NCBI RefSeq assembly: GCF_000153485.2
Contig: NC_018721.1
Span: 3,410,001 to 3,474,000 of the forward strand
Direction of reading: 5' to 3'
DNA length: 64,000 nt
Source of the DNA: Psychroflexus torquis ATCC 700755
Lineage (GTDB): Bacteria > Bacteroidota > Bacteroidia > Flavobacteriales > Flavobacteriaceae
Part shown: positions 1 to 64,000 of the stretch, piece by piece
Layout: every line of letters begins with the position of its first letter
How positions within the stretch are numbered: position 1 is the stretch's first letter
Made by a program: the position numbers and the translations under genes
Notes under the pieces: generated by a model
Databases searched by the model: none
What the model was told of the DNA's origin: nothing
What the model saw: only the letters and a program-made list of their open reading frames with translations

Positions 1-310
1 TGAGTAGAGAAGCAAATGTCACCACCGATAAATGGAGAGGGTATAGACCAATTGCAAAGGTTTATGATAGAACAGAGATTGACAGCAATCGAGAATTGAA
101 TTTTAAGGCGTTACATACAAGGATACATCAGGTTAAATATTGGATAAGAATGGCATACTCCTGGTTTGTGGTGTCAGTTTAAATAGATATTTTAATGAAT
201 TTTGTTTTAGGATAAATAGGTGGCACAATAAAGCAACTATATTCAATAATCTAATTGTCAAAATGGTGGAGGGAGACAAAATATATCAATCAGAATTAAT
301 GTGTAACTAA
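1..310 (+). pseudogene. IS1595 (ISXO2-like) transposase, 3' fragment, frameshifted
   Basis: The C-terminal part of a DDE transposase is readable in two frames. Frame one gives ...NVTTDKWRGYRPIAKVYDR... and stops at 180-182. The second frame picks up at about 185 with RYFNEFCFRINRW... and ends at the TAA at 308-310. The TDxWxGY and YxNEFxFRxNR blocks are typical of ISXO2-like transposases of the IS1595 family. A deletion of one or two bases near 175-180 explains the frame change. The 5' part lies outside the window, so I cannot say whether the left end of the element is intact. A decayed relative lies at 41385-41640. Confidence 0.75.
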
Positions 311-439
311 TTACTGACCTCTTCATATATAAATCAATTCACTACTTTTATTCTTGTTATCAATTAATAAAGGGTTTAGGTACACGAACCTTATACTTTA
401 GTATATGTCGGGATTTTCTATAATGCTTTTGAAAGTTTA

Positions 440-1537
440 TTAATTGTATTTAATAAGTTTTATAATTTGACCTTCTATGTTCAAGTAATACAAGCTTTCT
501 GGAAATTGAGACAAATCAATCTGCTTGTTATTTCCAGTTAGATTTCCTTCCAATATAGGTTGTCCTAGGGGTGAAATGAGTTCATAATTAACGTCTTTAA
601 GAATTTCTAAATAGACTATGTTTCTGGTTGGGTTGGGATAAAATCCAATAGCTAATTCCTGATTATCAATCCCTAATAATCCACATTCGAAACTTTGCTC
701 CACCTTAGAGGCAGCAGGAGGGTTTACTAAAAGATTGTCTGTTAACAATGGACAATAACAATCATTATCTTCCACATAGAGTTTAAGCCAAGAAAGGGCT
801 ATTCTACCTACAGAGCCGCCTCCGCCATTAGGTGTATTAGCAACTGAGTGATCGCCATTTGCAATTTCGAAAAGCACTTTGTCAGTCATACTCGGTGTTG
901 CATTGTAATGAAGATCTGCGTGCTGTGAAGGGGGAGCTACGGTATCATCCTCACCACTAAAAATAAGAACTGGACTTTCATGATCAAGTTGAGAGTTAGG
1001 AAGCCATGGACATAAGGCCACAACACCTGCAATGCTATTATCAAGAACGGCAGCCCTTTGAGCACCACCACCGCCCATAGACCATCCACTTACGGCCAAT
1101 TGGTCTAAGTTGAGGGCTCCTTCAAGCGGAGAAGAAGCTCTACTATTTTCTTGTTTGATGGTTTCCAAAGCATCTAGCAGTGCATTAGCCCGTGCCTCTG
1201 GGGAATCCCAAAGATTATTTGTCCCTATAATAATGGTCACGATACCGTGAGACGCATAAAATGGTCCCCATTCTTCAACACTTGAAGGAAACGAATAAAA
1301 TCCTGGGACTATTGCAATACTTGCGAAGGGCCGTTTAGCATTGGTTGGGTAGTAAATGGTCGCTCCAGAATAATCAGGCCCATTTCGAATTCCATCTGCC
1401 TCGGTAAGGGTTTCTACATCATATGGCCCTGGGTTTGTAAGATTCACTAAATTTACATCATCACACTGGGCAAGAGCGCTATTGGTAAATAGGGGGGAGA
1501 TAAAAAGGAGTAAGAGGACGAAGTATATGTTTTTCAT
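440..1537 (-). CDS. Secreted PET-hydrolase/cutinase-like esterase with T9SS sorting domain
   Basis: A 365-residue exported alpha/beta hydrolase. Residues 1-23 form a signal peptide ending in ALA. The catalytic domain spans about 25-286. The last 75 residues form a T9SS sorting domain that opens with FYPNPTRN. The core follows the polyethylene-terephthalate hydrolase and cutinase family closely: GATIYYPTN, SIAIVPGF, WGPFYASHG, GWSMGGGG (nucleophile Ser153), CPW (Trp178, aligned with the substrate-clamping Trp of PETase), EDDTVAP (Asp198) and NGDHSVAN (His230). Phe80 takes the place of the oxyanion-hole Tyr; Met154 is kept. Cys260, Cys262 and Cys285 could support the C-terminal disulfide. The likely role is hydrolysis of polyesters or lipids at the cell surface. 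Related Bacteroidota enzymes (PET27 of Aequorivita, PET30 of Kaistella) degrade PET in vitro; activity here is inferred. The gene appears monocistronic. Confidence 0.85.
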   Translation of the reverse strand: MKNIYFVLLLLFISPLFTNSALAQCDDVNLVNLTNPGPYDVETLTEADGIRNGPDYSGATIYYPTNAKRPFASIAIVPGFYSFPSSVEEWGPFYASHGIVTIIIGTNNLWDSPEARANALLDALETIKQENSRASSPLEGALNLDQLAVSGWSMGGGGAQRAAVLDNSIAGVVALCPWLPNSQLDHESPVLIFSGEDDTVAPPSQHADLHYNATPSMTDKVLFEIANGDHSVANTPNGGGGSVGRIALSWLKLYVEDNDCYCPLLTDNLLVNPPAASKVEQSFECGLLGIDNQELAIGFYPNPTRNIVYLEILKDVNYELISPLGQPILEGNLTGNNKQIDLSQFPESLYYLNIEGQIIKLIKYN

Positions 1538-1662
1538 GAGTTCTTTAAACTATTAGATGAGGTATAGATTCATTTATATTTTTGAAAGCAGTAAGGTAAG
1601 ACTATAATTTAGTCGGCTTTAAAAAAAATATGATATGCATTTTGTCACTACGTTGAATATAA

Positions 1663-3303
1663 TCATCTTATTATCAGTTTTTTAAAAATTGTAATATTTT
1701 GAGAGTTGTTTTTTATTTTGAGCAAATAGGTACCAGAATTGAATTTAGGAAGCAATACTCTTATTTTAGAGTGACTTGCTGTTACTTGTTTTTCATATAA
1801 ATTTTGCCCCAAAATAGTATAAAAACTCAAATTATAATCTCCATCAATTAGATTTAATATTTCTAAGGGACTTCCCGTTGTTGATGGATTAGGATAAATC
1901 ATTACGTTTTCATTAGTGTTTTCAAAATTGTTAATGTTTAAGAGGGGACTCGTTAAAGCTTGAAAAGCATTAATTCTACCATGTCCATAATATTGATCCC
2001 ATCCAAACGTATCCTCTGAATCTCCTACTTGGTCTTCAGAAGATTCCTCTAATACTAATCTAATTTCGTCTACAGTCAAATCTGTATTTACAGATAATAA
2101 TAAAGAAATTAGTCCAGCTACGTGGGGTGCTGCCTGTGAAGTCCCTCCCCAATAATAATCATAATTGGTATTTGACAAGTGATCTAACCCATACATGTAA
2201 TTTCCAGGTGCCACAAAATCTAATTCCGCTCCATAATTACTTCCGCTAGTGTCACTCCAAAAAAATGGAGCACTTCTAGTATCGTCAGAATTTGTTGAGC
2301 CAATAGCAAAAGCATTTATATATTTGGCGGGGTACTGTATCACCGAGTTTTGATTTCCAGTTGACACCACGACGGGAACATTCTCATCATATGCATAATT
2401 AATTGCTTCTTCCAAAAGTGTTGATGATACATTTCCACCAACAGACATGTTGATTACAGAAGCTTCATTATCCACAGCGTAGTAAATAGCTTCTGCCCAC
2501 CAACTATAAAAGCCACTGTTGTTTTCGTCTAATATTTTACATATCATAATTTTAGAATTCCAATTAACACCAGCGTATCCTATGTTATTATTTCCAGAGG
2601 CTAATGTAATTCCAGCAACGTTGGTACCGTGTCCATGGTCATCTGTAGGATCATTATCATTATTGACAAAATCCCACCCGCCAAATAAGTCATCTGAATA
2701 ACCATTTGAATCAGAGTCAGAACCATTTTGAGTTTCATTAGTGTTATTCCATATTCGTCCTGAAAATTCAGGATGGTCTAATTTTAAGCCAGAATCTAAA
2801 ATAGCGACTATTAAATTTGGGTCTCCTTGGGTGATGTCCCAAGCTAAGTCTGTATCCATATCAGCGTCGATAGTTGAATCTGATAGCAAAAAGGAGCCAT
2901 CGTTGTAGTGTGACCATTGGCGGTTGAAATAGAAGTCATTGGGAGTAGTTTGAAAACCATGACCTTTACCAATAAAATCAGATTCAACATAGATGAACAG
3001 TTCTGTTTTTAAATATAATTCCATGAGTTGTTCTATGGGTCTGTTGACATCAAATTCAAGAACATAAGTGTCTCCTTGTCTCTTATTCCCTGTTAATTTT
3101 ATGGATCTAATATTGTTGTTCTTATTTAGCAAATCAATATGAGGCATATCAAATTTTTGATATGATTCAACGCTTGTTTTATTGGGTTTCTTATCGGTTT
3201 TAAACTTTACAACTATCCTACTGGTTGTTTGATTTTCATTAGATTGAGAAAATAAAAAATGGCTACATAAGATACTTATCAAAATTAGAGTTGTTTTTTT
3301 CAT
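1663..3303 (-). CDS. Secreted subtilisin-like serine protease (S8) with T9SS sorting domain
   Basis: A 546-residue protein with a signal peptide (residues 1-20, ending FSQS), an N-terminal propeptide-like segment (about 25-110), a peptidase S8 domain (about 150-450) and a C-terminal T9SS sorting domain starting near MIYPNPS (468). The triad is visible: Asp170 in VAILDSG, His225 in HGHGT and Ser389 in GGTSQAAPHVAGL, with oxyanion Asn317 in STGN. Asp/Asn-rich stretches around 195-222 may bind calcium. It should act outside the cell or on its surface as an endopeptidase. It lies downstream of the alpha/beta hydrolase at 3479-4171 on the same strand, about 175 bp apart, so it is probably transcribed separately. 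Confidence 0.92.
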   Translation of the reverse strand: MKKTTLILISILCSHFLFSQSNENQTTSRIVVKFKTDKKPNKTSVESYQKFDMPHIDLLNKNNNIRSIKLTGNKRQGDTYVLEFDVNRPIEQLMELYLKTELFIYVESDFIGKGHGFQTTPNDFYFNRQWSHYNDGSFLLSDSTIDADMDTDLAWDITQGDPNLIVAILDSGLKLDHPEFSGRIWNNTNETQNGSDSDSNGYSDDLFGGWDFVNNDNDPTDDHGHGTNVAGITLASGNNNIGYAGVNWNSKIMICKILDENNSGFYSWWAEAIYYAVDNEASVINMSVGGNVSSTLLEEAINYAYDENVPVVVSTGNQNSVIQYPAKYINAFAIGSTNSDDTRSAPFFWSDTSGSNYGAELDFVAPGNYMYGLDHLSNTNYDYYWGGTSQAAPHVAGLISLLLSVNTDLTVDEIRLVLEESSEDQVGDSEDTFGWDQYYGHGRINAFQALTSPLLNINNFENTNENVMIYPNPSTTGSPLEILNLIDGDYNLSFYTILGQNLYEKQVTASHSKIRVLLPKFNSGTYLLKIKNNSQNITIFKKLIIR

Positions 3304-3478
3304 ACTTTTTATTGGATTGGCGACACTATTAATATGATAAACGCACGTTTTATTTAATAACTAATTTAGGAAATAAAAACTTAATTTCCTCCTTGGTAAA
3401 GTGCGAAAATCTGATTCCTCGAGAATAAGGCCGTCATCATTGAAGCCATTAATTTGTTAAGATGTTGTCATACGCTTT

Positions 3479-4171
3479 TTACTTGCTTTTGTAATTTCTG
3501 TTAGCCCAATGTATTGTTGGCTCAATCCATTCTTTTAAAGCTTTAAATAAAAAGCCATGTCCCATTCCTGTATGTAGCTCGATTTCTTCAAAATGTTTGA
3601 TTTTGCAGGTTGAAGATTTTTTACGGTCTAAAGCAGAAACTCCAAAGGGATCGGACTTTTCGTAAATGGTTAGAATGTTTCCACAATAGTTGATTTCTGG
3701 ATTGTTTACCAAGTCGCTAATTCTAAAACTTCCGATAAAAACAAAATTCAAGTCTGGATTTCTTGCTAATGTTGAAACGTATTGAGCAATATATCCACCT
3801 TTTGAAGTTCCAACGATTGTTATGTTGTTGGACTGAGTACCGCTTTCTATTAAGCTATCAATTTGAATTACAATTCCTTTGGCGTATTCTCGCGCATTTA
3901 CATTTCCGTTTCTTTTTTCACTGAAAACCTTAAATCCGTTTTTTTTGAATTTGGCAATCATCTCATTGTATTCTGTCCGTCCGAATTTGGGATGTAATTC
4001 ATTTAATTCGTGTTCTTCTAAAAATCGATTGTGAAGGAAGAAAATATAGCGGTCGTCATTATTTGTTCCATAAGCCCATAGAGACGAGCAAAAAATAATT
4101 CCAATGAATAGGCCTATTTTTATCGATGCTCTTAGCTTATAAATGTGAAGCGCCGGTTTTAGTTCAAACAA
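3479..4171 (-). CDS. Exported alpha/beta-hydrolase-like protein
   Basis: A 230-residue protein with a hydrophobic segment at about 18-34, probably a signal peptide or anchor after a charged start. The nucleophile elbow is visible as VGTSKGGY (Ser123). Asp174 (EKSDPFG) and His205 (TGMGHGF) fall where the acid and base of the triad are expected. That makes it a plausible small esterase or thioesterase-like hydrolase, but I recognise no characterised family, so the substrate is unknown. A decayed copy of its N-terminal half lies at 5455-5830, on the other side of the prohibitin-like gene. An alternative start further in would remove the basic N-terminus, so I kept the first Met. Confidence 0.7.
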   Translation of the reverse strand: MFELKPALHIYKLRASIKIGLFIGIIFCSSLWAYGTNNDDRYIFFLHNRFLEEHELNELHPKFGRTEYNEMIAKFKKNGFKVFSEKRNGNVNAREYAKGIVIQIDSLIESGTQSNNITIVGTSKGGYIAQYVSTLARNPDLNFVFIGSFRISDLVNNPEINYCGNILTIYEKSDPFGVSALDRKKSSTCKIKHFEEIELHTGMGHGFLFKALKEWIEPTIHWANRNYKSK

Positions 4172-4275
4172 CTCTTGAGGTTTTAAGTCTGATTATCATG
4201 TGAATATAATTATTTTTTTCTTTTAAAAATTCAGGTAATTGTGTCTTCGGATACACTACCGTTTTCCATCAAGCT

Positions 4276-4301
4276 AAAAGCCATCTCAAATTTGAGATGG
4301 C
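4276..4301 (-). terminator. Rho-independent terminator of the SPFH gene
   Basis: A perfect 11-bp inverted repeat (GCCATCTCAAA at 4280-4290, TTTGAGATGGC at 4291-4301) is followed on the minus strand by a short T run. It lies 150 bp past the stop of the SPFH lipoprotein gene at 4449-5231 and in front of the hydrolase gene at 3479-4171. Confidence 0.6.
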
Positions 4302-4448
4302 CTTGACTTAAAACATGAACAAAACGAAAAAAAAGTTAGTATTCTAATCAGTATTTAGCATTATCGGTAATCAAGTGTTAATACGACCGATTTTTGCATT
4401 CGGGGATCTACTGGGTATCCGTTGAACCACAAATTATGTTTCCAAAAT

Positions 4449-5231
4449 TTATTCATCAATATTAATCAATAGTGGAGCCTTCCCATCGGTGATGATTATC
4501 TTGGAGTTTGGAGATAGAGATAATTTACTAAAGGCCTCTATACTTCTAGTTTTTATAATTTGATCAGTAAGTCCTTCTGCCAAAATTAGTTGCGCATCTC
4601 TTTCTCCCTTTGCACCTATGATTTTTCTCTCGGCCTCTAATTTTTCTTGCTCTAGTACAAACACCAATCGCATCGCATCTTGTTCAGCCTGTAATTTTCG
4701 TTCTATAGAATTAGCTAAACCAAGAGGTAATTGTATGCTTTTCATTAAAACAGCAATAAGTTCAATACCATCAGCTTGTTTCTTAAGATTCTCTCCCATA
4801 CTGATTTTGATCTCTTCCTCTATTTTTGCACGCATCCCAGAATGCATATCCTTGGCAAAAAACTGAGCACATATATCAGAAGAAGCAGATCTAAATACGC
4901 TAGTAATTATAGATTCATATCCTCGCCCTAAATTCTCTAATACAGATGGTATTTTATTTTTTTCCAAGCGATATAAAATTGAAATCTCAGAATTTACACT
5001 CAGACCTTCTTTACTGGGTAAACTCAGAAAAAGTTTTATATTATTAGTCTGTGTAGATTCTTTTATAACTTTACTTATAAAAGGATTGTAAACCACAGTT
5101 CCTTGAGTTATTACTTTGTTTGAAAATTTGCCAAGTGTCTGTTTTACTCCAGCTTCACCAGGCCTAATAACGGCACAACTGCTTAAAAAAATAGCGGCTA
5201 AGGCTACACTTAAAATAGTTTTTGTTTTCAT
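4449..5231 (-). CDS. Prohibitin/SPFH (band 7) family lipoprotein
   Basis: A 260-residue protein. A lipoprotein signal peptide ends in the lipobox LSSC (Cys19). An SPFH/band 7 domain follows (about 25-190: VIRPGEAGV, TQTNNIKLFLSLPSKEGLSV, EISILYRL). The C-terminus is a charged helical stretch (KLQAEQDAMRLVFVLEQEKLEAERKI in two pieces) that should form the coiled coil used for ring assembly. SPFH proteins scaffold membrane microdomains and control proteases; the membrane face here would be periplasmic because of lipidation. It is monocistronic, with its own terminator downstream. The two flanking segments are an intact and a decayed copy of the same hydrolase. Confidence 0.88.
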   Translation of the reverse strand: MKTKTILSVALAAIFLSSCAVIRPGEAGVKQTLGKFSNKVITQGTVVYNPFISKVIKESTQTNNIKLFLSLPSKEGLSVNSEISILYRLEKNKIPSVLENLGRGYESIITSVFRSASSDICAQFFAKDMHSGMRAKIEEEIKISMGENLKKQADGIELIAVLMKSIQLPLGLANSIERKLQAEQDAMRLVFVLEQEKLEAERKIIGAKGERDAQLILAEGLTDQIIKTRSIEAFSKLSLSPNSKIIITDGKAPLLINIDE

Positions 5232-5454
5232 AATTTTTTTTATTAAAAATAATAATTAAAAGAGTAATAAATGCTTATTATTTATTAATTGGGTAATTTT
5301 TATGAAAAATACGCAACTAAAAATTGAATATACTGATTATATAATAATATGTATAAACATTTTTTATGGATTGAGTGTTTGAAATTTAGTCTTCACGATA
5401 AGAGTTTATCACTTATTCTGAACCTGCTTGGATTTATTCATCAATTCATTTGCA

Positions 5455-5830
5455 GTCTTCTACAATTGTCATATCGTATTACTCAGTGCCGCTTTTTGTT
5501 AATCTATCAATTTGATTATCAATTCCTAGGGCGTATTTTCTTGTGTTCATATTTCCATTTCTTTTTTTACTGAAACCTTCAATCTATTTTTTTTAAATTC
5601 GGCACTGATTTCATTGCATTCTGATTGTCCGTCTGAATTTTGGATATAATTTTTTTAATTTGTGTTTTTGTAAAAATTGATTGCTTAGGAAGAAAATAAA
5701 ACGGCCATGATTATTCGTTTTTTAGGTACTTAAAGACGAGAAAAAAAGAATTCCAATGACTAGGCTTATCGCTTAAGGGTTCCGTTTTTTTGACCTAATC
5801 ACATCAAATTGCTGGTTTAATCTCGTGTAA
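5455..5830 (-). pseudogene. Decayed N-terminal copy of the alpha/beta hydrolase at 3479-4171
   Basis: Reading 5455-5830 beside 3811-4160 shows long shared blocks: the segment with the cgctttctattaagctatca-type sequence, the ctgaaa-cctt-aatc-tttttt block, the gaaggaagaaaata block and the gagacgag-aaaa-aattccaatga block. Identity is roughly three quarters by eye, with several small indels that destroy the frame. The C-terminal half, including the GTSKGG elbow, is missing. So there are two copies flanking the SPFH gene, one intact and one degraded. Confidence 0.75.
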
Positions 5831-6928
5831 GCTGTTTATAAACTTATGTGTTCCTTTATCAAATCCAATACTTTTTTAAAATTATCTCTTCTGAAATGAA
5901 ATCATAACTCTTAATTAGTGTCAGAAACAGATCTTTCTTGTAGGCGTATATTTGAATGGGGTCACAGACCATATTTCAACGTATCATTTTTAATCTCAAT
6001 ATTATGCCAGAAGGCCTTGCTTTTCAGAAAAAAGGGAGTTCTCAGCATACTTTTTTAGCTTGTTGGAATAACTATTTTTTTTCGAAGTAAATTTATCTCA
6101 CCAACCCCGTCTTTCTTATAGATTGTATTTATTTCTATTTCGTAATACAAAAGATTTATTCTCACTGGTTTTGAGTGTATCAATTTTATTAAATTAGTTT
6201 TGTATATCCGCAAATAGCCCTAATTCTGAGATTATTTCATATATTTACCTGATTTTAAAATAGTTACATAGATAATTATTATTTTTATTTTCTAAGCAGA
6301 AATGGATGTCGTTTTCATTTAAAGGGGAACGGGATAAAATAAAATTAATTTGAAACCGCTGTTAAGCATTCGACATCTCCAAGTTTAAGAGCAAATGAGG
6401 TTATCAGTGTAAAACCGGTTAATCGAAGCCGTAGTTGCTGAATGAAACGTTAATGTTAAGTTCAAAGTTATTATTCATGACATTGTCCAAGACCATTTTC
6501 CTCTTGAGTATGACTATGAAAGGTTTTTTATCTAAAGGGAAACAACTACAACTGAGCATTAAACGTTGATAAGGCAGAGAGAATAGACCATTTATTGTAA
6601 GAGTCAATAGACGATGAATAAACGATAGTATTCACAGATTATAGTTCATCATAGGTGAATATTGTAGTTTATGCTGAGATATATGTCATTGAAAAATCAA
6701 ACGAACGAACGAACCACTAAAGAAACTTTAGAATGGGTTCAGCGACAAGTTATGCAAAACGAAATTTTGCAGGAACCTTTCATTAAATTAAAAAAAGTAT
6801 ATTCACCTTTACACTATTGAATTCTACGTAAACTAAATCGTAGATATTTTGGTGAACAAATTTCTGATAGGCTAGTAATTGATGGCATCGCAGCTAATAA
6901 ACATTAAATTGACACACAAATAAAAAAA
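5831..6928. other. Gene-poor stretch of about 1.1 kb, AT-rich, probably decayed DNA
   Basis: No convincing gene is visible here. The only open frames are short and interrupted. One of 62 codons on the minus strand (6419-6607) has no recognisable motif, and one of 45 codons on the plus strand is at 6683-6820. Fragments such as AFWHNIEIKNDTLKYG can be read on the minus strand near 5990-6040, which suggests old coding sequence, but I could not assign a family. Confidence 0.4.
6683..6820 (+). CDS. Possible 45-residue ORF, probably a gene remnant
   Basis: An ATG at 6683 opens 45 codons (MSLKNQTNERTTKETLEWVQ..., ending SPLHY) to a TGA at 6818-6820. The composition is protein-like (hydrophilic, a Trp, balanced charges), unlike the surrounding AT-rich noise. 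It has no clear ribosome-binding site or promoter and no family I recognise. It could equally be the remains of a longer gene in this decayed stretch upstream of mazG. Confidence 0.15.
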   Translation: MSLKNQTNERTTKETLEWVQRQVMQNEILQEPFIKLKKVYSPLHY

Positions 6929-7702
6929 ATGTACACAAGGCAAAAGCAATTAAAAGCATTTGAGAATTTGCTAGACATGATGGACGAACTCAGAGAAAAG
7001 TGTCCATGGGATAGAAAGCAAACTATGGAATCTCTTAGGAATTTGACAGTAGAAGAGGTTTATGAACTTGGAGATGCTATTTTGGAGAATGATAAGGTGG
7101 AGATTAAAAAAGAGCTGGGAGATGTATTGCTTCACATTGTATTTTATTCAAAAATAGCAAGTGAAACTGAAGATTTTGATATTACTGATGTGATAGATAG
7201 CCTTTGTAAAAAGATGGTTAACAGGCATCCTCACATCTATGGAGATACAAAAGTTGAAAACGAAAAGCAGGTTAAAGAAAATTGGGAAAAAATAAAGTTA
7301 AAAGAGGGAAATAAGAGTGTTTTACAAGGTGTCCCTAAATCTTTGCCAGCCTTAATAAAAGCTAGTAGAATTCAAGATAAAGTGGCTGGTGTAGGCTTCG
7401 ATTGGGAAGAACCCTCACAAGTTTTTGAAAAAGTCCAGGAAGAATTAGGTGAGCTACAAGAAGAGGTGAAAGCAAATGATTTAAATAAAATAGAAGATGA
7501 ATTTGGAGATGTTTTATTTTCTATGATCAATTACGCGAGATTTTTAAAGATCGATCCTGAAACAGCTTTAGAGCGAACTAATAAAAAGTTTATTTTTAGA
7601 TTTCAACATCTAGAGAAAAGAGCTGGAGAGCATAATTTAGATTTATCAACTATGTCATTGGAGGAAATGGATAAGTTTTGGGAGGAAGCGAAACATCTTT
7701 AA
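6929..7702 (+). CDS. mazG: Nucleoside triphosphate pyrophosphohydrolase MazG
   Basis: A 257-residue protein of the usual MazG length with two tandem MazG all-alpha domains. The first runs from LREKCPWDRKQT through VEEVYELGDAI to KKELGDVLLHIVFY (residues about 18-90). The second centres on EELGELQEE and DEFGDVLFSMINYARF (about 165-205). The paired ExxE and ExxD acidic motifs bind Mg2+ for hydrolysis of (d)NTPs to NMP and pyrophosphate. It is a cytosolic house-cleaning and ppGpp-modulating enzyme in well-studied relatives. The ATG start follows an AT-rich stretch with no strong Shine-Dalgarno, normal in this phylum. The DUF4168 gene lies 116 bp downstream. Confidence 0.95.
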   Translation: MYTRQKQLKAFENLLDMMDELREKCPWDRKQTMESLRNLTVEEVYELGDAILENDKVEIKKELGDVLLHIVFYSKIASETEDFDITDVIDSLCKKMVNRHPHIYGDTKVENEKQVKENWEKIKLKEGNKSVLQGVPKSLPALIKASRIQDKVAGVGFDWEEPSQVFEKVQEELGELQEEVKANDLNKIEDEFGDVLFSMINYARFLKIDPETALERTNKKFIFRFQHLEKRAGEHNLDLSTMSLEEMDKFWEEAKHL

Positions 7703-7818
7703 CTTTGAGAAAATTCAATTTCTAAAAGTTAAAGATATACATAATTAGGCCACTATTTTTTTTTGGCTAAACCTTAATTCATATCATTGTTATTATAAAC
7801 TATTAAAAAACGAAACTC

Positions 7819-8286
7819 ATGAAAAAAGTAATTTTAACCATCGGTATATTTATGTTTGCGTTACTATCTACATCTGCTCAAACAGAAGAAAAAGTAAGCG
7901 ATGCTCAACTTCAAAAATTTGCGGAGGCTTACCAAACTGTTCAACAGGTAAATCAACAAATCCAGCAGGAAATGGTTACGGCTATTGAAGCTGAGGGAAT
8001 AACAGCGAAGCGTTTCAATGAAATTTATCAAGCAGAAATGGATCCTGAGGTTGAGGCAGATGCCACTGAAGATGAAATGGTGAAGCAAAAGGCAGCTCTT
8101 AAAAAGATTGAGGGTATGCAAGGCGGTGTTCAAGAAGATATGCAAAATAAGATTAAGGAGAAAGGTTTAACCTTAGAGCAATATGAGAATATAGGAGCTC
8201 AACTTCAGAATAGCCCAGAATTACAAAAGAAATTGCAAGGTATATTGATGAAAAACAAGACAGGTGAGAATCCGATGAAAAAATAA
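7819..8286 (+). CDS. DUF4168 domain-containing exported protein
   Basis: A 155-residue protein with a clean signal peptide (cleavage after about residue 20, STSAQ). The rest is a helical, Gln/Glu-rich body with the DUF4168 pattern: KVSDAQLQKFAEAY... in the first helix and ITAKRFNEIYQAEMDPE in the second, then a second half (GLTLEQYENIGAQLQNSPE) that echoes it. It should be periplasmic. The function of DUF4168 is unknown. It ends at a strong bidirectional terminator shared with the convergent endonuclease gene. Confidence 0.85.
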   Translation: MKKVILTIGIFMFALLSTSAQTEEKVSDAQLQKFAEAYQTVQQVNQQIQQEMVTAIEAEGITAKRFNEIYQAEMDPEVEADATEDEMVKQKAALKKIEGMQGGVQEDMQNKIKEKGLTLEQYENIGAQLQNSPELQKKLQGILMKNKTGENPMKK

Positions 8287-8314
8287 AAGTAAACTTAGTT
8301 ATATAAGCTAACCT

Positions 8315-8347
8315 AAAAAAGGTCAGGATATTTTCCTGACCTTTTTT
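8315..8347. terminator. Bidirectional Rho-independent terminator
   Basis: An A run, then GGTCAGGA (8321-8328), a 5-nt loop, TCCTGACC (8334-8341) and a T run. The A and T tracts on both sides make it work for the plus-strand DUF4168 gene and the convergent minus-strand endonuclease gene, whose stop codon lies in the T tract. Confidence 0.9.
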
Positions 8348-10256
8348 ATTTTTTCACTAACTTCTTAATCACTGAATTACCATGTTGATAGATTTTGAAA
8401 AAATAGATTCCAGGCGTTAACCAACTCAAATCTTCCTTAAAATAATTTTGCTGACTGTGTTTTGTTAATAACACTTTACCATTTAAATCATAAAGCTCTA
8501 TTCTTTTTTGATCATTAGAATTAAAACTCATATGAATATGTGAATTTTTCAACGGATTTGGATACAACTTAATGTCCAAAGTATCATAGAAGCTGGAAGA
8601 AGATAAAACCTGTTCTCCCGTAATTCTAAAATTATCAACAGTCCAACGCGTTGCCTCTCGATCATTATCTGTATTATATCGAAAAGCGATGTAAACATTC
8701 TCAGGTATTTCAGAAATATCAATAGATTCGGCTTTATATGTAAACAAAGAAGGACTTTCATTTGGATGAAGTGGAATTTCTACATTGGGTACTTCTTGCC
8801 AATCAAAACTAGAGGGGTTTCCATTTCCAGTATAGGAGGATGAAAACAGAAGCTCTAGCTTTGTGTTTCCATAACTTGCAGAAGCAAAAAAGCTTATTTT
8901 TTCAGATTCAAATTCGTTAAAATTAATTTTGCTACTTGTAATTAACCAGTCTAAACTAGGAACTTGTCCATTTTGATAAGCGTTCATTTGATATCCCTGA
9001 GAATTATTTTCACCACCATCAGAAACACATCTCCAGTCTAATGGACTTATTTCACTTACGGCCGTGAAGTTATCTAAAACAGTAGTGCAGTTCTCAAAAT
9101 CTTCAAAAATGAGATAGTTAGGGTCTGCCAGAGTTAAAACATCAAGATTTTCACTTGGTTCAGACACATTTCCACCTTGGTCCAGTGCATAGACCCTATA
9201 ATTATAAAGGGTTTCAGCGTTTAATCCTGTAACGAGGTAGGTGGATTGGTTGGACCCTACAGTACCGATATCAACATTATCTTGTTCAATAATATAGTGG
9301 GCAACAGCAACATTATCATCAGATGAAGTCCAACTTAGTTGTAAACTAAAATTAGTGATAGTGTTGGCTGATAAATCTGATGGAGCAGAAGGTGGCTCAT
9401 TGTCCGTAAAATCTCCCCAGATCATCAATGCGAATTCAGGACGATCTATCAACGGATTTCGGTTGCTTTGAAATTGATATCCATTGTTATTCCTATCTAT
9501 TTCTCTTTCGCCAACAGGATCATTGAGGTGCCATGACAGTAAAAGTTCTAGGTACCAATCCACAAAAAACTCTTGAGGATTATCTGCTAATACTTCGTTT
9601 GTTCTCCAACTAGAATTGAATTCATCTTCGTATCGAATAGCAAAGTAAAGTACAGCCCTAGCGATATCCCCCTTGAATTCGTCAATAGGTTCAAATACTG
9701 TTCCTGTGTAACCAGGGAAAGTATTTGGACCTCGTTTAGACCCATTTGTGGAGGTGTAATTTGGACTTGTGACTTCTCCAAAAGGAAAACTTCCTCGTGC
9801 TCCGTTAACAGCTCCATCGGAAGGGACCACATGGAAATAGTCGTTCTTCATGGGGGATGCACTATTAAATGTAGATTGGGGTACTAAATGTTCTCTGTTA
9901 TAACAATCTCCTTCACCAGAATAGTTACCACAGTTATTCTCCAAATGCTCATAGTTATAATTATCAACCCCTGGAACACGTTCAGAATACATATCCAACA
10001 CAGTCCCATCATTTTCAAAATAATCGTCACTATCTCCACTATTTTCAGCAGCATAGGCATCGTATAAGGCTCCATACCCTTGGTCCTGATGAAAAGGGAA
10101 ATCATTATCATCACCAATATCATCTATGATAATTTTAAGGGCAGTTTTAAGTTCGTAACTCAGTAAGTCGTTGGTACTTTCATAATAACCAGAGGGTGCT
10201 TGTGCATAGGTTAATGTTGTTAGAACCAAAAATAAGGAAGATGTAAGAAATTTCAC
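8346..10256 (-). CDS. Secreted endonuclease I with FN3, anchor-J-like and T9SS sorting domains
   Basis: A large exported nuclease. I place the start at the GTG at 10254-10256, one base after the stop of the upstream methyltransferase, because it directly opens a signal peptide (VKFLTSSLF... to TYAQ). An ATG in the same frame at 10298 would add 14 polar residues and overlap the neighbour. Order of domains: endonuclease I (about 25-285, with catalytic NREHLVPQSTF and a YCN-type metal region), a fibronectin type III domain (PPSAPSDLSA..., about 290-380), a choice-of-anchor-J-like beta domain (FEDFENC... to DWLITSSKI), and a T9SS sorting domain (KLYPNPLKNS). It probably degrades extracellular DNA or RNA for nutrients or biofilm turnover. 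It is tightly coupled to the upstream methyltransferase gene. Confidence 0.9.
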   Translation of the reverse strand: MKFLTSSLFLVLTTLTYAQAPSGYYESTNDLLSYELKTALKIIIDDIGDDNDFPFHQDQGYGALYDAYAAENSGDSDDYFENDGTVLDMYSERVPGVDNYNYEHLENNCGNYSGEGDCYNREHLVPQSTFNSASPMKNDYFHVVPSDGAVNGARGSFPFGEVTSPNYTSTNGSKRGPNTFPGYTGTVFEPIDEFKGDIARAVLYFAIRYEDEFNSSWRTNEVLADNPQEFFVDWYLELLLSWHLNDPVGEREIDRNNNGYQFQSNRNPLIDRPEFALMIWGDFTDNEPPSAPSDLSANTITNFSLQLSWTSSDDNVAVAHYIIEQDNVDIGTVGSNQSTYLVTGLNAETLYNYRVYALDQGGNVSEPSENLDVLTLADPNYLIFEDFENCTTVLDNFTAVSEISPLDWRCVSDGGENNSQGYQMNAYQNGQVPSLDWLITSSKINFNEFESEKISFFASASYGNTKLELLFSSSYTGNGNPSSFDWQEVPNVEIPLHPNESPSLFTYKAESIDISEIPENVYIAFRYNTDNDREATRWTVDNFRITGEQVLSSSSFYDTLDIKLYPNPLKNSHIHMSFNSNDQKRIELYDLNGKVLLTKHSQQNYFKEDLSWLTPGIYFFKIYQHGNSVIKKLVKK

Positions 10257-10257
10257 T

Positions 10258-11472
10258 TTATGATTTATTATTTTTGAGGACGGCATAATAAAACCCATCG
10301 TATCCTGATTTATGGGCTAGGATTTTTTCATCTGTATCTAGTTGAAAGAATTCACCTTCAGGTGAGTTTAAGAAATCCTGTATTTGAACTTGATTCTCTG
10401 TCGGTAAAATGGAGCATGTGGCATATACCAATAAACCCCCTGGCTTTACCATTTTACTATAGTCTAAGAGTAAATTTTGTTGTTTTTCTTTAATTTCCTT
10501 CAGAAATTCTGGCGTTAACTTCCATTTAGCATCAGGATTTCGTCGCAGAACACCTAAGCCTGTACAGGGAGCATCAATTAATACGCGGTCTGCAGAGTCA
10601 TGTAATTTCTTGATGACCTTCGTGGAGTCTATTTCTCTAGTTTCCAAGTTATGAGCTCCTGCACGTTTTGCTCTGCGTTTTAGCTCTTTAAGTTTATTGC
10701 CATAAATATCCATAGCGATAACTTGGCCTTTGTTTTCCATTAAAGCAGCGATATGTAACGTTTTCCCTCCAGCACCTGCACAAGCATCGATAACTCTTAA
10801 GCCAGGCTCAAGTTTTAAGGCGTGTGCTACTTTCTGTGACGATGCATCTTGCACCTCAAAAAATCCTTTTTTGAAAGCTTCTGTTTTAAAAACATCCGCT
10901 CTTTCATAAAGCTCTAAGGCCTCAGGATATCCTTTTATTAATTTAGTAGGAATAAATTCTTCATCTAGGATCAGTTGAAGTTTTGTGGGAGTGATCTTAA
11001 GTGTATTGGTTCTTAAAATCACTTTCGCTTGTTCGTTTAACGCATGGATTTCACTTTCCCATAGTTTTCCTAATTCTTTTCTGCCAAGTTCATCCATCCA
11101 ATCTGGAATGGATTCAGCATATTTTGTGATTTTTGAAAGTTCGTCAAATCGGCCTTTTATTCTTCGTGTAGGAGTATCCTCAAACTGTTTCCAATCTGGA
11201 ATTTCTATACCCTTTAAAGTGGCCCAGACCGTAAAAAGTCTAAATAGGTTAGGTCTAGAAAAGGGAGGGTTTACGTCTGCAATTTCAGAATATAGTCTTT
11301 TCCACCTTACGATATCATAAGTGGTTTCTGCTATGAACCCTCGATCTCTTGCCCCCCAGCGCTTATCTCGCTTTAAAGTATTTGAGATTTCCTTATCCGC
11401 ATATTTATCTTCATTGAATATAAGGTGAAGTGTATCAACAACGGCAAAGACTAAATTTCTATGTAAGCGCAT
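10258..11472 (-). CDS. rsmB: RsmB/NOP family 16S rRNA m5C methyltransferase
   Basis: A 404-residue cytosolic RNA methyltransferase of the RsmB/NOP2/Sun family. The N-terminal third has an NusB-like helical part. The catalytic domain shows the SAM-binding loop DACAGAGGKT, the motif IV segment DAPCTGLGVLRRNPDAKW and the catalytic Cys in YATCSILPTEN. These two cysteines carry out C5 methylation of cytidine through a covalent intermediate. RsmB of model bacteria modifies C967 of 16S rRNA; the exact target here is inferred from the family. It is followed without gap by the endonuclease gene. Confidence 0.88.
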   Translation of the reverse strand: MRLHRNLVFAVVDTLHLIFNEDKYADKEISNTLKRDKRWGARDRGFIAETTYDIVRWKRLYSEIADVNPPFSRPNLFRLFTVWATLKGIEIPDWKQFEDTPTRRIKGRFDELSKITKYAESIPDWMDELGRKELGKLWESEIHALNEQAKVILRTNTLKITPTKLQLILDEEFIPTKLIKGYPEALELYERADVFKTEAFKKGFFEVQDASSQKVAHALKLEPGLRVIDACAGAGGKTLHIAALMENKGQVIAMDIYGNKLKELKRRAKRAGAHNLETREIDSTKVIKKLHDSADRVLIDAPCTGLGVLRRNPDAKWKLTPEFLKEIKEKQQNLLLDYSKMVKPGGLLVYATCSILPTENQVQIQDFLNSPEGEFFQLDTDEKILAHKSGYDGFYYAVLKNNKS

Positions 11473-11502
11473 GATTTTGGTTTAATCTGCAAAAATAGAT
11501 AT

Positions 11503-11949
11503 TTACTCGTTAGATGACTTATCAGATTGGTATTGTTTCAAAAGTTTTTTATTGAAATCATATTCAGCTTTTTTAAGCATCATGATTTGCTTGGAAGTAA
11601 TGACTTCTTTGAGGTTTTTTACAAAATCCTCTCTGTAATCTACTCCAGCTTGCTTATATGACATGTAGTTGTCTAGTAAAACTTCAGCCTCTTTCTGACT
11701 TAAGGTTTCAATGATCTCTAATTTAGATTTAATAGTAGACCACTCTTTATCCCTTAATTCTTCATAACGTTTGTTATGAAGATTGTAGACGGGCCAAAAC
11801 CTTACAGCTTCTTTAGCAGATAAGTTTAATTTTTCAGTAAAAAATGCAATTTTCAACTGTTCTATTTGCTCAGTGTCTCTGTCTTGAGCTTCCGCAAAAA
11901 AGGCTAAAGTTAATAGACATAGTGTAATAATTATCTTTTTTCTATTCAT
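11503..11949 (-). CDS. Exported Spy/CpxP-like sensor protein of the ECF sigma operon
   Basis: From the ATG at 11947-11949 this is a 148-residue protein with a signal peptide (MNRKKIIITLCLLTLAFFAEAQ in two parts) and a highly charged helical body (AKEAVRFWPVYNLHNKRYEELRD). It resembles the periplasmic LTXXQ/Spy-like proteins that follow ECF sigma genes in Flavobacteriaceae. I chose this start over one ten codons upstream because it begins the signal peptide and overlaps the preceding stop by 8 bp (ATGAATAG), which indicates translational coupling. A role in sensing envelope stress is inferred from context. Confidence 0.75.
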   Translation of the reverse strand: MNRKKIIITLCLLTLAFFAEAQDRDTEQIEQLKIAFFTEKLNLSAKEAVRFWPVYNLHNKRYEELRDKEWSTIKSKLEIIETLSQKEAEVLLDNYMSYKQAGVDYREDFVKNLKEVITSKQIMMLKKAEYDFNKKLLKQYQSDKSSNE

Positions 11950-12442
11950 TGTCATAATCTTGATCTTCGATTTCGTCATTTAAATACTCCAAGATGTCAT
12001 TATCTTTCAAGTTAACGATATTATCATTTACGATGCTATTAATCGATGATGTATTTTCGTATTCAATAAATTCTTCAGGATTCTCCATGTTATAGTCTAG
12101 ATAATCCTCAATCATATCTCTATCTAAATCAGAAAATTGAAGATTTTCATCTGGACTTATATCATTTATATATAGAGCGCCAAGTACTGCAAATGCTAGT
12201 ATAGACGCCGCTGCTACCCACTTGCTTAACTCTTTAAGCTTTATGACTTTGCTTGAGCTTTCCTCTAAAGGGACTGCAAGGCTAAAATCTTTAAAGTAAC
12301 TCTTAGGTACTTTATACCCGAAATTGCTATTTTCTGATTTTGATTTCACTTTACAAGCCATAGTTTGGTCAATGGAATCGAAGTATCCTTTTGGAACTTT
12401 AAATCCTGATTTGCTAGTGTTTATATGTGATTTATGTTCCAT
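11942..12442 (-). CDS. Single-pass membrane protein, probable anti-sigma factor
   Basis: A 166-residue protein lying directly behind an ECF sigma gene. The N-terminal 70 residues are cytosolic and carry two copies of a KVPKGYFDS / KVPKSYFKD motif. A single transmembrane helix follows at about 73-92 (WVAAASILAFAVLGALYI). The C-terminal part is very acidic and probably periplasmic. It has no zinc-binding HxxxCxxC anti-sigma motif, so the anti-sigma role rests on topology and gene order. It overlaps the next gene by 8 bp. Confidence 0.7.
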   Translation of the reverse strand: MEHKSHINTSKSGFKVPKGYFDSIDQTMACKVKSKSENSNFGYKVPKSYFKDFSLAVPLEESSSKVIKLKELSKWVAAASILAFAVLGALYINDISPDENLQFSDLDRDMIEDYLDYNMENPEEFIEYENTSSINSIVNDNIVNLKDNDILEYLNDEIEDQDYDNE

Positions 12443-12474
12443 CTGTATTTTAGACTATAATTTGATTTGAAAGT

Positions 12475-13014
12475 TTAATCTTTCTTTAAAAATTTTTCTA
12501 CTTTCTTTCTGGCATGGTGGTAGTTAGACTTTAATGCTCCAACACTTGAACCTAGGATTTCTGACATTTCCTCATAAGGGATATCTTCAAAGTAACGCAT
12601 ATTAAAAACAGTTTTTTGCTGTTGAGGTAGTGTATCAATAGCTTTTTGAAGTTGAAACTGTATCTCACTTCCTTCAAAATAAACATCACTTTCCAAAGAA
12701 TCAATTAAAAAATCATTAAGCTCTTGGTCTGAAAGTTTCATCTTTTTTGCTTTCTTATTCAGAAACGTAATGGACTCGTTGGTAGCGATTCTGTACATCC
12801 AGCTAAAGAGCTTACTGTCACCCTTAAACGACTTGATATTTCTAAATACCTTTATAAAGGTATCTTGTAATACGTCATCGGCATCTTCATGTAACTTTAC
12901 AATAGTCCTTATGTGCCAATATAGCCTAACCTTGTGCTTAGAGATAAGGGCTTGAAAGGCCTCATTAGTTTTGGTGCCTTTTTGTAAATGATCTATGATT
13001 TCGTCCTCTTTCAA
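12475..13014 (-). CDS. ECF RNA polymerase sigma factor (sigma-70 family)
   Basis: A 179-residue sigma factor with region 2 (about 20-95: HADDVLQDTFIKVFRNIKSF and LFSWMYRIATNESI, the -10 recognition and core-binding helices) and region 4 (about 120-175: LPQQQKTVFNMRYFEDIPYEEMSEILGSS, a helix-turn-helix for -35 contact). It lacks regions 1 and 3, typical of group 4 (ECF) factors. It heads a three-gene operon with a membrane-bound putative anti-sigma and a secreted Spy-like protein. Its gene starts 9 bp after the stop of the ABC transporter gene, so the two may be co-transcribed. Confidence 0.93.
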   Translation of the reverse strand: MKEDEIIDHLQKGTKTNEAFQALISKHKVRLYWHIRTIVKLHEDADDVLQDTFIKVFRNIKSFKGDSKLFSWMYRIATNESITFLNKKAKKMKLSDQELNDFLIDSLESDVYFEGSEIQFQLQKAIDTLPQQQKTVFNMRYFEDIPYEEMSEILGSSVGALKSNYHHARKKVEKFLKKD

Positions 13015-13023
13015 TAGTATTGC

Positions 13024-14853
13024 TTATTCAAAAGACTGCATATTAACCAATTTTTTATAGACTCCTTCATTAGCAATCAATTCATCATGTCTTCCTTGCT
13101 CTACAATTTCACCTTGATGCATAACAATAATGGTGTCCGCATTTTTAATCGTAGATAAGCGATGGGCTATGACTAGAGACGTTCTATTTTTCATCATGTT
13201 TTCTAAAGCTTTTTGGACAAGTTGTTCGCTTTCAGTATCTAGAGCGGAAGTCGCTTCATCCAAAATCATGATAGGTGGGTTTTTGAGAACCGCTCGAGCG
13301 ATGGATAGACGTTGCTTCTGTCCACCACTTAATTTTCCTCCACTATCTCCAATATTGGTATCCAAACCTTTAGGGAGTTCTTTTACAAACTCATAAGCAT
13401 TTGCGATTTTTAGAGAGTCTATTAATTCTTCATCGGTAGCATTGGGTTTTCCGATTTTCAAATTTTCTTTGATGGTATCGTTAAACAAAATTGAATCTTG
13501 AGTGACTAAGCCCATAAGTCCTCTCAAAGAACTTTGTGACATGTCTTTAATATTGATACCGTCAATTTTTATTTCACCTTCGGTGATGTCATAAAACCGG
13601 GTGACCAAATTAGCAATGGTAGATTTTCCACTTCCAGACTGTCCCACCAGAGCTACTGTTTTTCCTTTTTTGACCGTGGCTTGAAAATTCTTCAGGACGT
13701 ATTCATTTTCATATTTGAATGAAATATTTTCTAAAGTCAATTCAGAGTTAAATTCAGTTTTATCAATAGCCTTATCAGCATCTGTAATGCTGTTTTCTGT
13801 TTCTAAAATTTCTAAAACACGCTCTGCCGCTGCATTTCCTTTCTTTACATTATAGAAGGCTTTTGAAATGCCCTTAGCTGGCGTTAAAACATTATAGGCA
13901 AGGCCCATATAGGCTATAAACATAGGTCCGTCTAGAGTCTCGCCGACTAAAACCATTGTCCCTCCATACCATAATAAAACAGCAATAACACTTATTCCTA
14001 AAAATTCGCTAGCAGGCGAAGCTAAATTTTGTCGGTTTAGTAATTTATTGGAAAAATCGTTAAAATTTTGGGTGGAAGATTTAAACTTGGTGTAGAAAAT
14101 GGATTCAGCATTAAAGCCCTTGATGATTTTGAGCCCCCCTAAGGTCTCTTCTAAAATCGATAAAAACAAGCCCTGTTCTTGCTGTACTTTATCCGACTTT
14201 TTCTTTAAAGATTTTCCTATTAATGAAATGATAAATCCAGAGATGGGAATAAAAATAAAGACAAAAACAGTTAACTCTGGGCTAATGAATAACATCGCTC
14301 CAATGGTAAATAAAATAGTGAGGGGTTCTCTAACAATCAATTCTAAAATAGATAAAAACGAGTGTTGTATTTCTAAAACATCGCTGGTAATTCTAGCAAT
14401 GGTATCTCCTTTTCGCTTTTCAGAATAATGAGAAAGAGGCAATTCTATGGTTTTCTTGTAAAGGGCATTTCGCAAGTCCTTCAATGTGCCATTTCTAAGA
14501 AAGGTTATGAAATACATGGCGATGTAGTTTGAAATATTTTTAAGAAAAAATAAGACGATCACCAAACTGATGACCAAAATCAAAGCAATGGAAACATCAT
14601 CTTGGGCGTACTCATTGACTTGAAATGACAAATAGTCTTTAAAATAATCTTGGGCTTTACCGATGCCATTGTAAACTGGTGGCTCAGTAATTTTTGTTGC
14701 ATCTTTTCCTTTAAAAAGCACATCCAACATAGGAATAAGAGCTATAAATGATAAGGCGCTAAAGAGAGCATAAAAAATATTGGCAATGATATTAAGCACT
14801 GCATATTTCTTATAAGGTTTCGCAAAGCGAAGTATTTTTTTAAAATAATTCAT
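13024..14853 (-). CDS. MsbA-like ABC transporter, fused permease and ATPase
   Basis: A 609-residue half-transporter. Six membrane helices lie in residues 1-340 (ABC type-1 exporter fold). The nucleotide-binding domain starts at about 365: Walker A GQSGSGKST, Q-loop VTQDSILFND, signature LSGGQKQR, Walker B IMILDEATSALD and the switch His in VIAHRLST. Homodimers of this type flip lipids or export lipopolysaccharide core-lipid A, peptides or drugs. The neighbouring phosphosugar mutase and lipid-linked glycosyltransferase genes suggest an envelope lipid, but the substrate is not proven. Confidence 0.93.
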   Translation of the reverse strand: MNYFKKILRFAKPYKKYAVLNIIANIFYALFSALSFIALIPMLDVLFKGKDATKITEPPVYNGIGKAQDYFKDYLSFQVNEYAQDDVSIALILVISLVIVLFFLKNISNYIAMYFITFLRNGTLKDLRNALYKKTIELPLSHYSEKRKGDTIARITSDVLEIQHSFLSILELIVREPLTILFTIGAMLFISPELTVFVFIFIPISGFIISLIGKSLKKKSDKVQQEQGLFLSILEETLGGLKIIKGFNAESIFYTKFKSSTQNFNDFSNKLLNRQNLASPASEFLGISVIAVLLWYGGTMVLVGETLDGPMFIAYMGLAYNVLTPAKGISKAFYNVKKGNAAAERVLEILETENSITDADKAIDKTEFNSELTLENISFKYENEYVLKNFQATVKKGKTVALVGQSGSGKSTIANLVTRFYDITEGEIKIDGINIKDMSQSSLRGLMGLVTQDSILFNDTIKENLKIGKPNATDEELIDSLKIANAYEFVKELPKGLDTNIGDSGGKLSGGQKQRLSIARAVLKNPPIMILDEATSALDTESEQLVQKALENMMKNRTSLVIAHRLSTIKNADTIIVMHQGEIVEQGRHDELIANEGVYKKLVNMQSFE

Positions 14854-14871
14854 TTAGTGTTATTCTGATTT

Positions 14872-16587
14872 TTAAATACCTAAATCGGCTTTTATATGTT
14901 CAATTTTTGAAGACAATTCTGAATCGATCTCTTCAAAATCATTTTTTGTTTTGAGAGTTGAATTTACACTGATATAGAATTTAATTTTCGGTTCTGTTCC
15001 ACTGGGTCTAGCAGCGACTTTGGTCCCGTTTTCTGTATAGTAAATTAAAACATTAGATTTTGGCAGGTTGATGTTATGCGTTTCATGAGATTGCATATTC
15101 TTAGCTATTGAAGTTTGATAGTCTTCAATAAGCACCACTTCTTCTCCGTTGATCTCTTTAGGTGGGTTATTGCGCAACTCTATCATTTTAGCTTTAATTT
15201 CTTTAGCTCCTTCAATTCCACTTTTGACGAGGGACACTAAATGTTCTTTAAAAAAACCATGCTCTATGTAAATATCAATCAGCTGTTCATAAATAGAAGA
15301 TCCTTTTGATTTTAACTCTGCAGCCATTTCACAAACAAGTAATATCGCCGTATTCGCATCCTTGTCTCTAACAAAATCCCCTACCATATAACCAAAACTC
15401 TCTTCACCACCACCAATATAATCTAGGGTAGGATTATCTTTTATTAATTTTGCAATCCACTTAAAGCCGGTGAGGCTTTCCATATACTTCACACCATACG
15501 CTTCGGTCAAAACTCTCATAAGAGGTGTCGATACTATTGTAGAGGCAATAAAGTGAGACTCTTTTAAACTATTGCTTTCTTTTACTTTTTCTAGTAAGTA
15601 CCAAGTCATGAGCACCATGGTTTGGTTGCCATTGAGCAAGGTGAGTTCCCCTTTTCTATTCCTTACTGCAATACCCAATCGGTCTCCGTCAGGGTCTGTT
15701 CCTATAGCTAGATCGCTCTTCTTTTCGTTGGCTAGTTTTAGTGCGAGTTTTAAAGCATCAGGCTCTTCAGGATTTGGAGATTTAACCGTTGGAAATTCAG
15801 GATCTGGTTCAGATTGAGAAGAGACCAAGTTTAAATTGGGGTAACCTGCATTTTCTAGTAATTGAGGAACTGTTGTAATGGAGGTCCCATGCAAAGAGGT
15901 AAAAGTGATGTTGAGATTTTTTTTGGACTCAGCAGGAAGATTGAAATTTACATTTTCCACTGCTTTTTTTAGATATGCTTTTTCTACAGAATCATCTAAA
16001 ACTTCAATTAAATCTGATTGGCTTTCAAAATTAATATCAGAGAAATTTAATGCATTTATTTCAGAAATAATATCCAAATCTTGAGGTGGCACGAGCTGTC
16101 CTCCATCCTCCCAATAGACCTTATATCCATTATACTCTGGTGGATTGTGACTTGCTGTAAGCATGATTCCACATTGGCATCCAAGGTGTCTTACCGAATA
16201 GGAGAGAAGAGGAGTAGGTCTCAATTCAGGAAAGATATAGGCTTGTATCCCATTGGCAGAAAAGACGCCTGCTACTTGATGAGCAAATTCCATACTATTA
16301 TGTCTGCAATCAAAAGCGATGACAACTTTTAGTTTTTCATCTGGAAAGACAGATTTCATGTAATTTGAAATCCCCTGGGTGTTTTTACCTAAGGTGTATT
16401 TGTTTATTCTGCTGGTACCCACTCCCATTATACCGCGCATTCCACCAGTGCCAAAACCCAAATCTTGAAAGAAACTCTCCTCTAGTAACTCTGATTTAGA
16501 GTCCATTAAGTCTTGTACTTCTTTATTGGTAGTTTTATCGAAGGTCTCTGTAAGCCACTCTTTTGCTTTATCTAAAAAATCACTCAT
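14872..16587 (-). CDS. Phosphoglucomutase/phosphomannomutase (phosphosugar mutase)
   Basis: A 571-residue alpha-D-phosphohexomutase. The active-site phosphoserine is Ser146 in TASHNPPEYNG. The Mg2+ loop is DPDGDRLG near 300. The sugar-binding loop is GGEESFGY near 390 and the phosphate-binding loop is RPSGTEPKIK near 540. The long form is typical of Firmicutes/Bacteroidota PgcA-type enzymes. It interconverts hexose 1- and 6-phosphates to feed nucleotide-sugar synthesis. It lies 18 bp upstream of the ABC transporter and 10 bp downstream of the glycosyltransferase, so it is part of one minus-strand operon. Confidence 0.93.
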   Translation of the reverse strand: MSDFLDKAKEWLTETFDKTTNKEVQDLMDSKSELLEESFFQDLGFGTGGMRGIMGVGTSRINKYTLGKNTQGISNYMKSVFPDEKLKVVIAFDCRHNSMEFAHQVAGVFSANGIQAYIFPELRPTPLLSYSVRHLGCQCGIMLTASHNPPEYNGYKVYWEDGGQLVPPQDLDIISEINALNFSDINFESQSDLIEVLDDSVEKAYLKKAVENVNFNLPAESKKNLNITFTSLHGTSITTVPQLLENAGYPNLNLVSSQSEPDPEFPTVKSPNPEEPDALKLALKLANEKKSDLAIGTDPDGDRLGIAVRNRKGELTLLNGNQTMVLMTWYLLEKVKESNSLKESHFIASTIVSTPLMRVLTEAYGVKYMESLTGFKWIAKLIKDNPTLDYIGGGEESFGYMVGDFVRDKDANTAILLVCEMAAELKSKGSSIYEQLIDIYIEHGFFKEHLVSLVKSGIEGAKEIKAKMIELRNNPPKEINGEEVVLIEDYQTSIAKNMQSHETHNINLPKSNVLIYYTENGTKVAARPSGTEPKIKFYISVNSTLKTKNDFEEIDSELSSKIEHIKADLGI

Positions 16588-16597
16588 TATATTCTTT

Positions 16598-17548
16598 TTA
16601 AATTTTTTCTGAAATTAAATATCGTTTTTGATCACTTTTTGTTCTTAATAATAACTCTCCTAAAAAACCAGCTAAAAACATTTGTACACCTATAATCATA
16701 GCTGACAAAGCTATATAAAACCAAGGATTATTCACAACCAAGATATTTGGTAGCCCATTCCAAAGCTTATATAATTTAGAGGATCCTATCCAAATAGCAG
16801 AAAGGAGACCTACTAAAAACATCAACACACCTATGGCTCCAAAAAAATGCATAGGTCGCTTACCAAATTTAGCAAAAAACCAAAGGGTTACTAGATCTAA
16901 AAATCCGTTGATAAATCGTTCTGCACCAAATTTGGTTTTACCGTATTTTCTAGCCTGGTGTTGAACTATTTTTTCACTAATTCTTGAGAATCCTGCCTGT
17001 TTAGCTAAAACAGGTATATAGCGATGCATTTCACCGTTAACATTAATATGTTTTACAACTTGAAGCTTATAGGCTTTAAGTCCACAATTGAAGTCGTGAA
17101 GTTTTAACCCAGAAGTCCATCGTGCTGCTTTATTAAAAATTTTTGATGGTAAGTTTTTAAAAATGATGGAATCGTATCTTTTCTTTTTCCAACCAGAGAT
17201 AAGATCGTAATTCTCTTCAGTAATAAGTTTATATAGCTCTGGAATTTCTTCAGGATTATCTTGTAAGTCCGCATCCATAGTGATCACGACCCTCCCTTTA
17301 GCCTCAATAAATCCGGCATGTAGTGCTTGAGATTTCCCGTAGTTTTTATTAAAATTAATACCTTTAACGCTATTAAATTCAGAGTGAAGTTGTTTTATAA
17401 TTTCCCAGGAATCATCTGTACTCCCATCGTTAATAAAGATAATTTCATGCTTAAAACCATGTTTTTCCATCACAGAATTAATCCAAGACTGTAATTCTAA
17501 AAGAGACTCAGACTCATTAAGTAGAGGAATAATAATTGATATATCCAT
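16598..17548 (-). CDS. Family 2 glycosyltransferase, DPM1/ArnC-like, membrane-anchored
   Basis: A 316-residue enzyme. The GT2 domain (1-220) begins SIIIPLLNESESL and has the metal-binding DADLQDNPEE motif at about 94-103. Two membrane helices follow (about 234-256 and 268-296). This arrangement is that of polyprenyl-phosphate glycosyltransferases (DPM1, ArnC, GtrB-like), which load a sugar from a nucleotide donor onto undecaprenyl phosphate at the cytosolic face. It lies in a tight cluster with a DUF4199 membrane protein 6 bp upstream and the phosphosugar mutase 10 bp downstream. Confidence 0.92.
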   Translation of the reverse strand: MDISIIIPLLNESESLLELQSWINSVMEKHGFKHEIIFINDGSTDDSWEIIKQLHSEFNSVKGINFNKNYGKSQALHAGFIEAKGRVVITMDADLQDNPEEIPELYKLITEENYDLISGWKKKRYDSIIFKNLPSKIFNKAARWTSGLKLHDFNCGLKAYKLQVVKHINVNGEMHRYIPVLAKQAGFSRISEKIVQHQARKYGKTKFGAERFINGFLDLVTLWFFAKFGKRPMHFFGAIGVLMFLVGLLSAIWIGSSKLYKLWNGLPNILVVNNPWFYIALSAMIIGVQMFLAGFLGELLLRTKSDQKRYLISEKI

Positions 17549-17554
17549 AGTCTA

Positions 17555-18070
17555 TCAATTATTTCGTTTAACCATACCTACGATAAGACCCACAAGAAAA
17601 GTCTTAAAAATAATAGAAAGTAAACTTAGGGTGGCTAGTGTAAAAGGAGAAGCAAAGGCACCCGACATATCTCTCGTCATTTGTGCTTCTTCTTCACTCA
17701 TTTGCTGCCGCTCAATTAAGGCTTCCATCTCAGCTTCATTAGTCATTTTCATTTCTGTAATAAGCTCAGGTTCAATCCACTCATAATGAATGTAATTATA
17801 GCCTCCATAAATTAAACCTCCAATAACTCCAATAGCAAGGCCTAACTTTATTGAAGTCGTTAAGTCAATTTGCCCTTCATTATCAATTTTGTAGAGATGA
17901 ATGGCATACCAGACGATAGCTACTGTAATTATAAAGTTAAAAATAGAGATGGCTGTGTTGGATTCCAGATTGAACGCATAAAGCAAAACCATAATTAATA
18001 TGGAATAACCACCATAGATAACCCCAAAATTAGTGGCATAAGGTTTTACTGGAAGATCTTGATGTTGCAT
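17555..18070 (-). CDS. DUF4199 family membrane protein
   Basis: A 171-residue integral membrane protein with four predicted helices (about 17-32, 36-56, 72-90, 143-166) and a charged segment at about 100-135 containing EAEMEALIERQQMSEEEAQ. Length, topology and the Met/Glu-rich loop fit the Bacteroidota DUF4199 family, whose role is unknown. It is the first gene of the minus-strand envelope cluster that runs down to the ABC exporter; the 266 bp upstream hold the divergent promoters. Confidence 0.8.
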   Translation of the reverse strand: MQHQDLPVKPYATNFGVIYGGYSILIMVLLYAFNLESNTAISIFNFIITVAIVWYAIHLYKIDNEGQIDLTTSIKLGLAIGVIGGLIYGGYNYIHYEWIEPELITEMKMTNEAEMEALIERQQMSEEEAQMTRDMSGAFASPFTLATLSLLSIIFKTFLVGLIVGMVKRNN

Positions 18071-18336
18071 GACTATAAAATATATCGAGCAAATATAAGC
18101 ATTAGAATGAATTCGATGGTTTTCATTGCAAAATCTAAGAGAATTTCTATGTGCCTAATTCTTTTTTAGAGAAACGTCCTGTTCTGCGATTATTAAAACT
18201 TTTGCTATAGAAATTCTTTAAGGCAAACAAAGCTGTGAAAATAGTTTAAAATTTAATTTTTCTAAGTTGTCTAATTTTCTTTGAAACGGAAATCCTATCC
18301 AAAATCTATTATATTTACCTCAAATTCTTTAAAACT

Positions 18337-18822
18337 ATGAAACATTTGCTTAACGCTAGAGTAGATGATACTCACGATTTTGAATTTACGCAAGATCAGA
18401 TTCAAGATCTAGATGTTCAAAAAACTTCGGGAGGGGCATATCATTTATTGGTGAATCATAAATCGGTAACTTCTAAAATCGTAGAATCTGATTTTCTAAA
18501 TAGAACCTACACGGTTAAGATCAACTCCAATCTTTATAAAGTTGAAATATCCAACGAATTGGATATTCTTATTAAGGATATGGGACTTTCTTTATCCGCT
18601 TTAAAAGTCATAAACGATGTAAAAGCACCTATGCCAGGAATGATTCTAGACATTATGGTGTCAGAAGGGCAAGAGGTTAAAGAAGGTGATAATCTTTTAG
18701 TTTTGGAAGCTATGAAAATGGAAAATACCATTTTAGCCCCACGAGATGCAGTGATAAAATCCATAAGTATCGCTAAAGGAAAGACCGTTACTAAAAACGA
18801 AGTTTTAATCGAAATGGAATAA
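18337..18822 (+). CDS. Biotin carboxyl carrier protein of acyl-CoA carboxylase
   Basis: A 161-residue carrier with a C-terminal biotinyl/lipoyl domain (about 92-161). The biotinylated lysine is Lys127 in EAMKMEN, and the KAPMPGMIL turn is typical. The N-terminal 90 residues are a linker/docking part as in carboxylases of the pyruvate/propionyl-CoA type. It is the first gene of a three-gene operon with the carboxylase 12 bp downstream. A weak promoter match (TATATTTA, 18310-18317) lies 20 bp before the start. Confidence 0.92.
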   Translation: MKHLLNARVDDTHDFEFTQDQIQDLDVQKTSGGAYHLLVNHKSVTSKIVESDFLNRTYTVKINSNLYKVEISNELDILIKDMGLSLSALKVINDVKAPMPGMILDIMVSEGQEVKEGDNLLVLEAMKMENTILAPRDAVIKSISIAKGKTVTKNEVLIEME

Positions 18823-18834
18823 AAATACGCAGTA

Positions 18835-20298
18835 ATGAAAAAAATATTAGTCGCTAATAGAGGAGAGATTGCTTTACGTGTAATGAAAACCATTAAACAA
18901 ATGGGAATAAAAAGTGTTGCTATCTTTTCTGAAGCCGATAGAAATGCACCTCATGTGAGATTTGCAGATGAGGCGTTTTGTGTGGGGCCAGCTCCTTCCA
19001 ATCAATCCTATTTATTGGGAGATAAAATTATAGAAATTGCCAAGTCACTCTCTGTGGACGGGATACATCCGGGCTACGGGTTCTTAAGTGAAAATGCAGA
19101 TTTTGCAGAAAAAGTAGAACAAAATGAAATCGCTTTTATAGGACCAAAATCTCATGCTATTAGAATTATGGGGGATAAGCTTTCAGCGAAGGAAACGGTT
19201 AAAAATTATGATATTCCTATGGTTCCTGGAATAGATGAAGCCGTTACGAATACCGCTAAAGCTATAGAAATCGCTAATGAAATAGGGTATCCCATTCTCA
19301 TAAAAGCTTCTGCAGGTGGAGGAGGGAAAGGAATGCGCGTGGTAGAAGAAGAGGCAAAACTCGAAGAACAGATGAAAAGAGCTATCAGTGAAGCTGAGTC
19401 TGCTTTTGGAAATGGTGCTGTTTTTATTGAAAAATACGTAAGTTCTCCTAGACACATAGAAATTCAAATCCTGGCAGATACCCATGGTAATGTTCTGCAT
19501 TTATTTGAAAGAGAATGTTCTGTTCAACGAAGACATCAAAAAGTGGTAGAAGAAGCACCTTCTACTATTCTGACTCCTCAATTGAGAGAGAAAATGGGAC
19601 AAGCGGCTATTGACGTTGCGAAGTCTTGTGATTATGTGGGTGCTGGAACTGTTGAGTTTCTTATGGATGAGAAGAAAAACTTCTACTTTTTAGAAATGAA
19701 TACGCGTTTGCAAGTGGAACATCCAGTAACAGAATTAATTTCTGGAATTGATCTCGTAGAGCAACAAATAAGAATTGCTAGGGGCGAAGTTTTGGGCTTT
19801 TCTCAAAAAGACTTGAAAATTACAGGCCATGCTTTAGAACTCCGTGTTTATGCGGAGGATCCAACAGATGATTTCTTACCAAGTGTAGGGACACTAGAAC
19901 GTTATAGAAAACCATCAGGACCTGGGATACGAGTGGACGATGGTTTTGAAGAAGGAATGGAAATCCCTATTTATTACGATCCTATGTTGTCAAAATTAGT
20001 CACTTATGGGAAAGATAGAGAAGAAGCTTTACAGCTTATGCTTGAGGCTATAAATCTTTATGAAGTAAGAGGAGTAGCAACGACTTTACCCTTTGGAAAA
20101 TTTGTTTTTAACCATGAAGCTTTCCGTTCTGGTGATTTTGATACTCATTTCGTTAAAAATTATTATACTCCAAAAGTGCTTGAAGAAGAGGTGAAAGAAG
20201 AAGCCTATTTAGCTGCTTTAATGGCTATGAAACAGTACCAAGCTGATCAAAAAAAACTAAGATTACCAGAAGTTCCATCAGAAATTAAAAACCAATGA
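18835..20298 (+). CDS. accC: Biotin carboxylase subunit of acyl-CoA carboxylase
   Basis: A 487-residue ATP-grasp enzyme of normal length. It shows the N-terminal [15 protein letters not shown] segment, the [14 protein letters not shown] motif, the glycine-rich ATP loop [14 protein letters not shown] and the [14 protein letters not shown] metal/active-site block. It carboxylates biotin on the carrier protein using bicarbonate and ATP. It is preceded by the carrier gene and overlaps the carboxyltransferase gene by 4 bp (ATGA), so the three are co-translated. With one carboxyltransferase beta chain the complex is more likely a propionyl/acyl-CoA carboxylase than the classical four-subunit acetyl-CoA carboxylase. 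Confidence 0.94.
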
Positions 20299-21836
20299 GT
20301 AAAAACATAAAAATACTTCAAGATAAACTCGAAAAAGCCAAGCTTGGTGGAGGTTTAAAGCGAATAGAAAAACAACATGCCAAAAAGAAATTAACTGCTC
20401 GAGAGCGGGTCGATTATCTTTTGGACGAAGGTTCTTTTGAAGAAATTGGCGCTCTAGTGACCCATAGGACGACCGATTTTGATATGCAAAAGCAAATCTA
20501 TTATGGAGATGGAGTAGTCACGGGTTATGGAACTGTAAATGGCAAACTCGTGTATGTTTATGCACAAGATTTTACTGTCTTTGGTGGAGCATTATCAGAA
20601 ACTCATGCTGAGAAAATCTGTAAGTTAATGGACCATGCCCTTAAAGTTGGAGCGCCCATTATAGGTTTAAATGATTCAGGAGGCGCTAGAATTCAAGAGG
20701 GGGTGAGATCTCTCGGTGGATATGCCGATATTTTTTATAGAAATGTTCAGGCATCTGGCGTTATTCCTCAGATTTCTGCCATAATGGGACCTTGTGCCGG
20801 GGGTGCTGTCTATTCTCCCGCTATTACCGATTTTACGTTTATGGTAGAAAATACAAGCTATATGTTTGTAACAGGGCCAAATGTTGTAAAAACAGTGACC
20901 AATGAAGAAGTTACTTCCGAAGAACTTGGAGGGGCTAGCACGCATTCTACTAAATCTGGAGTGACTCATTTTACATCTGTTAATGATGTTGAATGTTTGG
21001 AACACATCAAAAAATTGTTGAGTTATATTCCACAAAATAATACGGAAACTGCTGAAAAATTAAAAGTTTCTCTTGATGATGAGACTCGTAAAGAATTAGA
21101 TAGTTTAATTCCTGACAGTCCCAATAAACCTTATGATATGCATGATGTCATTAAAGGGATTATCGATACAGACTCATTTTTTGAAGTACATAAAAATTAC
21201 GCAGAAAATATTTTAGTTGGGTTTTCGAGACTGGGTGGAAGAAGTGTAGGTATTGTGGCTAATCAGCCAATGAGTTTAGCGGGGGTTTTAGATGTAGATG
21301 CCTCTAAAAAAGCAGCGAGGTTTGTTAGGTTTTGTGATGCCTTCAACATCCCTCTATTAGTTCTCGTAGATGTACCAGGCTTTTTACCAGGAACCGATCA
21401 GGAATGGAATGGTATTATACTTCATGGGGCCAAGTTGCTCTATGCCTTAAGTGAAGCTACAGTTCCAAGAGTCACCGTTATTACTAGGAAAGCTTACGGC
21501 GGTGCTTATGATGTGATGAACTCTAAGCATATTGGAGCCGACCTTAATTTTGCTTGGCCAACTGCAGAAATTGCGGTGATGGGGGCAAAAGGGGCTAGTG
21601 AAATTATTTTCAGAAAAGAAATACAAGATGCTGAAGATCCAGAATTGAAATTGTCTGAAAAGGAAGCTGAATATGCAGAAACCTTTGCAAATCCGTTTAA
21701 GGCTGCTCAGCGCGGATTTATAGATGAGGTGATTATGCCAAAAGAGACCCGTAGGAAGTTGTTGAAAGCTTTTGCAATGCTAGAAAATAAAAGCGTGCAA
21801 AGACCCAAACGGAAACATGGGAATATTCCTTTGTAA
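20295..21836 (+). CDS. Acyl-CoA carboxylase beta subunit (carboxyltransferase)
   Basis: A 513-residue crotonase-fold carboxyltransferase with both N and C halves in one chain. It has the oxyanion-forming motifs [20 protein letters not shown] and [14 protein letters not shown] in the first half, and [14 protein letters not shown] plus [14 protein letters not shown] in the second. It transfers CO2 from biotin to propionyl-CoA or a related acyl-CoA. It overlaps accC by 4 bp. A terminator follows 40 bp after the stop. Confidence 0.94.
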
Positions 21837-21875
21837 AGAAAGGAAGCATTTTTAAAACCTAGTGTTATCAGAAAT

Positions 21876-21915
21876 AAACCCCTGTCTCTCAAAATTTCGA
21901 GCTGGGGTTTTTTTA
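21876..21915 (+). terminator. Rho-independent terminator of the acyl-CoA carboxylase operon
   Basis: AAACCCC at 21876-21882 pairs with GGGGTTT at 21904-21910 around an inner CTC/GAG stem, followed by a run of T. It lies 40 bp past the carboxyltransferase stop. Confidence 0.75.
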
Positions 21916-22044
21916 TGTAATGGACATCGATGTTTTAATAGTCTGAAATACACATGTCTGCTAACCGAATTCAGTCAAGTGTTGAATGACAACTTAAGCT
22001 TCTAGGAGGTAGATTCTTGCGTCAGTTTTTAAAACAAACTTACT

Positions 22045-23823
22045 TTACATCTGATTTGGTACCTCGATTCCAAGAACCTTAAAACTTTTCTTGATGACCT
22101 CTCCTACCAATCGAGATAGCTCTACTCTAAATTCAATTTGGTGTTCCTCGTCCGCTCCAAGAATAGATACATTCTGATAAAAAGAATTAAATTCTTTAAC
22201 GAGATCATACACGTAATTTGCGATAAGCGCAGGACTATACTGTTCTGCAGCTTGTTGAATGAGCTCAGGAAACTGGTTTAAAATTTTAATTAAGGATTTC
22301 TCTTTGCTATTGAATTCGTAACTAGAAAGATTCAAGTCTTTCGATTCTTTTTTTCCCTTTCTTAAGATCGATTGAATTCTGGCGTAAGTGTACTGTATAA
22401 AAGGCCCTGTATTCCCTTGAAAGTCTACAGACTCCTTAGGGTCAAATAAGATTCTCTTTTTAGGATCTACTTTAAGGATATAATACTTTAGAGCCCCTAA
22501 ACCAATCATTTTATACAACCTGTTTTTTTCATCATCGTCGTAGCCTTCAAGTTTTCCTAACTCCTGAGAAATAGATCTGGCAGTTGAGGTCATCTCTTCG
22601 ATCAAGTCATCTGCATCCACCACCTTACCTTCACGGCTTTTCATTTTTCCGCTGGGTAGATCGACCATCCCATAACTTAAGTGATAAAGGTGTTCTGCCC
22701 ATTCGAAACCAAGTTTCTTTAAAATCAGAAAGAGTACTTTGAAATGATAATCTTGTTCATTCCCTACCGTATATATCATTTCATCGATATCGTAATCGGT
22801 CACACGTTGTATTGCCGTACCAATATCCTGAGTCATATAAACGGAGGTACCATCAGATCGAAGAACTATTTTTTCATCTAAGCCTTCATTCGATAGATCA
22901 ATCCATACACTGCCATCGTCTTTAGTAAAGAAAACACCAGTTTCTAAGCCAGTTTTTATATGGTCTTTACCTAAAATATAAGTATCGCTTTCATAATAAT
23001 TTTTATCAAAATTGACCCCTAGGTTAGTATAGGTAGTTTCGAACCCTTCATACACCCATTTATTCATGGTTTTCCAAAGTTTTACAACTTCAAGATCTCC
23101 CGCTTCCCATTTTTGAAGCATATTTTGGGCTTCGAGTAAAATAGGAGCTTGTTTTTTAGCTTCTTCTTCTGTTTTTCCTTCTTTTAGTAAATTTTCAATT
23201 TCCGATTTATAGGCCTTATCAAATTTAACATAATATTTTCCTACCAAGTGATCACCTTTGAGGCCAGAAGATTCTGGAGTCTCCTCCTCACCGAATTTTT
23301 GCCATGCCAGCATACTTTTACAGATGTGGATACCGCGATCGTTGATAATTTGTGTTTTGTAGACGTGTTTACCAGCAGCTTTTTGAATTTCAGCGACTGA
23401 AAACCCTAGTAAGTTATTTCGGATATGTCCAAGATGTAATGGTTTATTGGTGTTCGGTGAAGAATATTCAACCATTACCTTCTGACTAGTAGGGGTGGCT
23501 TTTCTAAATCCAAAATTTTCATCCTGACTCATTGAAACCACAAGATCTTTAAAGTAAGATTCAGTTAATGATAAATTTAAAAACCCTTTAACAACATTAA
23601 ATTCGGATACCAAACTAGAGTGCTTTGATAGATACTCTCCAATTTGTTCACCGAGTTGAACAGGATTGGTTTTAATATGCCTTAATAAAGGAAAGACAAC
23701 TAAGGTCAAATCACCTTTGAATTCCTTTCTAGTGAGTTGAAATTCAAAAGATTGGACATCGATGTCGTGGTTGTCTTGGATATATTTGGTAACGTATTTA
23801 GAAAGTTGCGCTTCTAGAGTCAT
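22045..23823 (-). CDS. argS: Arginyl-tRNA synthetase
   Basis: A 592-residue class I synthetase. It shows an N-terminal Add-1 domain (residues 1-85), the HIGH-type signature in SSPNTNKPLHLGHIRN (His-Leu-Gly-His), a KMSKS-like loop GKMKSREG near 395 and a C-terminal helical anticodon-binding (DALR) domain with QYTYARIQSILRK. It charges tRNA-Arg. It is convergent with the carboxylase operon and probably monocistronic. Confidence 0.96.
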   Translation of the reverse strand: MTLEAQLSKYVTKYIQDNHDIDVQSFEFQLTRKEFKGDLTLVVFPLLRHIKTNPVQLGEQIGEYLSKHSSLVSEFNVVKGFLNLSLTESYFKDLVVSMSQDENFGFRKATPTSQKVMVEYSSPNTNKPLHLGHIRNNLLGFSVAEIQKAAGKHVYKTQIINDRGIHICKSMLAWQKFGEEETPESSGLKGDHLVGKYYVKFDKAYKSEIENLLKEGKTEEEAKKQAPILLEAQNMLQKWEAGDLEVVKLWKTMNKWVYEGFETTYTNLGVNFDKNYYESDTYILGKDHIKTGLETGVFFTKDDGSVWIDLSNEGLDEKIVLRSDGTSVYMTQDIGTAIQRVTDYDIDEMIYTVGNEQDYHFKVLFLILKKLGFEWAEHLYHLSYGMVDLPSGKMKSREGKVVDADDLIEEMTSTARSISQELGKLEGYDDDEKNRLYKMIGLGALKYYILKVDPKKRILFDPKESVDFQGNTGPFIQYTYARIQSILRKGKKESKDLNLSSYEFNSKEKSLIKILNQFPELIQQAAEQYSPALIANYVYDLVKEFNSFYQNVSILGADEEHQIEFRVELSRLVGEVIKKSFKVLGIEVPNQM

Positions 23824-23912
23824 GAATAAGGTGTTTCAGTTACAAATATAATCTAAAAATTAGAGGTCATTTCAACATGTGAGCATGGAATTCAGTATAT
23901 TTAAAAATAAAA

Positions 23913-24338
23913 ATGCTTTTAAATGTTTCCTACAACAGACCTAAGATTAAACAGCAAATCGATACAGAAGTAGGCCAGCCTTTTACCCTTTTAGATAGAT
24001 TAAAAATGAATGGGATAGGATCTGGTAAACTTCACATTCACTCCACTAGTATACAGATCCATAACTTGCTTGTCTTAGATAATAATATGAATATTTGTGG
24101 AGTGGAAATGAGGCCTAAAGGAATTATTGTCACCTTCAGATCATTGCTTGAAACTTATGCTCTGGTGATTCCATATTATAAATTGAAACTATACAAAGGA
24201 CAATCCAAAGTGTATTCTATTTATAAGGACAATTATTTTGTTAAGGTAGAAGCTAAAGAAAAGCGTAATCATGAATTTTTAAAGAAGATCCTTAAATACA
24301 AGGCTGATAATTTTTCGAGTGATTTTGAAAACTATTAA
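23913..24338 (+). CDS. Conserved hypothetical protein, 141 residues
   Basis: I do not recognise a named family. The protein is soluble, basic and rich in beta-prone segments (IVTFRSLLETYALVIPYYKLKLYKGQ in parts), with no signal peptide or membrane helix. The middle (SLLETYALVIPYYKLKLY) suggests a PH-like or small barrel fold, which is only a guess. It is followed 3 bp later by the SDR/DUF2867 gene and is probably in one transcript with it. Confidence 0.65.
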   Translation: MLLNVSYNRPKIKQQIDTEVGQPFTLLDRLKMNGIGSGKLHIHSTSIQIHNLLVLDNNMNICGVEMRPKGIIVTFRSLLETYALVIPYYKLKLYKGQSKVYSIYKDNYFVKVEAKEKRNHEFLKKILKYKADNFSSDFENY

Positions 24339-24341
24339 TAT

Positions 24342-25769
24342 ATGAAAATACTTCTCACAGGTGCTAATGGCTATATAGGGATGAGGGTTTTGCCTTTATT
24401 GCTTGAGCAAGGTCACCAAGTGGTCTGTGCTGTAAGAAGTGCCGACCGGCTCTCCGTTGATAAAGAAACCAAAGAAAGGATTGACATCATAGAGATGGAT
24501 TTACTAGATGAGGTAAAACCTAATCTTATTCCAAAAGATATTGATGTGGCCTATTATCTCGTGCATTCTATGTCCAGTTCAACATCAGACTTTTCTGATA
24601 AAGAACAAATCACCGCTAATCATTTTAACACCTACATGAAAGACACCCAAGTCAAGCAGGTGATCTTTTTAAGTGGAATTGTGAATGAAGATAACCTTTC
24701 AAAACATCTAGAATCCCGTAAAAATGTAGAAAGTATTCTTTATAAAGGGAATTATCATCTTACAGTAATAAGAGCTGGAATTATAGTGGGATCGGGAAGT
24801 GCTTCTTTTGAAATTATAAGAGACTTATGTGAGAAGTTGCCTTTGATGATTACCCCAAAATGGGTGAATACAAGATGCCAACCAATTGGGATAAGGGATG
24901 TTTTAAAGTTTCTGACGGGTGTGTTAGGAAAGGAAGAAACTTATGATGCTTCTTTTGACATCGGTGGACCGGATGTCTTAACGTATAAGAATATGATGAA
25001 AAATTACGCTAAGGTGAGAGGTCTGAGTCTCACCATCGTTAATGTTCCCATTATGACCCCAAAGCTCTCTTCTTATTGGTTATATTTTGTCACGTCAACA
25101 TCTTATAAACTAGCTTCTAATCTTGTCGATAGTATGCGGATAAATGTGATTGCAAAAGACAAAAGGTTGCAAGATATTTTAGGCATAAAACCTCACACTT
25201 ATGAAGAAGCCATAGAAATGGCTTTTATAAAAATTGAACAGAATCAAGTCATATCTAGCTGGAAAGATTCTAAAGTAAGTAGTAGATATTCTCAAAAGGA
25301 TTTGAACAAATATATAAAAGTTCCTAAATTTGGTTGTTTACACGATCATCAACAAATGAAAGCAGATGATCCTAAAGAAGCCCTAGAAAAAATTTGGGCC
25401 ATCGGCGGTAAAAATGGATGGTATTATGCGAACACACTTTGGAAAATTCGCGGTTATTTTGACAAACTATCAGGTGGAGTAGGACTCCGTCGTGGAAGAA
25501 CAAATCCAGATAAAATTAATTCTGGAGATTCTCTGGATTTTTGGAGAGTATTGATGGCGGATAAAGAAGAGCGCCGACTTTTGCTTTTTGCAGAAATGAG
25601 GGTTCCTGGGGAAGCTTGGTTAGAATTTTATATAGACGATGAAAATGTAGTCCACCAAAATGCTACGTTTAGACCTAAAGGACTCATTGGAAGACTGTAT
25701 TGGTATTCTATGCTTCCCTTCCATTTCTTTATCTTTAACGGTATGTTGACTAAAATTTGCAAGACCTAA
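24342..25769 (+). CDS. SDR-type NAD(P)-binding protein with C-terminal DUF2867
   Basis: A 475-residue protein. The N-terminal Rossmann domain (1-290) begins with the nucleotide loop TGANGYIGMRV. It has the atypical-SDR pattern of NAD(P)H-binding/NmrA-like proteins (LSGIV, YHLTVIRAGIIVGSGS). The C-terminal part (about 330-475: WKIRGYFDKLSGGVGLRRGR, LWRVLMADKEERRLLLFAEM-like, YWYSMLPFHFFIF) fits DUF2867. Similar fusions occur across Bacteroidota without a proven substrate. Its stop is 3 bp from the convergent lipoprotein gene. Confidence 0.85.
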   Translation: MKILLTGANGYIGMRVLPLLLEQGHQVVCAVRSADRLSVDKETKERIDIIEMDLLDEVKPNLIPKDIDVAYYLVHSMSSSTSDFSDKEQITANHFNTYMKDTQVKQVIFLSGIVNEDNLSKHLESRKNVESILYKGNYHLTVIRAGIIVGSGSASFEIIRDLCEKLPLMITPKWVNTRCQPIGIRDVLKFLTGVLGKEETYDASFDIGGPDVLTYKNMMKNYAKVRGLSLTIVNVPIMTPKLSSYWLYFVTSTSYKLASNLVDSMRINVIAKDKRLQDILGIKPHTYEEAIEMAFIKIEQNQVISSWKDSKVSSRYSQKDLNKYIKVPKFGCLHDHQQMKADDPKEALEKIWAIGGKNGWYYANTLWKIRGYFDKLSGGVGLRRGRTNPDKINSGDSLDFWRVLMADKEERRLLLFAEMRVPGEAWLEFYIDDENVVHQNATFRPKGLIGRLYWYSMLPFHFFIFNGMLTKICKT

Positions 25770-25772
25770 GAC

Positions 25773-26723
25773 TTATCTAAATTCTAAGATTTCATCATTT
25801 GTTCCAAAAGTGAAAACCCCAAAGCCTTGTGAGTCTAAACGTATCGTTCTTTGGGTAGTTGCATTTTCTAATGTAATATTATTAAAGACGACAGTGATAT
25901 TGAATCGCCTTGAAACGCTATTTTCTCTAAAAATATCTATAACCAAACTTTCAAAAACTGTTTCGTCTAAATAATTTGGAATACCGTTATCATTGGTGTC
26001 ATCGTTAAGTGGATTCAAAACAGGTCTTGATGTAGTGCCTTCTTCAAAAGCATTCAAATCTTCATATCTAGTAATCACTCCATCGCCGTCATCATCGGAG
26101 TCTAGGTAATCTGGAATACCATCGCCATCAGTATCTAGATCGATTCCAAAATCTATATCTATTTCAATTTCCACGTTAGTGAGTACATTATCATTATCGT
26201 CATCTATATCCAAGAAGTTGGGAAGCCCATCACCGTCTGTATCATAATTGAAGATATCGTTATCTGGACCTTGTTCATCTATATCATCTATCCCGTCACC
26301 ATCGGTATCTACTCCTGAATCTGATGTTCTTGTAATGGTAAATTCCACATTCCCCCCCGTAGTACTTGTGAATTCTTCAATAACCGTAGGTTCACTAGGA
26401 GGAATCTCTTGACAGAAATAAATGTTACTTTCAACGCTGCCATTTAATCGTCTATAGTTAACGCGATTAGAATTATTGATAGTGACTGAGAAAGTTTCAG
26501 GACTTATAATATTTTCAACATTTTCTAAAATGTTTTGATCAAAAATCAGGGAAATAGCTTCATTGGATTCAGTAACGATATGCAAGACTTTTCTATCGCC
26601 TGCAAATTCACATAAATTGAGTGCTGAGTTTTGATCAAAATTGAAATCGCTGACGATGATATCTCCATCATCACAAGAGAAAAGTAATAAACTTAGTATA
26701 GATAATAAAAATAGTCGTTGCAT
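25773..26723 (-). CDS. Lipoprotein with thrombospondin type 3 calcium-binding repeats
   Basis: A 316-residue outer-envelope lipoprotein. The signal peptide ends in the lipobox LLFSC (Cys17). A beta-rich N-terminal domain (20-130) is followed by a run of Asp-rich repeats (about 135-255: DTDGDGIDDID, NYDTDGDGLPNFLDIDDDND, DTDGDGIPDYLDSDDDGDG), the thrombospondin type 3 pattern that coordinates calcium. The final domain is beta-rich. It may be an adhesin or surface structural protein. It is divergent from the cysteine desulfurase gene. Confidence 0.85.
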   Translation of the reverse strand: MQRLFLLSILSLLLFSCDDGDIIVSDFNFDQNSALNLCEFAGDRKVLHIVTESNEAISLIFDQNILENVENIISPETFSVTINNSNRVNYRRLNGSVESNIYFCQEIPPSEPTVIEEFTSTTGGNVEFTITRTSDSGVDTDGDGIDDIDEQGPDNDIFNYDTDGDGLPNFLDIDDDNDNVLTNVEIEIDIDFGIDLDTDGDGIPDYLDSDDDGDGVITRYEDLNAFEEGTTSRPVLNPLNDDTNDNGIPNYLDETVFESLVIDIFRENSVSRRFNITVVFNNITLENATTQRTIRLDSQGFGVFTFGTNDEILEFR

Positions 26724-26753
26724 AGTCTTAAAATGAATTCAAATATAAAACAC

Positions 26754-26787
26754 TTGAGCGATTCCATATATATTTGATTTACTTTTG
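26754..26787 (+). promoter_or_regulatory. Bacteroidota sigma-A promoter of the cysteine desulfurase gene
   Basis: TACTTTTG at 26780-26787 matches the -7 consensus TAnnTTTG of this phylum. A TTG at 26754-26756 with a 23-bp spacer could be the -33 element. The start codon lies 21 bp downstream. Confidence 0.55.
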
Positions 26788-26808
26788 TGATATAATAAAG
26801 GGAATAGA

Positions 26809-27969
26809 ATGGATACAGTTTATTTGGATAACGCCGCAACGACTCAACTAGATATAGAGGTGATTTCTGCCATGCATGAAAGCATGCAAACCAACTTTGG
26901 AAATCCTTCGTCGACGCATGCTTTTGGAAGAAAGGCAAAAGCAGCTTTAGAAAACGCTAGAAAATCAATTTCTGCCTTACTTCATGTCCCTTCCTCTAGC
27001 ATTGTGTTTACATCTGGAGGAACTGAAGCGGATAATACAGCTATCAATTGTGCCGTTAGAGATCTAGGAGTTACCCGTATTATTTCTTCCAAAATTGAAC
27101 ACCATGCTGTTTTAAATTGTGTGGAATTTTTAGATCTTGAGAACAGAATAAAATTGGATTTTGTAAATCTTGATGAACATGGTTCTGTAGACCTTTCCCA
27201 CTTGGAAACTTTATTAAAATCAGATACAGACTCAAAAACCTTAGTGTCCTTAATGCATATCAACAATGAGATTGGAAATATATTAGATCTCAAAGCCGTT
27301 GGGGAATTATGCCATACCTATGCGGCGTATTTCCATAGTGATACAGTACAATCTGTTGGTCACTATGAAATGAATTTATCGCAACTTCCTGTTGATTTTA
27401 TTGCGGTAAGTGCTCACAAATTTCACGGTCCTAAAGGAGCTGGATTTATGTATGTAAGAAACAGAGCTCAACTTAAGCCATTGATACACGGAGGTTCTCA
27501 AGAGCGAGAATTAAGAGCAGGAACCGAAAGTATCCATAACATCGTTGGTTTACAGAAAGCTATGGAGCTTGCTTATGCCAATCTTGAGAAAGAAGCAACT
27601 TATATAAAATCTTTAAAAAGTTATTTTATATCAAGCTTGAAGGAAGCAATTTCTGGTATACGATTTAATGGACATTCTGGCGATTTGGATAAAAGCACCT
27701 ACACTTTAGTAAATGTGAGTATTCCGCTCTCACAGGCGGAATCTGATATGATGCTGTTTCAATTAGACCTTAAAGGTATTGCCTGTTCCAAAGGAAGTGC
27801 ATGTCAAAGCGGAGCTCAACTTGGCTCTTTCGTTTTAAATGAGGTGTACGGTAAGAATTTAGACTACCCTGGATTAAGGTTTTCTTTTTCTAAATACACG
27901 ACCAAAGAAGAATTGGACTACGTGGTCTCAACTTTAAAAAGCTTATCAACTTCAAAAGCTAGCGGATAG
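26809..27969 (+). CDS. Cysteine desulfurase (IscS/NifS-like)
   Basis: A 386-residue PLP enzyme of fold type I. It opens with YLDNAATTQLD. The PLP lysine is Lys204 in SAHKFHGPKG, His99-His100 sit in the SKIEHHAV segment, and the persulfide-carrying cysteine is Cys332 in KGSACQSGA. It takes sulfur from cysteine for Fe-S cluster or thionucleoside synthesis. The Cys loop is of the longer IscS-like type. No isc or suf genes are adjacent. Its 3' end overlaps the convergent TonB receptor gene by 18 bp. Confidence 0.93.
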   Translation: MDTVYLDNAATTQLDIEVISAMHESMQTNFGNPSSTHAFGRKAKAALENARKSISALLHVPSSSIVFTSGGTEADNTAINCAVRDLGVTRIISSKIEHHAVLNCVEFLDLENRIKLDFVNLDEHGSVDLSHLETLLKSDTDSKTLVSLMHINNEIGNILDLKAVGELCHTYAAYFHSDTVQSVGHYEMNLSQLPVDFIAVSAHKFHGPKGAGFMYVRNRAQLKPLIHGGSQERELRAGTESIHNIVGLQKAMELAYANLEKEATYIKSLKSYFISSLKEAISGIRFNGHSGDLDKSTYTLVNVSIPLSQAESDMMLFQLDLKGIACSKGSACQSGAQLGSFVLNEVYGKNLDYPGLRFSFSKYTTKEELDYVVSTLKSLSTSKASG

Positions 27970-30408
27970 TTTTAAGTTAAAAACTCGAGGACTCAAAAAG
28001 TTCGGAATTGCAAATTGATTTCGAGAGGAGGAATCTCTTACAAAAGTATTGGTGATAGAATTCAATCTATCAAACATATTAAAAATTTCAAAACCAACAT
28101 CTAAGTTTTCAAATATATTCAGCCAATGGTTCTCTTTAAAAGTGTCGTTAGCCTCTTTTAAAGCATAAAAAAATCCAACATCCAAACGTTGATAATCGGA
28201 TAATCTACTCTGGTAGTCATAAGGGTCTTCAAACTGTGGTGATCCTCCTGGAAGTCCAGTATTATAAACCAAGTTGAGGTATAATTTCAATTTTGGCATA
28301 TTGGGCACATAATCTTGGAACAAGGCTGCAAATTTGAGACGTTGGTCTGTAGGGCGAGCGATATATTCCCGATCACCTTGGCGTTCTTCGGTTTTTAAAT
28401 AACCAAAACTAAACCAGCTTTCTGTGCCAGGGACAAATTCTCCGTTGAGGCGCATGTCCAATCCATAAGCATAGGCTTCAGCATCATTTCGTGCTCGATA
28501 GCGTATTCTTACGTTTTCTATGGTATACGGATTTACATTATTGAGTTTTTTATAATAGCCTTCAGTCACCAGCTTGAACGGTCTATCCCAAAGTTTAAAA
28601 CTATAATCGTTTCCAGCCACGATATGTATAGATTCTTGAGCTTTTACATCTGGGACAACAGTTCCAGTAGAATCTCTTAATTCTCTATAGAATGGCGGTT
28701 GATGATAAAATCCTCCCGATAAGCGAAAGACCATGTCTTTATCCCAATCTGGTTTTATGGAAACTTGACCCCTCGGGCTTACCACTTGCTGGGTGTTGGA
28801 TTCAATTCCTTCTCCTGAGACTCTCCAAGCTTGGCTCCTCACTCCAGCATTCATCCATACCTTAGAATTTCCTAGTCGAGTTCTATAGCTCCATTGTAAA
28901 AAAGCAGTAATTCTGTCGATTTTCGTAAAGTTAAGAGCTCTTATGCTCTGGAATGCTTCAATAGGAGCCTCAAAGGGATTGTAGGGTTGATCGTTTCCAA
29001 AATCGGGTAGTGGAGGACGAACACTAAATCCAGCAGAGTCAATGACTTCATACTCTTGTAAACGGTCTCTAATGTCTTCATGGGAATACCTAGCTCCATA
29101 TTCAATAAGGTGTTCATCAATTTGATGACTAGCTAAATGTTGAAGATTAAAGATTAAAGCATCCAGATTATTTCTAGCATGTGTAAATTGAGAACCTGCA
29201 CCTTCTGTAAATTCAACTTCACCTAAATTACCATCCCCAAAATCTGTACTCACACTTCCTAATCTGTAATTTGCTAAAATATCAAAATACTCTTGTTCTT
29301 TTGTATGGTAAGCGGAAGCGATAAACTTTCCTGTATAGCTATCATTGGGTTTATAGGTCGCTTTAAAAGCTCCAAGATAGGTTTCGTAAAGGCTTTCTTC
29401 TTCACCTTCATAAAAAATCAATAAGGCTTGGGGATCGTCTATAGTTCCAAAATTAGTCTGTCTGGTGAATGGCTCATAACTGTACGAGTTTACAGCTATA
29501 TTTCCTAAAAAACTGATTTCAAATTTGGGATTAAATTGATAAGTTAAGAAGGTTTGTACGTCTGCAAATCTGGGTTTAAAATTGGCTTCAGTTTCATTTG
29601 CATTTACGAATAAAGAATTGTCTCGATAGCGCATCCCAACTATGGCGGAAAGTTTCTTGTTTTTAGAAACACCTTCTACAGAGGCACTTCCTCCAAGAAA
29701 ACTCGCCTCAAAACTACCACCAAAATTGACAGGTCTTCTATACTCTATATCCAAAACCGAAGACATTTTATCTCCGTACCTCGCTTTAAATCCACCAGCT
29801 GAAAACTCAACATTTCGAACCAAATCGGTATTTACAAAACTCAATCCTTCTTGTTGACCACTTCTTATTAAAAAAGGTCTATAAATCTCAATATCATTGA
29901 CATACACTAAGTTTTCATCAAAATTCCCCCCTCTTACAGAATACTGTGTACTTAGTTCATTATTGGAATTGACTCCTGGTAAGGTTTTAAGCAAATTTTC
30001 AACACCAGCATTGGCCCCTGGAATTTTTCTGATGGTTTCTGGATCTAATGTGGTAATCCCTTCAATCCTAGTTCTTCCATCATTTTCAAGGATAACCTCT
30101 CCAATTTGTTCGATACTGGTTTTGAGGATAAAATTAAGTTCTTCAACTTGATTTTTTTTCAAGTTAAGCTTTGCAGTAATGGGCTTAAATCCTATATAGG
30201 ATATTTTCAATTTTAAAGTTTGTCCAGCAGTGATTTTTAGTTGGTAAAATCCGTTGGAATTGCTTACTGTCCCTCCTTGAGATGTACTCACGTTAGCAGA
30301 GGCAATAGGATTTCTACTTTCATCGAAAATAATTCCTTGCACGGTGGCTGTTTGGGAAAAGACAGAAGAAGTTATTATAACAAAAAGGAATGTGTAAAAA
30401 TAGTTCAA
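27952..30408 (-). CDS. TonB-dependent receptor with N-terminal carboxypeptidase-like domain
   Basis: An 818-residue outer-membrane receptor. After a signal peptide (1-18) comes a CarboxypepD_reg-like domain (about 22-105: VQGIIFDESRNPIASANV), a plug domain (about 110-225: GVENLLKTLPGVNSNNELSTQYSVRGGNFDENLVYVND) and a beta barrel ending in an aromatic residue (LKLSASF). No SusD partner lies nearby, so the substrate may be a siderophore, peptide or other small ligand. The upstream gene on the same strand is an M23 peptidase, 11 bp away, so they probably share a transcript. Confidence 0.92.
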   Translation of the reverse strand: MNYFYTFLFVIITSSVFSQTATVQGIIFDESRNPIASANVSTSQGGTVSNSNGFYQLKITAGQTLKLKISYIGFKPITAKLNLKKNQVEELNFILKTSIEQIGEVILENDGRTRIEGITTLDPETIRKIPGANAGVENLLKTLPGVNSNNELSTQYSVRGGNFDENLVYVNDIEIYRPFLIRSGQQEGLSFVNTDLVRNVEFSAGGFKARYGDKMSSVLDIEYRRPVNFGGSFEASFLGGSASVEGVSKNKKLSAIVGMRYRDNSLFVNANETEANFKPRFADVQTFLTYQFNPKFEISFLGNIAVNSYSYEPFTRQTNFGTIDDPQALLIFYEGEEESLYETYLGAFKATYKPNDSYTGKFIASAYHTKEQEYFDILANYRLGSVSTDFGDGNLGEVEFTEGAGSQFTHARNNLDALIFNLQHLASHQIDEHLIEYGARYSHEDIRDRLQEYEVIDSAGFSVRPPLPDFGNDQPYNPFEAPIEAFQSIRALNFTKIDRITAFLQWSYRTRLGNSKVWMNAGVRSQAWRVSGEGIESNTQQVVSPRGQVSIKPDWDKDMVFRLSGGFYHQPPFYRELRDSTGTVVPDVKAQESIHIVAGNDYSFKLWDRPFKLVTEGYYKKLNNVNPYTIENVRIRYRARNDAEAYAYGLDMRLNGEFVPGTESWFSFGYLKTEERQGDREYIARPTDQRLKFAALFQDYVPNMPKLKLYLNLVYNTGLPGGSPQFEDPYDYQSRLSDYQRLDVGFFYALKEANDTFKENHWLNIFENLDVGFEIFNMFDRLNSITNTFVRDSSSRNQFAIPNFLSPRVFNLKLSASF

Positions 30409-30419
30409 GATATAGAGTA

Positions 30420-32120
30420 TTAGTTTTTTCTGGAGAATTCTGCTTCAAATATAGCAGTATTCCCAACTTTATCAATAACAACGACTTTTAATTCATTTTT
30501 AGTATCTGAAATTTTATCATCGTTAAAATCGTGAATCAAAGTATTGGTCTTATAATCGTATTCCATCAAAATAAATTTACCATTCACGGTTGCTCTATAG
30601 CTCTCTATTCCAGTTTCTTCGTCATTTATTTCCAGTTCTAAATACCTGAAATTTGATACCCACTGCTTATCTGTAAAATTCTTCGGCTTAATACTAGGAG
30701 GCGTAGAATCTTCAAACAAAGCATAGCTTCCAAATTGATTGGTCCTAGTAGTCAGCCTATCTTTCTTTTTGTAAGTACTCACATAATATTGACCACCCCA
30801 GGGATTAACTTGAGCGATATATAGCTTTCTTTGATCTTCTTGAGAATATTGACTTACATCAAATCCAATAGTGACTGACTTGTGAAGTGGAGTCGTATAG
30901 TTATGTAAATCTACACTTAAGCCTTCTATATTAATTTCTAAATAGGTATCTTCATAAAGTGCATTTTTAGGAATATAGATATCAATTTTACCTTCTTCAA
31001 AAACACTAGCAGCATCAGCTTTGGCTAAATATTCAGTTTCTTTTTGTGTGTTGGGCTCAATACCTACTCTAAAGTCACTTTCTATAGGAATAGTGATGGA
31101 TTGGGTATTGCCTTTAAAATCTGAAACTTCAATTTCAAATTGCTGGTTAAGGCTATCTTTAAAAACACTTACAACTCCTTGGTTATAAGCATCGGTGTAT
31201 ACACTTAATGGATTATTGGGCTCAACAAAAAGTTTATGAATTCTGCGTTTTTCCGTTTTATAAAACTCAAAATCTAACAGGCGATTAATATATCGTGTCT
31301 CATAAAATGAAAATTTATCAAATGTATTTTCAAAAATAGGTTTTCCATTCAGTTTGGTTTTAATAGAATACACTCCATTTTTATTATAGCTTAAGTCAAG
31401 TCTGTCTGTAACTTCAATACCAAATCCAATGTCGCCATAGACCTTGATGGATTCGGTCATGAAATCACCATTATTTTTTTGTATCAATTTGAGTTGTTTC
31501 CTGCCAGAATTTCCATTCACATGAGAGTCTTCTCCTATGGCATAGCTGTGTAAGGCGAAAACAGTGGGTTTCTGAGAATCCTGGATCTCATCGAAGCCAA
31601 ATAGAAAAGGATTCATCGGTTTAGATTGATAATCTCGAATCTCAAAATGTAAATGAGGGCCTCCACTAGAGCCAGAATTACCGCTGTAAGCAATAGTTTC
31701 ACCTTGTGAAACTATTAGGTCAGATTCTTCTGGGAAAAGTTCAATTTCGAACGACTCTTTTTGATACTGTTTTTCTTTGACCAGTTTTTGAATTTCTGGT
31801 GAAAAGTTGTCCAAATGCGCATATACGGTTTGATAGCCGTTGGGGTGATATATATACAAGGCTTTTCCATACCCACCATGTTGAATTTTTATTCTTCCAA
31901 CATAGCCTTCCGCCGAAGCCTGAACAGAAAGACCAGTCGTTCCTTTCGTTTTAATATCCATTCCCGCATGGAAATGATTGGAGCGCAACTCTCCAAATGT
32001 TCCTGAAAGTAATAAAGGGATATCTAAAGGCGACTCAAAATAGTCCTTAGGTAAATCTTGACTGAAAGAAGACAAGCTAAGACTTAGGGTGAATAGATAT
32101 AAAAATATTTTCAAATACAT
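30420..32120 (-). CDS. M23 family metallopeptidase (LytM-type), exported
   Basis: From the ATG at 32118-32120 the protein has 566 residues and starts directly with a signal peptide (MYLKIFLYLF... to SSFSQ). A longer reading to 32183 would overlap the TrmH gene by 32 bp and put 21 polar residues in front of the signal, so I prefer the shorter one. The LytM domain lies near residues 40-190 with zinc ligands in NHFHAGMDIKT and GPHLHFEIRD. The large C-terminal part is beta-rich and likely binds other envelope components. It should cleave peptidoglycan cross-links or regulate amidases in the periplasm. Confidence 0.9.
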   Translation of the reverse strand: MYLKIFLYLFTLSLSLSSFSQDLPKDYFESPLDIPLLLSGTFGELRSNHFHAGMDIKTKGTTGLSVQASAEGYVGRIKIQHGGYGKALYIYHPNGYQTVYAHLDNFSPEIQKLVKEKQYQKESFEIELFPEESDLIVSQGETIAYSGNSGSSGGPHLHFEIRDYQSKPMNPFLFGFDEIQDSQKPTVFALHSYAIGEDSHVNGNSGRKQLKLIQKNNGDFMTESIKVYGDIGFGIEVTDRLDLSYNKNGVYSIKTKLNGKPIFENTFDKFSFYETRYINRLLDFEFYKTEKRRIHKLFVEPNNPLSVYTDAYNQGVVSVFKDSLNQQFEIEVSDFKGNTQSITIPIESDFRVGIEPNTQKETEYLAKADAASVFEEGKIDIYIPKNALYEDTYLEINIEGLSVDLHNYTTPLHKSVTIGFDVSQYSQEDQRKLYIAQVNPWGGQYYVSTYKKKDRLTTRTNQFGSYALFEDSTPPSIKPKNFTDKQWVSNFRYLELEINDEETGIESYRATVNGKFILMEYDYKTNTLIHDFNDDKISDTKNELKVVVIDKVGNTAIFEAEFSRKN

Positions 32121-32151
32121 AGTGGGGGAAGTTTTGAGCTCATTTAAAAAA

Positions 32152-32943
32152 TCAAGAAAGTTGGCGTTGTCTTTTGGCTTCAAAAATCAAAATGGCGGCA
32201 GAAACCGATACGTTTAAAGAATCTACCTGGCCTTCCATAGGAATCTTTATAATTTTATCGGCGTTTATTCTCCACTCTTCAGATAAACCTTGATGTTCTG
32301 TTCCTACAACTATTGCTGTGGCTTCCTTAAAACCTTCTGCAAGATAGGATGAAGAATCTTGTAAGGCTGCAGCATAAATCTTAATGTTATTGTTTTTTAA
32401 AAAATCAATAATTTCTGAAGTTGTTCCCGTTCCAATTGAATTGGTAAAGACTGTCCCTACACTAGAGCGGATGATATTAGGATTGTAAAGATCTGTTTTG
32501 GGGTTGGCAATGATGACAGCATCTAGTTTTGCTGCATCAGCGGTTCTAAGTAAAGCGCCAATATTCCCAGGCTTTTCTGGAGCTTCTGCAATCATTATAA
32601 GCGGTGTTTTGCTAGATAGCCTTAAATTTTCTATCCTTAAATCTTTTGGTTTTGCAATGGCTATTAGTCCTCCCGTCGAGGATCTATAAGCTAGCTTTTC
32701 AAAAACGTCTAGTGAGATTTCGGTAATTTCACAGTCAAATTTTTCTAGGTCTAAAGCATTGTCAAATAGATCTAGACATACTAAAACTTGAGAAAACTCA
32801 TAAGTCGCTTTTTGCGCATAACTTATTTCCTGAAGGCCCTCTATCACAAATTCCTCCTGACTTTTTCTCAGCTTTGATTTCTTCTGAAGAAGTAGCAGAT
32901 TTTTAATAAACGGGTTATTGAGACTTGAGATTTTTTTCCTCAT
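32152..32943 (-). CDS. TrmH/SpoU family RNA 2'-O-methyltransferase
   Basis: A 263-residue SPOUT methyltransferase. The N-terminal 95 residues hold an RNA-binding L30e-like segment starting ISSLNNPFIKNLL. The knotted catalytic domain carries the three SpoU motifs: motif 1 EKPGNIGALLRTADA, motif 2 VVGTEHQGLS and motif 3 IPMEGQVDSLNVSVSAAIL. It methylates a ribose 2'-OH in tRNA or 23S rRNA; which one cannot be told from the sequence alone. A terminator of the upstream lpdA gene lies just in front of its start. Confidence 0.9.
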   Translation of the reverse strand: MRKKISSLNNPFIKNLLLLQKKSKLRKSQEEFVIEGLQEISYAQKATYEFSQVLVCLDLFDNALDLEKFDCEITEISLDVFEKLAYRSSTGGLIAIAKPKDLRIENLRLSSKTPLIMIAEAPEKPGNIGALLRTADAAKLDAVIIANPKTDLYNPNIIRSSVGTVFTNSIGTGTTSEIIDFLKNNNIKIYAAALQDSSSYLAEGFKEATAIVVGTEHQGLSEEWRINADKIIKIPMEGQVDSLNVSVSAAILIFEAKRQRQLS

Positions 32944-32950
32944 GGGTTTT

Positions 32951-32989
32951 ATAAAAAAAGGCTTCTGAAGCCATAGTTTCAGAAGCCTT
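32951..32989 (-). terminator. Rho-independent terminator of lpdA
   Basis: A perfect 12-bp stem (AAGGCTTCTGAA at 32958-32969 with TTCAGAAGCCTT at 32978-32989) around an 8-nt loop is followed on the minus strand by seven T. It lies 22 bp beyond the lpdA stop and directly before the TrmH-like gene. Confidence 0.9.
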
Positions 32990-33011
32990 AAATGTAATTA
33001 AATCTTTACGA

Positions 33012-34403
33012 CTAGAGGTGGATAACTTCACCATACGCATCTGCAGTAGCTTCCATTACAGCCTCACTCATAGTAGGGTGTGGGTGTACAGTTTTTAAAA
33101 CCTCATGGCCTGTGGTTTCAAGTTTTCTTCCTAAAACAGCTTCAGCAATCATATCGGTAACGCCAGCACCTATCATGTGGCAACCAAGCCATTCACCATA
33201 TTTAGCATCAAAAATAACTTTTACAAAACCATCTTTAGCTCCAGAAGCACTTGCTTTACCAGAAGCAGAAAACGGGAATTTTCCAACTTTAATTTCATAC
33301 CCAGCTTCTCTGGCTTGCTTTTCGGTCATACCAACACTAGCAATTTCTGGATTTGAATAGGTGCATCCAGGAATATTACCATAATCTAGAGCTTCTACTT
33401 TTTCTCCTGCAATTTTTTCTACACAAAGAATACCTTCAGCAGAAGCAACGTGAGCCAAAGCAGATCCTGGCGTCACATCTCCAATAGCATAATAGCCAGG
33501 AACATTAGTTTGGTAAAAATCGTTCACAGTGATTTTATCCTTATCGGTTTTGATTCCCACATCTTCCAAACCGATATTTTCGATATGGGTTTTGATACCT
33601 ACAGCAGAAAGAACAACATCTGCCTCAATAATTTCTTCTCCTTTTTTAGTTTTAACGGTGGCTTTTACTTTTTCACCTGATGTATCTACGCTTTCAACAG
33701 AAGAATTGGTCATGACTTTAATGCCCTTCTTCTTGAAAATACGTTCAAATTGTTTAGAGACTTCTTCATCTTCGACAGGGACAATATTGGGTTGGAATTC
33801 TACTAAAGTAACTTTAGTTCCCATGTCGTTATAAAAACTTGCAAATTCAGATCCAATAGCGCCAGATCCCACAACAATCATAGTTTCTGGTTGCTTTTCT
33901 AGGGTCATTGCTTTTCTATATCCTATTACTTTTTTACCATCTTGTGGTAAATTAGGAAGCTCTCTAGAGTGAGAACCAGTTGCAATTATAATGTGCTCTG
34001 CTTCGTATTCAGTTGTTTTACCTTTATCGTCTTCTACAGAAATCTTCTTCCCCTTTTTTAAGGTTCCATGTCCCATGATGACGTCAATTTTGTTCTTCTT
34101 CATCAAGAATGCAACCCCTTTACTCATTCCTTCAGCAATGTTTCTGCTGCGTTTTACAACAGCTGTAAAATCTTTATCTGGATTATCAACCTTTAGACCG
34201 TAGTCTTCAGCATGATTTAAATATTGAAAAACCTGTGCGCTTTTTAATAAAGCTTTGGTAGGAATACATCCCCAGTTTAAACAAACACCTCCTAAACTTT
34301 CTTTCTCTATGACAGCTGTTTTTAAACCGAGTTGCGAGGCACGAATAGCGGCTACATAGCCACCTGGTCCACTCCCTAAAACTATAATATCGTATTTACT
34401 CAT
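33012..34403 (-). CDS. lpdA: Dihydrolipoyl dehydrogenase
   Basis: A 463-residue FAD-dependent pyridine nucleotide-disulfide oxidoreductase, the E3 subunit of pyruvate and 2-oxoglutarate dehydrogenase complexes. It shows the FAD loop LGSGPGGYVAAI, the redox disulfide GGVCLNWGCIPTK (Cys41, Cys46), the NAD loop VGSGAIGSEFASF, and the C-terminal active-site His442 and Glu447 in HPHPTMSEA. It acts in the cytosol. It is monocistronic, with a strong terminator after the stop. No E1 or E2 genes are in the window. Confidence 0.96.
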   Translation of the reverse strand: MSKYDIIVLGSGPGGYVAAIRASQLGLKTAVIEKESLGGVCLNWGCIPTKALLKSAQVFQYLNHAEDYGLKVDNPDKDFTAVVKRSRNIAEGMSKGVAFLMKKNKIDVIMGHGTLKKGKKISVEDDKGKTTEYEAEHIIIATGSHSRELPNLPQDGKKVIGYRKAMTLEKQPETMIVVGSGAIGSEFASFYNDMGTKVTLVEFQPNIVPVEDEEVSKQFERIFKKKGIKVMTNSSVESVDTSGEKVKATVKTKKGEEIIEADVVLSAVGIKTHIENIGLEDVGIKTDKDKITVNDFYQTNVPGYYAIGDVTPGSALAHVASAEGILCVEKIAGEKVEALDYGNIPGCTYSNPEIASVGMTEKQAREAGYEIKVGKFPFSASGKASASGAKDGFVKVIFDAKYGEWLGCHMIGAGVTDMIAEAVLGRKLETTGHEVLKTVHPHPTMSEAVMEATADAYGEVIHL

Positions 34404-34483
34404 AACATTTTGTTTGCTAAGATTTTTAAAACAGCTAAATTAAGAATAATCAACAAATTTCACACTCAAATTGGTAGTCTTAT

Positions 34484-35149
34484 TTAAAGGATCAGAGCTA
34501 AAAAAATTCCTAATACTATGATTCCAAATTTATAAATGTTGAATTTGTGATCTTTGGAAGACTCAAATAAAATTGTTGTCGAGACATGAAGGAAAATACC
34601 GATAACAATGGCATTCAAATAAATACCGATATCGTCGAAAAGAGTCGTATTTGCTTGAACAAAGCTGCCAAAGGGTGTCATGATTCCAAAGATCAATAGA
34701 AAGAAAACCACTTTGGCCTTAGATAAATTTGTATTGAATAAAAAGGACGAGATAATAATGGCAATGGGGACTTTGTGGATAATCACCGCATAGAGTAAAT
34801 GGTCATTTCCATGGATTGGCACTCCCTCCAAAAATGCATGAATACATAAACTTACGAATAGCACCCAAGGGAAATTTGTGTTTTCCTTAGAAATATGGAG
34901 ATGGCCATGTTCTGCCCCTCCCGACATGTATTCTAACATAATCTGAAGTAAAATTCCTCCTAAAATAAAGACGCCAATAGAATCAACCCCAGAATTATAA
35001 ATTCCAGGTAGAAATTCTAAGACTGTAACCGATAGTAAAAAGGAACCACTAAAGGCTAATAGGAAGTTTATGATGACGAATTTCTCGTAAAGGAAGTACG
35101 AAATTCCAAAGCCAATAAGTACAGCAAGAATGGGTAACAGTAAATTCAT
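34484..35149 (-). CDS. ZIP family metal transporter
   Basis: A 221-residue membrane protein with seven or eight hydrophobic helices. The key ZIP helix is visible as LCIHAFLEGVPIHG (His-x3-Glu-Gly) and the second metal helix as IIHKVPIAIIIS (His-Lys-x-Pro). A His-rich loop (GGAEHGHLHISKE) sits between helices. It imports a divalent cation such as Zn2+ or Fe2+ across the inner membrane. It is divergent from the RlmL-like methyltransferase gene with 107 bp between the start codons. Confidence 0.88.
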   Translation of the reverse strand: MNLLLPILAVLIGFGISYFLYEKFVIINFLLAFSGSFLLSVTVLEFLPGIYNSGVDSIGVFILGGILLQIMLEYMSGGAEHGHLHISKENTNFPWVLFVSLCIHAFLEGVPIHGNDHLLYAVIIHKVPIAIIISSFLFNTNLSKAKVVFFLLIFGIMTPFGSFVQANTTLFDDIGIYLNAIVIGIFLHVSTTILFESSKDHKFNIYKFGIIVLGIFLALIL

Positions 35150-35256
35150 AAAAACTACTAAAATATGAGACGTTCAATTATTTATAAGCTTGCTATTGGT
35201 TTTTCAAAACAAGGGAGCAAAATTAATGTATTTTTGCACTTAAAAATACCTTCTTT

Positions 35257-36411
35257 ATGGAAATTAATTTCAAAATGATTGCCAAGTGTCTCTTTGAGTT
35301 TGAAGATGAGCTTGCAAAAGAGTTGCGGGAACTTGGTGCACTCGATATTAAGAAAGGAGTGAGGCACGTTTCTTTTGTTGGAGACATTGGTTTTATGTAT
35401 AAGGCCAATTTGTCTCTAAGAACTGCGATAAGTATTTTGAAGCCTGTTTTTAGTTTTAAAATTTCAAATGAAGAGGATTTTTATAATGAACTCAATGCCT
35501 ATCCTTGGGAAAACTTAATTGACAAGGATGGGACCTTTGCGGTAGAATCTACAGTAAATTCAGAAATTTTCACTCATTCTAGATACGTCGTCTTTAGGAC
35601 TAAAGATGCTATTGTGGATAGATTTCGAGATAAATTTCAGTCCAGACCCAATGTAGATACCGACAGGCCAGACTGCCAAGTAAGTGTTCATATCGATAGA
35701 GGAAATTGTGAAATTAGCTTGAATTCTTCTGGAGACCCCCTCTTTAAAAGAGGATACAAAACCGCTACTAACATAGCACCTATAAACGAGGTGTTGGCTG
35801 CAGGCCTACTTTTAAAATCTGGTTGGACTGGACAATGTGATTTTTTGGATCCCATGTGTGGTAGTGGAACTATTCTCATAGAAGCGACAATGATAGCCTG
35901 TCATATTCCCCCTAACATCAACCGGGAGCATTTTGCTTTTCAGAATTGGGAAGACTTTGATCAATCCCTTTTTGAAGTCATAAAAGATTCAGCTTTGAAG
36001 AAAGTAAGATCGTTTAACTTTGAAATTAAAGGCTACGATAAAGCCCCTTCAGCGGTTGAAAAAGCAACTCAAAATATTGAAAATGCTAATCTATCTGAAT
36101 TTATTACTGTAAAACGTCAAGACTTCTTTGAATCTATTAAAACTTCAGAGCGTCATTTGCATATGGTTTTTAACCCTCCTTATGGAGTAAGATTGGATGT
36201 GGATATACCAGCGTTTTATGCCAAAGTAGGGGATACCTTAAAACGGAGTTACCCAGGAACCTCTGCTTGGTTTATGGTAGCAGACCTAGAAGCCATAAAA
36301 CATGTTGGCTTGAGACCTTCTCGAAAGATTAAACTCTACAACGCCAAATTGGAGTCTAGACTTTTGAATTATCAAATCTATGAGGGTTCTAAAAAAGCAG
36401 CCAAGCAATAG
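35257..36411 (+). CDS. THUMP-domain class I RNA methyltransferase (RlmL N-terminal-like)
   Basis: A 384-residue enzyme with an N-terminal THUMP domain (about 45-155, ending in the SVHIDRGNCEISLNSSG strand pattern) and a Rossmann methyltransferase domain. SAM binding is shown by FLDPMCGSGTILIEATM and the catalytic N-methylase motif by FNPPYGVRLD. It matches the first half of E. coli RlmL, which makes m2G2445 in 23S rRNA; the second half is absent, as is usual outside gammaproteobacteria. A promoter-like TATTTTTG lies at 35229-35236. The stop is 2 bp from the convergent DUF6048 gene. Confidence 0.92.
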   Translation: MEINFKMIAKCLFEFEDELAKELRELGALDIKKGVRHVSFVGDIGFMYKANLSLRTAISILKPVFSFKISNEEDFYNELNAYPWENLIDKDGTFAVESTVNSEIFTHSRYVVFRTKDAIVDRFRDKFQSRPNVDTDRPDCQVSVHIDRGNCEISLNSSGDPLFKRGYKTATNIAPINEVLAAGLLLKSGWTGQCDFLDPMCGSGTILIEATMIACHIPPNINREHFAFQNWEDFDQSLFEVIKDSALKKVRSFNFEIKGYDKAPSAVEKATQNIENANLSEFITVKRQDFFESIKTSERHLHMVFNPPYGVRLDVDIPAFYAKVGDTLKRSYPGTSAWFMVADLEAIKHVGLRPSRKIKLYNAKLESRLLNYQIYEGSKKAAKQ

Positions 36412-36413
36412 AT

Positions 36414-37160
36414 TTAATTATCTACAGCTTGAGTTTTTGTCTTGGAATAAATGGGGATGAGGTAGCTGATGGAATATCCCCAGCCTGCACCAATATTTGA
36501 ATTATCGAAGGTCCTTCGAAATCCAGGAACATATAGATTATCAAAATTATTGATCTCTGAAACCGATACCATATTTTTCAATTGAACGTGAGCGCCTAAG
36601 TAAAAATTATCAAAAATATTAACCCTTAAACCTGCTTGAAGTTCAATCCAGCTTGCCGTGAGATTGCTGAAGGAGACATCTACATCCCTTATATCTGAAG
36701 GGAAATAATCATCTGTTGTATAAATTCTATAGCTCTGTAAATTTTGAGAATAACTAGCAAAGCCATAGCGAATCCCAACGTATATAAGGTTTTGCATCCC
36801 TATCCAGTTGTCATATACATTATAATTAACTCCTAATTTAATATAGCTACCATCGGTTTCGTTTATGATGTTTTGCTCATTAAAGGTAGAGGTCTCATTG
36901 CCTAACTCTGCTGCTATATAAAGATTCTCACTGTATCTATAATCAGCAGAAATTTCTAGACCTTGATAGTCTGAGTCCCAAGAACTTTGACCAATCCTGC
37001 TCAAATCCAAACCGATGTTGAGTCCATATTTATCTTTAAAAAATATAGAATCGCTAATTTGTTCGTATTCGTCGATTGAGTCTTCTTGTGCAAAAGATTG
37101 CATGCCAAAACACAGTAGAATACTGCTAATAAAATAAGTATAGGTGAGTTTCAGATTCAT
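36414..37160 (-). CDS. DUF6048 family outer-membrane-like protein
   Basis: A 248-residue exported protein. A signal peptide (1-24, MQSFAQ) is followed by amphipathic strands with alternating aromatic residues (LEISADYRYSENLYIAAELG, YIKLGVNYNVYDNWIG), ending in a final strand (GYSISYLIPIYSK). It looks like a small outer-membrane beta barrel. In Flavobacteriaceae DUF6048 genes follow DUF6452 and rlmD as here. Its start lies within the 3' end of the DUF6452 gene (35-bp overlap); no later Met keeps the signal peptide. Confidence 0.85.
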   Translation of the reverse strand: MNLKLTYTYFISSILLCFGMQSFAQEDSIDEYEQISDSIFFKDKYGLNIGLDLSRIGQSSWDSDYQGLEISADYRYSENLYIAAELGNETSTFNEQNIINETDGSYIKLGVNYNVYDNWIGMQNLIYVGIRYGFASYSQNLQSYRIYTTDDYFPSDIRDVDVSFSNLTASWIELQAGLRVNIFDNFYLGAHVQLKNMVSVSEINNFDNLYVPGFRRTFDNSNIGAGWGYSISYLIPIYSKTKTQAVDN

Positions 37161-37626
37161 TATCTATTGTAGTTTCTCTTACTTGGATATCTCTTATCCA
37201 ATTGATGTCATCAAATTCTATATTCTCTTTACGTGCTCTAAAATCTATAAAGTCTGCTTTGAAGCCGCAAGCTCTGTTTAAATAAGTTTCAACAGTTGCG
37301 TAAGAAAAATTTAAAGTATCAATTAAACCTCCAGATTCTGACTGAGAGTTGATATTGAAAATATATTTAGTTTCAATGGCATCTGTTTTTAATGGAATAG
37401 CTATGGTTGAAGTAGAGTTAAATAGTATGGTACTGTCATTTTCAATTTCCCTCACCAGCAAGCTATTCACATTTTTGGAATTTCCAGGATTATTGGCATC
37501 AAAAAATTCAATGACCAATTTTGGAGTATTTACAATAGCTTCAGCGCAAATATCATCTCGTTCACATGAATATATACACAGGGCTACAAACGCTGAAATA
37601 ATACCATAAACTAAACCTTTCTTCAT
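37126..37626 (-). CDS. DUF6452 family lipoprotein
   Basis: From the ATG at 37624-37626 it has 166 residues. A lipoprotein signal (MKKGLVYGIISAFVALCIYSC) ends at a Cys, followed by the RDDICAEAIVNTPKLVIEFFDANNPG segment typical of DUF6452. The rest is beta-rich. The chosen start overlaps the rlmD stop in an ATGA arrangement; six extra codons upstream add nothing to the signal peptide. The function is unknown; the rlmD / DUF6452 / DUF6048 order is conserved in the family. Confidence 0.85.
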   Translation of the reverse strand: MKKGLVYGIISAFVALCIYSCERDDICAEAIVNTPKLVIEFFDANNPGNSKNVNSLLVREIENDSTILFNSTSTIAIPLKTDAIETKYIFNINSQSESGGLIDTLNFSYATVETYLNRACGFKADFIDFRARKENIEFDDINWIRDIQVRETTIDNESETHLYLFY

Positions 37627-39038
37627 GCTCTTAAGCTTAAGCAAACCACATTTTCAACATGATGGGTTTGAGGAAACATATCTACGGCTTGGCTTTCATC
37701 CACTTTATAAAATTCATCCATGAGTTCTAAATCTCTAGCTTGAGTGGCAGAATTACAGCTCACATAGACAATACGTTTAGGTTTTACATTTAGTATCTGT
37801 TGGATCACATCTTTATGCATTCCATCACGTGGTGGATCGGTTATAATGACATCGGGTTGTCCATGCTTTTCAATAAATTCTGAATTAAATAGCTTCTTCA
37901 TATCTCCAGCAAAAAACGATGTATTCTCAATACCGTTGAGTTTTGCGTTTGATTTAGCATCTTCAATAGCTTCAAGTACAGATTCTATACCTACAACATG
38001 TTTGGCTTTTTTAGCCACAAATTGAGCTATAGTCCCCGTTCCCGTATATAAATCGTAAACCAGTTCTTCACCCGTTAAGTTCGCAAAACTTCTGGTGATT
38101 TTGTAAAGCTCGTAAGCTTGCTCAGAATTGGTTTGATAAAAGGATTTGGCATTAATTTTAAATTTTAAACCCTCCATCTCTTCAAAAATATGATCTTCTC
38201 CGTAATAGGTACAAATTTCCTGATCGTAAATAGTGTCGTTTCCTTTTTCGTTGATAACGTAAAGAAGGGAGTTAACTTCAGGAAATTCTTTAATAATATA
38301 GTCTAGGAGAAGCTTTCGCTTTTCCTTTTGTTCTTTAAAAAATTGAATCAAAATCATGAATTCACCCGTAGAACTCGTTCTTATCATCAGGGTTCTAAGC
38401 AATCCAGTTTTATCTCTCGGGTTGAAAAATTCTAGATCATGTTCAGTAGCAAAATCTCTTATTTTATTTCTAATGGCGTTACTAGGGTCTCCTTGAAGAT
38501 GACATTTTTCAAGGTTCAAGATCTTATCCCACATCCCTGGAATATGAAATCCAAGTGCATTTTTATCTGTAATGTCGACTTCACTTGAAATTTCTTTTTC
38601 AGTTAGCCATCGACTGTTGCTAAAGGAAAATTCCATTTTATTTCTATAGAAATAAATCTTTTCACTTCCCAAAATGGGATGAGTTTTTGCTATTTCAATT
38701 TTACCAATTCGTTTTAAATTTTCTAAAACTTCTTTTTCTTTGTAAAACAACTGGTGTTCGTAAGCCATATTTTGCCACTTACATCCACCACAAACTCCAA
38801 AATGTTGACAGACAGGCTCAGTTCTTTTGGACGATAATTTTACGAATTGATTAGGTTTGGCCTGGTAATATGATTTTCTCTTCTTGTAAGTGGTAACATC
38901 TACAATATCACCGGGGACGACTTGGTCTATAATTAAGACTCTGCCATCATCTGCTCTACCAATGCCTTTCCCTTTACTTCCAGCATCCAGGACTTCTACG
39001 TTTTCGAAGGTTTTTTTAGTATTTTTTCGTCTTGCCAT
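37623..39038 (-). CDS. rlmD: 23S rRNA (uracil-1939-C5)-methyltransferase RlmD
   Basis: A 471-residue RNA m5U methyltransferase. An N-terminal TRAM domain (about 12-68) precedes the [4Fe-4S] cysteines Cys77, Cys83, Cys86 (CQHFGVCGGC) and a fourth in LEKCHLQ. The methylase domain has LYTGTGTIAQFVA for SAM, TDPPRDGMH, and the catalytic Cys in VYVSCNSATQARDL. It modifies 23S rRNA, probably U1939. It heads a three-gene operon with the DUF6452 and DUF6048 genes. Confidence 0.92.
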   Translation of the reverse strand: MARRKNTKKTFENVEVLDAGSKGKGIGRADDGRVLIIDQVVPGDIVDVTTYKKRKSYYQAKPNQFVKLSSKRTEPVCQHFGVCGGCKWQNMAYEHQLFYKEKEVLENLKRIGKIEIAKTHPILGSEKIYFYRNKMEFSFSNSRWLTEKEISSEVDITDKNALGFHIPGMWDKILNLEKCHLQGDPSNAIRNKIRDFATEHDLEFFNPRDKTGLLRTLMIRTSSTGEFMILIQFFKEQKEKRKLLLDYIIKEFPEVNSLLYVINEKGNDTIYDQEICTYYGEDHIFEEMEGLKFKINAKSFYQTNSEQAYELYKITRSFANLTGEELVYDLYTGTGTIAQFVAKKAKHVVGIESVLEAIEDAKSNAKLNGIENTSFFAGDMKKLFNSEFIEKHGQPDVIITDPPRDGMHKDVIQQILNVKPKRIVYVSCNSATQARDLELMDEFYKVDESQAVDMFPQTHHVENVVCLSLRA

Positions 39039-39182
39039 AGCGCAAAAATAAAGTATTGTTTGAATTACTGCTTTAATCGATTACATTTCTTTTAAAATGA
39101 AGTAATTCTTACACTAATTCCAGTAAAATCACCCAAACACAAACCAAAATGGGACCTAAAATCCCTATCAAAATCCAACAAA

Positions 39183-39521
39183 TCAAAATTCAGATCGGTC
39201 TAGTTGTGTTGCGCTATAATCAATGGCGTTTGGAAGCATTAAAACAGGCAAAAGCAAGGTGCAAAAAGCACTTAGAGGGAAGATTAAAGGGATAGTTTTG
39301 GGTAATTTTTCAGGAGGTAATAAATAAATGATAGAGTCAGAGGAGTCATTATAGTTGTATGACTCATGATGTTTGAAAATAAGACTAAATAATGCAAAAC
39401 TAATAGCCAACACATAAAAGTTTAAACTTTGGACATTGAAAAATTCAAATCTTTGATTAAACAACTCAGACCTAAGGTTGCCTAGAAACTTACTAAAAAC
39501 TGAAGTGAACGACTTTACCAA
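39183..39521 (-). CDS. Hypothetical membrane protein, 112 residues
   Basis: No family recognised. There are two hydrophobic stretches (about 33-50, LNFYVLAISFALFSLIF, and 77-97, TIPLIFPLSAFCTLLLPVLML) with a polar Asn/Asp/Ser-rich loop between, so it could be a small two-helix membrane protein. It is isolated, with no clear promoter. Possibly a real small gene, possibly spurious. Confidence 0.35.
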   Translation of the reverse strand: MVKSFTSVFSKFLGNLRSELFNQRFEFFNVQSLNFYVLAISFALFSLIFKHHESYNYNDSSDSIIYLLPPEKLPKTIPLIFPLSAFCTLLLPVLMLPNAIDYSATQLDRSEF

Positions 39522-39599
39522 GTCAGTTGTTTTGAAGTGGTGTCGTTAATTTTTTCTATTTTTTTTTAGAGTACGGTCTAGAATCTGAATCCATACTTT

Positions 39600-39632
39600 A
39601 AGCCTAATTAAAATTTAATTTTAATTAGGCTT
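39600..39632. other. Long perfect inverted repeat upstream of rocD
   Basis: AAGCCTAATTAAAATT (39600-39615) and its complement (39617-39632) form a 16-bp near-perfect palindrome followed by a weak T run. It looks like a terminator, but no plus-strand gene ends here (the previous one ends at 36411). It may be the leftover terminator of a lost gene or an unknown regulatory hairpin ahead of rocD. Confidence 0.5.
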
Positions 39633-39710
39633 TGTTTCATCTTTTTATTTAAACTGAAACTAAATTGACCTATCTCTTAGTTAATAATTTTTAATGGTCC
39701 GTGAATTCCT

Positions 39711-39718
39711 TATTTTTG
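39711..39718 (+). promoter_or_regulatory. Probable -7 promoter element of rocD
   Basis: TATTTTTG matches TAnnTTTG and lies 23 bp before the rocD start codon. No clear -33 TTTG is visible at the right distance. Confidence 0.4.
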
Positions 39719-39741
39719 TGAAAATCGATAAAATATAAGTT

Positions 39742-41049
39742 ATGACAACTGATACAATAGATAAATTAAGGGTTGAAGACATTAAATCTTCACAACAAGC
39801 AATAGATCTTGAAAATAAGTATGGAGCTCATAATTATCATCCATTACCTGCAGTTCTAAAAAAAGGAGAAGGTGTATTTGTATGGGATGTTGAAGATAAA
39901 AGATATTACGATTTTCTTTCCGCCTATTCTGCTGTTAACCAAGGTCACTGCCATCCTAGGATTGTAGAAGCCATGCACAAGCAATCTCAAACTATATCTT
40001 TAACCTCTAGAGCATTTCATAATGACGTGTTAGGGGTATATGAAAAATATGCAACAGAATACTTTAAGTTTGATAAGCTTTTACCGATGAATAGTGGAGC
40101 TGAAGCTGTGGAAACTGCTATAAAAATTTGCAGAAAATGGGCTTATGAATGTAAAGGCATCGCAGAAACAGAAGCTCAGATTATAGTTTTTGAAAATAAT
40201 TTTCACGGTAGAACCACAACTATTATCTCTTTTAGCAATGATGAAGAGGCGAGAAAAAACTTTGGTCCTTATACACCTGGTTTTATTAAGGTGCCTTATA
40301 ACGATCCTGAAGCCTTAGAAAAAGTACTTAAAGAAAACAAAAATATAGCTGGTGCTTTAATAGAGCCTATCCAAGGTGAAGCAGGTGTTTTTACTCCATC
40401 AGATGATTTTATGTCAAAGGTAAAATCACTGTGTAATGAACACAATGTTTTATTTATGGCAGATGAAATACAAACAGGAATTGCAAGAACAGGAGCCTTG
40501 CTTGCTGTTTGTGGTAAATGTGATTGTCAAGGGCATTGTGAACGTCAAGAAGCCACTTATTCTAGACCAGATGTTTTGATTTTAGGTAAAGCCTTATCAG
40601 GAGGAGCCTATCCAGTGTCTGCAGTTCTAGCAGATGATTGGATTATGAACGTGATCCAACCAGGACAACACGGGTCAACCTTTGGGGGTAATCCTGTTGC
40701 TGCTGCTGTAGCTATGGAAGCTCTAGAAGTCATTAAAGACGAGAAGCTTGCCCAAAATGCAAGACGTCTTGGTGATCTTTTTAGATCTGAACTGAATAAA
40801 TTTATAGAAAATCACAACATTGTAAATCTCGTAAGAGGTAGAGGCTTACTCAATGCTATCGTTATCAACGATTCTGAAGACAGCTCTACAGCCTGGAACA
40901 TATGTGTCGCTTTAAAAGAAAATGGTTTATTAGCAAAACCTACACATGGTAACATCATTCGTTTTGCACCACCATTAGTGATCACCGAAGAACAATTGAT
41001 GGATTGTTTAGATATCATAACAACCACACTGAAAGATTTTGAAAACTAA
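39742..41049 (+). CDS. rocD: Ornithine aminotransferase with a cysteine-cluster insertion
   Basis: A 435-residue class III PLP aminotransferase. The PLP lysine is Lys283 in LGKALSGGAYPVSAVL, the cofactor Asp is in FMADEIQTGIARTG, and NSGAEAVETAIKI forms the phosphate cup. It converts ornithine and 2-oxoglutarate to glutamate semialdehyde and glutamate. An insertion of roughly 15 residues around 257-271 holds four cysteines (Cys257, 260, 262, 266; C-x2-C-x-C-x3-C) not found in the Bacillus or eukaryotic enzyme. I believe similar inserts occur in other Flavobacteriaceae. It may bind a metal or Fe-S cluster. The gene is monocistronic with its own terminator. Confidence 0.94.
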   Translation: MTTDTIDKLRVEDIKSSQQAIDLENKYGAHNYHPLPAVLKKGEGVFVWDVEDKRYYDFLSAYSAVNQGHCHPRIVEAMHKQSQTISLTSRAFHNDVLGVYEKYATEYFKFDKLLPMNSGAEAVETAIKICRKWAYECKGIAETEAQIIVFENNFHGRTTTIISFSNDEEARKNFGPYTPGFIKVPYNDPEALEKVLKENKNIAGALIEPIQGEAGVFTPSDDFMSKVKSLCNEHNVLFMADEIQTGIARTGALLAVCGKCDCQGHCERQEATYSRPDVLILGKALSGGAYPVSAVLADDWIMNVIQPGQHGSTFGGNPVAAAVAMEALEVIKDEKLAQNARRLGDLFRSELNKFIENHNIVNLVRGRGLLNAIVINDSEDSSTAWNICVALKENGLLAKPTHGNIIRFAPPLVITEEQLMDCLDIITTTLKDFEN

Positions 41050-41070
41050 AACTTTAGCTAGTTTTAATTT

Positions 41071-41103
41071 AAAGCCTTAATCTATGGATTAAGGCTTTTT
41101 TGT
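41071..41103 (+). terminator. Rho-independent terminator of rocD
   Basis: AAAGCCTTAATC (41071-41082), loop TATG, GATTAAGGCTTT (41087-41098), then a T run, 21 bp after the rocD stop. Confidence 0.92.
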
Positions 41104-41384
41104 TTTTAAAAATAGAAGGGTATCCTCTTTAAAGCGGGTTTCTTATTCTGATTTTACCTCCGTTTTTTTAATTGATATTCGATATCCAGTTTTAAAGTTT
41201 TAAGTTCACCACTGCCTCCGTCTGGTGTGCGTATAGATTATAAAACTTAAGATAACTTTTGATAGGAGGGAAGTGACTGAAGGCTTTATCTTCAAAAATT
41301 TACGGTTTAACCTTGCTAGTTTTATTGACTTAAGGATTTAATCACTACTATTTATCATTAGATAAGGTTCGGTTTAAATCCTTC
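41104..41384. other. Non-coding stretch at the core/accessory boundary
   Basis: No open frame or RNA gene is visible in these 280 bp. The sequence marks the change from compact core gene order to the repeat-rich accessory region. Confidence 0.4.
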
Positions 41385-41640
41385 TCTGTAATAGGTTATC
41401 AAATATTTTTTCTCTCATGAAACTTTTATTCAATCGATAGCCATATTCATCTAGACAATCCTGTAAATCTCTGACATGATGGTGTATTACTCTAAAAACA
41501 TCCTTATAAATCCATGATTACCCTGTGTAGTTCTGAGAAGTTAACGCCTTTATCACCAGAATATATTTTGTTAAATCTTCAAAGTCCTTATCTAATGCTT
41601 GATGTCCCGTCTATTTATCTATGGTTACATTAGCTTTTGG
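41385..41640 (-). pseudogene. Decayed IS1595 (ISXO2-like) transposase fragment
   Basis: The minus strand reads KANVTIDK, then (after a stop) TGHQALDKDFEDL, ... and, in shifted frames, HHHVRDLQDCLDEYGYRLNKSFMREKIFDNLL. The TIDKxTG block equals TTDKWRG at the left end of the window, and the HHHVRDLQDYLDEYxYRxNR block is the usual C-terminal signature of ISXO2-like transposases. Several stops and frameshifts are present. The upstream part merges into the repeat at 41770-42068. Confidence 0.6.
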
Positions 41641-41769
41641 AACAGTATGCTCTTTTATAAAAAAGCCTTGATCTTTTGGGAAGCCATACTTCTTAAAAAC
41701 CTTTGTAACCTTTTGTTTAATTGACAGAAAGTTCTTAGGTGAATAAAAATAGGTTTTAAGAATCTGTGA

Positions 41770-42068
41770 TAGTAAGCGTGTCGGTAGCTTTATAAGCATA
41801 TTCTTAGCGAAGGCTAAGATAAAGGCAAAAAACTAGCACTAATTTTAGTTGCAAATAAGCTGCTTAAACACTGTTTTGGTTTCTCAAAATCAGGTAGACC
41901 ATCTGATTAAATGTACGTTTCAGTTTTGCCTAGATAGATGGAAGGAAAACACAATAAAAAAACTTAAAAAATTACAAATGCGAATCTTTGAGTCAAGAGT
42001 ACTAGTGATTCAAATTAAAGTAGAAAAGAGTTGTTTTATACCTCAGGTCTTTGTTACCAAACGTATTT
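41770..42068 (-). repeat. Inter-cassette repeat, copy H
   Basis: This segment is nearly the same as 43973-44249: both contain agtaagcgtgtcggtagctt-type sequence, the gcaaaaaactagcactaatt block, the caaataagctgcttaaacac block and a core related to ttttacctagataggtagaa. It ends at ...acctcaggtctttgttacc, the same end type as copies G, F and D. It precedes the Abi cassette. Confidence 0.7.
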
Positions 42069-42141
42069 TTTAATTAGTTCAGAAGTTGATTGATATATTG
42101 AAAACTTTATTTTAGGAAAGTGTAACGCTTAAAGTAGAAGC

Positions 42142-42172
42142 AAAAAAAAACCTAGAGCACAATGTCTAGGTT
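42142..42172 (-). terminator. Rho-independent terminator of the Abi gene
   Basis: An 8-bp stem (AACCTAGA / TCTAGGTT, 42149-42156 with 42165-42172) and 8-nt loop are followed on the minus strand by seven T. Its loop (CACAATG on the plus strand) is exactly complementary to CATTGTG at 42204-42210 in the stretch between the gene stop and the terminator. Confidence 0.8.
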
Positions 42173-42245
42173 ATATATAATCTTTTATAGTGCAACACTA
42201 AAGCATTGTGAATAGTTAGGCACTTTGAATACAAATATAAAAATA

Positions 42246-43118
42246 TTATATGTCGTAGCCAATTTTATTGGTGATTATTCCTTTGAGTGTTTCATTATTC
42301 GTGTGCTCTTTTAATAAGTCGTTTATCTCGGTATTCATATCAGAATTTCTGCCCTCAGAAATATTTTTTAAAATAAATGACATTGTTTTAATTCCAGCAT
42401 CCAAAGATTGGTTGTTATTGTTATTAAATTTTACTCTAGGGATTTTATATATACCCTGTGGAAAATTCAAATCGTATAAAACTCCTGCGTGCGCACATAT
42501 ATTTCGAATAAATTTTATGGTGTGGATGAAATTTATAAATGTATTAAGATTATTTAATCCATAAAGTTTTGAAATTTCTTTTTTTAATTCTTCGCTCTTT
42601 AATGCATTAAAAATAGTTACAATTGCTCCAAAAGTCAAAAATTCAAATGTTTTCCAAGTAGGCGCATATATGTCATTTCGATAATTTATATGATGTAGTT
42701 TTATCTGTTTATTTTCTTCTTTAAATTTATCTGTATATAGATTCACATCTAATTTACTGATAAACCAATAAGCCATTATTTTGGGATTGGAATACCATAT
42801 CGGGTCTTCTATATATTTGTGAGAAGTATAGTAAATAATTTTAGTTCTAAAATTTACTTCTATCCGTTTTAAATATTTTAGTAAAACATTCCTTAAATCA
42901 ACATCTAAATAATAAAGGCTAATAACATTTGAGAATGTAGTTCCTTCTTTAAAATTATGTTCTTTGTCTATTTCGAATGGATACCAATAAAACCCAAGTC
43001 TATAATAACCTATATCTAAAAGCATTTCTTCAGCTTTCTCTATTCCGCAGTCAAAATTCATTCCTCTTTCTTTTAGAATGTCTATTTGCTCACTTATGGT
43101 TGTTGCTTTCTTTCCCAT
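42246..43118 (-). CDS. Abi family (AbiD/AbiF-like, Abi_2) protein
   Basis: A 290-residue protein with the Abi_2 family layout: an N-terminal TISEQIDILKERGM and LLDIGYYRLGFYWYPF block, then YYLDVDLRNVLLKYLKRIEVNFRTKI, and a C-terminal HEPN-like motif RNICAHAGVLYD (Arg-Asn-x-Cys-Ala-His), the R-x4-6-H signature linked to ribonuclease activity. Abi proteins of this type cause growth arrest on phage infection. It stands alone with its own terminator, and a 350-bp region of unknown function lies upstream. Family membership is clear; antiphage function is inferred. Confidence 0.85.
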   Translation of the reverse strand: MGKKATTISEQIDILKERGMNFDCGIEKAEEMLLDIGYYRLGFYWYPFEIDKEHNFKEGTTFSNVISLYYLDVDLRNVLLKYLKRIEVNFRTKIIYYTSHKYIEDPIWYSNPKIMAYWFISKLDVNLYTDKFKEENKQIKLHHINYRNDIYAPTWKTFEFLTFGAIVTIFNALKSEELKKEISKLYGLNNLNTFINFIHTIKFIRNICAHAGVLYDLNFPQGIYKIPRVKFNNNNNQSLDAGIKTMSFILKNISEGRNSDMNTEINDLLKEHTNNETLKGIITNKIGYDI

Positions 43119-43476
43119 TTTAGATTAGTATGATATATGTTTTAAAATCTGTAGTTAATAATTTAAATTTAGCTGTAATATTTCTGTTGATATTCCGTAA
43201 ACTGGCTAAAAAATAATTAGTAGATACTTATTTTTCATTTAGTTATACTGCAAGTAGCTATATGTTCTTTAAGTCTCATAGTTTATAAAGTTAAAAGGAT
43301 GTGCTTAACACTAGATTTTGACTTAGCGTAATTGATATTTGTTTATCTTTTATTTTAATTAAAGCAATCTAAAAACAGGTCTCTATAAAATACTTTCATA
43401 TTCCATTTCCTTGATTTTCAGCACCAATTTATTTTCCTTTAAGTGATGCAGTTAAATATACTTAATAATATGACTT
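43119..43476. other. Non-coding stretch upstream of the Abi gene
   Basis: About 360 bp of AT-rich DNA without an open frame. It should hold the Abi promoter and could hold a small RNA, since some AbiF-like genes are paired with one, but I see no strong stem-loop here. Confidence 0.35.
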
Positions 43477-43860
43477 CCAGCGTATGTGACCGTTTTTACA
43501 TACTTTCATCATTTTCATGGTTGATTTGTAATCCCGTTTTGGGATTTTCTCAGGGTATAGTCTATTGGAAAAATCATGGTAATCTGCGGGATTTTCCATT
43601 CCTAAAGATTCATTAGGTCTAATGTGGTTATATTATATCACAAACTTATTTAAGCTACGTTGTTGGGCTTTTAAATCGAATGCTTAGGGTTTAATAAGCT
43701 GCTTTTAAATCACCGTGAAATTGCTTGTATCTTCCGTTCCGATCTTGCTGGGTCGAGATAAACCGGATCTATTTCTTAATTCTATAAACCAATAGGATGG
43801 CTTGGTATATCTTTAAATCGAAGTTTCAGATCCAGAGGCACTTCCGTTGACTGTATGTAT
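43477..43860 (-). pseudogene. Decayed IS481-family transposase, C-terminal part
   Basis: On the minus strand, in changing frames, one reads SYWFIELRNRSGLSRPSK, NGRYKQFHGDLKAAY, FDLKAQQRSLNKF, YNHIRPNESLGMENPADY, SNRLYPEKIPKRDYKS and KVCKNGHIRW. This is the order and wording of the IS481-type integrase core C-terminus (RxHxxLGM, PRPYP, GxIRW). At least two stops and two frameshifts are present, so the element is dead. It lies next to repeat copy G. Confidence 0.75.
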
Positions 43861-43972
43861 TTGTTTTGGGAAGCCAGACTTCCTAAAACCCTTCTAAACT
43901 CTTACTTAATTGACAGATTTTTTTTGCGGCGTCCATTTGGTTTGAATAAAAAATTGCTCTTAGAATCGGCAA

Positions 43973-44249
43973 CAGTAAGCGTGTCGGGAACTTTATAAGC
44001 GTATTCTTAGCAAAGGTATAGGCAAAAAACTAGCACTAATTTTAGTTGCAAATAAGCTGCTTAAACACTGTTTTGTTTTCTCAAAATCTGGTAGACCATT
44101 TGATGAAATGTACGTTTTAGTTTTACCTAGATAGGGAGAAAAATAGACAATTAAAAAAGCTCAGAGAATCAGTTTTATCGATCCATGAGCCTAGAATACT
44201 AGTGTTTCAAATTAAAGTAGAAAAGAGTTGTTTTTACCTCAGTTCTTTG
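43973..44249 (-). repeat. Inter-cassette repeat, copy G
   Basis: A near-duplicate of 41770-42068, down to the ending ...acctcagttctttgctagg directly at the stop of the higA gene. It contains the core ttttacctagataggga. Confidence 0.7.
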
Positions 44250-44558
44250 CTAGGCCACGGTTTTATCTCCGTAATGTTTTATTTCTTTCAGTTCTGATTG
44301 TTTGGATTCCTTTTCTTTTTCAATGTCGTAATCGTCTTGAATTCCAAGCCAGAATTTGGCAGAATTTCCAAAATATTTACTTAATCGCAAAGCAGTATTC
44401 GCAGTAATTCGACGGTTACCTTTTATAATTTCCGAAATTCTGGTTTGAGGTATTTTCAAATCCTTCGAAAGTCGGTAAGCTGTAATTTCGAGAGGTTTAA
44501 GAAATTCATAGTTTAAGATTTCTCCAGGATGAACATTTGCTAACTTTTCCATTGTCAT
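44250..44558 (-). CDS. higA: HigA-type antitoxin (XRE helix-turn-helix)
   Basis: A 102-residue DNA-binding antitoxin of the HigA/VapI family. It shows VHPGEILNYEFLKPLEITAYRLSKDL, the helix-turn-helix PQTRISEIIKGNRRITANTALRLSKYFGNS and the C-terminal KFWLGIQDDYDIEKEK. It neutralises the toxin encoded 6 bp upstream and probably represses the pair's promoter. Toxin-first order is normal for higBA. Such pairs are common cargo in chromosomal cassette arrays, where they stop the array from being lost. Confidence 0.93.
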   Translation of the reverse strand: MTMEKLANVHPGEILNYEFLKPLEITAYRLSKDLKIPQTRISEIIKGNRRITANTALRLSKYFGNSAKFWLGIQDDYDIEKEKESKQSELKEIKHYGDKTVA

Positions 44559-44564
44559 ATTTTT

Positions 44565-44846
44565 TTAGTGATAATCAATTATTTCCACTTCGCTTGCGTT
44601 TCCTTTATCCCAAATGAAGATAATTCGCCATTGCTTGTTAATCCGTATACTATAGAATTCATTTAATTTTCCAGTCAGTTTTTCAAGTCTGTTTGATGGA
44701 GGAATTCGTAAATTGGCAATGTCTTGTGAGTTGTTTAATATCCTCAATTTACGACGTCCAACGTTCTGAACTTCAATTGGCATTTTCTTAACTCGGATTC
44801 CGTTCCAAATTTTTTCGGTTTTTTTTGAACCAAAGGATAACATCAT
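44565..44846 (-). CDS. higB: HigB-like mRNA interferase toxin (RelE/ParE superfamily)
   Basis: A 93-residue toxin from the ATG at 44844-44846 (a second ATG follows directly). It has the family pattern SFGSKKTEKIWNG, VGRRKLRILNNSQDIANLRIPPSNRLEKLTG, LNEFYSIRINKQWRIIFIWD and EVEIIDYH, with Arg and Tyr residues placed for ribosome-dependent mRNA cleavage. A longer frame to 44957 exists, but its extra 37 residues are encoded by repeat sequence that recurs at 48436-48497, so I reject it. It lies 6 bp upstream of higA. Confidence 0.9.
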   Translation of the reverse strand: MMLSFGSKKTEKIWNGIRVKKMPIEVQNVGRRKLRILNNSQDIANLRIPPSNRLEKLTGKLNEFYSIRINKQWRIIFIWDKGNASEVEIIDYH

Positions 44847-44894
44847 ATCTTTGTACGTTACTAACGCTAAAGGTAGGCGTAATCTTTGTGATTT

Positions 44895-45430
44895 CCTAAT
44901 GTTGCCAATGTTAGCCCTAAAAATTCTGGTCTTAAAATATAATAATTTTTTGGTCATTATTTTTTGGGCATGTTAGGGGTTATCTTTTTACAAACATTGA
45001 TTTTGAATGTGATTGATTTAAAAGTCTTAACATTAAAAACATGCTCTAATAAATGGTGAAATCTCGGGTGTAATTACTATACCTTTCAAATCACAATAGT
45101 AGAGTACCCTCTATTATAAATGTTTAAGGAATAGCCTTCTAACACCTATTAAAATTCTGTTTTATAGCTAGGAATAATTAAATCACTAGTTGATTAATGG
45201 CCTCCAATGGCTTTATAATTACCTTGGATTGGAAGACAGACCAACAGGTATGCAAAAACCTGTTGGCTCACCGTTGCTCAAGAATTTGAAGGTTTCCGTT
45301 TTACCTAAATAAGTAGAAGAAAAAAACAATAAAAAAACTCACAGAATCACAAATGTGAGTCTCTGAGTCCAGACTATTAGTGTTTCAAAATTAATGGAGA
45401 AAAGAGCTTTTTATACCTCAGATCATTGCA
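44895..45430 (-). repeat. Inter-cassette repeat, copy F
   Basis: About 535 bp. It begins at GTTGCCAATGTTAGCCC and shares with copies B, C and D the taacattaaaaacatgc, aaatggtgaaatctcgg, cctattaaaattctg and ttggattggaagac blocks, plus a 9-bp hairpin (45241-45249 with 45258-45266). The far end (acctcagatcattgcaatgc) is of the same type as copies D, G and H. Confidence 0.75.
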
Positions 45431-45596
45431 ATGCTTTCGTTATTTTGATTTCATATAAATTCAAGCGAGGCTATTCTAAAAAAGGCTCTTTAAAATCCTC
45501 CTAAGTATAAATAGTAGTTGTCGCTTTATCTTTCCCAATTACAGATCTTAAAAGCAGGTACAATTCCTGACCTTATTATTCCCAACAACTTTTAAA

Positions 45597-46457
45597 TCAG
45601 TCTTTTTTTTCAAGTCCAAAACCATAAACTCCCATTACTGAACCCATCGAAATAAAGGCCTCTGGATCTATAATTTTCACCGTTTTAAGAATCGATTGAG
45701 AATCTTTTTTCTTTGCTAAAAGCATTAAGATTTTTATATCCTTTTGTGAGAAACCATCTTTTGCTTGAAGTTCGGTGATGCCTTGGTCGTGGTTAGAAAC
45801 AAGCTCATTTTTAATTTTATCAAACATCTCTGTGAAAATAAAAATCTGAACAGATTGCTTCCTGCCCTCAATCATCAAATCAACACAATACGCACTCACA
45901 CTCATTGCTACAAAACCATAAACAACTTGCTCTATAGAACCCATAACAAAATAGGAAGACGATATAATGATTAAATCCAAAGTCAAAATAAGCTGACCAG
46001 GACTATAATTCCGGTATTTGTTAATCATCATAGCAACGATATCCGTACCTCCAGTACTGCTTCCTTGAGATAGAATAATACCCGCACTAGCGCCTGCCAT
46101 TACACCTCCAATTATAGCACTCATAAATCTATCACTCACAAAAGGTTCAGTAATAACAGATTGCAAAAGCCATAAAAAGAAGGATAACACAAATGTGGCA
46201 AATATTGTTTTTATTCCGAAGCCAAAGCCTAGAATCTTCAAAGCAGCAATAATCAATAAACCATTTATGATAAAGACGGAATACCCAACTTTAAAACCCA
46301 TCATAAAATAAATAATGGTTCCAATTCCACTTACTCCTCCTCCAACAATTTCTGATGGAATAAGAAAACCGGTCCACGCTAAGGCATTTATGAAAAGTCC
46401 AAACGCAATAATAAAATAGGATTTAAACTGCTTATTGAAATTTAAAGACGCTGTCAT
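45597..46457 (-). CDS. YitT family (DUF2179) membrane protein
   Basis: A 286-residue protein with about six membrane helices (from LNFNKQFKSYFIIAFGLFI to ASAGIILSQGSS) and a C-terminal cytosolic DUF2179 domain (about 195-286: RKQSVQIFIFTEMFDKI, DGFSQKDIKILMLL, VKIIDPEAFISMGSVMGVYG). The conserved GGGVSGI and SSTGGTDIVAMMI blocks are clear. YitT proteins are widespread transporters of unproven substrate. It is divergent from an Lrp-type gene. This pair looks like normal chromosome set between cassette blocks. Confidence 0.9.
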   Translation of the reverse strand: MTASLNFNKQFKSYFIIAFGLFINALAWTGFLIPSEIVGGGVSGIGTIIYFMMGFKVGYSVFIINGLLIIAALKILGFGFGIKTIFATFVLSFFLWLLQSVITEPFVSDRFMSAIIGGVMAGASAGIILSQGSSTGGTDIVAMMINKYRNYSPGQLILTLDLIIISSSYFVMGSIEQVVYGFVAMSVSAYCVDLMIEGRKQSVQIFIFTEMFDKIKNELVSNHDQGITELQAKDGFSQKDIKILMLLAKKKDSQSILKTVKIIDPEAFISMGSVMGVYGFGLEKKD

Positions 46458-46491
46458 ATCATTTTAATGTATTAAATTCTGTGTCTTAAAG

Positions 46492-46499
46492 TATCTTTG
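46492..46499 (+). promoter_or_regulatory. Probable -7 promoter element of the Lrp/AsnC gene
   Basis: TATCTTTG fits TAnnTTTG. It lies 81 bp before the preferred ATG at 46581, in the short region shared with the divergent yitT gene. Confidence 0.4.
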
Positions 46500-46580
46500 T
46501 GCAAAATTATGTTTAAATGAATTTAAACCAAATTATATTTGTCATTATTTTATATAAACCAAAAAATATTCGATTTCAAT

Positions 46581-47039
46581 ATGAAGAATGAACTAGACTC
46601 GAAAGATATTCAGATTTTAAGCCTTTTGCTGAATAATGCACGGCTATCAAATAAAGAGATTGCTGCAAAGATTGAAATTGCACAGTCTAGTGCACACGAT
46701 AGAATTAAAAAATTAACTCAGAAGGGGTACTTGAAGGGAGCAAATGCCCAAATTGATCAAAAAAAGCTGGGACTTAATATTGAGGTAATGTTAGCCATTA
46801 AGCTAAATAAGCAACACCGTTCAATAATTACAGATTTCTTGGAGAAGGCCTCTCAATTACCTGGTGTTATTCAATTATTTCATATGGCAGGTGACAATGA
46901 TTTTATTTTGCACATCGCAGTAAAAGACACTGACGAGTTAAGGAGCTTTATTCTCGATAGATTATCTACTCTAGATTATATACACAGTACTCAAACTACA
47001 ATGGTTTTACACAGTGAAAAGGTAAATAATATTCTATAA
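46581..47039 (+). CDS. Lrp/AsnC family transcriptional regulator
   Basis: A 152-residue regulator with an N-terminal helix-turn-helix (LDSKDIQILSLLLNNARLSNKEIAAKI and AQSSAHDRIKKLTQKGYLKG) and a C-terminal RAM ligand-binding domain (about 70-150: MLAIKLNKQHRSIITDFLEKA, LPGVIQLFHMAGDNDFILHIAVKD). I chose the ATG at 46581; a TTG 14 codons upstream adds residues unlike the family. It probably responds to an amino acid and may control the divergent YitT gene. Confidence 0.92.
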   Translation: MKNELDSKDIQILSLLLNNARLSNKEIAAKIEIAQSSAHDRIKKLTQKGYLKGANAQIDQKKLGLNIEVMLAIKLNKQHRSIITDFLEKASQLPGVIQLFHMAGDNDFILHIAVKDTDELRSFILDRLSTLDYIHSTQTTMVLHSEKVNNIL

Positions 47040-47194
47040 GTATTCAGTAAGTGGTCTAACTGTTAATCAGATTACAAAGGCTGTCAATTTTAGTTGACTT
47101 GTTTTAATGTAATATGATGTTTTTGCATAAAAAGAAACAATTTATTGCGACATTATAGGTTTAAATTGGTATAACGTCCAAACTGAAGAAAAAA

Positions 47195-47412
47195 GGGCAA
47201 TATCAAGTGAAACTGACATAAAAAGAAACCAACCCTAAAAATACACTTACTTCAAGTGACCATCAAAGAAAAAAAGTAACTAATTTGATGTAAAATCTTT
47301 TATCCTTTTTTAAGGTCTATGCCTAATCGTTGACTTCACCCTTACCATCAATCCCGAATCAGTCAAAATAATATAAAGCTTCTACCTATCAGCACGCCAT
47401 ATACTTAGTTAT
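47195..47412 (-). repeat. Inter-cassette repeat, partial copy A
   Basis: It shares with copies B, C and E the aaagaaaccaaccctaaaaa block, the ccttttttaaggtctatgcc-like block, the cagtcaa-ataatata-agct block and the end gcacgccatatacttagttattg. Only the cassette-proximal third is present; the rest is missing or replaced. Confidence 0.6.
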
Positions 47413-47424
47413 TGGCAACTGGCA

Positions 47425-48417
47425 TTATTCCAGTATTTCTTTTAGTTTTTCATTCAATTTTTCTCCTCTTAAGTTGCGTCCAATTATTTCTCCATTCTCG
47501 GCAATTAAAAAGTTGTCAGGTATTCCATTAATTCCATAAATGAGAGAAGCTTCATTTTTTTGACCTTTTAAATCACTGACGTGCTCCCTATTTAAACTAT
47601 CTTTCTTTATTGCTCCTAGCCAACTTTCTTTGTCTTCGTCTAACGAAACTGCAAATATTTCAAATCCTTTTGGATTGAATTTTTCATAAGTTTTCACGAG
47701 GATAGGATTTTCTTGACGACAAGGACCACACCAAGAAGCCCAAAATTCGAGAAGTACAGCTTTTCCTTTCAAATTAGACAATTTCTTCAATTCTCCATTT
47801 TGGTTTTTCGATTCAAAGTCCGCAAATTGATCTCCGGTTTTTGGTTCTTTATTTAATTCAATATATTTTGTGATTTCTTCCCCAAATTTTGAGTTTTTAT
47901 TTTCTTTTGAAAGTTGTTCAAAAAGTCCTTTGGTTTTTTCTTTTCCCCAAGTTGTTGAATAAAGTGAAAGCATTGAAGCACTTACAATACTATTTGGATT
48001 GTCTTTTATAAATTCAATTTCTAATTTTTGTGCCTCTTCTCTTGGTAAGGTATCTATTTTTTGATGTAAAATGAAACTCAAATTTTCTGGTTCAGAACCT
48101 GTTATTTTTGCATTTCTAAAATCAGTTTTAGTCGCGTCAAAAGTCATTGGTTTATTTTCTGCCCACAAAAATCTATATTGAGAAAAGTCTTTAGTTCTTA
48201 TGATTACTTGTAAAGGCGAGCTCGATAATTTTGATTTAAAAACAAATGTATTATTCTTAATTTTAGTTGAGTCGATAGTATTATTTTCAACGTCTAAATA
48301 TAGAGTTGTTCCATTTTCAATCCCGTTCGTTGTTCCATTCAAAAAAAAATCCCTCTCAGGTTTTTCATTGCACGAAATTGATACTAATGTTATTATTCCG
48401 AATATTATTTTTTTCAT
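47425..48417 (-). CDS. TlpA-like thioredoxin-fold lipoprotein with DUF4369-like N-terminus
   Basis: A 330-residue lipoprotein (lipobox VSISC, Cys16). The N-terminal beta-rich part (25-110) resembles the DUF4369 domain common in Bacteroidota thiol oxidoreductases, followed by a helical linker. The C-terminal thioredoxin domain (about 195-330) has the redox motif WASWCGPC (Cys230, Cys233) and the cis-Pro in NGIPDNF. It likely reduces or isomerises disulfides in the periplasm. The gene is flanked by complementary ends (47408-47419 and 48436-48450), as expected of a cassette. Confidence 0.9.
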   Translation of the reverse strand: MKKIIFGIITLVSISCNEKPERDFFLNGTTNGIENGTTLYLDVENNTIDSTKIKNNTFVFKSKLSSSPLQVIIRTKDFSQYRFLWAENKPMTFDATKTDFRNAKITGSEPENLSFILHQKIDTLPREEAQKLEIEFIKDNPNSIVSASMLSLYSTTWGKEKTKGLFEQLSKENKNSKFGEEITKYIELNKEPKTGDQFADFESKNQNGELKKLSNLKGKAVLLEFWASWCGPCRQENPILVKTYEKFNPKGFEIFAVSLDEDKESWLGAIKKDSLNREHVSDLKGQKNEASLIYGINGIPDNFLIAENGEIIGRNLRGEKLNEKLKEILE

Positions 48418-48435
48418 TTATGTTTGTTTTTACTT

Positions 48436-49095
48436 GTTGCCAATATTAACCCTGAAAATAACGGTATCTAAAGATAATAATTTTTTGGTCATTATTTCTT
48501 AGGGATTTTAAGGGTTGTTTTTTTACAAAGATTGGTTTTGAATGTGATTGATTTAAAAGTCTTAACATTAAAAACAGGCTTTAATAAATGGTGAAATCTC
48601 GAAGCTAATTAATCTCAATATTAGAATACACTCTATCATAAATATTTAAAGAAAAACCTCCAAATACTTATTAAAATACTGTATTACAAGTACTTAATAG
48701 CAAATCAATAGCTTATTAATGGCCTCCAATGGCTTATCAATTACCTTGGATTGGAAGACCAATGGGTATGCAAAACCCATTGGTTCACCCTTAGTTCCCA
48801 GCTGGTTAAGAAGTTGAACGTTTTCGTTTTACCTAGATAGGTAGAAGTAAAACATAACAAAAAGAAATTACCCTAAAAAGTACCTCGTTTAGATAACCAA
48901 CTGAAAAAAAAGGGATGCAAAGCACTCTAAAAACAACCTTCTCATCTTGTAAGGTTCTTGCCAACTCATCGAATTCCCCCTTATCTAAAAATCCTGGAAT
49001 CAGTCAATAAATCATATAGCGGACTCCACTGAGTCTGCTTGTCGTGCCTTATCAGGTAGGCCTGTCAAAGTATTCGCATATTCACACTCCATATG
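48436..49095 (-). repeat. Inter-cassette repeat, copy B (most complete)
   Basis: About 660 bp. It begins at GTTGCCAATATTAACCC like copy F and carries a 9-bp perfect hairpin (48759-48767 with 48775-48783). It also has the core cgttttacctagataggtag, the block aaccaactgaaaaaaaaggg and the end cactccatatgccaatttat. No open frame of note. Confidence 0.8.
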
Positions 49096-49109
49096 CCAAT
49101 TTATTAGCT

Positions 49110-50354
49110 CTAGTTATTTCTCCGGATATAGTTTTTTACTTGCATCATCCAGTCTTTTTCGATAGCTAATTTTATATAGGGTTCAATTCCAATAGATTCT
49201 AATTTTAGGTATTTTGAATGCTTTTTAGACGTTAGAACTACTAAGTAATCATCACAAGGTAGATTGTAATTAGAATCTACTATTTCGTATGCCGCTGTTC
49301 CACTCGTTCTATTTCCCAGGATGGTGCAATTTTCAAAATCACTTAGTTTATATGCAAATTGTTCTGCATTACTTGCGGTTCTGTGATTAACTAAAACGTA
49401 GACATTATTTAGTTTAATATATTTCTTTAAAACTTTAAATAGTCCGTTAGAATTTCTGTCGCCACCACCACCATTATCTCGTAAGTCTAAGATTACATTC
49501 TTCTTGGTCAAAGTTCCTTCTAGAGATTTGTAAAATTTATCGGCATCAGAAAGTGTGGGATTCCAAGAGTTAAAACTCCCCACTTTTAAGTAGGTTGTTT
49601 CTGGTGATATTTCCTCTCTTAAATAGGTGGATTCAGGATATTTTGAAACGGAATAATTAGGTATTGAGGGCTCTTTTTGAAATCGCATAGTCAGAAAAAC
49701 CCCATTTTCAATCCGTTCGCCATAGGATATCATTCTTTTACTAGTCATACTTCCACCAACAGCTAATAAATAATTATGGCCATAAGGAACTAAAGTGTAA
49801 ATCACTTCACCAGCTTCCCAAACTTCATTTTCTGAATCTAAAATAATAGCTCTGTAGGAATCACTTTCTACCATTTTATAAACTCCAAGAGTCATATATC
49901 CTTTTCTGAAGTAAACGCCTTCAATAGAATTAATAGGTTGCTTTCTGAGTGCTGTTCTCAGACTATCTAAACTTATAACTGGTCTTGGATAAACAGTAAA
50001 GAGCTCTGTTTTTTTAAATATTTTAAACTTAGCAGTATCATTTTTTAAATCTCCATCTAATCCTGTGTTAATGCCATAAAGATTACAATGTCTATCATTT
50101 AAGGAAAGCATCAACTTATTCAATTCAAGAAAACACTCATAACCAGAGTTTAGATTTCTAATCTCTTTTTTTATTTTTGCATATTCCATCTCATAAGCCG
50201 CTTTGCTTACTTTGTAGGAAGGTGTTTTTTGAATCTTTTCATTTAAAAATTCTAAATCCATTTTACAACTGCAATCATTGATTTGAGCATTTGAAAATGC
50301 GATTGAGAAAATAAAAAATAGAAGTGAAATAGAAGACTTTTTAAATTTTCGCAT
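49110..50354 (-). CDS. Exported S41 family peptidase
   Basis: From the ATG at 50352-50354, 414 residues with a signal peptide (MRKFKKSSISLLFFIFSIAF, then SNAQ). A longer frame to 50429 adds 25 basic residues ahead of the signal and overlaps the next gene. The C-terminal tail-specific protease domain shows VILDLRDNGGGGDRNS, VYVLVNHRTASNAEQFAYKL (nucleophile Ser in TASNAE) and TILGNRTSGTAAYEIV. No PDZ domain is obvious. It should act in the periplasm or at the surface; the substrate is unknown. It forms a two-gene cassette with 50411-50923, and part of a palindromic element (ctaacggtcttgctaataat) lies between them. Confidence 0.85.
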   Translation of the reverse strand: MRKFKKSSISLLFFIFSIAFSNAQINDCSCKMDLEFLNEKIQKTPSYKVSKAAYEMEYAKIKKEIRNLNSGYECFLELNKLMLSLNDRHCNLYGINTGLDGDLKNDTAKFKIFKKTELFTVYPRPVISLDSLRTALRKQPINSIEGVYFRKGYMTLGVYKMVESDSYRAIILDSENEVWEAGEVIYTLVPYGHNYLLAVGGSMTSKRMISYGERIENGVFLTMRFQKEPSIPNYSVSKYPESTYLREEISPETTYLKVGSFNSWNPTLSDADKFYKSLEGTLTKKNVILDLRDNGGGGDRNSNGLFKVLKKYIKLNNVYVLVNHRTASNAEQFAYKLSDFENCTILGNRTSGTAAYEIVDSNYNLPCDDYLVVLTSKKHSKYLKLESIGIEPYIKLAIEKDWMMQVKNYIRRNN

Positions 50355-50410
50355 ATGTTTTTTTTTTTGACCATAGCTAACGGTCTTGCTAATAATCGTT
50401 TTAATGCTTT

Positions 50411-50923
50411 TTAGCTTTTGTTGTAGCACGTTTTTATTTTTTCTTTTAATTCATTCCCTGGTCTTTTTAGAACCAAAGTCATTTTTTCTAAATAATTTCT
50501 GTCAGTAAATTCTATTTCAAGGACATTACTGACTTCTTGAATTTTTTCAATCTTAACGTGACCGGGCTTTAAAGTGATACCATTCTTTTCAAATTCAAAA
50601 AACGTTGGTGTCAGTGGTTTGTTCTTTCCCAAAATTTTTGTCTTACCGATCACTACAATGTTTCTATCATTCAGTATTAAGTCGCAGTTGTTGAAGGAGT
50701 AAAGTGTTTGGTATGGATCTAAGTCAAACTTGTTCTTCTTTTTAAAGACATCAAAGTTTTTGAACCAAACTTTCAAGTCCGTATAAATTTCTGAAGAATT
50801 GTCTGAGTGTGCCTGAATTATCTTTTTTGTTCTCTTTTCAAGAGTTGTCATATATATCCAAAAGAAAACTATCGGAATAGACAACACCGATACGCTTAAA
50901 ATTATTTGGATGACTTGGTTCAT
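50411..50923 (-). CDS. Hypothetical membrane-anchored protein, 170 residues
   Basis: No family recognised. A membrane helix at residues 4-24 (QVIQIILSVSVLSIPIVFFWIY split) is followed by a charged helix and a beta-rich domain (FNNCDLILNDRNIVVIGKTKI, LEIEFTDRNYLEKMTLVLKRPG). The beta part looks PH-like. The S41 peptidase gene follows on the same strand. The upstream repeat copy C begins just before its start. Confidence 0.65.
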   Translation of the reverse strand: MNQVIQIILSVSVLSIPIVFFWIYMTTLEKRTKKIIQAHSDNSSEIYTDLKVWFKNFDVFKKKNKFDLDPYQTLYSFNNCDLILNDRNIVVIGKTKILGKNKPLTPTFFEFEKNGITLKPGHVKIEKIQEVSNVLEIEFTDRNYLEKMTLVLKRPGNELKEKIKTCYNKS

Positions 50924-50954
50924 TGTTATGTTTCTTCAAATAGGCTTCAACTTT

Positions 50955-51562
50955 CGGATAACACAACAAGTTGTGATATCCTCATTTTAGTGTTAGTATA
51001 AATTTAGTGATTATTTTATTATCTTGAAAGTTTTAACATTAAATACGGGCTTTAATAAACGGAGGAATCTCGGAGCTAATTAATCTCAAATCTTAATACT
51101 AGAATACACTCTATCATAAATATTTAAAGAAAAACCTCCAAACACTTATTAAAATTTTGTTTTACAAGTACTTAAAAGCAAATCAATAGCCTTCAATGGC
51201 TTATCAATTACCTCGGATTGGAAGACCAACGGGCATGCAAAGCCCATTGATTCATCCTTAGTTCCACGCTGGTTAAGAAGTTGAACGTTTTCGTTTTATC
51301 TAGATAGGTAGAAGTAAAACATAATAAAAAGAAATCACCCTAAAAAACACCTTTTTTAGATAACCAACCGAATAAAAGGGGATGTAAAGCACTTTATAAA
51401 CAAACGTCTCCTTTTGTAAGGTTCTTTCCAACTCCTAAAATTCCCCTTTACCAGCAATCCCGAGTCAGTCAATAAATCATATAGCTGACTCCACTGAGTC
51501 TTGCCTGTCGTGCCTTTGCAGGTAGAGCCTGTTGAAACGGTGGCCTATCGGCACTCCATATA
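50955..51562 (-). repeat. Inter-cassette repeat, copy C
   Basis: About 610 bp, closest to copy B. It opens with a hairpin GGATAACACAAC-AA-GTTGTGATATCC at 50957-50982. It then has the shared blocks aaatatttaaagaaaaacct, ttggaagaccaacgggcatg (hairpin at 51226-51250) and cgttttatctagataggtag. It ends at actccatatatttagttgtt. Confidence 0.8.
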
Positions 51563-51589
51563 TTTAGTTGTTGTGGCTGGTGTTTTTTA

Positions 51590-52138
51590 TCAATTCCCTG
51601 TTAATTTCAATTTCTTTTTTTCTAAATAAAAAATAATTAATGAAAATAGAATTTCTATGGTTCCACCAATCAATCCAATTATATGAAAGGGCAGGTTAAA
51701 AAGAAATCCTCCAAATCCTGATAAAATTAATGCTGCACCGAAAGCCCAATATATACGCATACCATAAATTGAGGAAAAGACTAAATAACGAGCTCCAATA
51801 GTTAATATCATTATTGGGAAAAACCAATTAGGACGGATTTGATACACAAAATAAGCTATGAATAGTCCAATAAATAACAAAAATGTACTTTCCAAAGCGA
51901 GGGATGATAATGGGTTTCCTGTTTTATGTTTTCCAGAGCGATTTAATCCTTTAGATAGTAGTATCCCTAATGGATGAATTAGCATTCCTCCAAAAAAGAA
52001 CACAAGTAGACTAATTTGTTCTGTACTCACTAATGCAGTAATTCCAGCTGTTAGCCATACAATACCAGATACAAGAGCGCCGGGACAACCCCCAAAATAG
52101 GATTTACACATATCTTCTTGTGCTTCTATAATATTCAT
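51590..52138 (-). CDS. Hypothetical polytopic membrane protein, 182 residues
   Basis: From the ATG at 52136-52138 it begins MNIIEAQEDMCKSYFGGCPG and has five or six membrane helices (LVSGIVWLTAGITALV, ISLLVFFFGGMLIHPLGILL, STFLLFIGLFIAYFVY, FFPIMILTIGARYLVF, IIGLIGGTIEILFSLIIF). It resembles small membrane families with conserved GGxPGxLVSGxVW and GGMLxHPLG motifs (possibly DUF7010), whose role is unknown. The earlier in-frame start falls in repeat-derived sequence. It is a single-gene cassette between repeat copies C and D. Confidence 0.75.
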   Translation of the reverse strand: MNIIEAQEDMCKSYFGGCPGALVSGIVWLTAGITALVSTEQISLLVFFFGGMLIHPLGILLSKGLNRSGKHKTGNPLSSLALESTFLLFIGLFIAYFVYQIRPNWFFPIMILTIGARYLVFSSIYGMRIYWAFGAALILSGFGGFLFNLPFHIIGLIGGTIEILFSLIIFYLEKKKLKLTGN

Positions 52139-52167
52139 TTCTATTTCATTTTTTTCGAAAGGTATAA

Positions 52168-52650
52168 CTTTGGCATAACACAACTTATTGTGTTATGCCC
52201 ATTTTCTTTATGATATAAATTTAGTGATTCTTTTATTATCATAAAAGTTTTAACATTAAAAGTATGCTTTAATAAACGGTGAAATCTTGGAGGTAATTGA
52301 TCGACCTCTTGAATCACAATAGTAGAGAACACTCTATCATAAATGCTTAAAGTATAATTTCTAAACACCTATTAAAATTCTGTTTTATAACCGCTAATAA
52401 GCAAATCAATAGCTGACTAATGGCCTGCAATGGTAATACAATCCCCTTGGATTAGAAGACCAACGAGTTTGCAAAACCGGATGGTTCACCTTTGGTTATG
52501 AAATTAAAGGTTTCTGTTTTGCCTAGATAGGTAGACGGGAAACACAACAAAAAAATTCAAAGAACGACAAATGCGAATCTCTAAGTCTAGACTACTAGTG
52601 TTTCAAAATCAAAGTATAAAAGAGTTCTTTTTACCTCAGTTCTTTGTTGC
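52168..52650 (-). repeat. Inter-cassette repeat, copy D
   Basis: It opens with a strong hairpin (GGCATAACACAA / TTGTGTTATGCC, 52170-52197), then the blocks taacattaaaa, aataaacggtgaaatctt, cctattaaaattctgttt, a weakened version of the central hairpin near 52462-52486 and the core ttttgcctagataggtag. It ends at acctcagttctttgttgcc, the end type of copies F, G and H. Confidence 0.75.
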
Positions 52651-52669
52651 CTGCTGGCTTTATTCATTT

Positions 52670-53209
52670 TTAAGCATATCCGTTTATATAAAGTTCCGAA
52701 TATGTCTTTTTTTTCAAATTCACTTTCAGATTGAAATAGCAGTTTCCACCGTCATTAACTTCCATAAGTTCTGATCTCCAATTCTCACTTCCCCAATCAT
52801 TGCAGAAAAAATTAATCCAAATCTCTTTTTGTCCCTTATCATTAATAATAGTAACATACTGTCGTTTGAATCCTTTTGTCTTCAATTCAAATCCTGTTTC
52901 TGTCCATCGATTGTTAGCATATATCGTATTATGCTTTTCAAGACTTTCACGTTGTTGTTCGTTATTTTCTTTTATGGCTTGTTCAATTATCTTTTCTACT
53001 TCGTTAAGTTCATTTTCTGATAGTGTGGTAAGTTCAGCATCCTTGAATATCCAATGCCAATCACTTTTATAGTCCAAAATCACATAGGTCGAGTCAGGAG
53101 TCTGGAAATGGGAGCTTACAATCTGCTTCTCAATAGTTTTGTCTGCTTGTTTTGTCTGCCCATTACAAGCAGTTAAAGAAATTATAAGTATTAACAATAA
53201 TTGTTTCAC
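52670..53209 (-). CDS. Hypothetical lipoprotein, 179 residues
   Basis: A lipoprotein signal ends in the lipobox SLTAC (Cys15). The mature part is hydrophilic with a long charged helix (TTLSENELNEVEKIIEQAIKENNEQQRE in two pieces) and a beta-rich C-terminus (KRQYVTIINDKGQKEIWINFFC). I recognise no family. It is a single-gene cassette between repeats D and E. Confidence 0.7.
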   Translation of the reverse strand: MKQLLLILIISLTACNGQTKQADKTIEKQIVSSHFQTPDSTYVILDYKSDWHWIFKDAELTTLSENELNEVEKIIEQAIKENNEQQRESLEKHNTIYANNRWTETGFELKTKGFKRQYVTIINDKGQKEIWINFFCNDWGSENWRSELMEVNDGGNCYFNLKVNLKKKTYSELYINGYA

Positions 53210-53227
53210 GGTGTTTTTTTCAAATGT

Positions 53228-53515
53228 TACACAACGTTTACCAGCTATGCATAGTACGGATCATTAGCTTTATTTGATTTTTCGAAGATAGTTAGAAGGA
53301 AAATACAAAAAAAGAATAACACTAAACAGCAACTTCTTCAGATGACCAACTGAAAAAAAAAGGGATACAAAGCTCTATAAAAACAGCCTTCTCCTTTTTT
53401 AAGGTTCTTGCCAACTCATCGAATTTTCCCTTGTTTGAAATTCCAGATCAGTCAACAAACCATATAGCGAACTCCACTGAGCATATCGAAGTGTTGGCCT
53501 ATCGGTACTCCATAT
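53228..53515 (-). repeat. Inter-cassette repeat, copy E (short)
   Basis: It begins with cacaacgtttaccagctatg-catagtacgg, which resembles the arm of the palindromic elements at 59-60 kb (caacggtctcggctatag-ttagtacggg). It then joins the second half of the long repeats (gaccaactgaaaaaaaaagg, ccttttttaaggttcttgcc, ggtactccatatgcttagtt). It therefore links the two repeat classes. It carries cactgagcatatcgaagtg, a relative of the repeat at 54944-54962. Confidence 0.7.
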
Positions 53516-53534
53516 GCTTAGTTATTGTAAAACG

Positions 53535-54104
53535 TTACTTTTCATTATTTAGTGGAAATGTAATTCCAACTGCAAAAGCTCCAACGAATTGTTTAACTGA
53601 TGGTTGAAAATAATAAGTAAATCCTAAATCAACATTATTATTCTTTCCTAATTCTAGTCCAATTGAAAAAGGGATGTGATAAATAATTCCGCCTTTATCA
53701 ATATTGTCAAAAGCTGTTAATGTTTCAAATTTTCCAATTGAAGTTCCTATTCCAATTTCAACGTATGGTGCAACCCAAGGAATTGGCGCACGAACTCTTG
53801 CTTTTCCTCCAAGTAAAAACGCTTTTGATTCGGCTTTTTCATTAGTCGGATTGTCATTTAAATCTTTTCCATTTGAACTTGTCAAAATAAAACCTGCGTA
53901 TGGTCTTAATTCAAACCAAGAAGCGACTTTTAATACTAGTTCTCCTTGTACATAAAAGCCATTATCAGCAATTTCGTCAATGCTATTGTATGGTACACTA
54001 ATACCATAACCAATTTGAGCATTTATTGATTTTTCTTTTATAAATTGAGCTTTAACTAAATTTGAAGTCAGAATTATAATGAATAATATCAGAGTTTTTT
54101 TCAT
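53535..54104 (-). CDS. Outer-membrane beta-barrel protein, 189 residues
   Basis: A signal peptide (1-19, SNLVKAQ) is followed by alternating strands (SINAQIGYGISVPYNS, GFYVQGELVLKVASWFELRPYAGFIL, LGGKARVRAPIPWVAPYVEIGIG, NVDLGFTYYFQPSVKQFVGAFAVGITFPL). This is typical of small 8-strand porin-like barrels in Bacteroidota. No specific function can be assigned. It is a cassette gene on the minus strand. Confidence 0.8.
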   Translation of the reverse strand: MKKTLILFIIILTSNLVKAQFIKEKSINAQIGYGISVPYNSIDEIADNGFYVQGELVLKVASWFELRPYAGFILTSSNGKDLNDNPTNEKAESKAFLLGGKARVRAPIPWVAPYVEIGIGTSIGKFETLTAFDNIDKGGIIYHIPFSIGLELGKNNNVDLGFTYYFQPSVKQFVGAFAVGITFPLNNEK

Positions 54105-54409
54105 AATTAAATAAAGTCATTGTTTAAGTTTAGTTGCGTGTTAAGAAATAAAGTTGACAAATAAATCACAGACCGGTAGGTAGTCCGCGAGGACTTTCGG
54201 ATGTAGGCTTGAAGAGAGCAATTAAATTTACACGGTGTTGCCATTTCGTTGTTTTCTTAGATTTCTAATTATTCTGCTTACTTTTATTTTACGTTTCAGT
54301 GAATTCGGTCAGCGTTTTATTTCATAATTATTTCAATACCGATAGAGTGAGTATTTCCTCAACTTGCTAAATTCTGCAGAAAGTTTGGTTTTTATTTAAA
54401 ACATTAATA
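54105..54409. other. Non-coding spacer with a GNRA-capped hairpin
   Basis: A 5-bp stem AGTCC/GGACT closed by the tetraloop GCGA lies at 54182-54195. Around it, ttgcgtgttaag (about 54132) and acacggtgttgcc (54231-54242) look like element arms of another type, but only one copy exists in the window. GTTGCCATT at 54237-54245 may be the left end of the VOC cassette. Confidence 0.4.
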
Positions 54410-54808
54410 TTAGAAAGGACTTTCCCCGTTATTTATTACAACCCTATAACCATCTAAGTCTTCAAAGGTTTGAGCACCACCTTCCCAATATGGATTAAAA
54501 GATTTAACTTTCTTAAAGCCAGAATTAGAAATTCTACTTATAGCGTTTTTGTATTCTGTTTCATTTGAAACATAAAAGATTAATAGATTTTCTAAAGAAG
54601 GCGCACGCCCAGCTTTTTCATTTGTATGTGTTGTAAATTCTAAATGATAATGATGTTTTGGGTGTCCAACCATTCTTCCACTAAAATTACTATGACCATC
54701 AAATCCACCAATCACCTCAAAGCCCAGTCCTTCAACATACATTTTTGTTATTTCTTCTAAATGATCAGTTGGTCTACCAACTCTCATCACTGTATCTCTT
54801 TTTATCAT
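54410..54808 (-). CDS. VOC family (glyoxalase-fold) protein
   Basis: A 132-residue protein with the paired beta-alpha-beta-beta-beta layout of the vicinal oxygen chelate superfamily: VGRPTDHLEEITKMYVEGLGFEVIGGF, the metal-side HYHLEFTTH, NLLIFYVSNETEYKNAI and a second-half FEDLDGYRVVINNG. His and Glu residues could bind a metal. Members include glyoxalases and antibiotic resistance proteins; the substrate is unknown. It is a single-gene cassette whose upstream flank abuts group II intron 1. Confidence 0.88.
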   Translation of the reverse strand: MIKRDTVMRVGRPTDHLEEITKMYVEGLGFEVIGGFDGHSNFSGRMVGHPKHHYHLEFTTHTNEKAGRAPSLENLLIFYVSNETEYKNAISRISNSGFKKVKSFNPYWEGGAQTFEDLDGYRVVINNGESPF

Positions 54809-54859
54809 CTTTTACTTTTCTAAATTTTAATTATCTTCTATTAGTTCCTCAATGAACGG

Positions 54860-56872
54860 GTAGAGTAGAGCCTGATTGCTTATCCAAAGTTGTCACTTTA
54901 AAAGTAACAAAATAAATAAACAATCAGCGCCCCCTTCATCAAACACTTCGACAGGCTCAGTGCAGCGCCGTGCATGAAGTTTTCCCTCACACAGCCTGCC
55001 CCGTTTTTGTCGGGGGCTTACCGATAGATTTCTTTATTGAGCTTTCGCAAGGGTTTTCAAACGTGCATACTTTTCTATGTCAAATAGGTTGTAAAATTTA
55101 ACCAAATTCTCATAGGGTCGCTGGCGTAGCTTCCGATGCGCTTTCCTTCCTTTGCACTTCATCCATTTAAATAATTTGTAATCCAGATGCTTTTTAATGA
55201 TTTTTATGGTTTCCCAAATATGTGTAACCTTACTGATAGAAAAGTAATTTAGCCAACCTCTTAATAATTGATTAACCTTCCATACTATCCACTCAATTGT
55301 CCAATGTTTTCGATTTGCAAATAGTTCTCGCAATTTTGAAAACAATTTAGACCGTGACTTCATACTGGGTCGTACATTGGTGTAATTCTTGGCATTCCAT
55401 CCAAATTTGGACTTTATACTTCTAAATTCAAACCCCAAAAAGAATAAACTGCTCTTGCTACTATGCAAAAGTTTTGTCTTTTCTTTATTTAACGTTAATC
55501 CCATATTATCCATTATACTAGTGATATAGTCCAGTATCTCTTTGCTGAAATACCATTTACCCATCAATAGAAAATCATCTGCATAACGAACTATGCGGAT
55601 GTTTGCCTTGGCAAACTTCCCCTTTGGATTGTTTACAATCTGGTCAAATGCATGGAGATATATGTTGGATAATAATGGCGAGATAACTCCCCCTTGTGGA
55701 CTTCCTTTGGTACTCGCTACTAGCTTTCCGTTGGGTAGCCGTACAGGCGCAGTTAACCATTGATGTATCAAACTTAAAATACTATGATCTACCAACCTTT
55801 TCTTTAGTAAAATAAATAATTTAGTATGCGGGATGGTGTCAAAATACTTCGACAAGTCCGCATCATAGACAAATTGATGCCTATCATAAATATTTTGTTT
55901 TACTTGCTTTATGGCGTCTTTTGCTCCTCGTTTGGGTCTAAATCCAAAAGAGGTATGCTCAAAATCTGCCTCCCAAAGTGGCTCTATTAGCATCTTTACT
56001 GCCATTTGAACCACGCGGTCGCGAATTGTTGGTATTCCTAATACCCTAAAATCTCCTTCCTTTTCCTTGGGGATGAGCTTTTGCTTTACTGCTTGGCTCC
56101 TGTAGGTGTGACCTTGTAAGTCTTGTTGAATCTCGCCAAGAAAAACAGATATTCCTTGCTTTTCAATAGCGTCAGAACTTTGATTGTCTACACCTACCCC
56201 TTTAGAATAGTTGCTCCTAACTCGTCGATAGGCTTCTATAAGCGTATGGTCTTCACAGAGTTTTCCGTAAAGACTATAAGCCTTGAAGCCCTTATCTTGC
56301 TTGGCTCTAATATATAGCTTCCTCTGAAAAACACGAATAGCTGCATCGCTTTGCGATGGACTTGTTAATAGATTTACATCAATACTTGTCATTATGTCTT
56401 TCATATAAGCATATCTAAAGTAGTGTCCCTTTCCTAATTAGAGTTTTGTTGTCTCTAACATCATAGGTACTATGAACACCTCCGACTTCTCTTGCTACAG
56501 CTAGTAATTTCGTAATACTTATGTACTAGCTTTTATAGTTGCCACCATTTGTAACAAGAGACCTCCCACGTTTCGTAGTTTTCCATCTATAACCACGCCA
56601 TCCCTATGACTCCGGTAGATTGTTACACTTCATACTACTGTTTATCCATGCAACATAACAGGGTTCAAGAACGTCGAAACTCTCCCCAATCTACAGATAC
56701 ACTTATCGAAGCTACTACGGGTTCACACTTGCGTATTACAGCTTGGTTATTTGAACATGCCCAGCTTCAGCGAAATCCTCACAAATTTAACTGTCGGCAG
56801 CTCTTCTAAATGAACAGCAAATTATTTAGGTAGGATTTACACCTACTGGAAAAACACAACTTCGTGGCGCAC
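54860..56872 (-). mobile_element. Group II intron 1 (about 2.0 kb, with maturase ORF)
   Basis: The 5' end is GTGCGCC at 56872-56866. The ribozyme part 56405-56866 contains the usual TTTCCAGTAGGTGTAAATCC stretch and no gene. The maturase gene follows. The 3' part holds a domain V-like hairpin (GCTGTGTGAGGGAAAACTTC... at about 54995-54965) and a domain VI ending ...CTCTAC at 54860. The domain V pairing is somewhat irregular (CAGGCTGTG / CACGGCGCTG), and a 19-bp repeat (54944-54962) sits between domains V and VI. Ends are certain to within a base or two. The 5' exon is the 12-bp CAACGTCTAGGC remnant of the palindromic element. Confidence 0.85.
55034..56404 (-). CDS. ltrA: Group II intron reverse transcriptase/maturase
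   Basis: A 456-residue intron-encoded protein. The reverse transcriptase domain spans about 60-300: IPTIRDRVVQMAVKMLIEPLWE, FGFRPKRGAKDAI, the first catalytic Asp in YDADLSKYFD, GSPQGGVISPLLSNIYLHAFD and RYADDFLLMG (YADD 274-277). The maturase domain X follows (LRGWLNYFSISKVTHIW). No HNH endonuclease motif is visible at the C-terminus. It helps the intron fold for splicing and copies it into new DNA sites. It belongs to the intron 54860-56872. Confidence 0.93.
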   Translation of the reverse strand: MKDIMTSIDVNLLTSPSQSDAAIRVFQRKLYIRAKQDKGFKAYSLYGKLCEDHTLIEAYRRVRSNYSKGVGVDNQSSDAIEKQGISVFLGEIQQDLQGHTYRSQAVKQKLIPKEKEGDFRVLGIPTIRDRVVQMAVKMLIEPLWEADFEHTSFGFRPKRGAKDAIKQVKQNIYDRHQFVYDADLSKYFDTIPHTKLFILLKKRLVDHSILSLIHQWLTAPVRLPNGKLVASTKGSPQGGVISPLLSNIYLHAFDQIVNNPKGKFAKANIRIVRYADDFLLMGKWYFSKEILDYITSIMDNMGLTLNKEKTKLLHSSKSSLFFLGFEFRSIKSKFGWNAKNYTNVRPSMKSRSKLFSKLRELFANRKHWTIEWIVWKVNQLLRGWLNYFSISKVTHIWETIKIIKKHLDYKLFKWMKCKGRKAHRKLRQRPYENLVKFYNLFDIEKYARLKTLAKAQ

Positions 56873-56884
56873 CAACGTCTAGGC

Positions 56885-58832
56885 ATCGAGTAGACAAGGG
56901 GAATTTCACCCCAAGCCTCTCACAGAACCGTGCTTGAAAGTCTCCCCTCACACGGCTCTTGTTGTACAAATCTAAGCGATAATGTTTATCTGAGAAAAGT
57001 TCCAATGGTAAAACAAAGTAGGAAATTGCTTTCTTACCGTTGCCAACCATTTGTACCCTTTCCTAATACTGGTTTTATAACGCTTATACCTTTTCCTTGC
57101 CCACCAAACTAATCGTTTACTTAGTAATCGAAAGACTTTTGTAAGTTCATACATCTTAAATTTACCATAGTAACGCACCCATCCCCTAATCATTGGATTA
57201 AGGTATTGTGCCACTCCTACAATGCTTTTAAACGTAAGTTTATTTACCTTGAGTTCTTCGAGCTTGTCTGCGATTCGTTTTCTTGAACTAATACTTATAG
57301 CACAATCATAACCTAAAAATAGCTTTCTCTTTTTCTTAGAATAAGCTGTTCTTGGTTGAAAAGAGTATCCCAAAAAATCAAATCTGACCATTGGGTGATT
57401 TTCTTTTCTTCTGTAATCTCGGCAATAGACAATTTTTGTCTTTTTAGGATGTAATTCTAATCCTACCGATTCCATTCTTTGATGTACTAATTGCAGTATT
57501 TGTTCCGCATGAGCTTTTGTATTACAGTGTAATATCACATCATCGGCATAACGAGTGAAAACTACATTTTTGTCTACCTTTTCCAACCATGTATCAAAAG
57601 CGTAATGCAGAAAAAGATTTGCCAGTAAGGGACTGATTACTCCGCCTTGTGGCGTTCCTTTTCCTTTCCTTTGGGTCAGTTTTCCAGACTTTGTAACAAC
57701 GGGTGCTTCCAGCCATCGTGTGATGTAGAGTTTAACCCAATTTTCAGGTACATGTTTCTCTACTGCAAGCATCAGTTTGTTATGGTCTATATTGTCAAAG
57801 AAACCTTTGATGTCTAAGTCAATTACCCAGTTTTTCTTCCAACAGTTCTCTCTTACCCTTGATAATGCTTGATGAGCACTTCTCTTTGGTCGATAGCCGT
57901 AAGAATTTGGACTGAATACTAACTCTAATCTTGGTTCAAAAAACATTTTAACCACCATTTGCCCTACTCTGTCACTAATAGTGGGTATACCCAATTTACG
58001 GATTGTACCGTCTTTCTTTGATATCTCTACTTCTTTGACAGGTGGGGGGAAATAACTCCCTGATGCCATCCGATTCCAAAGTTTGTAAAGGTGTTTACTG
58101 CGGTTGGCATCAAATTCTTGCATACCAATAGCATCTATTCCCGCACTTCCTTTGTTGGAACGCACTTTTTGATAAGCCTCCCAAACCATTAGGCGACTTA
58201 TCGGTATTGATTTTGTTTCATTCCATAAATTCATCCTCACATTTTGTAAGTTGATTCGTAAAATGCAACTGTACAACTTAACCCCTTTGCTCCAGTTTCA
58301 TTACAAAACCTTCTTCACTACTACGGATTAATCTGCCTCTGCTTATAACTTCGGTATTCTATCTCTCGATTGTTTCGATTGTATATTTCCCTTTGACTTG
58401 TAGCGAATCCTAATGCGGTAGCCTTACACAAGTCTATCATTCATAAGCAGTTTCCCAAGTTCCGTAAATAAGCCTGAATAAAGTTCTTGCCATCTGAATG
58501 ACGCCAGTCTTACAGAAAATAAATAGGTTATCTCTGTAATTAATAGTATCAATACTATTACTTTTCACTCCGTATCATACTTCGTAGCTTTTGACTGGAG
58601 GTTCCTACTTCTCGACACCTCTTCAATGGTTCACTTTAGTTCAACTCCTTTATTCGTACCTGCTAATCTCCAGGACTAGATTCTCCTAAACGCTCAATAC
58701 CAAGACTATTAATCAAAGCACCTTTAGGTGGTTTAAAGCCATCGCCTATACAACGACTCTGATGGACCTACCATCATCTTAATTACAGCATTCAACCATT
58801 TTATTTATTGCCATGGTTGATTCTTGGCACAC
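56885..58832 (-). mobile_element. Group II intron 2 (1.95 kb, with maturase ORF)
   Basis: The 5' end is GTGTGCC at 58832-58826. The ribozyme domains I-IV fill 58235-58826. Domain V is textbook: GAGCCGTGTGAGGGGAGACT, TTC, then AAGCACGGTTC (about 56967-56934). Domain VI follows (GAGGCTTGGGGTGAAATTCC, CCTTG) and the 3' end ...CTACTCGAT falls at 56885. It is inserted in the left arm of a palindromic inter-cassette element. Removing it restores the arm as seen in an intact copy at 60118. Confidence 0.92.
56972..58234 (-). CDS. ltrA: Group II intron reverse transcriptase/maturase
   Basis: From the ATG at 58232-58234 it has 420 residues, starting MNLWNETKSIPISRLMVWEA. The reverse transcriptase motifs are SDRVGQMVVKMFFEPRLE, YGYRPKRSAHQAL, VIDLDIKGFFDNIDH, GKGTPQGGVISPLLANLFLHY and RYADDVILH (YADD at 229-232 of this start). 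Domain X is LNPMIRGWVRYYGKFKMYEL. It lacks a clear HNH domain. It differs strongly from the neighbouring intron's protein, so the two introns are separate lineages, not a duplication. The gene ends inside domain IV/V of intron 56885-58832. Confidence 0.93.
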   Translation of the reverse strand: MNLWNETKSIPISRLMVWEAYQKVRSNKGSAGIDAIGMQEFDANRSKHLYKLWNRMASGSYFPPPVKEVEISKKDGTIRKLGIPTISDRVGQMVVKMFFEPRLELVFSPNSYGYRPKRSAHQALSRVRENCWKKNWVIDLDIKGFFDNIDHNKLMLAVEKHVPENWVKLYITRWLEAPVVTKSGKLTQRKGKGTPQGGVISPLLANLFLHYAFDTWLEKVDKNVVFTRYADDVILHCNTKAHAEQILQLVHQRMESVGLELHPKKTKIVYCRDYRRKENHPMVRFDFLGYSFQPRTAYSKKKRKLFLGYDCAISISSRKRIADKLEELKVNKLTFKSIVGVAQYLNPMIRGWVRYYGKFKMYELTKVFRLLSKRLVWWARKRYKRYKTSIRKGYKWLATVRKQFPTLFYHWNFSQINIIA

Positions 58833-59026
58833 TATGGTTAGTACGGGAATTAAAAGTAATAAACTTTCGATTAAGCACTTAGCCAAAACTTTTTATCTTG
58901 TTTTATCTTTTTTGTTCTAAAGCCAAATCAAAAGATTTGGCGGACTTCCTTAAAAGCGCTAAACTTTGGGTTAAGCACCAAAACCCGTATTAACTATAGC
59001 CATTGTTGTAGGTAGTTGTTTTTACG

Positions 59027-59437
59027 TTATATTCCGTCAAAGATTCCACCAATAAATTCTCCAATTCCTTCTAATAATCCGTCAAAAACGTCTCCAAAAT
59101 CTAACCAAGAAGCGTCAATATCTATATCGGGAATTTCAGTCCAATCCGCAGTGGAAGAAACAGATAATCCACTTAACATTTCAGTTTTCATTTCACCATA
59201 ATCACAAATTTCTCCTGTTTCTTCGTGATATTTGTCAAAATCCGAATGTGAAGAGAACGTACTCATTCCCCAACACGAGAAATTAAGTCCATCGTACCAT
59301 TTACTTTTTCTATGAGCCTTTCTTACTTCCTCAGGTTTATAATACTTTTTCTTTCCATTTTCATTAACTAATATTTTTCCTAAATCTGATATGTATTCTT
59401 TTTTATTAGTTGGTGCAGGAGCACAAGATTTTCCCAT
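59027..59437 (-). CDS. Hypothetical cassette protein, 136 residues
   Basis: No family recognised. The N-terminal half is basic (KKKYYKPEEVRKAHRKSKWYDGL) with cysteines at about 5, 55 and 78. The C-terminal half is acidic and glycine/aromatic-rich (DIDIDASWLDFGDVFDGLLE, then GIGEFIGGIFDGI). No signal peptide. It is the only gene in a 471-bp cassette bounded by GTTGTAGGTAGTT (59005-59017) and AATTACATACAAC (59467-59479), which are complementary in 11 of 13 positions. Confidence 0.6.
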   Translation of the reverse strand: MGKSCAPAPTNKKEYISDLGKILVNENGKKKYYKPEEVRKAHRKSKWYDGLNFSCWGMSTFSSHSDFDKYHEETGEICDYGEMKTEMLSGLSVSSTADWTEIPDIDIDASWLDFGDVFDGLLEGIGEFIGGIFDGI

Positions 59438-59475
59438 AAATTTAATTTGTATTTTCGTTCTGTTTTAATTACATA

Positions 59476-59604
59476 CAACGGTTCGCGCATAACAAAAGTG
59501 GCGACTTAAAATGAGCAAGTTTTTCGGTTAAGGTTTTACTTTTATAAAAATGCACAAAACTCCAGTTTCAGTACAAATCCCGCCATTTTTGTTATGCGCT
59601 GTTG
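59476..59604. repeat. Palindromic attC-like element 2
   Basis: 129 bp. The left arm CAACGGTTCGCGCATAACAA-AAGTGGCG and the right arm CGCCATTTTTGTTATGCGCT-GTTG are inverted repeats, with an asymmetric bulge (GGTTC against A) just inside the terminal CAAC/GTTG. The terminal CAACGG and GTTG and the bulge position agree with elements 1 and 3, although the stem sequence differs, so the shape rather than the sequence is conserved. Confidence 0.75.
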
Positions 59605-59619
59605 TGTGTAGTTTTTTCG

Positions 59620-60057
59620 TCATCTAAATAAGATTAATTGTCTATCATTAATTCCAAAGTAGTTCTTTTCAAGAGAAACATTATGAATATCAATCTCTAA
59701 TCTATTTATTATCGGTTGATTCCATTCGTTAGAAAAACAAGTAAACATTTCTACTTCTCCAAAATCACATAACTTTTTAATGTTTTTTATTAGTATTCCA
59801 GCGGATTTCTTTTGAAGTAAATAATCTTTATCAATTTCATCATTATCTATCTATTCATTAGAATCAAATATAAACCCATTTGACTCTCCGTAATGCGAAA
59901 TCAAATAGTAAATATTATTCTTAGAAAGTTTATCATTTAAACCTAACCACATTTTTTCACTTACATCAATTAATTCAAGTGAGAAAAGTTCATCGAATTC
60001 GCTTTTCAGTTTTTTAATTGCATCAAAATCGGTTGATAAGAAAGCATTATAAGACAT
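59620..60057 (-). pseudogene. Hypothetical cassette gene with one in-frame TAG
   Basis: The frame starting MSYNAFLSTDFDAIKKLKSE runs 68 codons to a TAG at 59853-59851. It then continues open in the same frame for 76 more codons (IDNDEIDKDYLLQKKSAGIL..., ending DRQLILFR) to a TGA at 59622-59620. The downstream half has normal protein-like composition. So this is either a gene with one nonsense mutation or one read through. No family recognised; it looks soluble and cytosolic. The cassette ends GTTGTGTGTAGTTT (59601) and AAACTACAGCCAAC (60110) are complementary in 12 of 14 positions. Confidence 0.65.
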
Positions 60058-60117
60058 TTTTTTTTTGCTATGTTTTAATCTTTAAAGTATCATTTTTCTG
60101 GGCGGTTCGAAACTACA

Positions 60118-60310
60118 GCCAACGGTCTCGGCTATAGTTAGTACGGGATTAAAAGAAAATAAATTTTCGATTAAGCACTTAGCCAAAACTTTTTATTTTG
60201 TTTTATCTTTTTATTTCTAAAGCCAAATCAAAAGATTTGGCGGACTTGGTTTAAAACTCCAAACTTTGGGTTAAGCACCAAAACCCGTATTAATTATAGC
60301 CATTGTTGGC
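60118..60310. repeat. Palindromic attC-like element 3 (intact reference copy)
   Basis: 193 bp. The left arm GCCAACGGTCTCGGCTATAG-TTAGTACGGG and right arm CCCGTATTAATTATAGCCAT-TGTTGGC pair with a bulge GGTCTC against AAT. It contains the same two internal direct repeats and ccaaatc-aaaa-gatttgg hairpin as element 1. It is uninterrupted and so serves as the reference for the intron insertions. Confidence 0.85.
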
Positions 60311-60369
60311 AATAGTATTTATTATTCTTAATTTCTCTTCAGAATACTATTTTTTAGATATATTGTTAG

Positions 60370-61797
60370 TTATCGATTTTTTATAAACTCTAAAGTGAAA
60401 TTCAAAACACTATCATAGTCATTCAATTCTTGACCAATTGTATTTCTTATCCAATAATCCGGTTTAATACCGTGACTATCATTTTTATAATCTACGTTCA
60501 TTTCCCAAACAACCAGAGGTATTTTTACCTTTTGTTTAGTGTAAGGTAAAGTAATAATATAAGATATTCCACTTGTATTCTGAACCTTATTTCCACCTAC
60601 TTCTTCTCCTATAAAAATTACATTTCTATTGTTCTTTAAAAAAGAGGTAAATTCGCCTGTGGCAGAAAACGATTTACCATTTATAAGTATATAAAGTTTT
60701 CCTTTAAAGTTATCTTTTTTTGGTGAAAAGACATCCATTCCTTCAATCTTTCGCAGGCTGTAATGATTATCCATTGTTTTTTTTAACTTAAGCCAGCTAA
60801 ATGCATTTAGCCAAAACACACCCTGATTACTATAATACTTTTTGTCTTTAATCTTCTTAGTAATTGTATAAACATCTTTATACATAACAAACTCTTTATC
60901 TAACAGATAAGACAAAAGCTCTTGAGTAGGAAGAGCATCACCTCCACTATTATCTCTAACATCAATAATTAAATGTTCAATTGTATTATGTTTAATTTTT
61001 TTAAATGATTCTTCTAAAAAACTTAGATAGTTTTCTTTTTCTAATTTTCTTTCTGAAAAAGTAGAAAATGTTAAAATACCTACCTTATTGTTTATTTCAA
61101 AACTCAAAGGTTTTTGTTTTTTACTCTTTTCGTAAGCATTAACTACTTCATCATTCAATAATGTGCTTTTTAATTCAATTTGAACATTTTTATTATCCTT
61201 ACTTATAGTAATTGTATGATTAGATTTTGAGCCATAAATTAATGCGTAGTCTAATCCAAATAATGAAGATAAATTTTCATTTGGAAAAGTTAAATTATCA
61301 CCATCTCTTGTATAATTTTTGAGTAGTGAATTATATATTTCTCCTATTGGTTGCTTATCAATTTTTAAAATCTGTAATCCTAATAAATCCTCATACCCTT
61401 TTGCAAAAAAATCACCTACATAAAATGAATCTTTATATTTATATAGTTGTATTGGAAGTAACTTGAAATCTTTTTTAAGTTTTGGATATGGGATGTCCGT
61501 ATGTCCGTTTTTAATAACGCTATTTAATGGAGTTAATAGTCTATAAAACTCAAAGGTTCCCATAGAATCTTTCAAGTTTTTCTGAGTTTGTATAAACCAA
61601 TCATCTATTATCTTCTTTGAAGAATAAGTATATAAACCTCCGTGGTTTTTTTCTAGATTCGATTTTAAAATAGCTAAGTCTTTTTCTAGGTATATTTTGC
61701 TGATTTTATCTTGAGAATATCCTACTTGAAAGAATAAAATAGAAAATAGCGTAATAAAAATTGTTTGCGCAAAAAAAGGTATGTTAGTTCTGATCAT
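60370..61797 (-). CDS. Exported S41 family peptidase
   Basis: A 475-residue protein with a signal peptide (about 1-28, FFQVGYSQ). A long N-terminal helical and PDZ-like region (about 120-180: FYVGDFFAKGYEDLLGLQIL) precedes the tail-specific protease domain: LIIDVRDNSGGDALPTQELL, LYILINGKSFSATGEFTSFL (nucleophile Ser in SFSATGE) and VIFIGEEVGGNKVQNTSG. It differs clearly from the other S41 enzyme at 49110. The substrate is unknown. It sits immediately right of element 3, 60 bp from it. The far cassette end is not clear. Confidence 0.88.
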   Translation of the reverse strand: MIRTNIPFFAQTIFITLFSILFFQVGYSQDKISKIYLEKDLAILKSNLEKNHGGLYTYSSKKIIDDWFIQTQKNLKDSMGTFEFYRLLTPLNSVIKNGHTDIPYPKLKKDFKLLPIQLYKYKDSFYVGDFFAKGYEDLLGLQILKIDKQPIGEIYNSLLKNYTRDGDNLTFPNENLSSLFGLDYALIYGSKSNHTITISKDNKNVQIELKSTLLNDEVVNAYEKSKKQKPLSFEINNKVGILTFSTFSERKLEKENYLSFLEESFKKIKHNTIEHLIIDVRDNSGGDALPTQELLSYLLDKEFVMYKDVYTITKKIKDKKYYSNQGVFWLNAFSWLKLKKTMDNHYSLRKIEGMDVFSPKKDNFKGKLYILINGKSFSATGEFTSFLKNNRNVIFIGEEVGGNKVQNTSGISYIITLPYTKQKVKIPLVVWEMNVDYKNDSHGIKPDYWIRNTIGQELNDYDSVLNFTLEFIKNR

Positions 61798-61982
61798 ACT
61801 GATTAAGTGTTATTGATTATTAATATTTGTAATTTTATATTGATTTTACACTGTAGAAATTATGAACGTTATTAAGGAAAAAGGATTCTAAAGTTTGAAA
61901 TCAAGTAGTTTTACTGAATGCAAAAATAGACCAGAATGTCTAATGTTTAGTTTCGATTTGTTAGCATTGAAGAAATTGGTAC

Positions 61983-62624
61983 TTATTTATTTTTATTCTT
62001 GTAGGCTCGTGGAGTTATTCCTGTGAATTTTTTTAATACTTTGTGAAATGTTGTATTTGAAGAAAACCCAGCTTCAAGACCTATTGATTCAATATTGTAT
62101 TTATCGAAGGTATTATCGTGTAACATTTTTTTTGCTTCTTCAACTCTATATTGATTTACATAGCTTGAAAAATTATCTTCGGTATTTGAATTAATAATTT
62201 GAGATAAATATCCTGCGCTAATACCTAATCTTTCAGCAGTAGATTCTCTAGTAACATTTGGGTTTCTATATTCATATTCTTCTTTAAATAGACTTTCGAA
62301 TTTTTCAAAAATAGTATTAGAAGAATTAGGAGTTTTAGATATGTTTAGTTCTTGAGTTTTTAATATTTGTTTTATCTCATTTGCTTCAGCATATAATTTT
62401 CGGTTGTAAATTGTATAATAAGATACCCAGTAAAGAAAAAAAGAAATTCCAATAAATAGTATGATTGTATAATAGCTTGCTTTTTTAGTTACTAAAATAC
62501 CTTCAGTAAAATCGAGAAGAATCCAAAGACCAATTAGTGAGCTTAATATAAAATGCAATTGCCATAACCAATTTTTCGACTTTTGAGAATCAGAATTTTT
62601 TAAGATAAAATATAGGTAGGTCAT
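61983..62624 (-). CDS. AraC-type regulator, C-terminal part of a split gene
   Basis: A 213-residue fragment with two or three membrane helices at the N-terminus and an AraC HTH domain at the C-terminus (about 120-210: VTRESTAERLGISAGYLSQIINSNTE, NFSSYVNQYRVEEAKKML, IESIGLEAGFSSNTTFHKVLKKFTGITPRAYK). It belongs to the membrane-embedded AraC regulators of Bacteroidota. The start codon lies right after a run of nine T that separates it from the frame of 62624-62980; one more T would join both into one protein. It is probably a broken gene, though slippage on the T run could restore it. Confidence 0.7.
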   Translation of the reverse strand: MTYLYFILKNSDSQKSKNWLWQLHFILSSLIGLWILLDFTEGILVTKKASYYTIILFIGISFFLYWVSYYTIYNRKLYAEANEIKQILKTQELNISKTPNSSNTIFEKFESLFKEEYEYRNPNVTRESTAERLGISAGYLSQIINSNTEDNFSSYVNQYRVEEAKKMLHDNTFDKYNIESIGLEAGFSSNTTFHKVLKKFTGITPRAYKNKNK

Positions 62625-62980
62625 TAAAAAAAAATATAAATGTAGACCAGCTTACTTTCAAGAACAAATAAGCTAAATTTTATACGAGAAAAAATTTCGT
62701 TTGTAAAAATGAAAATATCAAAATCTCTCTCTAGATTATGAATGGAATTTAAGAGTAGTGATGCAATAAAGGGTAAATACAGTAATTTAAGTTCATTATA
62801 TGTATTAAGATTATGGTTGATGCTTTTTATAACAAAAAGGAAAATAAAAACGGGAGTAAGAAATACCCATTCTATATTGTCAATTATTCTTAATTTTTTA
62901 TTCTCTTCATAAATACCTACTTCTGCAAGTAGTCTATTGAGCATTAATAGAGAAATAGTTAAAATTGCATATCCTAAATA
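62624..62980 (-). pseudogene. Membrane part of the AraC-type regulator, truncated by an IS
   Basis: The open frame YLGYAILTISLLMLNRLL... continues leftward over three hydrophobic helices to LVYIYIFF and a TAA at the nine-T run. On the upstream side it is open right up to 62980, where the IS end (GGGCTTGCTG) begins, so its 5' end and promoter were removed by the insertion. With 61983-62624 it makes one membrane-bound HTH regulator. Confidence 0.7.
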
Positions 62981-64000
62981 GGGCTTGCTGATTTACTCAA
63001 GCTTATTTTAGTTCAAGAGGTATGTAATTTTGAATAAAAAAGGGTTTAGTGACATCAGTATTATAGAAACACCCTTTTATTTTGGGATTTAGCTTAGCGT
63101 ATATCCAATTTTCAAATAAGGCACAAAAAATAGCATATTTATCTGCTATTTTTGATAAGTTTATTAAGTTCATTATGAAGAAAATGGCACTAATCCAGCT
63201 TTCTGATGTGTCTTTCCTTTTAGCTTTTATTTTGCTAAGTCCGTATGCGTTTTTTGCTTGTCCAAACTTTCCTTCTATTAGGTTTCTTTGGTTTCGCTCT
63301 TTTTTGAGTTTTCGCTTTTGATAGGCAGAAAGTTCTTGTTTTGGCGGTCTCCCTAATGGTTTTCCTACAATTCTAATCCCTTTTTCTTTGAGCCATTTTC
63401 TGTTCTCTCTGTTAAGGTATATTTGGTCTGCCAGTAGTAATTCTGGGTAGTGACCAAAGGTGATTCTGTAGGATTCTACTTGTAATACTAAATCTTTAGA
63501 TTCATTAAATTGATCCCAACTTATATGTTCTACTCTACTCATTCCATCTATCTCACTAGCACTAATCTTTGCTCCAAATTCTGTCGATACTTTATCCTTT
63601 CCTCTTGGGATAGGGCGAACGTAAGGTTGATAAATATTGACTATTCTATTTTTTACACTATTAACTTTTTCGTGATACATATAGTTTTGTTGTTCATAGA
63701 TGAGTTGAAGCACCCAGTAAATCTTTTGGTCCCGTTTTGGTAAAGGGAATTTACAGGGATAAGCAGTTCTAAGATCTGTAAACATGCCAGGCAAGTGTTC
63801 CTCCTTTTTTTGATCTTCTATTTGGTCTAACAGTTTTTCAATATAAGATAGGTTACGCCTGGTATATCCTAGTTGTTTTCGAATGAACTTGTTTATTTGT
63901 TTGGTTGTCTTTCTGCGTTTTTTAGAAAATACAAGATATTCTGTTCTTGCTACTCGACGGTAATCTCGAGGTTTATTAACTCCTTGGGTTTGCTCGTAAA
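62981..64000 (-). mobile_element. IS1182-like insertion sequence, right part outside the window
   Basis: The element's end GGGCTTGCTGATTTACTC begins at 62981, 22 bp from the transposase stop, and interrupts the AraC-type gene. The GGGCTTGCTGA end resembles IS1182-family ends in Bacteroidota. The other end lies beyond position 64000, so the target duplication cannot be checked. Confidence 0.75.
63003..64000 (-). CDS. IS1182-like DDE transposase (5' end beyond window)
   Basis: The frame is open from the window edge (YEQTQGVNKPRDYRRVARTE...) to the TAA at 63003, with at least 330 codons. It shows KKRRKTTKQINKFIRKQLGY, the central DxxS-free KVSTEFGAKISASEIDGM block, LLADQIYLNRENRKWLKEKG with the second Asp, and the DDE glutamate in RNLIEGKFGQAKNAYGLSKI. 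There is no internal stop in the visible part, so it may be active. It belongs to the IS1182/IS5-like group. Confidence 0.85.
   Translation of the reverse strand, partial: YEQTQGVNKPRDYRRVARTEYLVFSKKRRKTTKQINKFIRKQLGYTRRNLSYIEKLLDQIEDQKKEEHLPGMFTDLRTAYPCKFPLPKRDQKIYWVLQLIYEQQNYMYHEKVNSVKNRIVNIYQPYVRPIPRGKDKVSTEFGAKISASEIDGMSRVEHISWDQFNESKDLVLQVESYRITFGHYPELLLADQIYLNRENRKWLKEKGIRIVGKPLGRPPKQELSAYQKRKLKKERNQRNLIEGKFGQAKNAYGLSKIKAKRKDTSESWISAIFFIMNLINLSKIADKYAIFCALFENWIYAKLNPKIKGCFYNTDVTKPFFIQNYIPLELK

Follow-up and report, generated by a model that had tools for sequence, protein, structure and literature searches.

Introns of group IIC that insert at integron attC sites (IIC-attC introns) occupy the bottom strand of attC and are oriented against the cassettes, according to the available text of PMC7923331. 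The accessible part of PMC10190682 describes DNA stem-loops as a target used by IIC introns exclusively, and homing is given as the habit of all lineages except class C in the accessible part of PMC4424553. Introns of the RmInt1 type are assigned to class D in the portions available of PMC5894124 and PMC3552965. Complete integrons are reported to be very rare in the host group of the present locus (PMC9024848, in the part available). The literature searched, with most subscription journals outside its coverage, yielded no account of this case and no group II intron in Psychroflexus.

The window, a 64,000-nucleotide stretch of the Psychroflexus torquis ATCC 700755 genome, contains two distinct group II introns on the minus strand, on which all features given below also lie, separated by 12 bp. 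The preliminary description had located both correctly, and their maturases are 34% identical. Intron 2 (56885–58832; 1948 nt) starts with GTGTG at 58832 and finishes with CTCGAT at 56885, boundaries common to five ORF-bearing copies whose sequences diverge from one another at these ends. It encodes a 434-aa RT/maturase (56972–58276) with matches to TIGR04416 (404.8 bits; cut-off for both proteins 300 bits), RVT_1 and GIIM. The Rfam scores are 64.7 bits for a good domain V/VI (RF00029) and 102.2 bits for D1 (RF01999), so that the GTGYG 5´ end, domain V/VI, D1 and RT/maturase of a group II intron are all present. Intron 1 (54860–56872; 2013 nt) starts with GTGCG at 56872 and finishes with CTCTAC at 54860. 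These boundaries are common to six copies in two genomes, which diverge from one another at the ends and include one internally deleted copy and one that spans the contig ends and was completed. The GTGYG 5´ end is accompanied by a 456-aa RT/maturase (55034–56404) matching TIGR04416 (348.6 bits), RVT_1 and GIIM, and the canonical 5´ ends and maturase genes described earlier are thus both real. The domain profile search found no endonuclease domain in either RT/maturase.

The domain V/VI that had been ascribed to both introns holds for intron 2, whereas domain V is not intact in the window copy of intron 1. Its domain V region (54939–55019) scores 18.5 bits with RF00029 against a gathering score of 40, because two inserts (55015–54995 and 54967–54944) interrupt it, and intron 1 is not detected in the window by Rfam at the gathering score. 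Both inserts are common to four intron 1 copies of the same genome and absent in the P. gondwanensis copy. RF00029 gives 45–46 bits in three insert-free relatives from P. gondwanensis, Cellulophaga and a Flavobacteriales MAG, the absence of inserts being verified directly in P. gondwanensis and judged from a reading of the 3´ tails in the other two. The gathering scores of both RF02003 and RF00029 are reached by three intron 1 relatives, and the window copy stays below. An intron 1 with an interrupted domain V may be unable to splice.

In the maturase tree the IIC anchors, E. rectale 7uim and GsI 6ar1, form a clade with 100/99 support, and neither maturase falls in it, which contradicts IIC identity for both introns. 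The intron 2 protein joins proteins of S. meliloti and S. fredii in a clade with 100/100 support, and the S. meliloti intron shares its D1 family RF01999. Intron 2 therefore appears to be class-D-type (IIB3-like), with an anchor that is RmInt1-like by its host and 419-aa length rather than by name. The intron 1 protein lies in a separate 98/98 clade with E. coli, Enterococcus and R. leguminosarum plasmid proteins, a clade without a named class anchor. The maturases, previously judged clearly different, thus occupy two clades. Neither intron shows the insertion pattern of IIC-attC introns (attC bottom strand, opposite to the cassettes, at TTGT/T). Both run in the sense of the flanking genes. 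These results do not support reading the locus through IIC-attC introns, an earlier analogy that holds only in part.

The 12-bp exon between the introns, GCCTAGACGTTG (56873–56884), comprises the rest of a 3´ arm and an R'-like box. The 5´ arm, variable middle and inner 3´ arm of this split attC-like element lie at 58833–59009, with an R''-like ACAAC at 59005–59009. Removing intron 2 completes the arm as CCCGTACTAACCATA+GCCTAGACGTTG, which differs by eye from an intact element of the same type (60120–60307) in two substitutions and one missing base, in agreement with the few-base mismatch first reported. Upstream of the split element lies a 136-aa gene (59027–59437) with no family match and, at E<=1e-10, without a homologue in the 118 other genomes searched. 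The downstream 132-aa gene (54410–54808) is glyoxalase/YycE-like by domain profile match; at E<=1e-30 the 118 other genomes supplied a single homologue (81%), beside which no attC-like element was seen. Since the genome holds 20 intron 2-type and five intron 1 copies, one shared element is not surprising by itself: assuming 100–300 usable elements, the chance of at least one is about 0.7 to 0.3 by hand calculation. The part that is not chance is the use of such elements by both lineages.

The intact element at 60120–60307, our empty-site reference, has 28 matches in its own genome by similarity, some of them partial, and the fold of 60105–60320 has z = -4.47, with 0 of 200 shuffles as stable. 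A second intact element of 128 nt (59476–59603) came from a palindrome scan. Such scans caught the intact elements, but elsewhere the reversed sequence gave equally many matches, which limits the element count to the 28 similarity matches. The arms covary, with a value of 0.489, whereas shuffles give 0.143 (sd 0.022) and none of 500 reaches the observed level; when slid, the value is at most 0.084. They form a 16-bp L helix whose A.C mismatch is invariant. In 24 of 27 elements the better fold is that of the strand opposite the genes (p = 5e-5, some elements being closely related), and the conserved imperfect hairpin and more stable opposite strand of attC sites are both present. The elements follow stop codons at a short distance and precede the next gene, with the genes on both sides running in one sense. 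The canonical R'' box RYYYAAC occurs in none of 27 distinct elements and the R' box GTTRRRY in one (28 rows, since the window element is counted twice); GTTR occurs in all 27, AAC and GTT having been part of the element selection. None of 60 genomes contains an integron integrase above the TIGR02249 cut-off, a level that none of 14 control genomes reached either, so the negative is of uncertain sensitivity. The element thus seems partly attC-like, in outline: the covariation, the strand bias and the same-sense flanking genes support the original attC-like reading, whereas the attC boxes and the integrase search do not.

In this and other genomes, other elements contain further copies of both introns at the corresponding two points, which extends the earlier claim that two lineages target one palindromic arm. 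For intron 1, the 5´ junction is CGTTG (6), CGTTA (2) or CGCTG (1) at 9/9 readable sites in five genomes (five sites in the own genome and one each in P. gondwanensis, Flavivirga, a Flavobacteriales MAG and Cellulophaga), with no conserved IBS2 across the nine. The candidate EBS1, CGACGT (56671–56676), pairs 6/6 with IBS1 ACGTTG. Among relatives its first base tracks the final base of the target: C is found with G, U with A and, in one relative, U with G. At individual intron 1 sites the arms pair weakly; three of the eight testable sites are above the 95% control level and two (4313 kb and Flavivirga) score like chance.

RF01999 has 21 matches in the own genome, one of which (2568 kb) is of a more distant type and was set aside. 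The 5´ exon ends in YCATA or TCTTA in 19 of the remaining 20 intron 2-type copies, and CGTT stands at +8/+9 in 15 of 18 readable 3´ exons, compared with 2.4% of 339 YCATA words in the window as a control. The copies at 1850 and 2923 kb lack CGTT at the expected place. G304 and G430, from other genera, agree with this target pattern and conserve the candidate EBS1 loop TATGAT (58574–58579), which pairs 5–6/6 with the 5´ exon ends ACCATA, ATCATA, TTCATA and GCCATA. The candidate EBS2, AGTAGG, lies in a hairpin loop (58604–58609); some sites carry its complement, CCTACT, at -13..-8. The IBS/EBS pairing expected at the outset is therefore complete for EBS1 of intron 1; for the intron 2 candidates it reaches 5–6/6 at several sites and is poor at others. 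A strict one-motif pattern for the intron 2 target has no match in the genome, and empty sites vary. A comparison of 40-nt arms with shuffled flanks was replaced by an AAC/GTT template with genomic controls, short hairpins folding inside the arm at many sites; in a 22-nt arm test, 5/18 intron 2 sites exceed the 95% level. One of the five ORF-bearing intron 2 copies (4230 kb) lies inside an open frame of >300 codons, where CCTACATTTCATA is present and no element is found. Copies in unrelated sites, which the first interpretation had named as evidence against itself, are represented by this one of the five. It indicates that sequence alone can suffice for intron 2, for which the attC-like element appears to be preferred and not required. 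Other Psychroflexus and Flavobacteriaceae have intron 2 relatives that occupy a third position, on the opposite strand. The EBS2 loop of seven of them is ACAAC, ATAAC or GTGAC and, by eye, pairs with the R box of their own target fully in three, at four of five bases in two and at three of five in two.

Given the established boundaries, copies, target positions, clades and hairpin covariation, we consider it probable that two non-IIC retroelement lineages have adapted to one attC-like hairpin family, each to a short stretch of its own. Both introns would be mobile retroelements without a recognised endonuclease domain, and the hairpins a strand-asymmetric, attC-like family located between genes in Flavobacteriaceae, with conserved bases to which the EBS loops would pair. 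EBS1 of intron 1 would pair with the R'-like box ACGTT[GA], placing the insertion directly after the box; EBS1 of intron 2, perhaps with EBS2, would pair with the L' arm (CNCWAC...YCATA), placing the insertion about 12 nt earlier on the same strand. Reverse splicing would presumably proceed into DNA that is probably single-stranded at these points, possibly helped by the hairpin. Lying between genes, the hairpin should tolerate insertion at little cost, and splicing, which we infer for these introns, would restore the transcript because both lie in the sense of transcription; the exon joins would then read ...CCATAGCCTAG... and ...ACGTTGCCGTTC.... Window intron 2 has one difference in 1948 from the 1556 kb copy and window intron 1 has 13 in 2013 from its nearest copy, so intron 1 most likely arrived first in the split element and intron 2 later.

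A narrower version of this explanation is pure sequence homing, in which the introns read only IBS1/IBS2 and the hairpin is irrelevant except as a multi-copy carrier of the target, as IS elements are for RmInt1/RmInt2. The element-free 4230 kb copy with its matching target fits this version, as do the EBS candidates that track their targets in several cases and the five of 19 opposite-strand sites, with GTT at a fixed distance, that show no hairpin above the 95% control. Class D introns are also known to home into IS elements, RmInt2 using ISRm17 inverted repeats in the available text of PMC5894124. The recognised specificity of intron 1, however, is about six bases with no conserved IBS2, too little alone for every copy to end up in an element within 4.3 Mb of genome, and we regard the narrower version as a serious contender that falls somewhat short of an even chance. 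It is unlikely that the palindromes are transcription terminators or REP-like repeats, used in the way that IIC introns use terminators: their position between stop codon and next gene would suit this, but long AT-rich stems, the invariant A.C pair and the strand bias are not terminator features, and the elements have no conserved T-run at the 3´ end.

Spread by duplication or recombination that carried the introns along with their elements, rather than independent insertion, would account for the repeated elements and for the 96.7–99.9% likeness of the five intron 2 copies that carry an ORF. Three intron 2 copies, in the window and at 2934 and 1556 kb, lie in elements of a related sub-type and are not fully independent. 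The flanking genes differ, however, other copies interrupt quite different arms (GCCCTACTTGCCATA, GCAACAAACCATA and CCAACTGCTCATA), the similarity to the intron ends at the intron boundaries, and long identical flanks beyond the elements are not evident in 260 nt per side, which makes this origin very improbable. Hardly credible, and slightly less so than duplication, are IIC-attC introns in an ordinary integron array. The lack of a recognised endonuclease domain and the attC-like hairpin recall such introns, which are known in CALINs (PMC7923331, available text), but the tree position, the gene-sense orientation, a target other than TTGT/T, the failing attC boxes and the integrase result all speak against them. 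Beyond the adaptation of two lineages to one hairpin family, we offer more tentatively the broader reading that Flavobacteriaceae carry an undescribed attC-like, strand-asymmetric recombination site without an integron integrase, used by several unrelated non-IIC lineages in three registers. Intron 1 would use the point that follows the R' box, the intron 2 family a point within the L' arm, and the opposite-strand relatives of intron 2 a point 13–14 nt from the R-box start.

The hairpin habit has so far been credited mainly to a different intron class, and here it appears in a class-D-type family and a second non-IIC lineage. If this is true, either hairpin targeting arose more than once or sequence homing converges on safe, multi-copy hairpins, a question that the matches between EBS loops and targets make testable. 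The class C IIC-attC introns (S.ma.I2 and relatives) likewise have a maturase without an endonuclease domain and insert into attC hairpins, also in integrase-less arrays (PMC7923331, in the part available); the present introns differ in class, in lying on the gene-sense strand and in their targets, ACGTT[GA]/ and YCATA/ instead of TTGT/T. The group IIB introns of halophile integron arrays (UHB.I2, class CL1; H.ha.F1/F2, class E) are likewise non-IIC introns beside attC, and UHB.I2 lies in the cassette sense. As far as the same source is available, however, those are single or truncated cases, whereas in the present case a family of 20 copies and a second lineage keep returning to two positions, with a third, on the opposite strand, taken by relatives of intron 2. 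With the class D (IIB3) introns RmInt1 and RmInt2 of Sinorhizobium meliloti, intron 2 shares the 100/100 clade and the D1 family, but its target is an attC-like hairpin between genes and not an IS element such as the ISRm17 repeats of RmInt2 (PMC5894124, available text). Integron attC sites and CALINs resemble the elements in the hairpin, the R- and L-like boxes, the variable middle, the better-folding opposite strand and the same-sense genes; the elements depart from them in having no RYYYAAC, GTTRRRY in only 1/27, a 16-bp L helix with an invariant A.C and no IntI above the cut-off. If these hairpins are recombination sites, they would bring the integron concept to a group whose complete integrons, by the partial source cited above, are reported to be very rare.

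Two different group II introns lie on the minus strand of one attC-like palindromic hairpin element, in a genome of 4.32 Mb assembled as a single contig. In gene-sense order, the minus strand carries a 136-aa gene (59437–59027), the 5´ arm and middle of the palindromic element (59009–58833), intron 2 (58832–56885), the 12-mer GCCTAGACGTTG (56884–56873) that separates intron 2 from intron 1, intron 1 (56872–54860), and finally a 132-aa glyoxalase/YycE-like gene (54808–54410). Each intron encodes an RT/maturase with RVT_1 and GIIM, and no further domain was found in either protein. The intron ends were fixed by comparison of copies, which is a better guide than folding. The intron 1 copies are those in the window, at 2060 kb, at 3157 kb (frameshifted), at 4313 kb (internally deleted), across the contig ends and in P. 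gondwanensis; the intron 2 copies with an ORF are those in the window and at 1556, 2934, 3739 and 4230 kb. The ends proposed in the preliminary description are common to all the compared copies of each intron. The arm rejoined without intron 2 matches the intact element (60120–60307) except for two substitutions and one missing base, as had been claimed, and the observation as a whole is confirmed. Elsewhere in the window, an IS5-type transposase ORF (63003–63794, minus strand; 263 aa) reaches 147 bits, where the cut-off is 275, and is probably partial.

An RF01999 search of this genome returned 21 introns, from which the 2568 kb copy, of a more remote type whose protein is 52% identical, was left out of the intron 2 counts to give 20 copies. 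An ORF match coincides with 6 of the 21 (11 of 17 ORF candidates scored), so the remaining introns look mostly ORF-less, and nine measured intron 2-type copies are 691–1067 nt from end to end. All 20 5´ junctions were read: the exon ends with YCATA or TCTTA at 19, and at 2923 kb it ends with AGTCTA before an intron start decayed to GTGTA. In an 18-site subset of these 5´ exons, every site has C at -4, T at -2 and A at -1, and a CNCWAC stretch at -14 to -9 is nearly invariant. CGTT is located at +8 or +9 in 15 of 18 readable 3´ exons, compared with 2.4% after 339 YCATA words in the window; it is replaced by CATTC at 1850 kb and by CGATA at 2923 kb. The 4230 kb copy, also without CGTT, interrupts a frame that runs without a stop for 314 codons before the junction and continues in phase after it; this insertion into a gene shows that the hairpin is not required by intron 2. 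No 3´ intron end was found at the 2952 and 1554 kb copies, and those at 2994 and 1561 kb contain more than 1 kb of extra internal sequence. Close relatives of the intron 2 protein are rare, occurring in 12 of 397 family genomes (E<=1e-90, own genome counted), and introns of two other genomes (G304 and G430; proteins 73% identical) have both junctions as in intron 2. The nine short relatives (loci L152, L153, L158, L159, L161, L162, L164, L165 and L167; 691–1067 nt) occupy the same element position and, being too short for the ORF, would need a maturase in trans.

Close relatives of the intron 1 protein are confined to 2 of 397 family genomes (E<=1e-60, own genome counted). Nine intron 1 sites have a readable 5´ junction, five in this genome and one each in P. 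gondwanensis, Flavivirga, a Flavobacteriales MAG and Cellulophaga; relatives without a 5´ end (L142 and two truncated in G434) were left out. The 5´ exon ends with CGTTG at six sites, CGTTA at two and CGCTG at one. The candidate EBS1, CGACGT, pairs with ACGTTG at all six positions. Its first base varies with the last base of the target, with C opposite G in the window and P. gondwanensis, U opposite A in Flavivirga and Cellulophaga, and a G-U pair in the MAG. No conserved IBS2 was found at the intron 1 sites, and the short IBS1 argues that intron 1 needs something more. Arm pairing on an AAC...GTT template is stronger at the eight sites uncut by a contig end than at 247 CGTT[GA] occurrences elsewhere (Mann-Whitney p = 0.0018), although only three of the eight lie above the 95% level of the control and two have chance-like scores. 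Two inserts, lying opposite each other in the helix, interrupt both strands of domain V of intron 1 (54939–55019, minus strand), which the preliminary description had listed as present. Four copies in this genome have both inserts (window, 2060 kb, 4313 kb, contig ends), the 3157 kb copy has one, and P. gondwanensis has none. Since the window, 2060 kb and contig-end copies, each with both inserts, are 99.1–99.4% alike at different sites, intron 1 appears to have moved with its altered domain V.

Relatives of intron 2 with 44–46% identity (in G010, G036, G026, G157 and others) use a third register, on the opposite strand and beyond the hairpin. At 19 of 20 such sites, the last GTT, sought only at -18 to -6, starts 13 nt (14 sites) or 14 nt (5 sites) before the insertion. 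The hairpin exceeds the 95% control level at 14 of 19 tested sites (p = 2e-7), and the other five keep the GTT with no clear hairpin. The EBS2 loop of these introns is ACAAC, ATAAC or GTGAC; among seven compared by eye with the R box of their own target, three pair fully, two at four of five positions and two at three of five, so the fixed GTT distance can be explained as ordinary EBS2-IBS2 pairing. Of 18 rows whose 3´ side can be read, 9 have a frame in the opposite orientation whose stop codon is 0–11 nt from the insertion. Apparent tandem arrangements, in which one intron seems to have inserted immediately after the 3´ end of a second (CTCGAC or CTCGAT, then GTGTG), were also observed in L127 around 1627 and upstream of the ORF in L088, L042 and L115.

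From 27 different elements, sixteen of 130–137 nt from several genomes were aligned, leaving out other lengths and two near-duplicates. AACA and CGTT, together with an A.C pair between columns 22 and 114, are invariant in all sixteen. Two-sided changes occupy 67 cells versus 24.5 in shuffles, and the covariation score is 0.489 versus 0.143 in shuffles and at most 0.084 when slid; because pairing played a part in the choice of elements and some few of these are closely related, the proportion paired and the counts from shuffles are flattering, the slides and the invariant mismatch less so. The A.C pair of the gene strand is T.G on the other strand, and the strand opposite the genes folds better in 24 of 27 elements (p = 5e-5). 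Of 14 sense sites, 12 have the end of a frame on the same strand no more than 260 nt upstream, and 11 have the start of another on that strand no more than 113 nt downstream. The element is thus attC-like in outline, as first read, but it is not a canonical attC: the RYYYAAC box occurs in 0 of 27 elements and GTTRRRY in 1 of 27. Given these box counts, and a profile search of 60 genomes, run without a positive control, that gave no IntI above cut-off, membership in integrons is not claimed. A 382-aa tyrosine recombinase of two Psychroflexus genomes (G000:C1:3774781–3775596, this genome; G022:C5:943–1758, P. gondwanensis) is, in this genome, the best IntI-profile match, far below cut-off, and a candidate to act on the elements. 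A repeat of ~300–650 bp, seen by eye between same-strand genes (48420–49100, 50924–51590, 52184–52670, 53210–53535) and bounded by CAAC/GTTG-like words, is possibly a longer relative.

The claim that two lineages targeted one palindromic arm holds and extends further than was stated. Most likely, each intron RNP would pair through its EBS with conserved bases of the exposed hairpin and then reverse splice at that point. According to PMC4424553, introns that lack an endonuclease domain are considered to prime from replication forks. In the split element, intron 1 probably preceded intron 2, because intron 2 differs from the 1556 kb copy by one base and intron 1 from its nearest copy by thirteen, and because a prior intron 2 insertion would break the hairpin of intron 1.

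The preliminary description had explained this target through class C introns that insert in attC sites (IIC-attC), which does not hold: in a maximum-likelihood maturase tree of 34 rows, the IIC references 7uim and 6ar1 form a 100/99 clade that excludes both introns. The intron 2 protein groups at 100/100 with proteins of S. meliloti and S. fredii. The one from S. meliloti (419 aa), whose locus is a 123-bit RF01999 match, is presumably that of RmInt1 or RmInt2. PMC5894124 places RmInt1 and RmInt2 in IIB3/class D. The intron 1 protein is in a 98/98 clade with proteins from plasmids of E. coli, Enterococcus and R. leguminosarum; the D1 family RF02003 is common to those plasmid loci and the relatives of intron 1.
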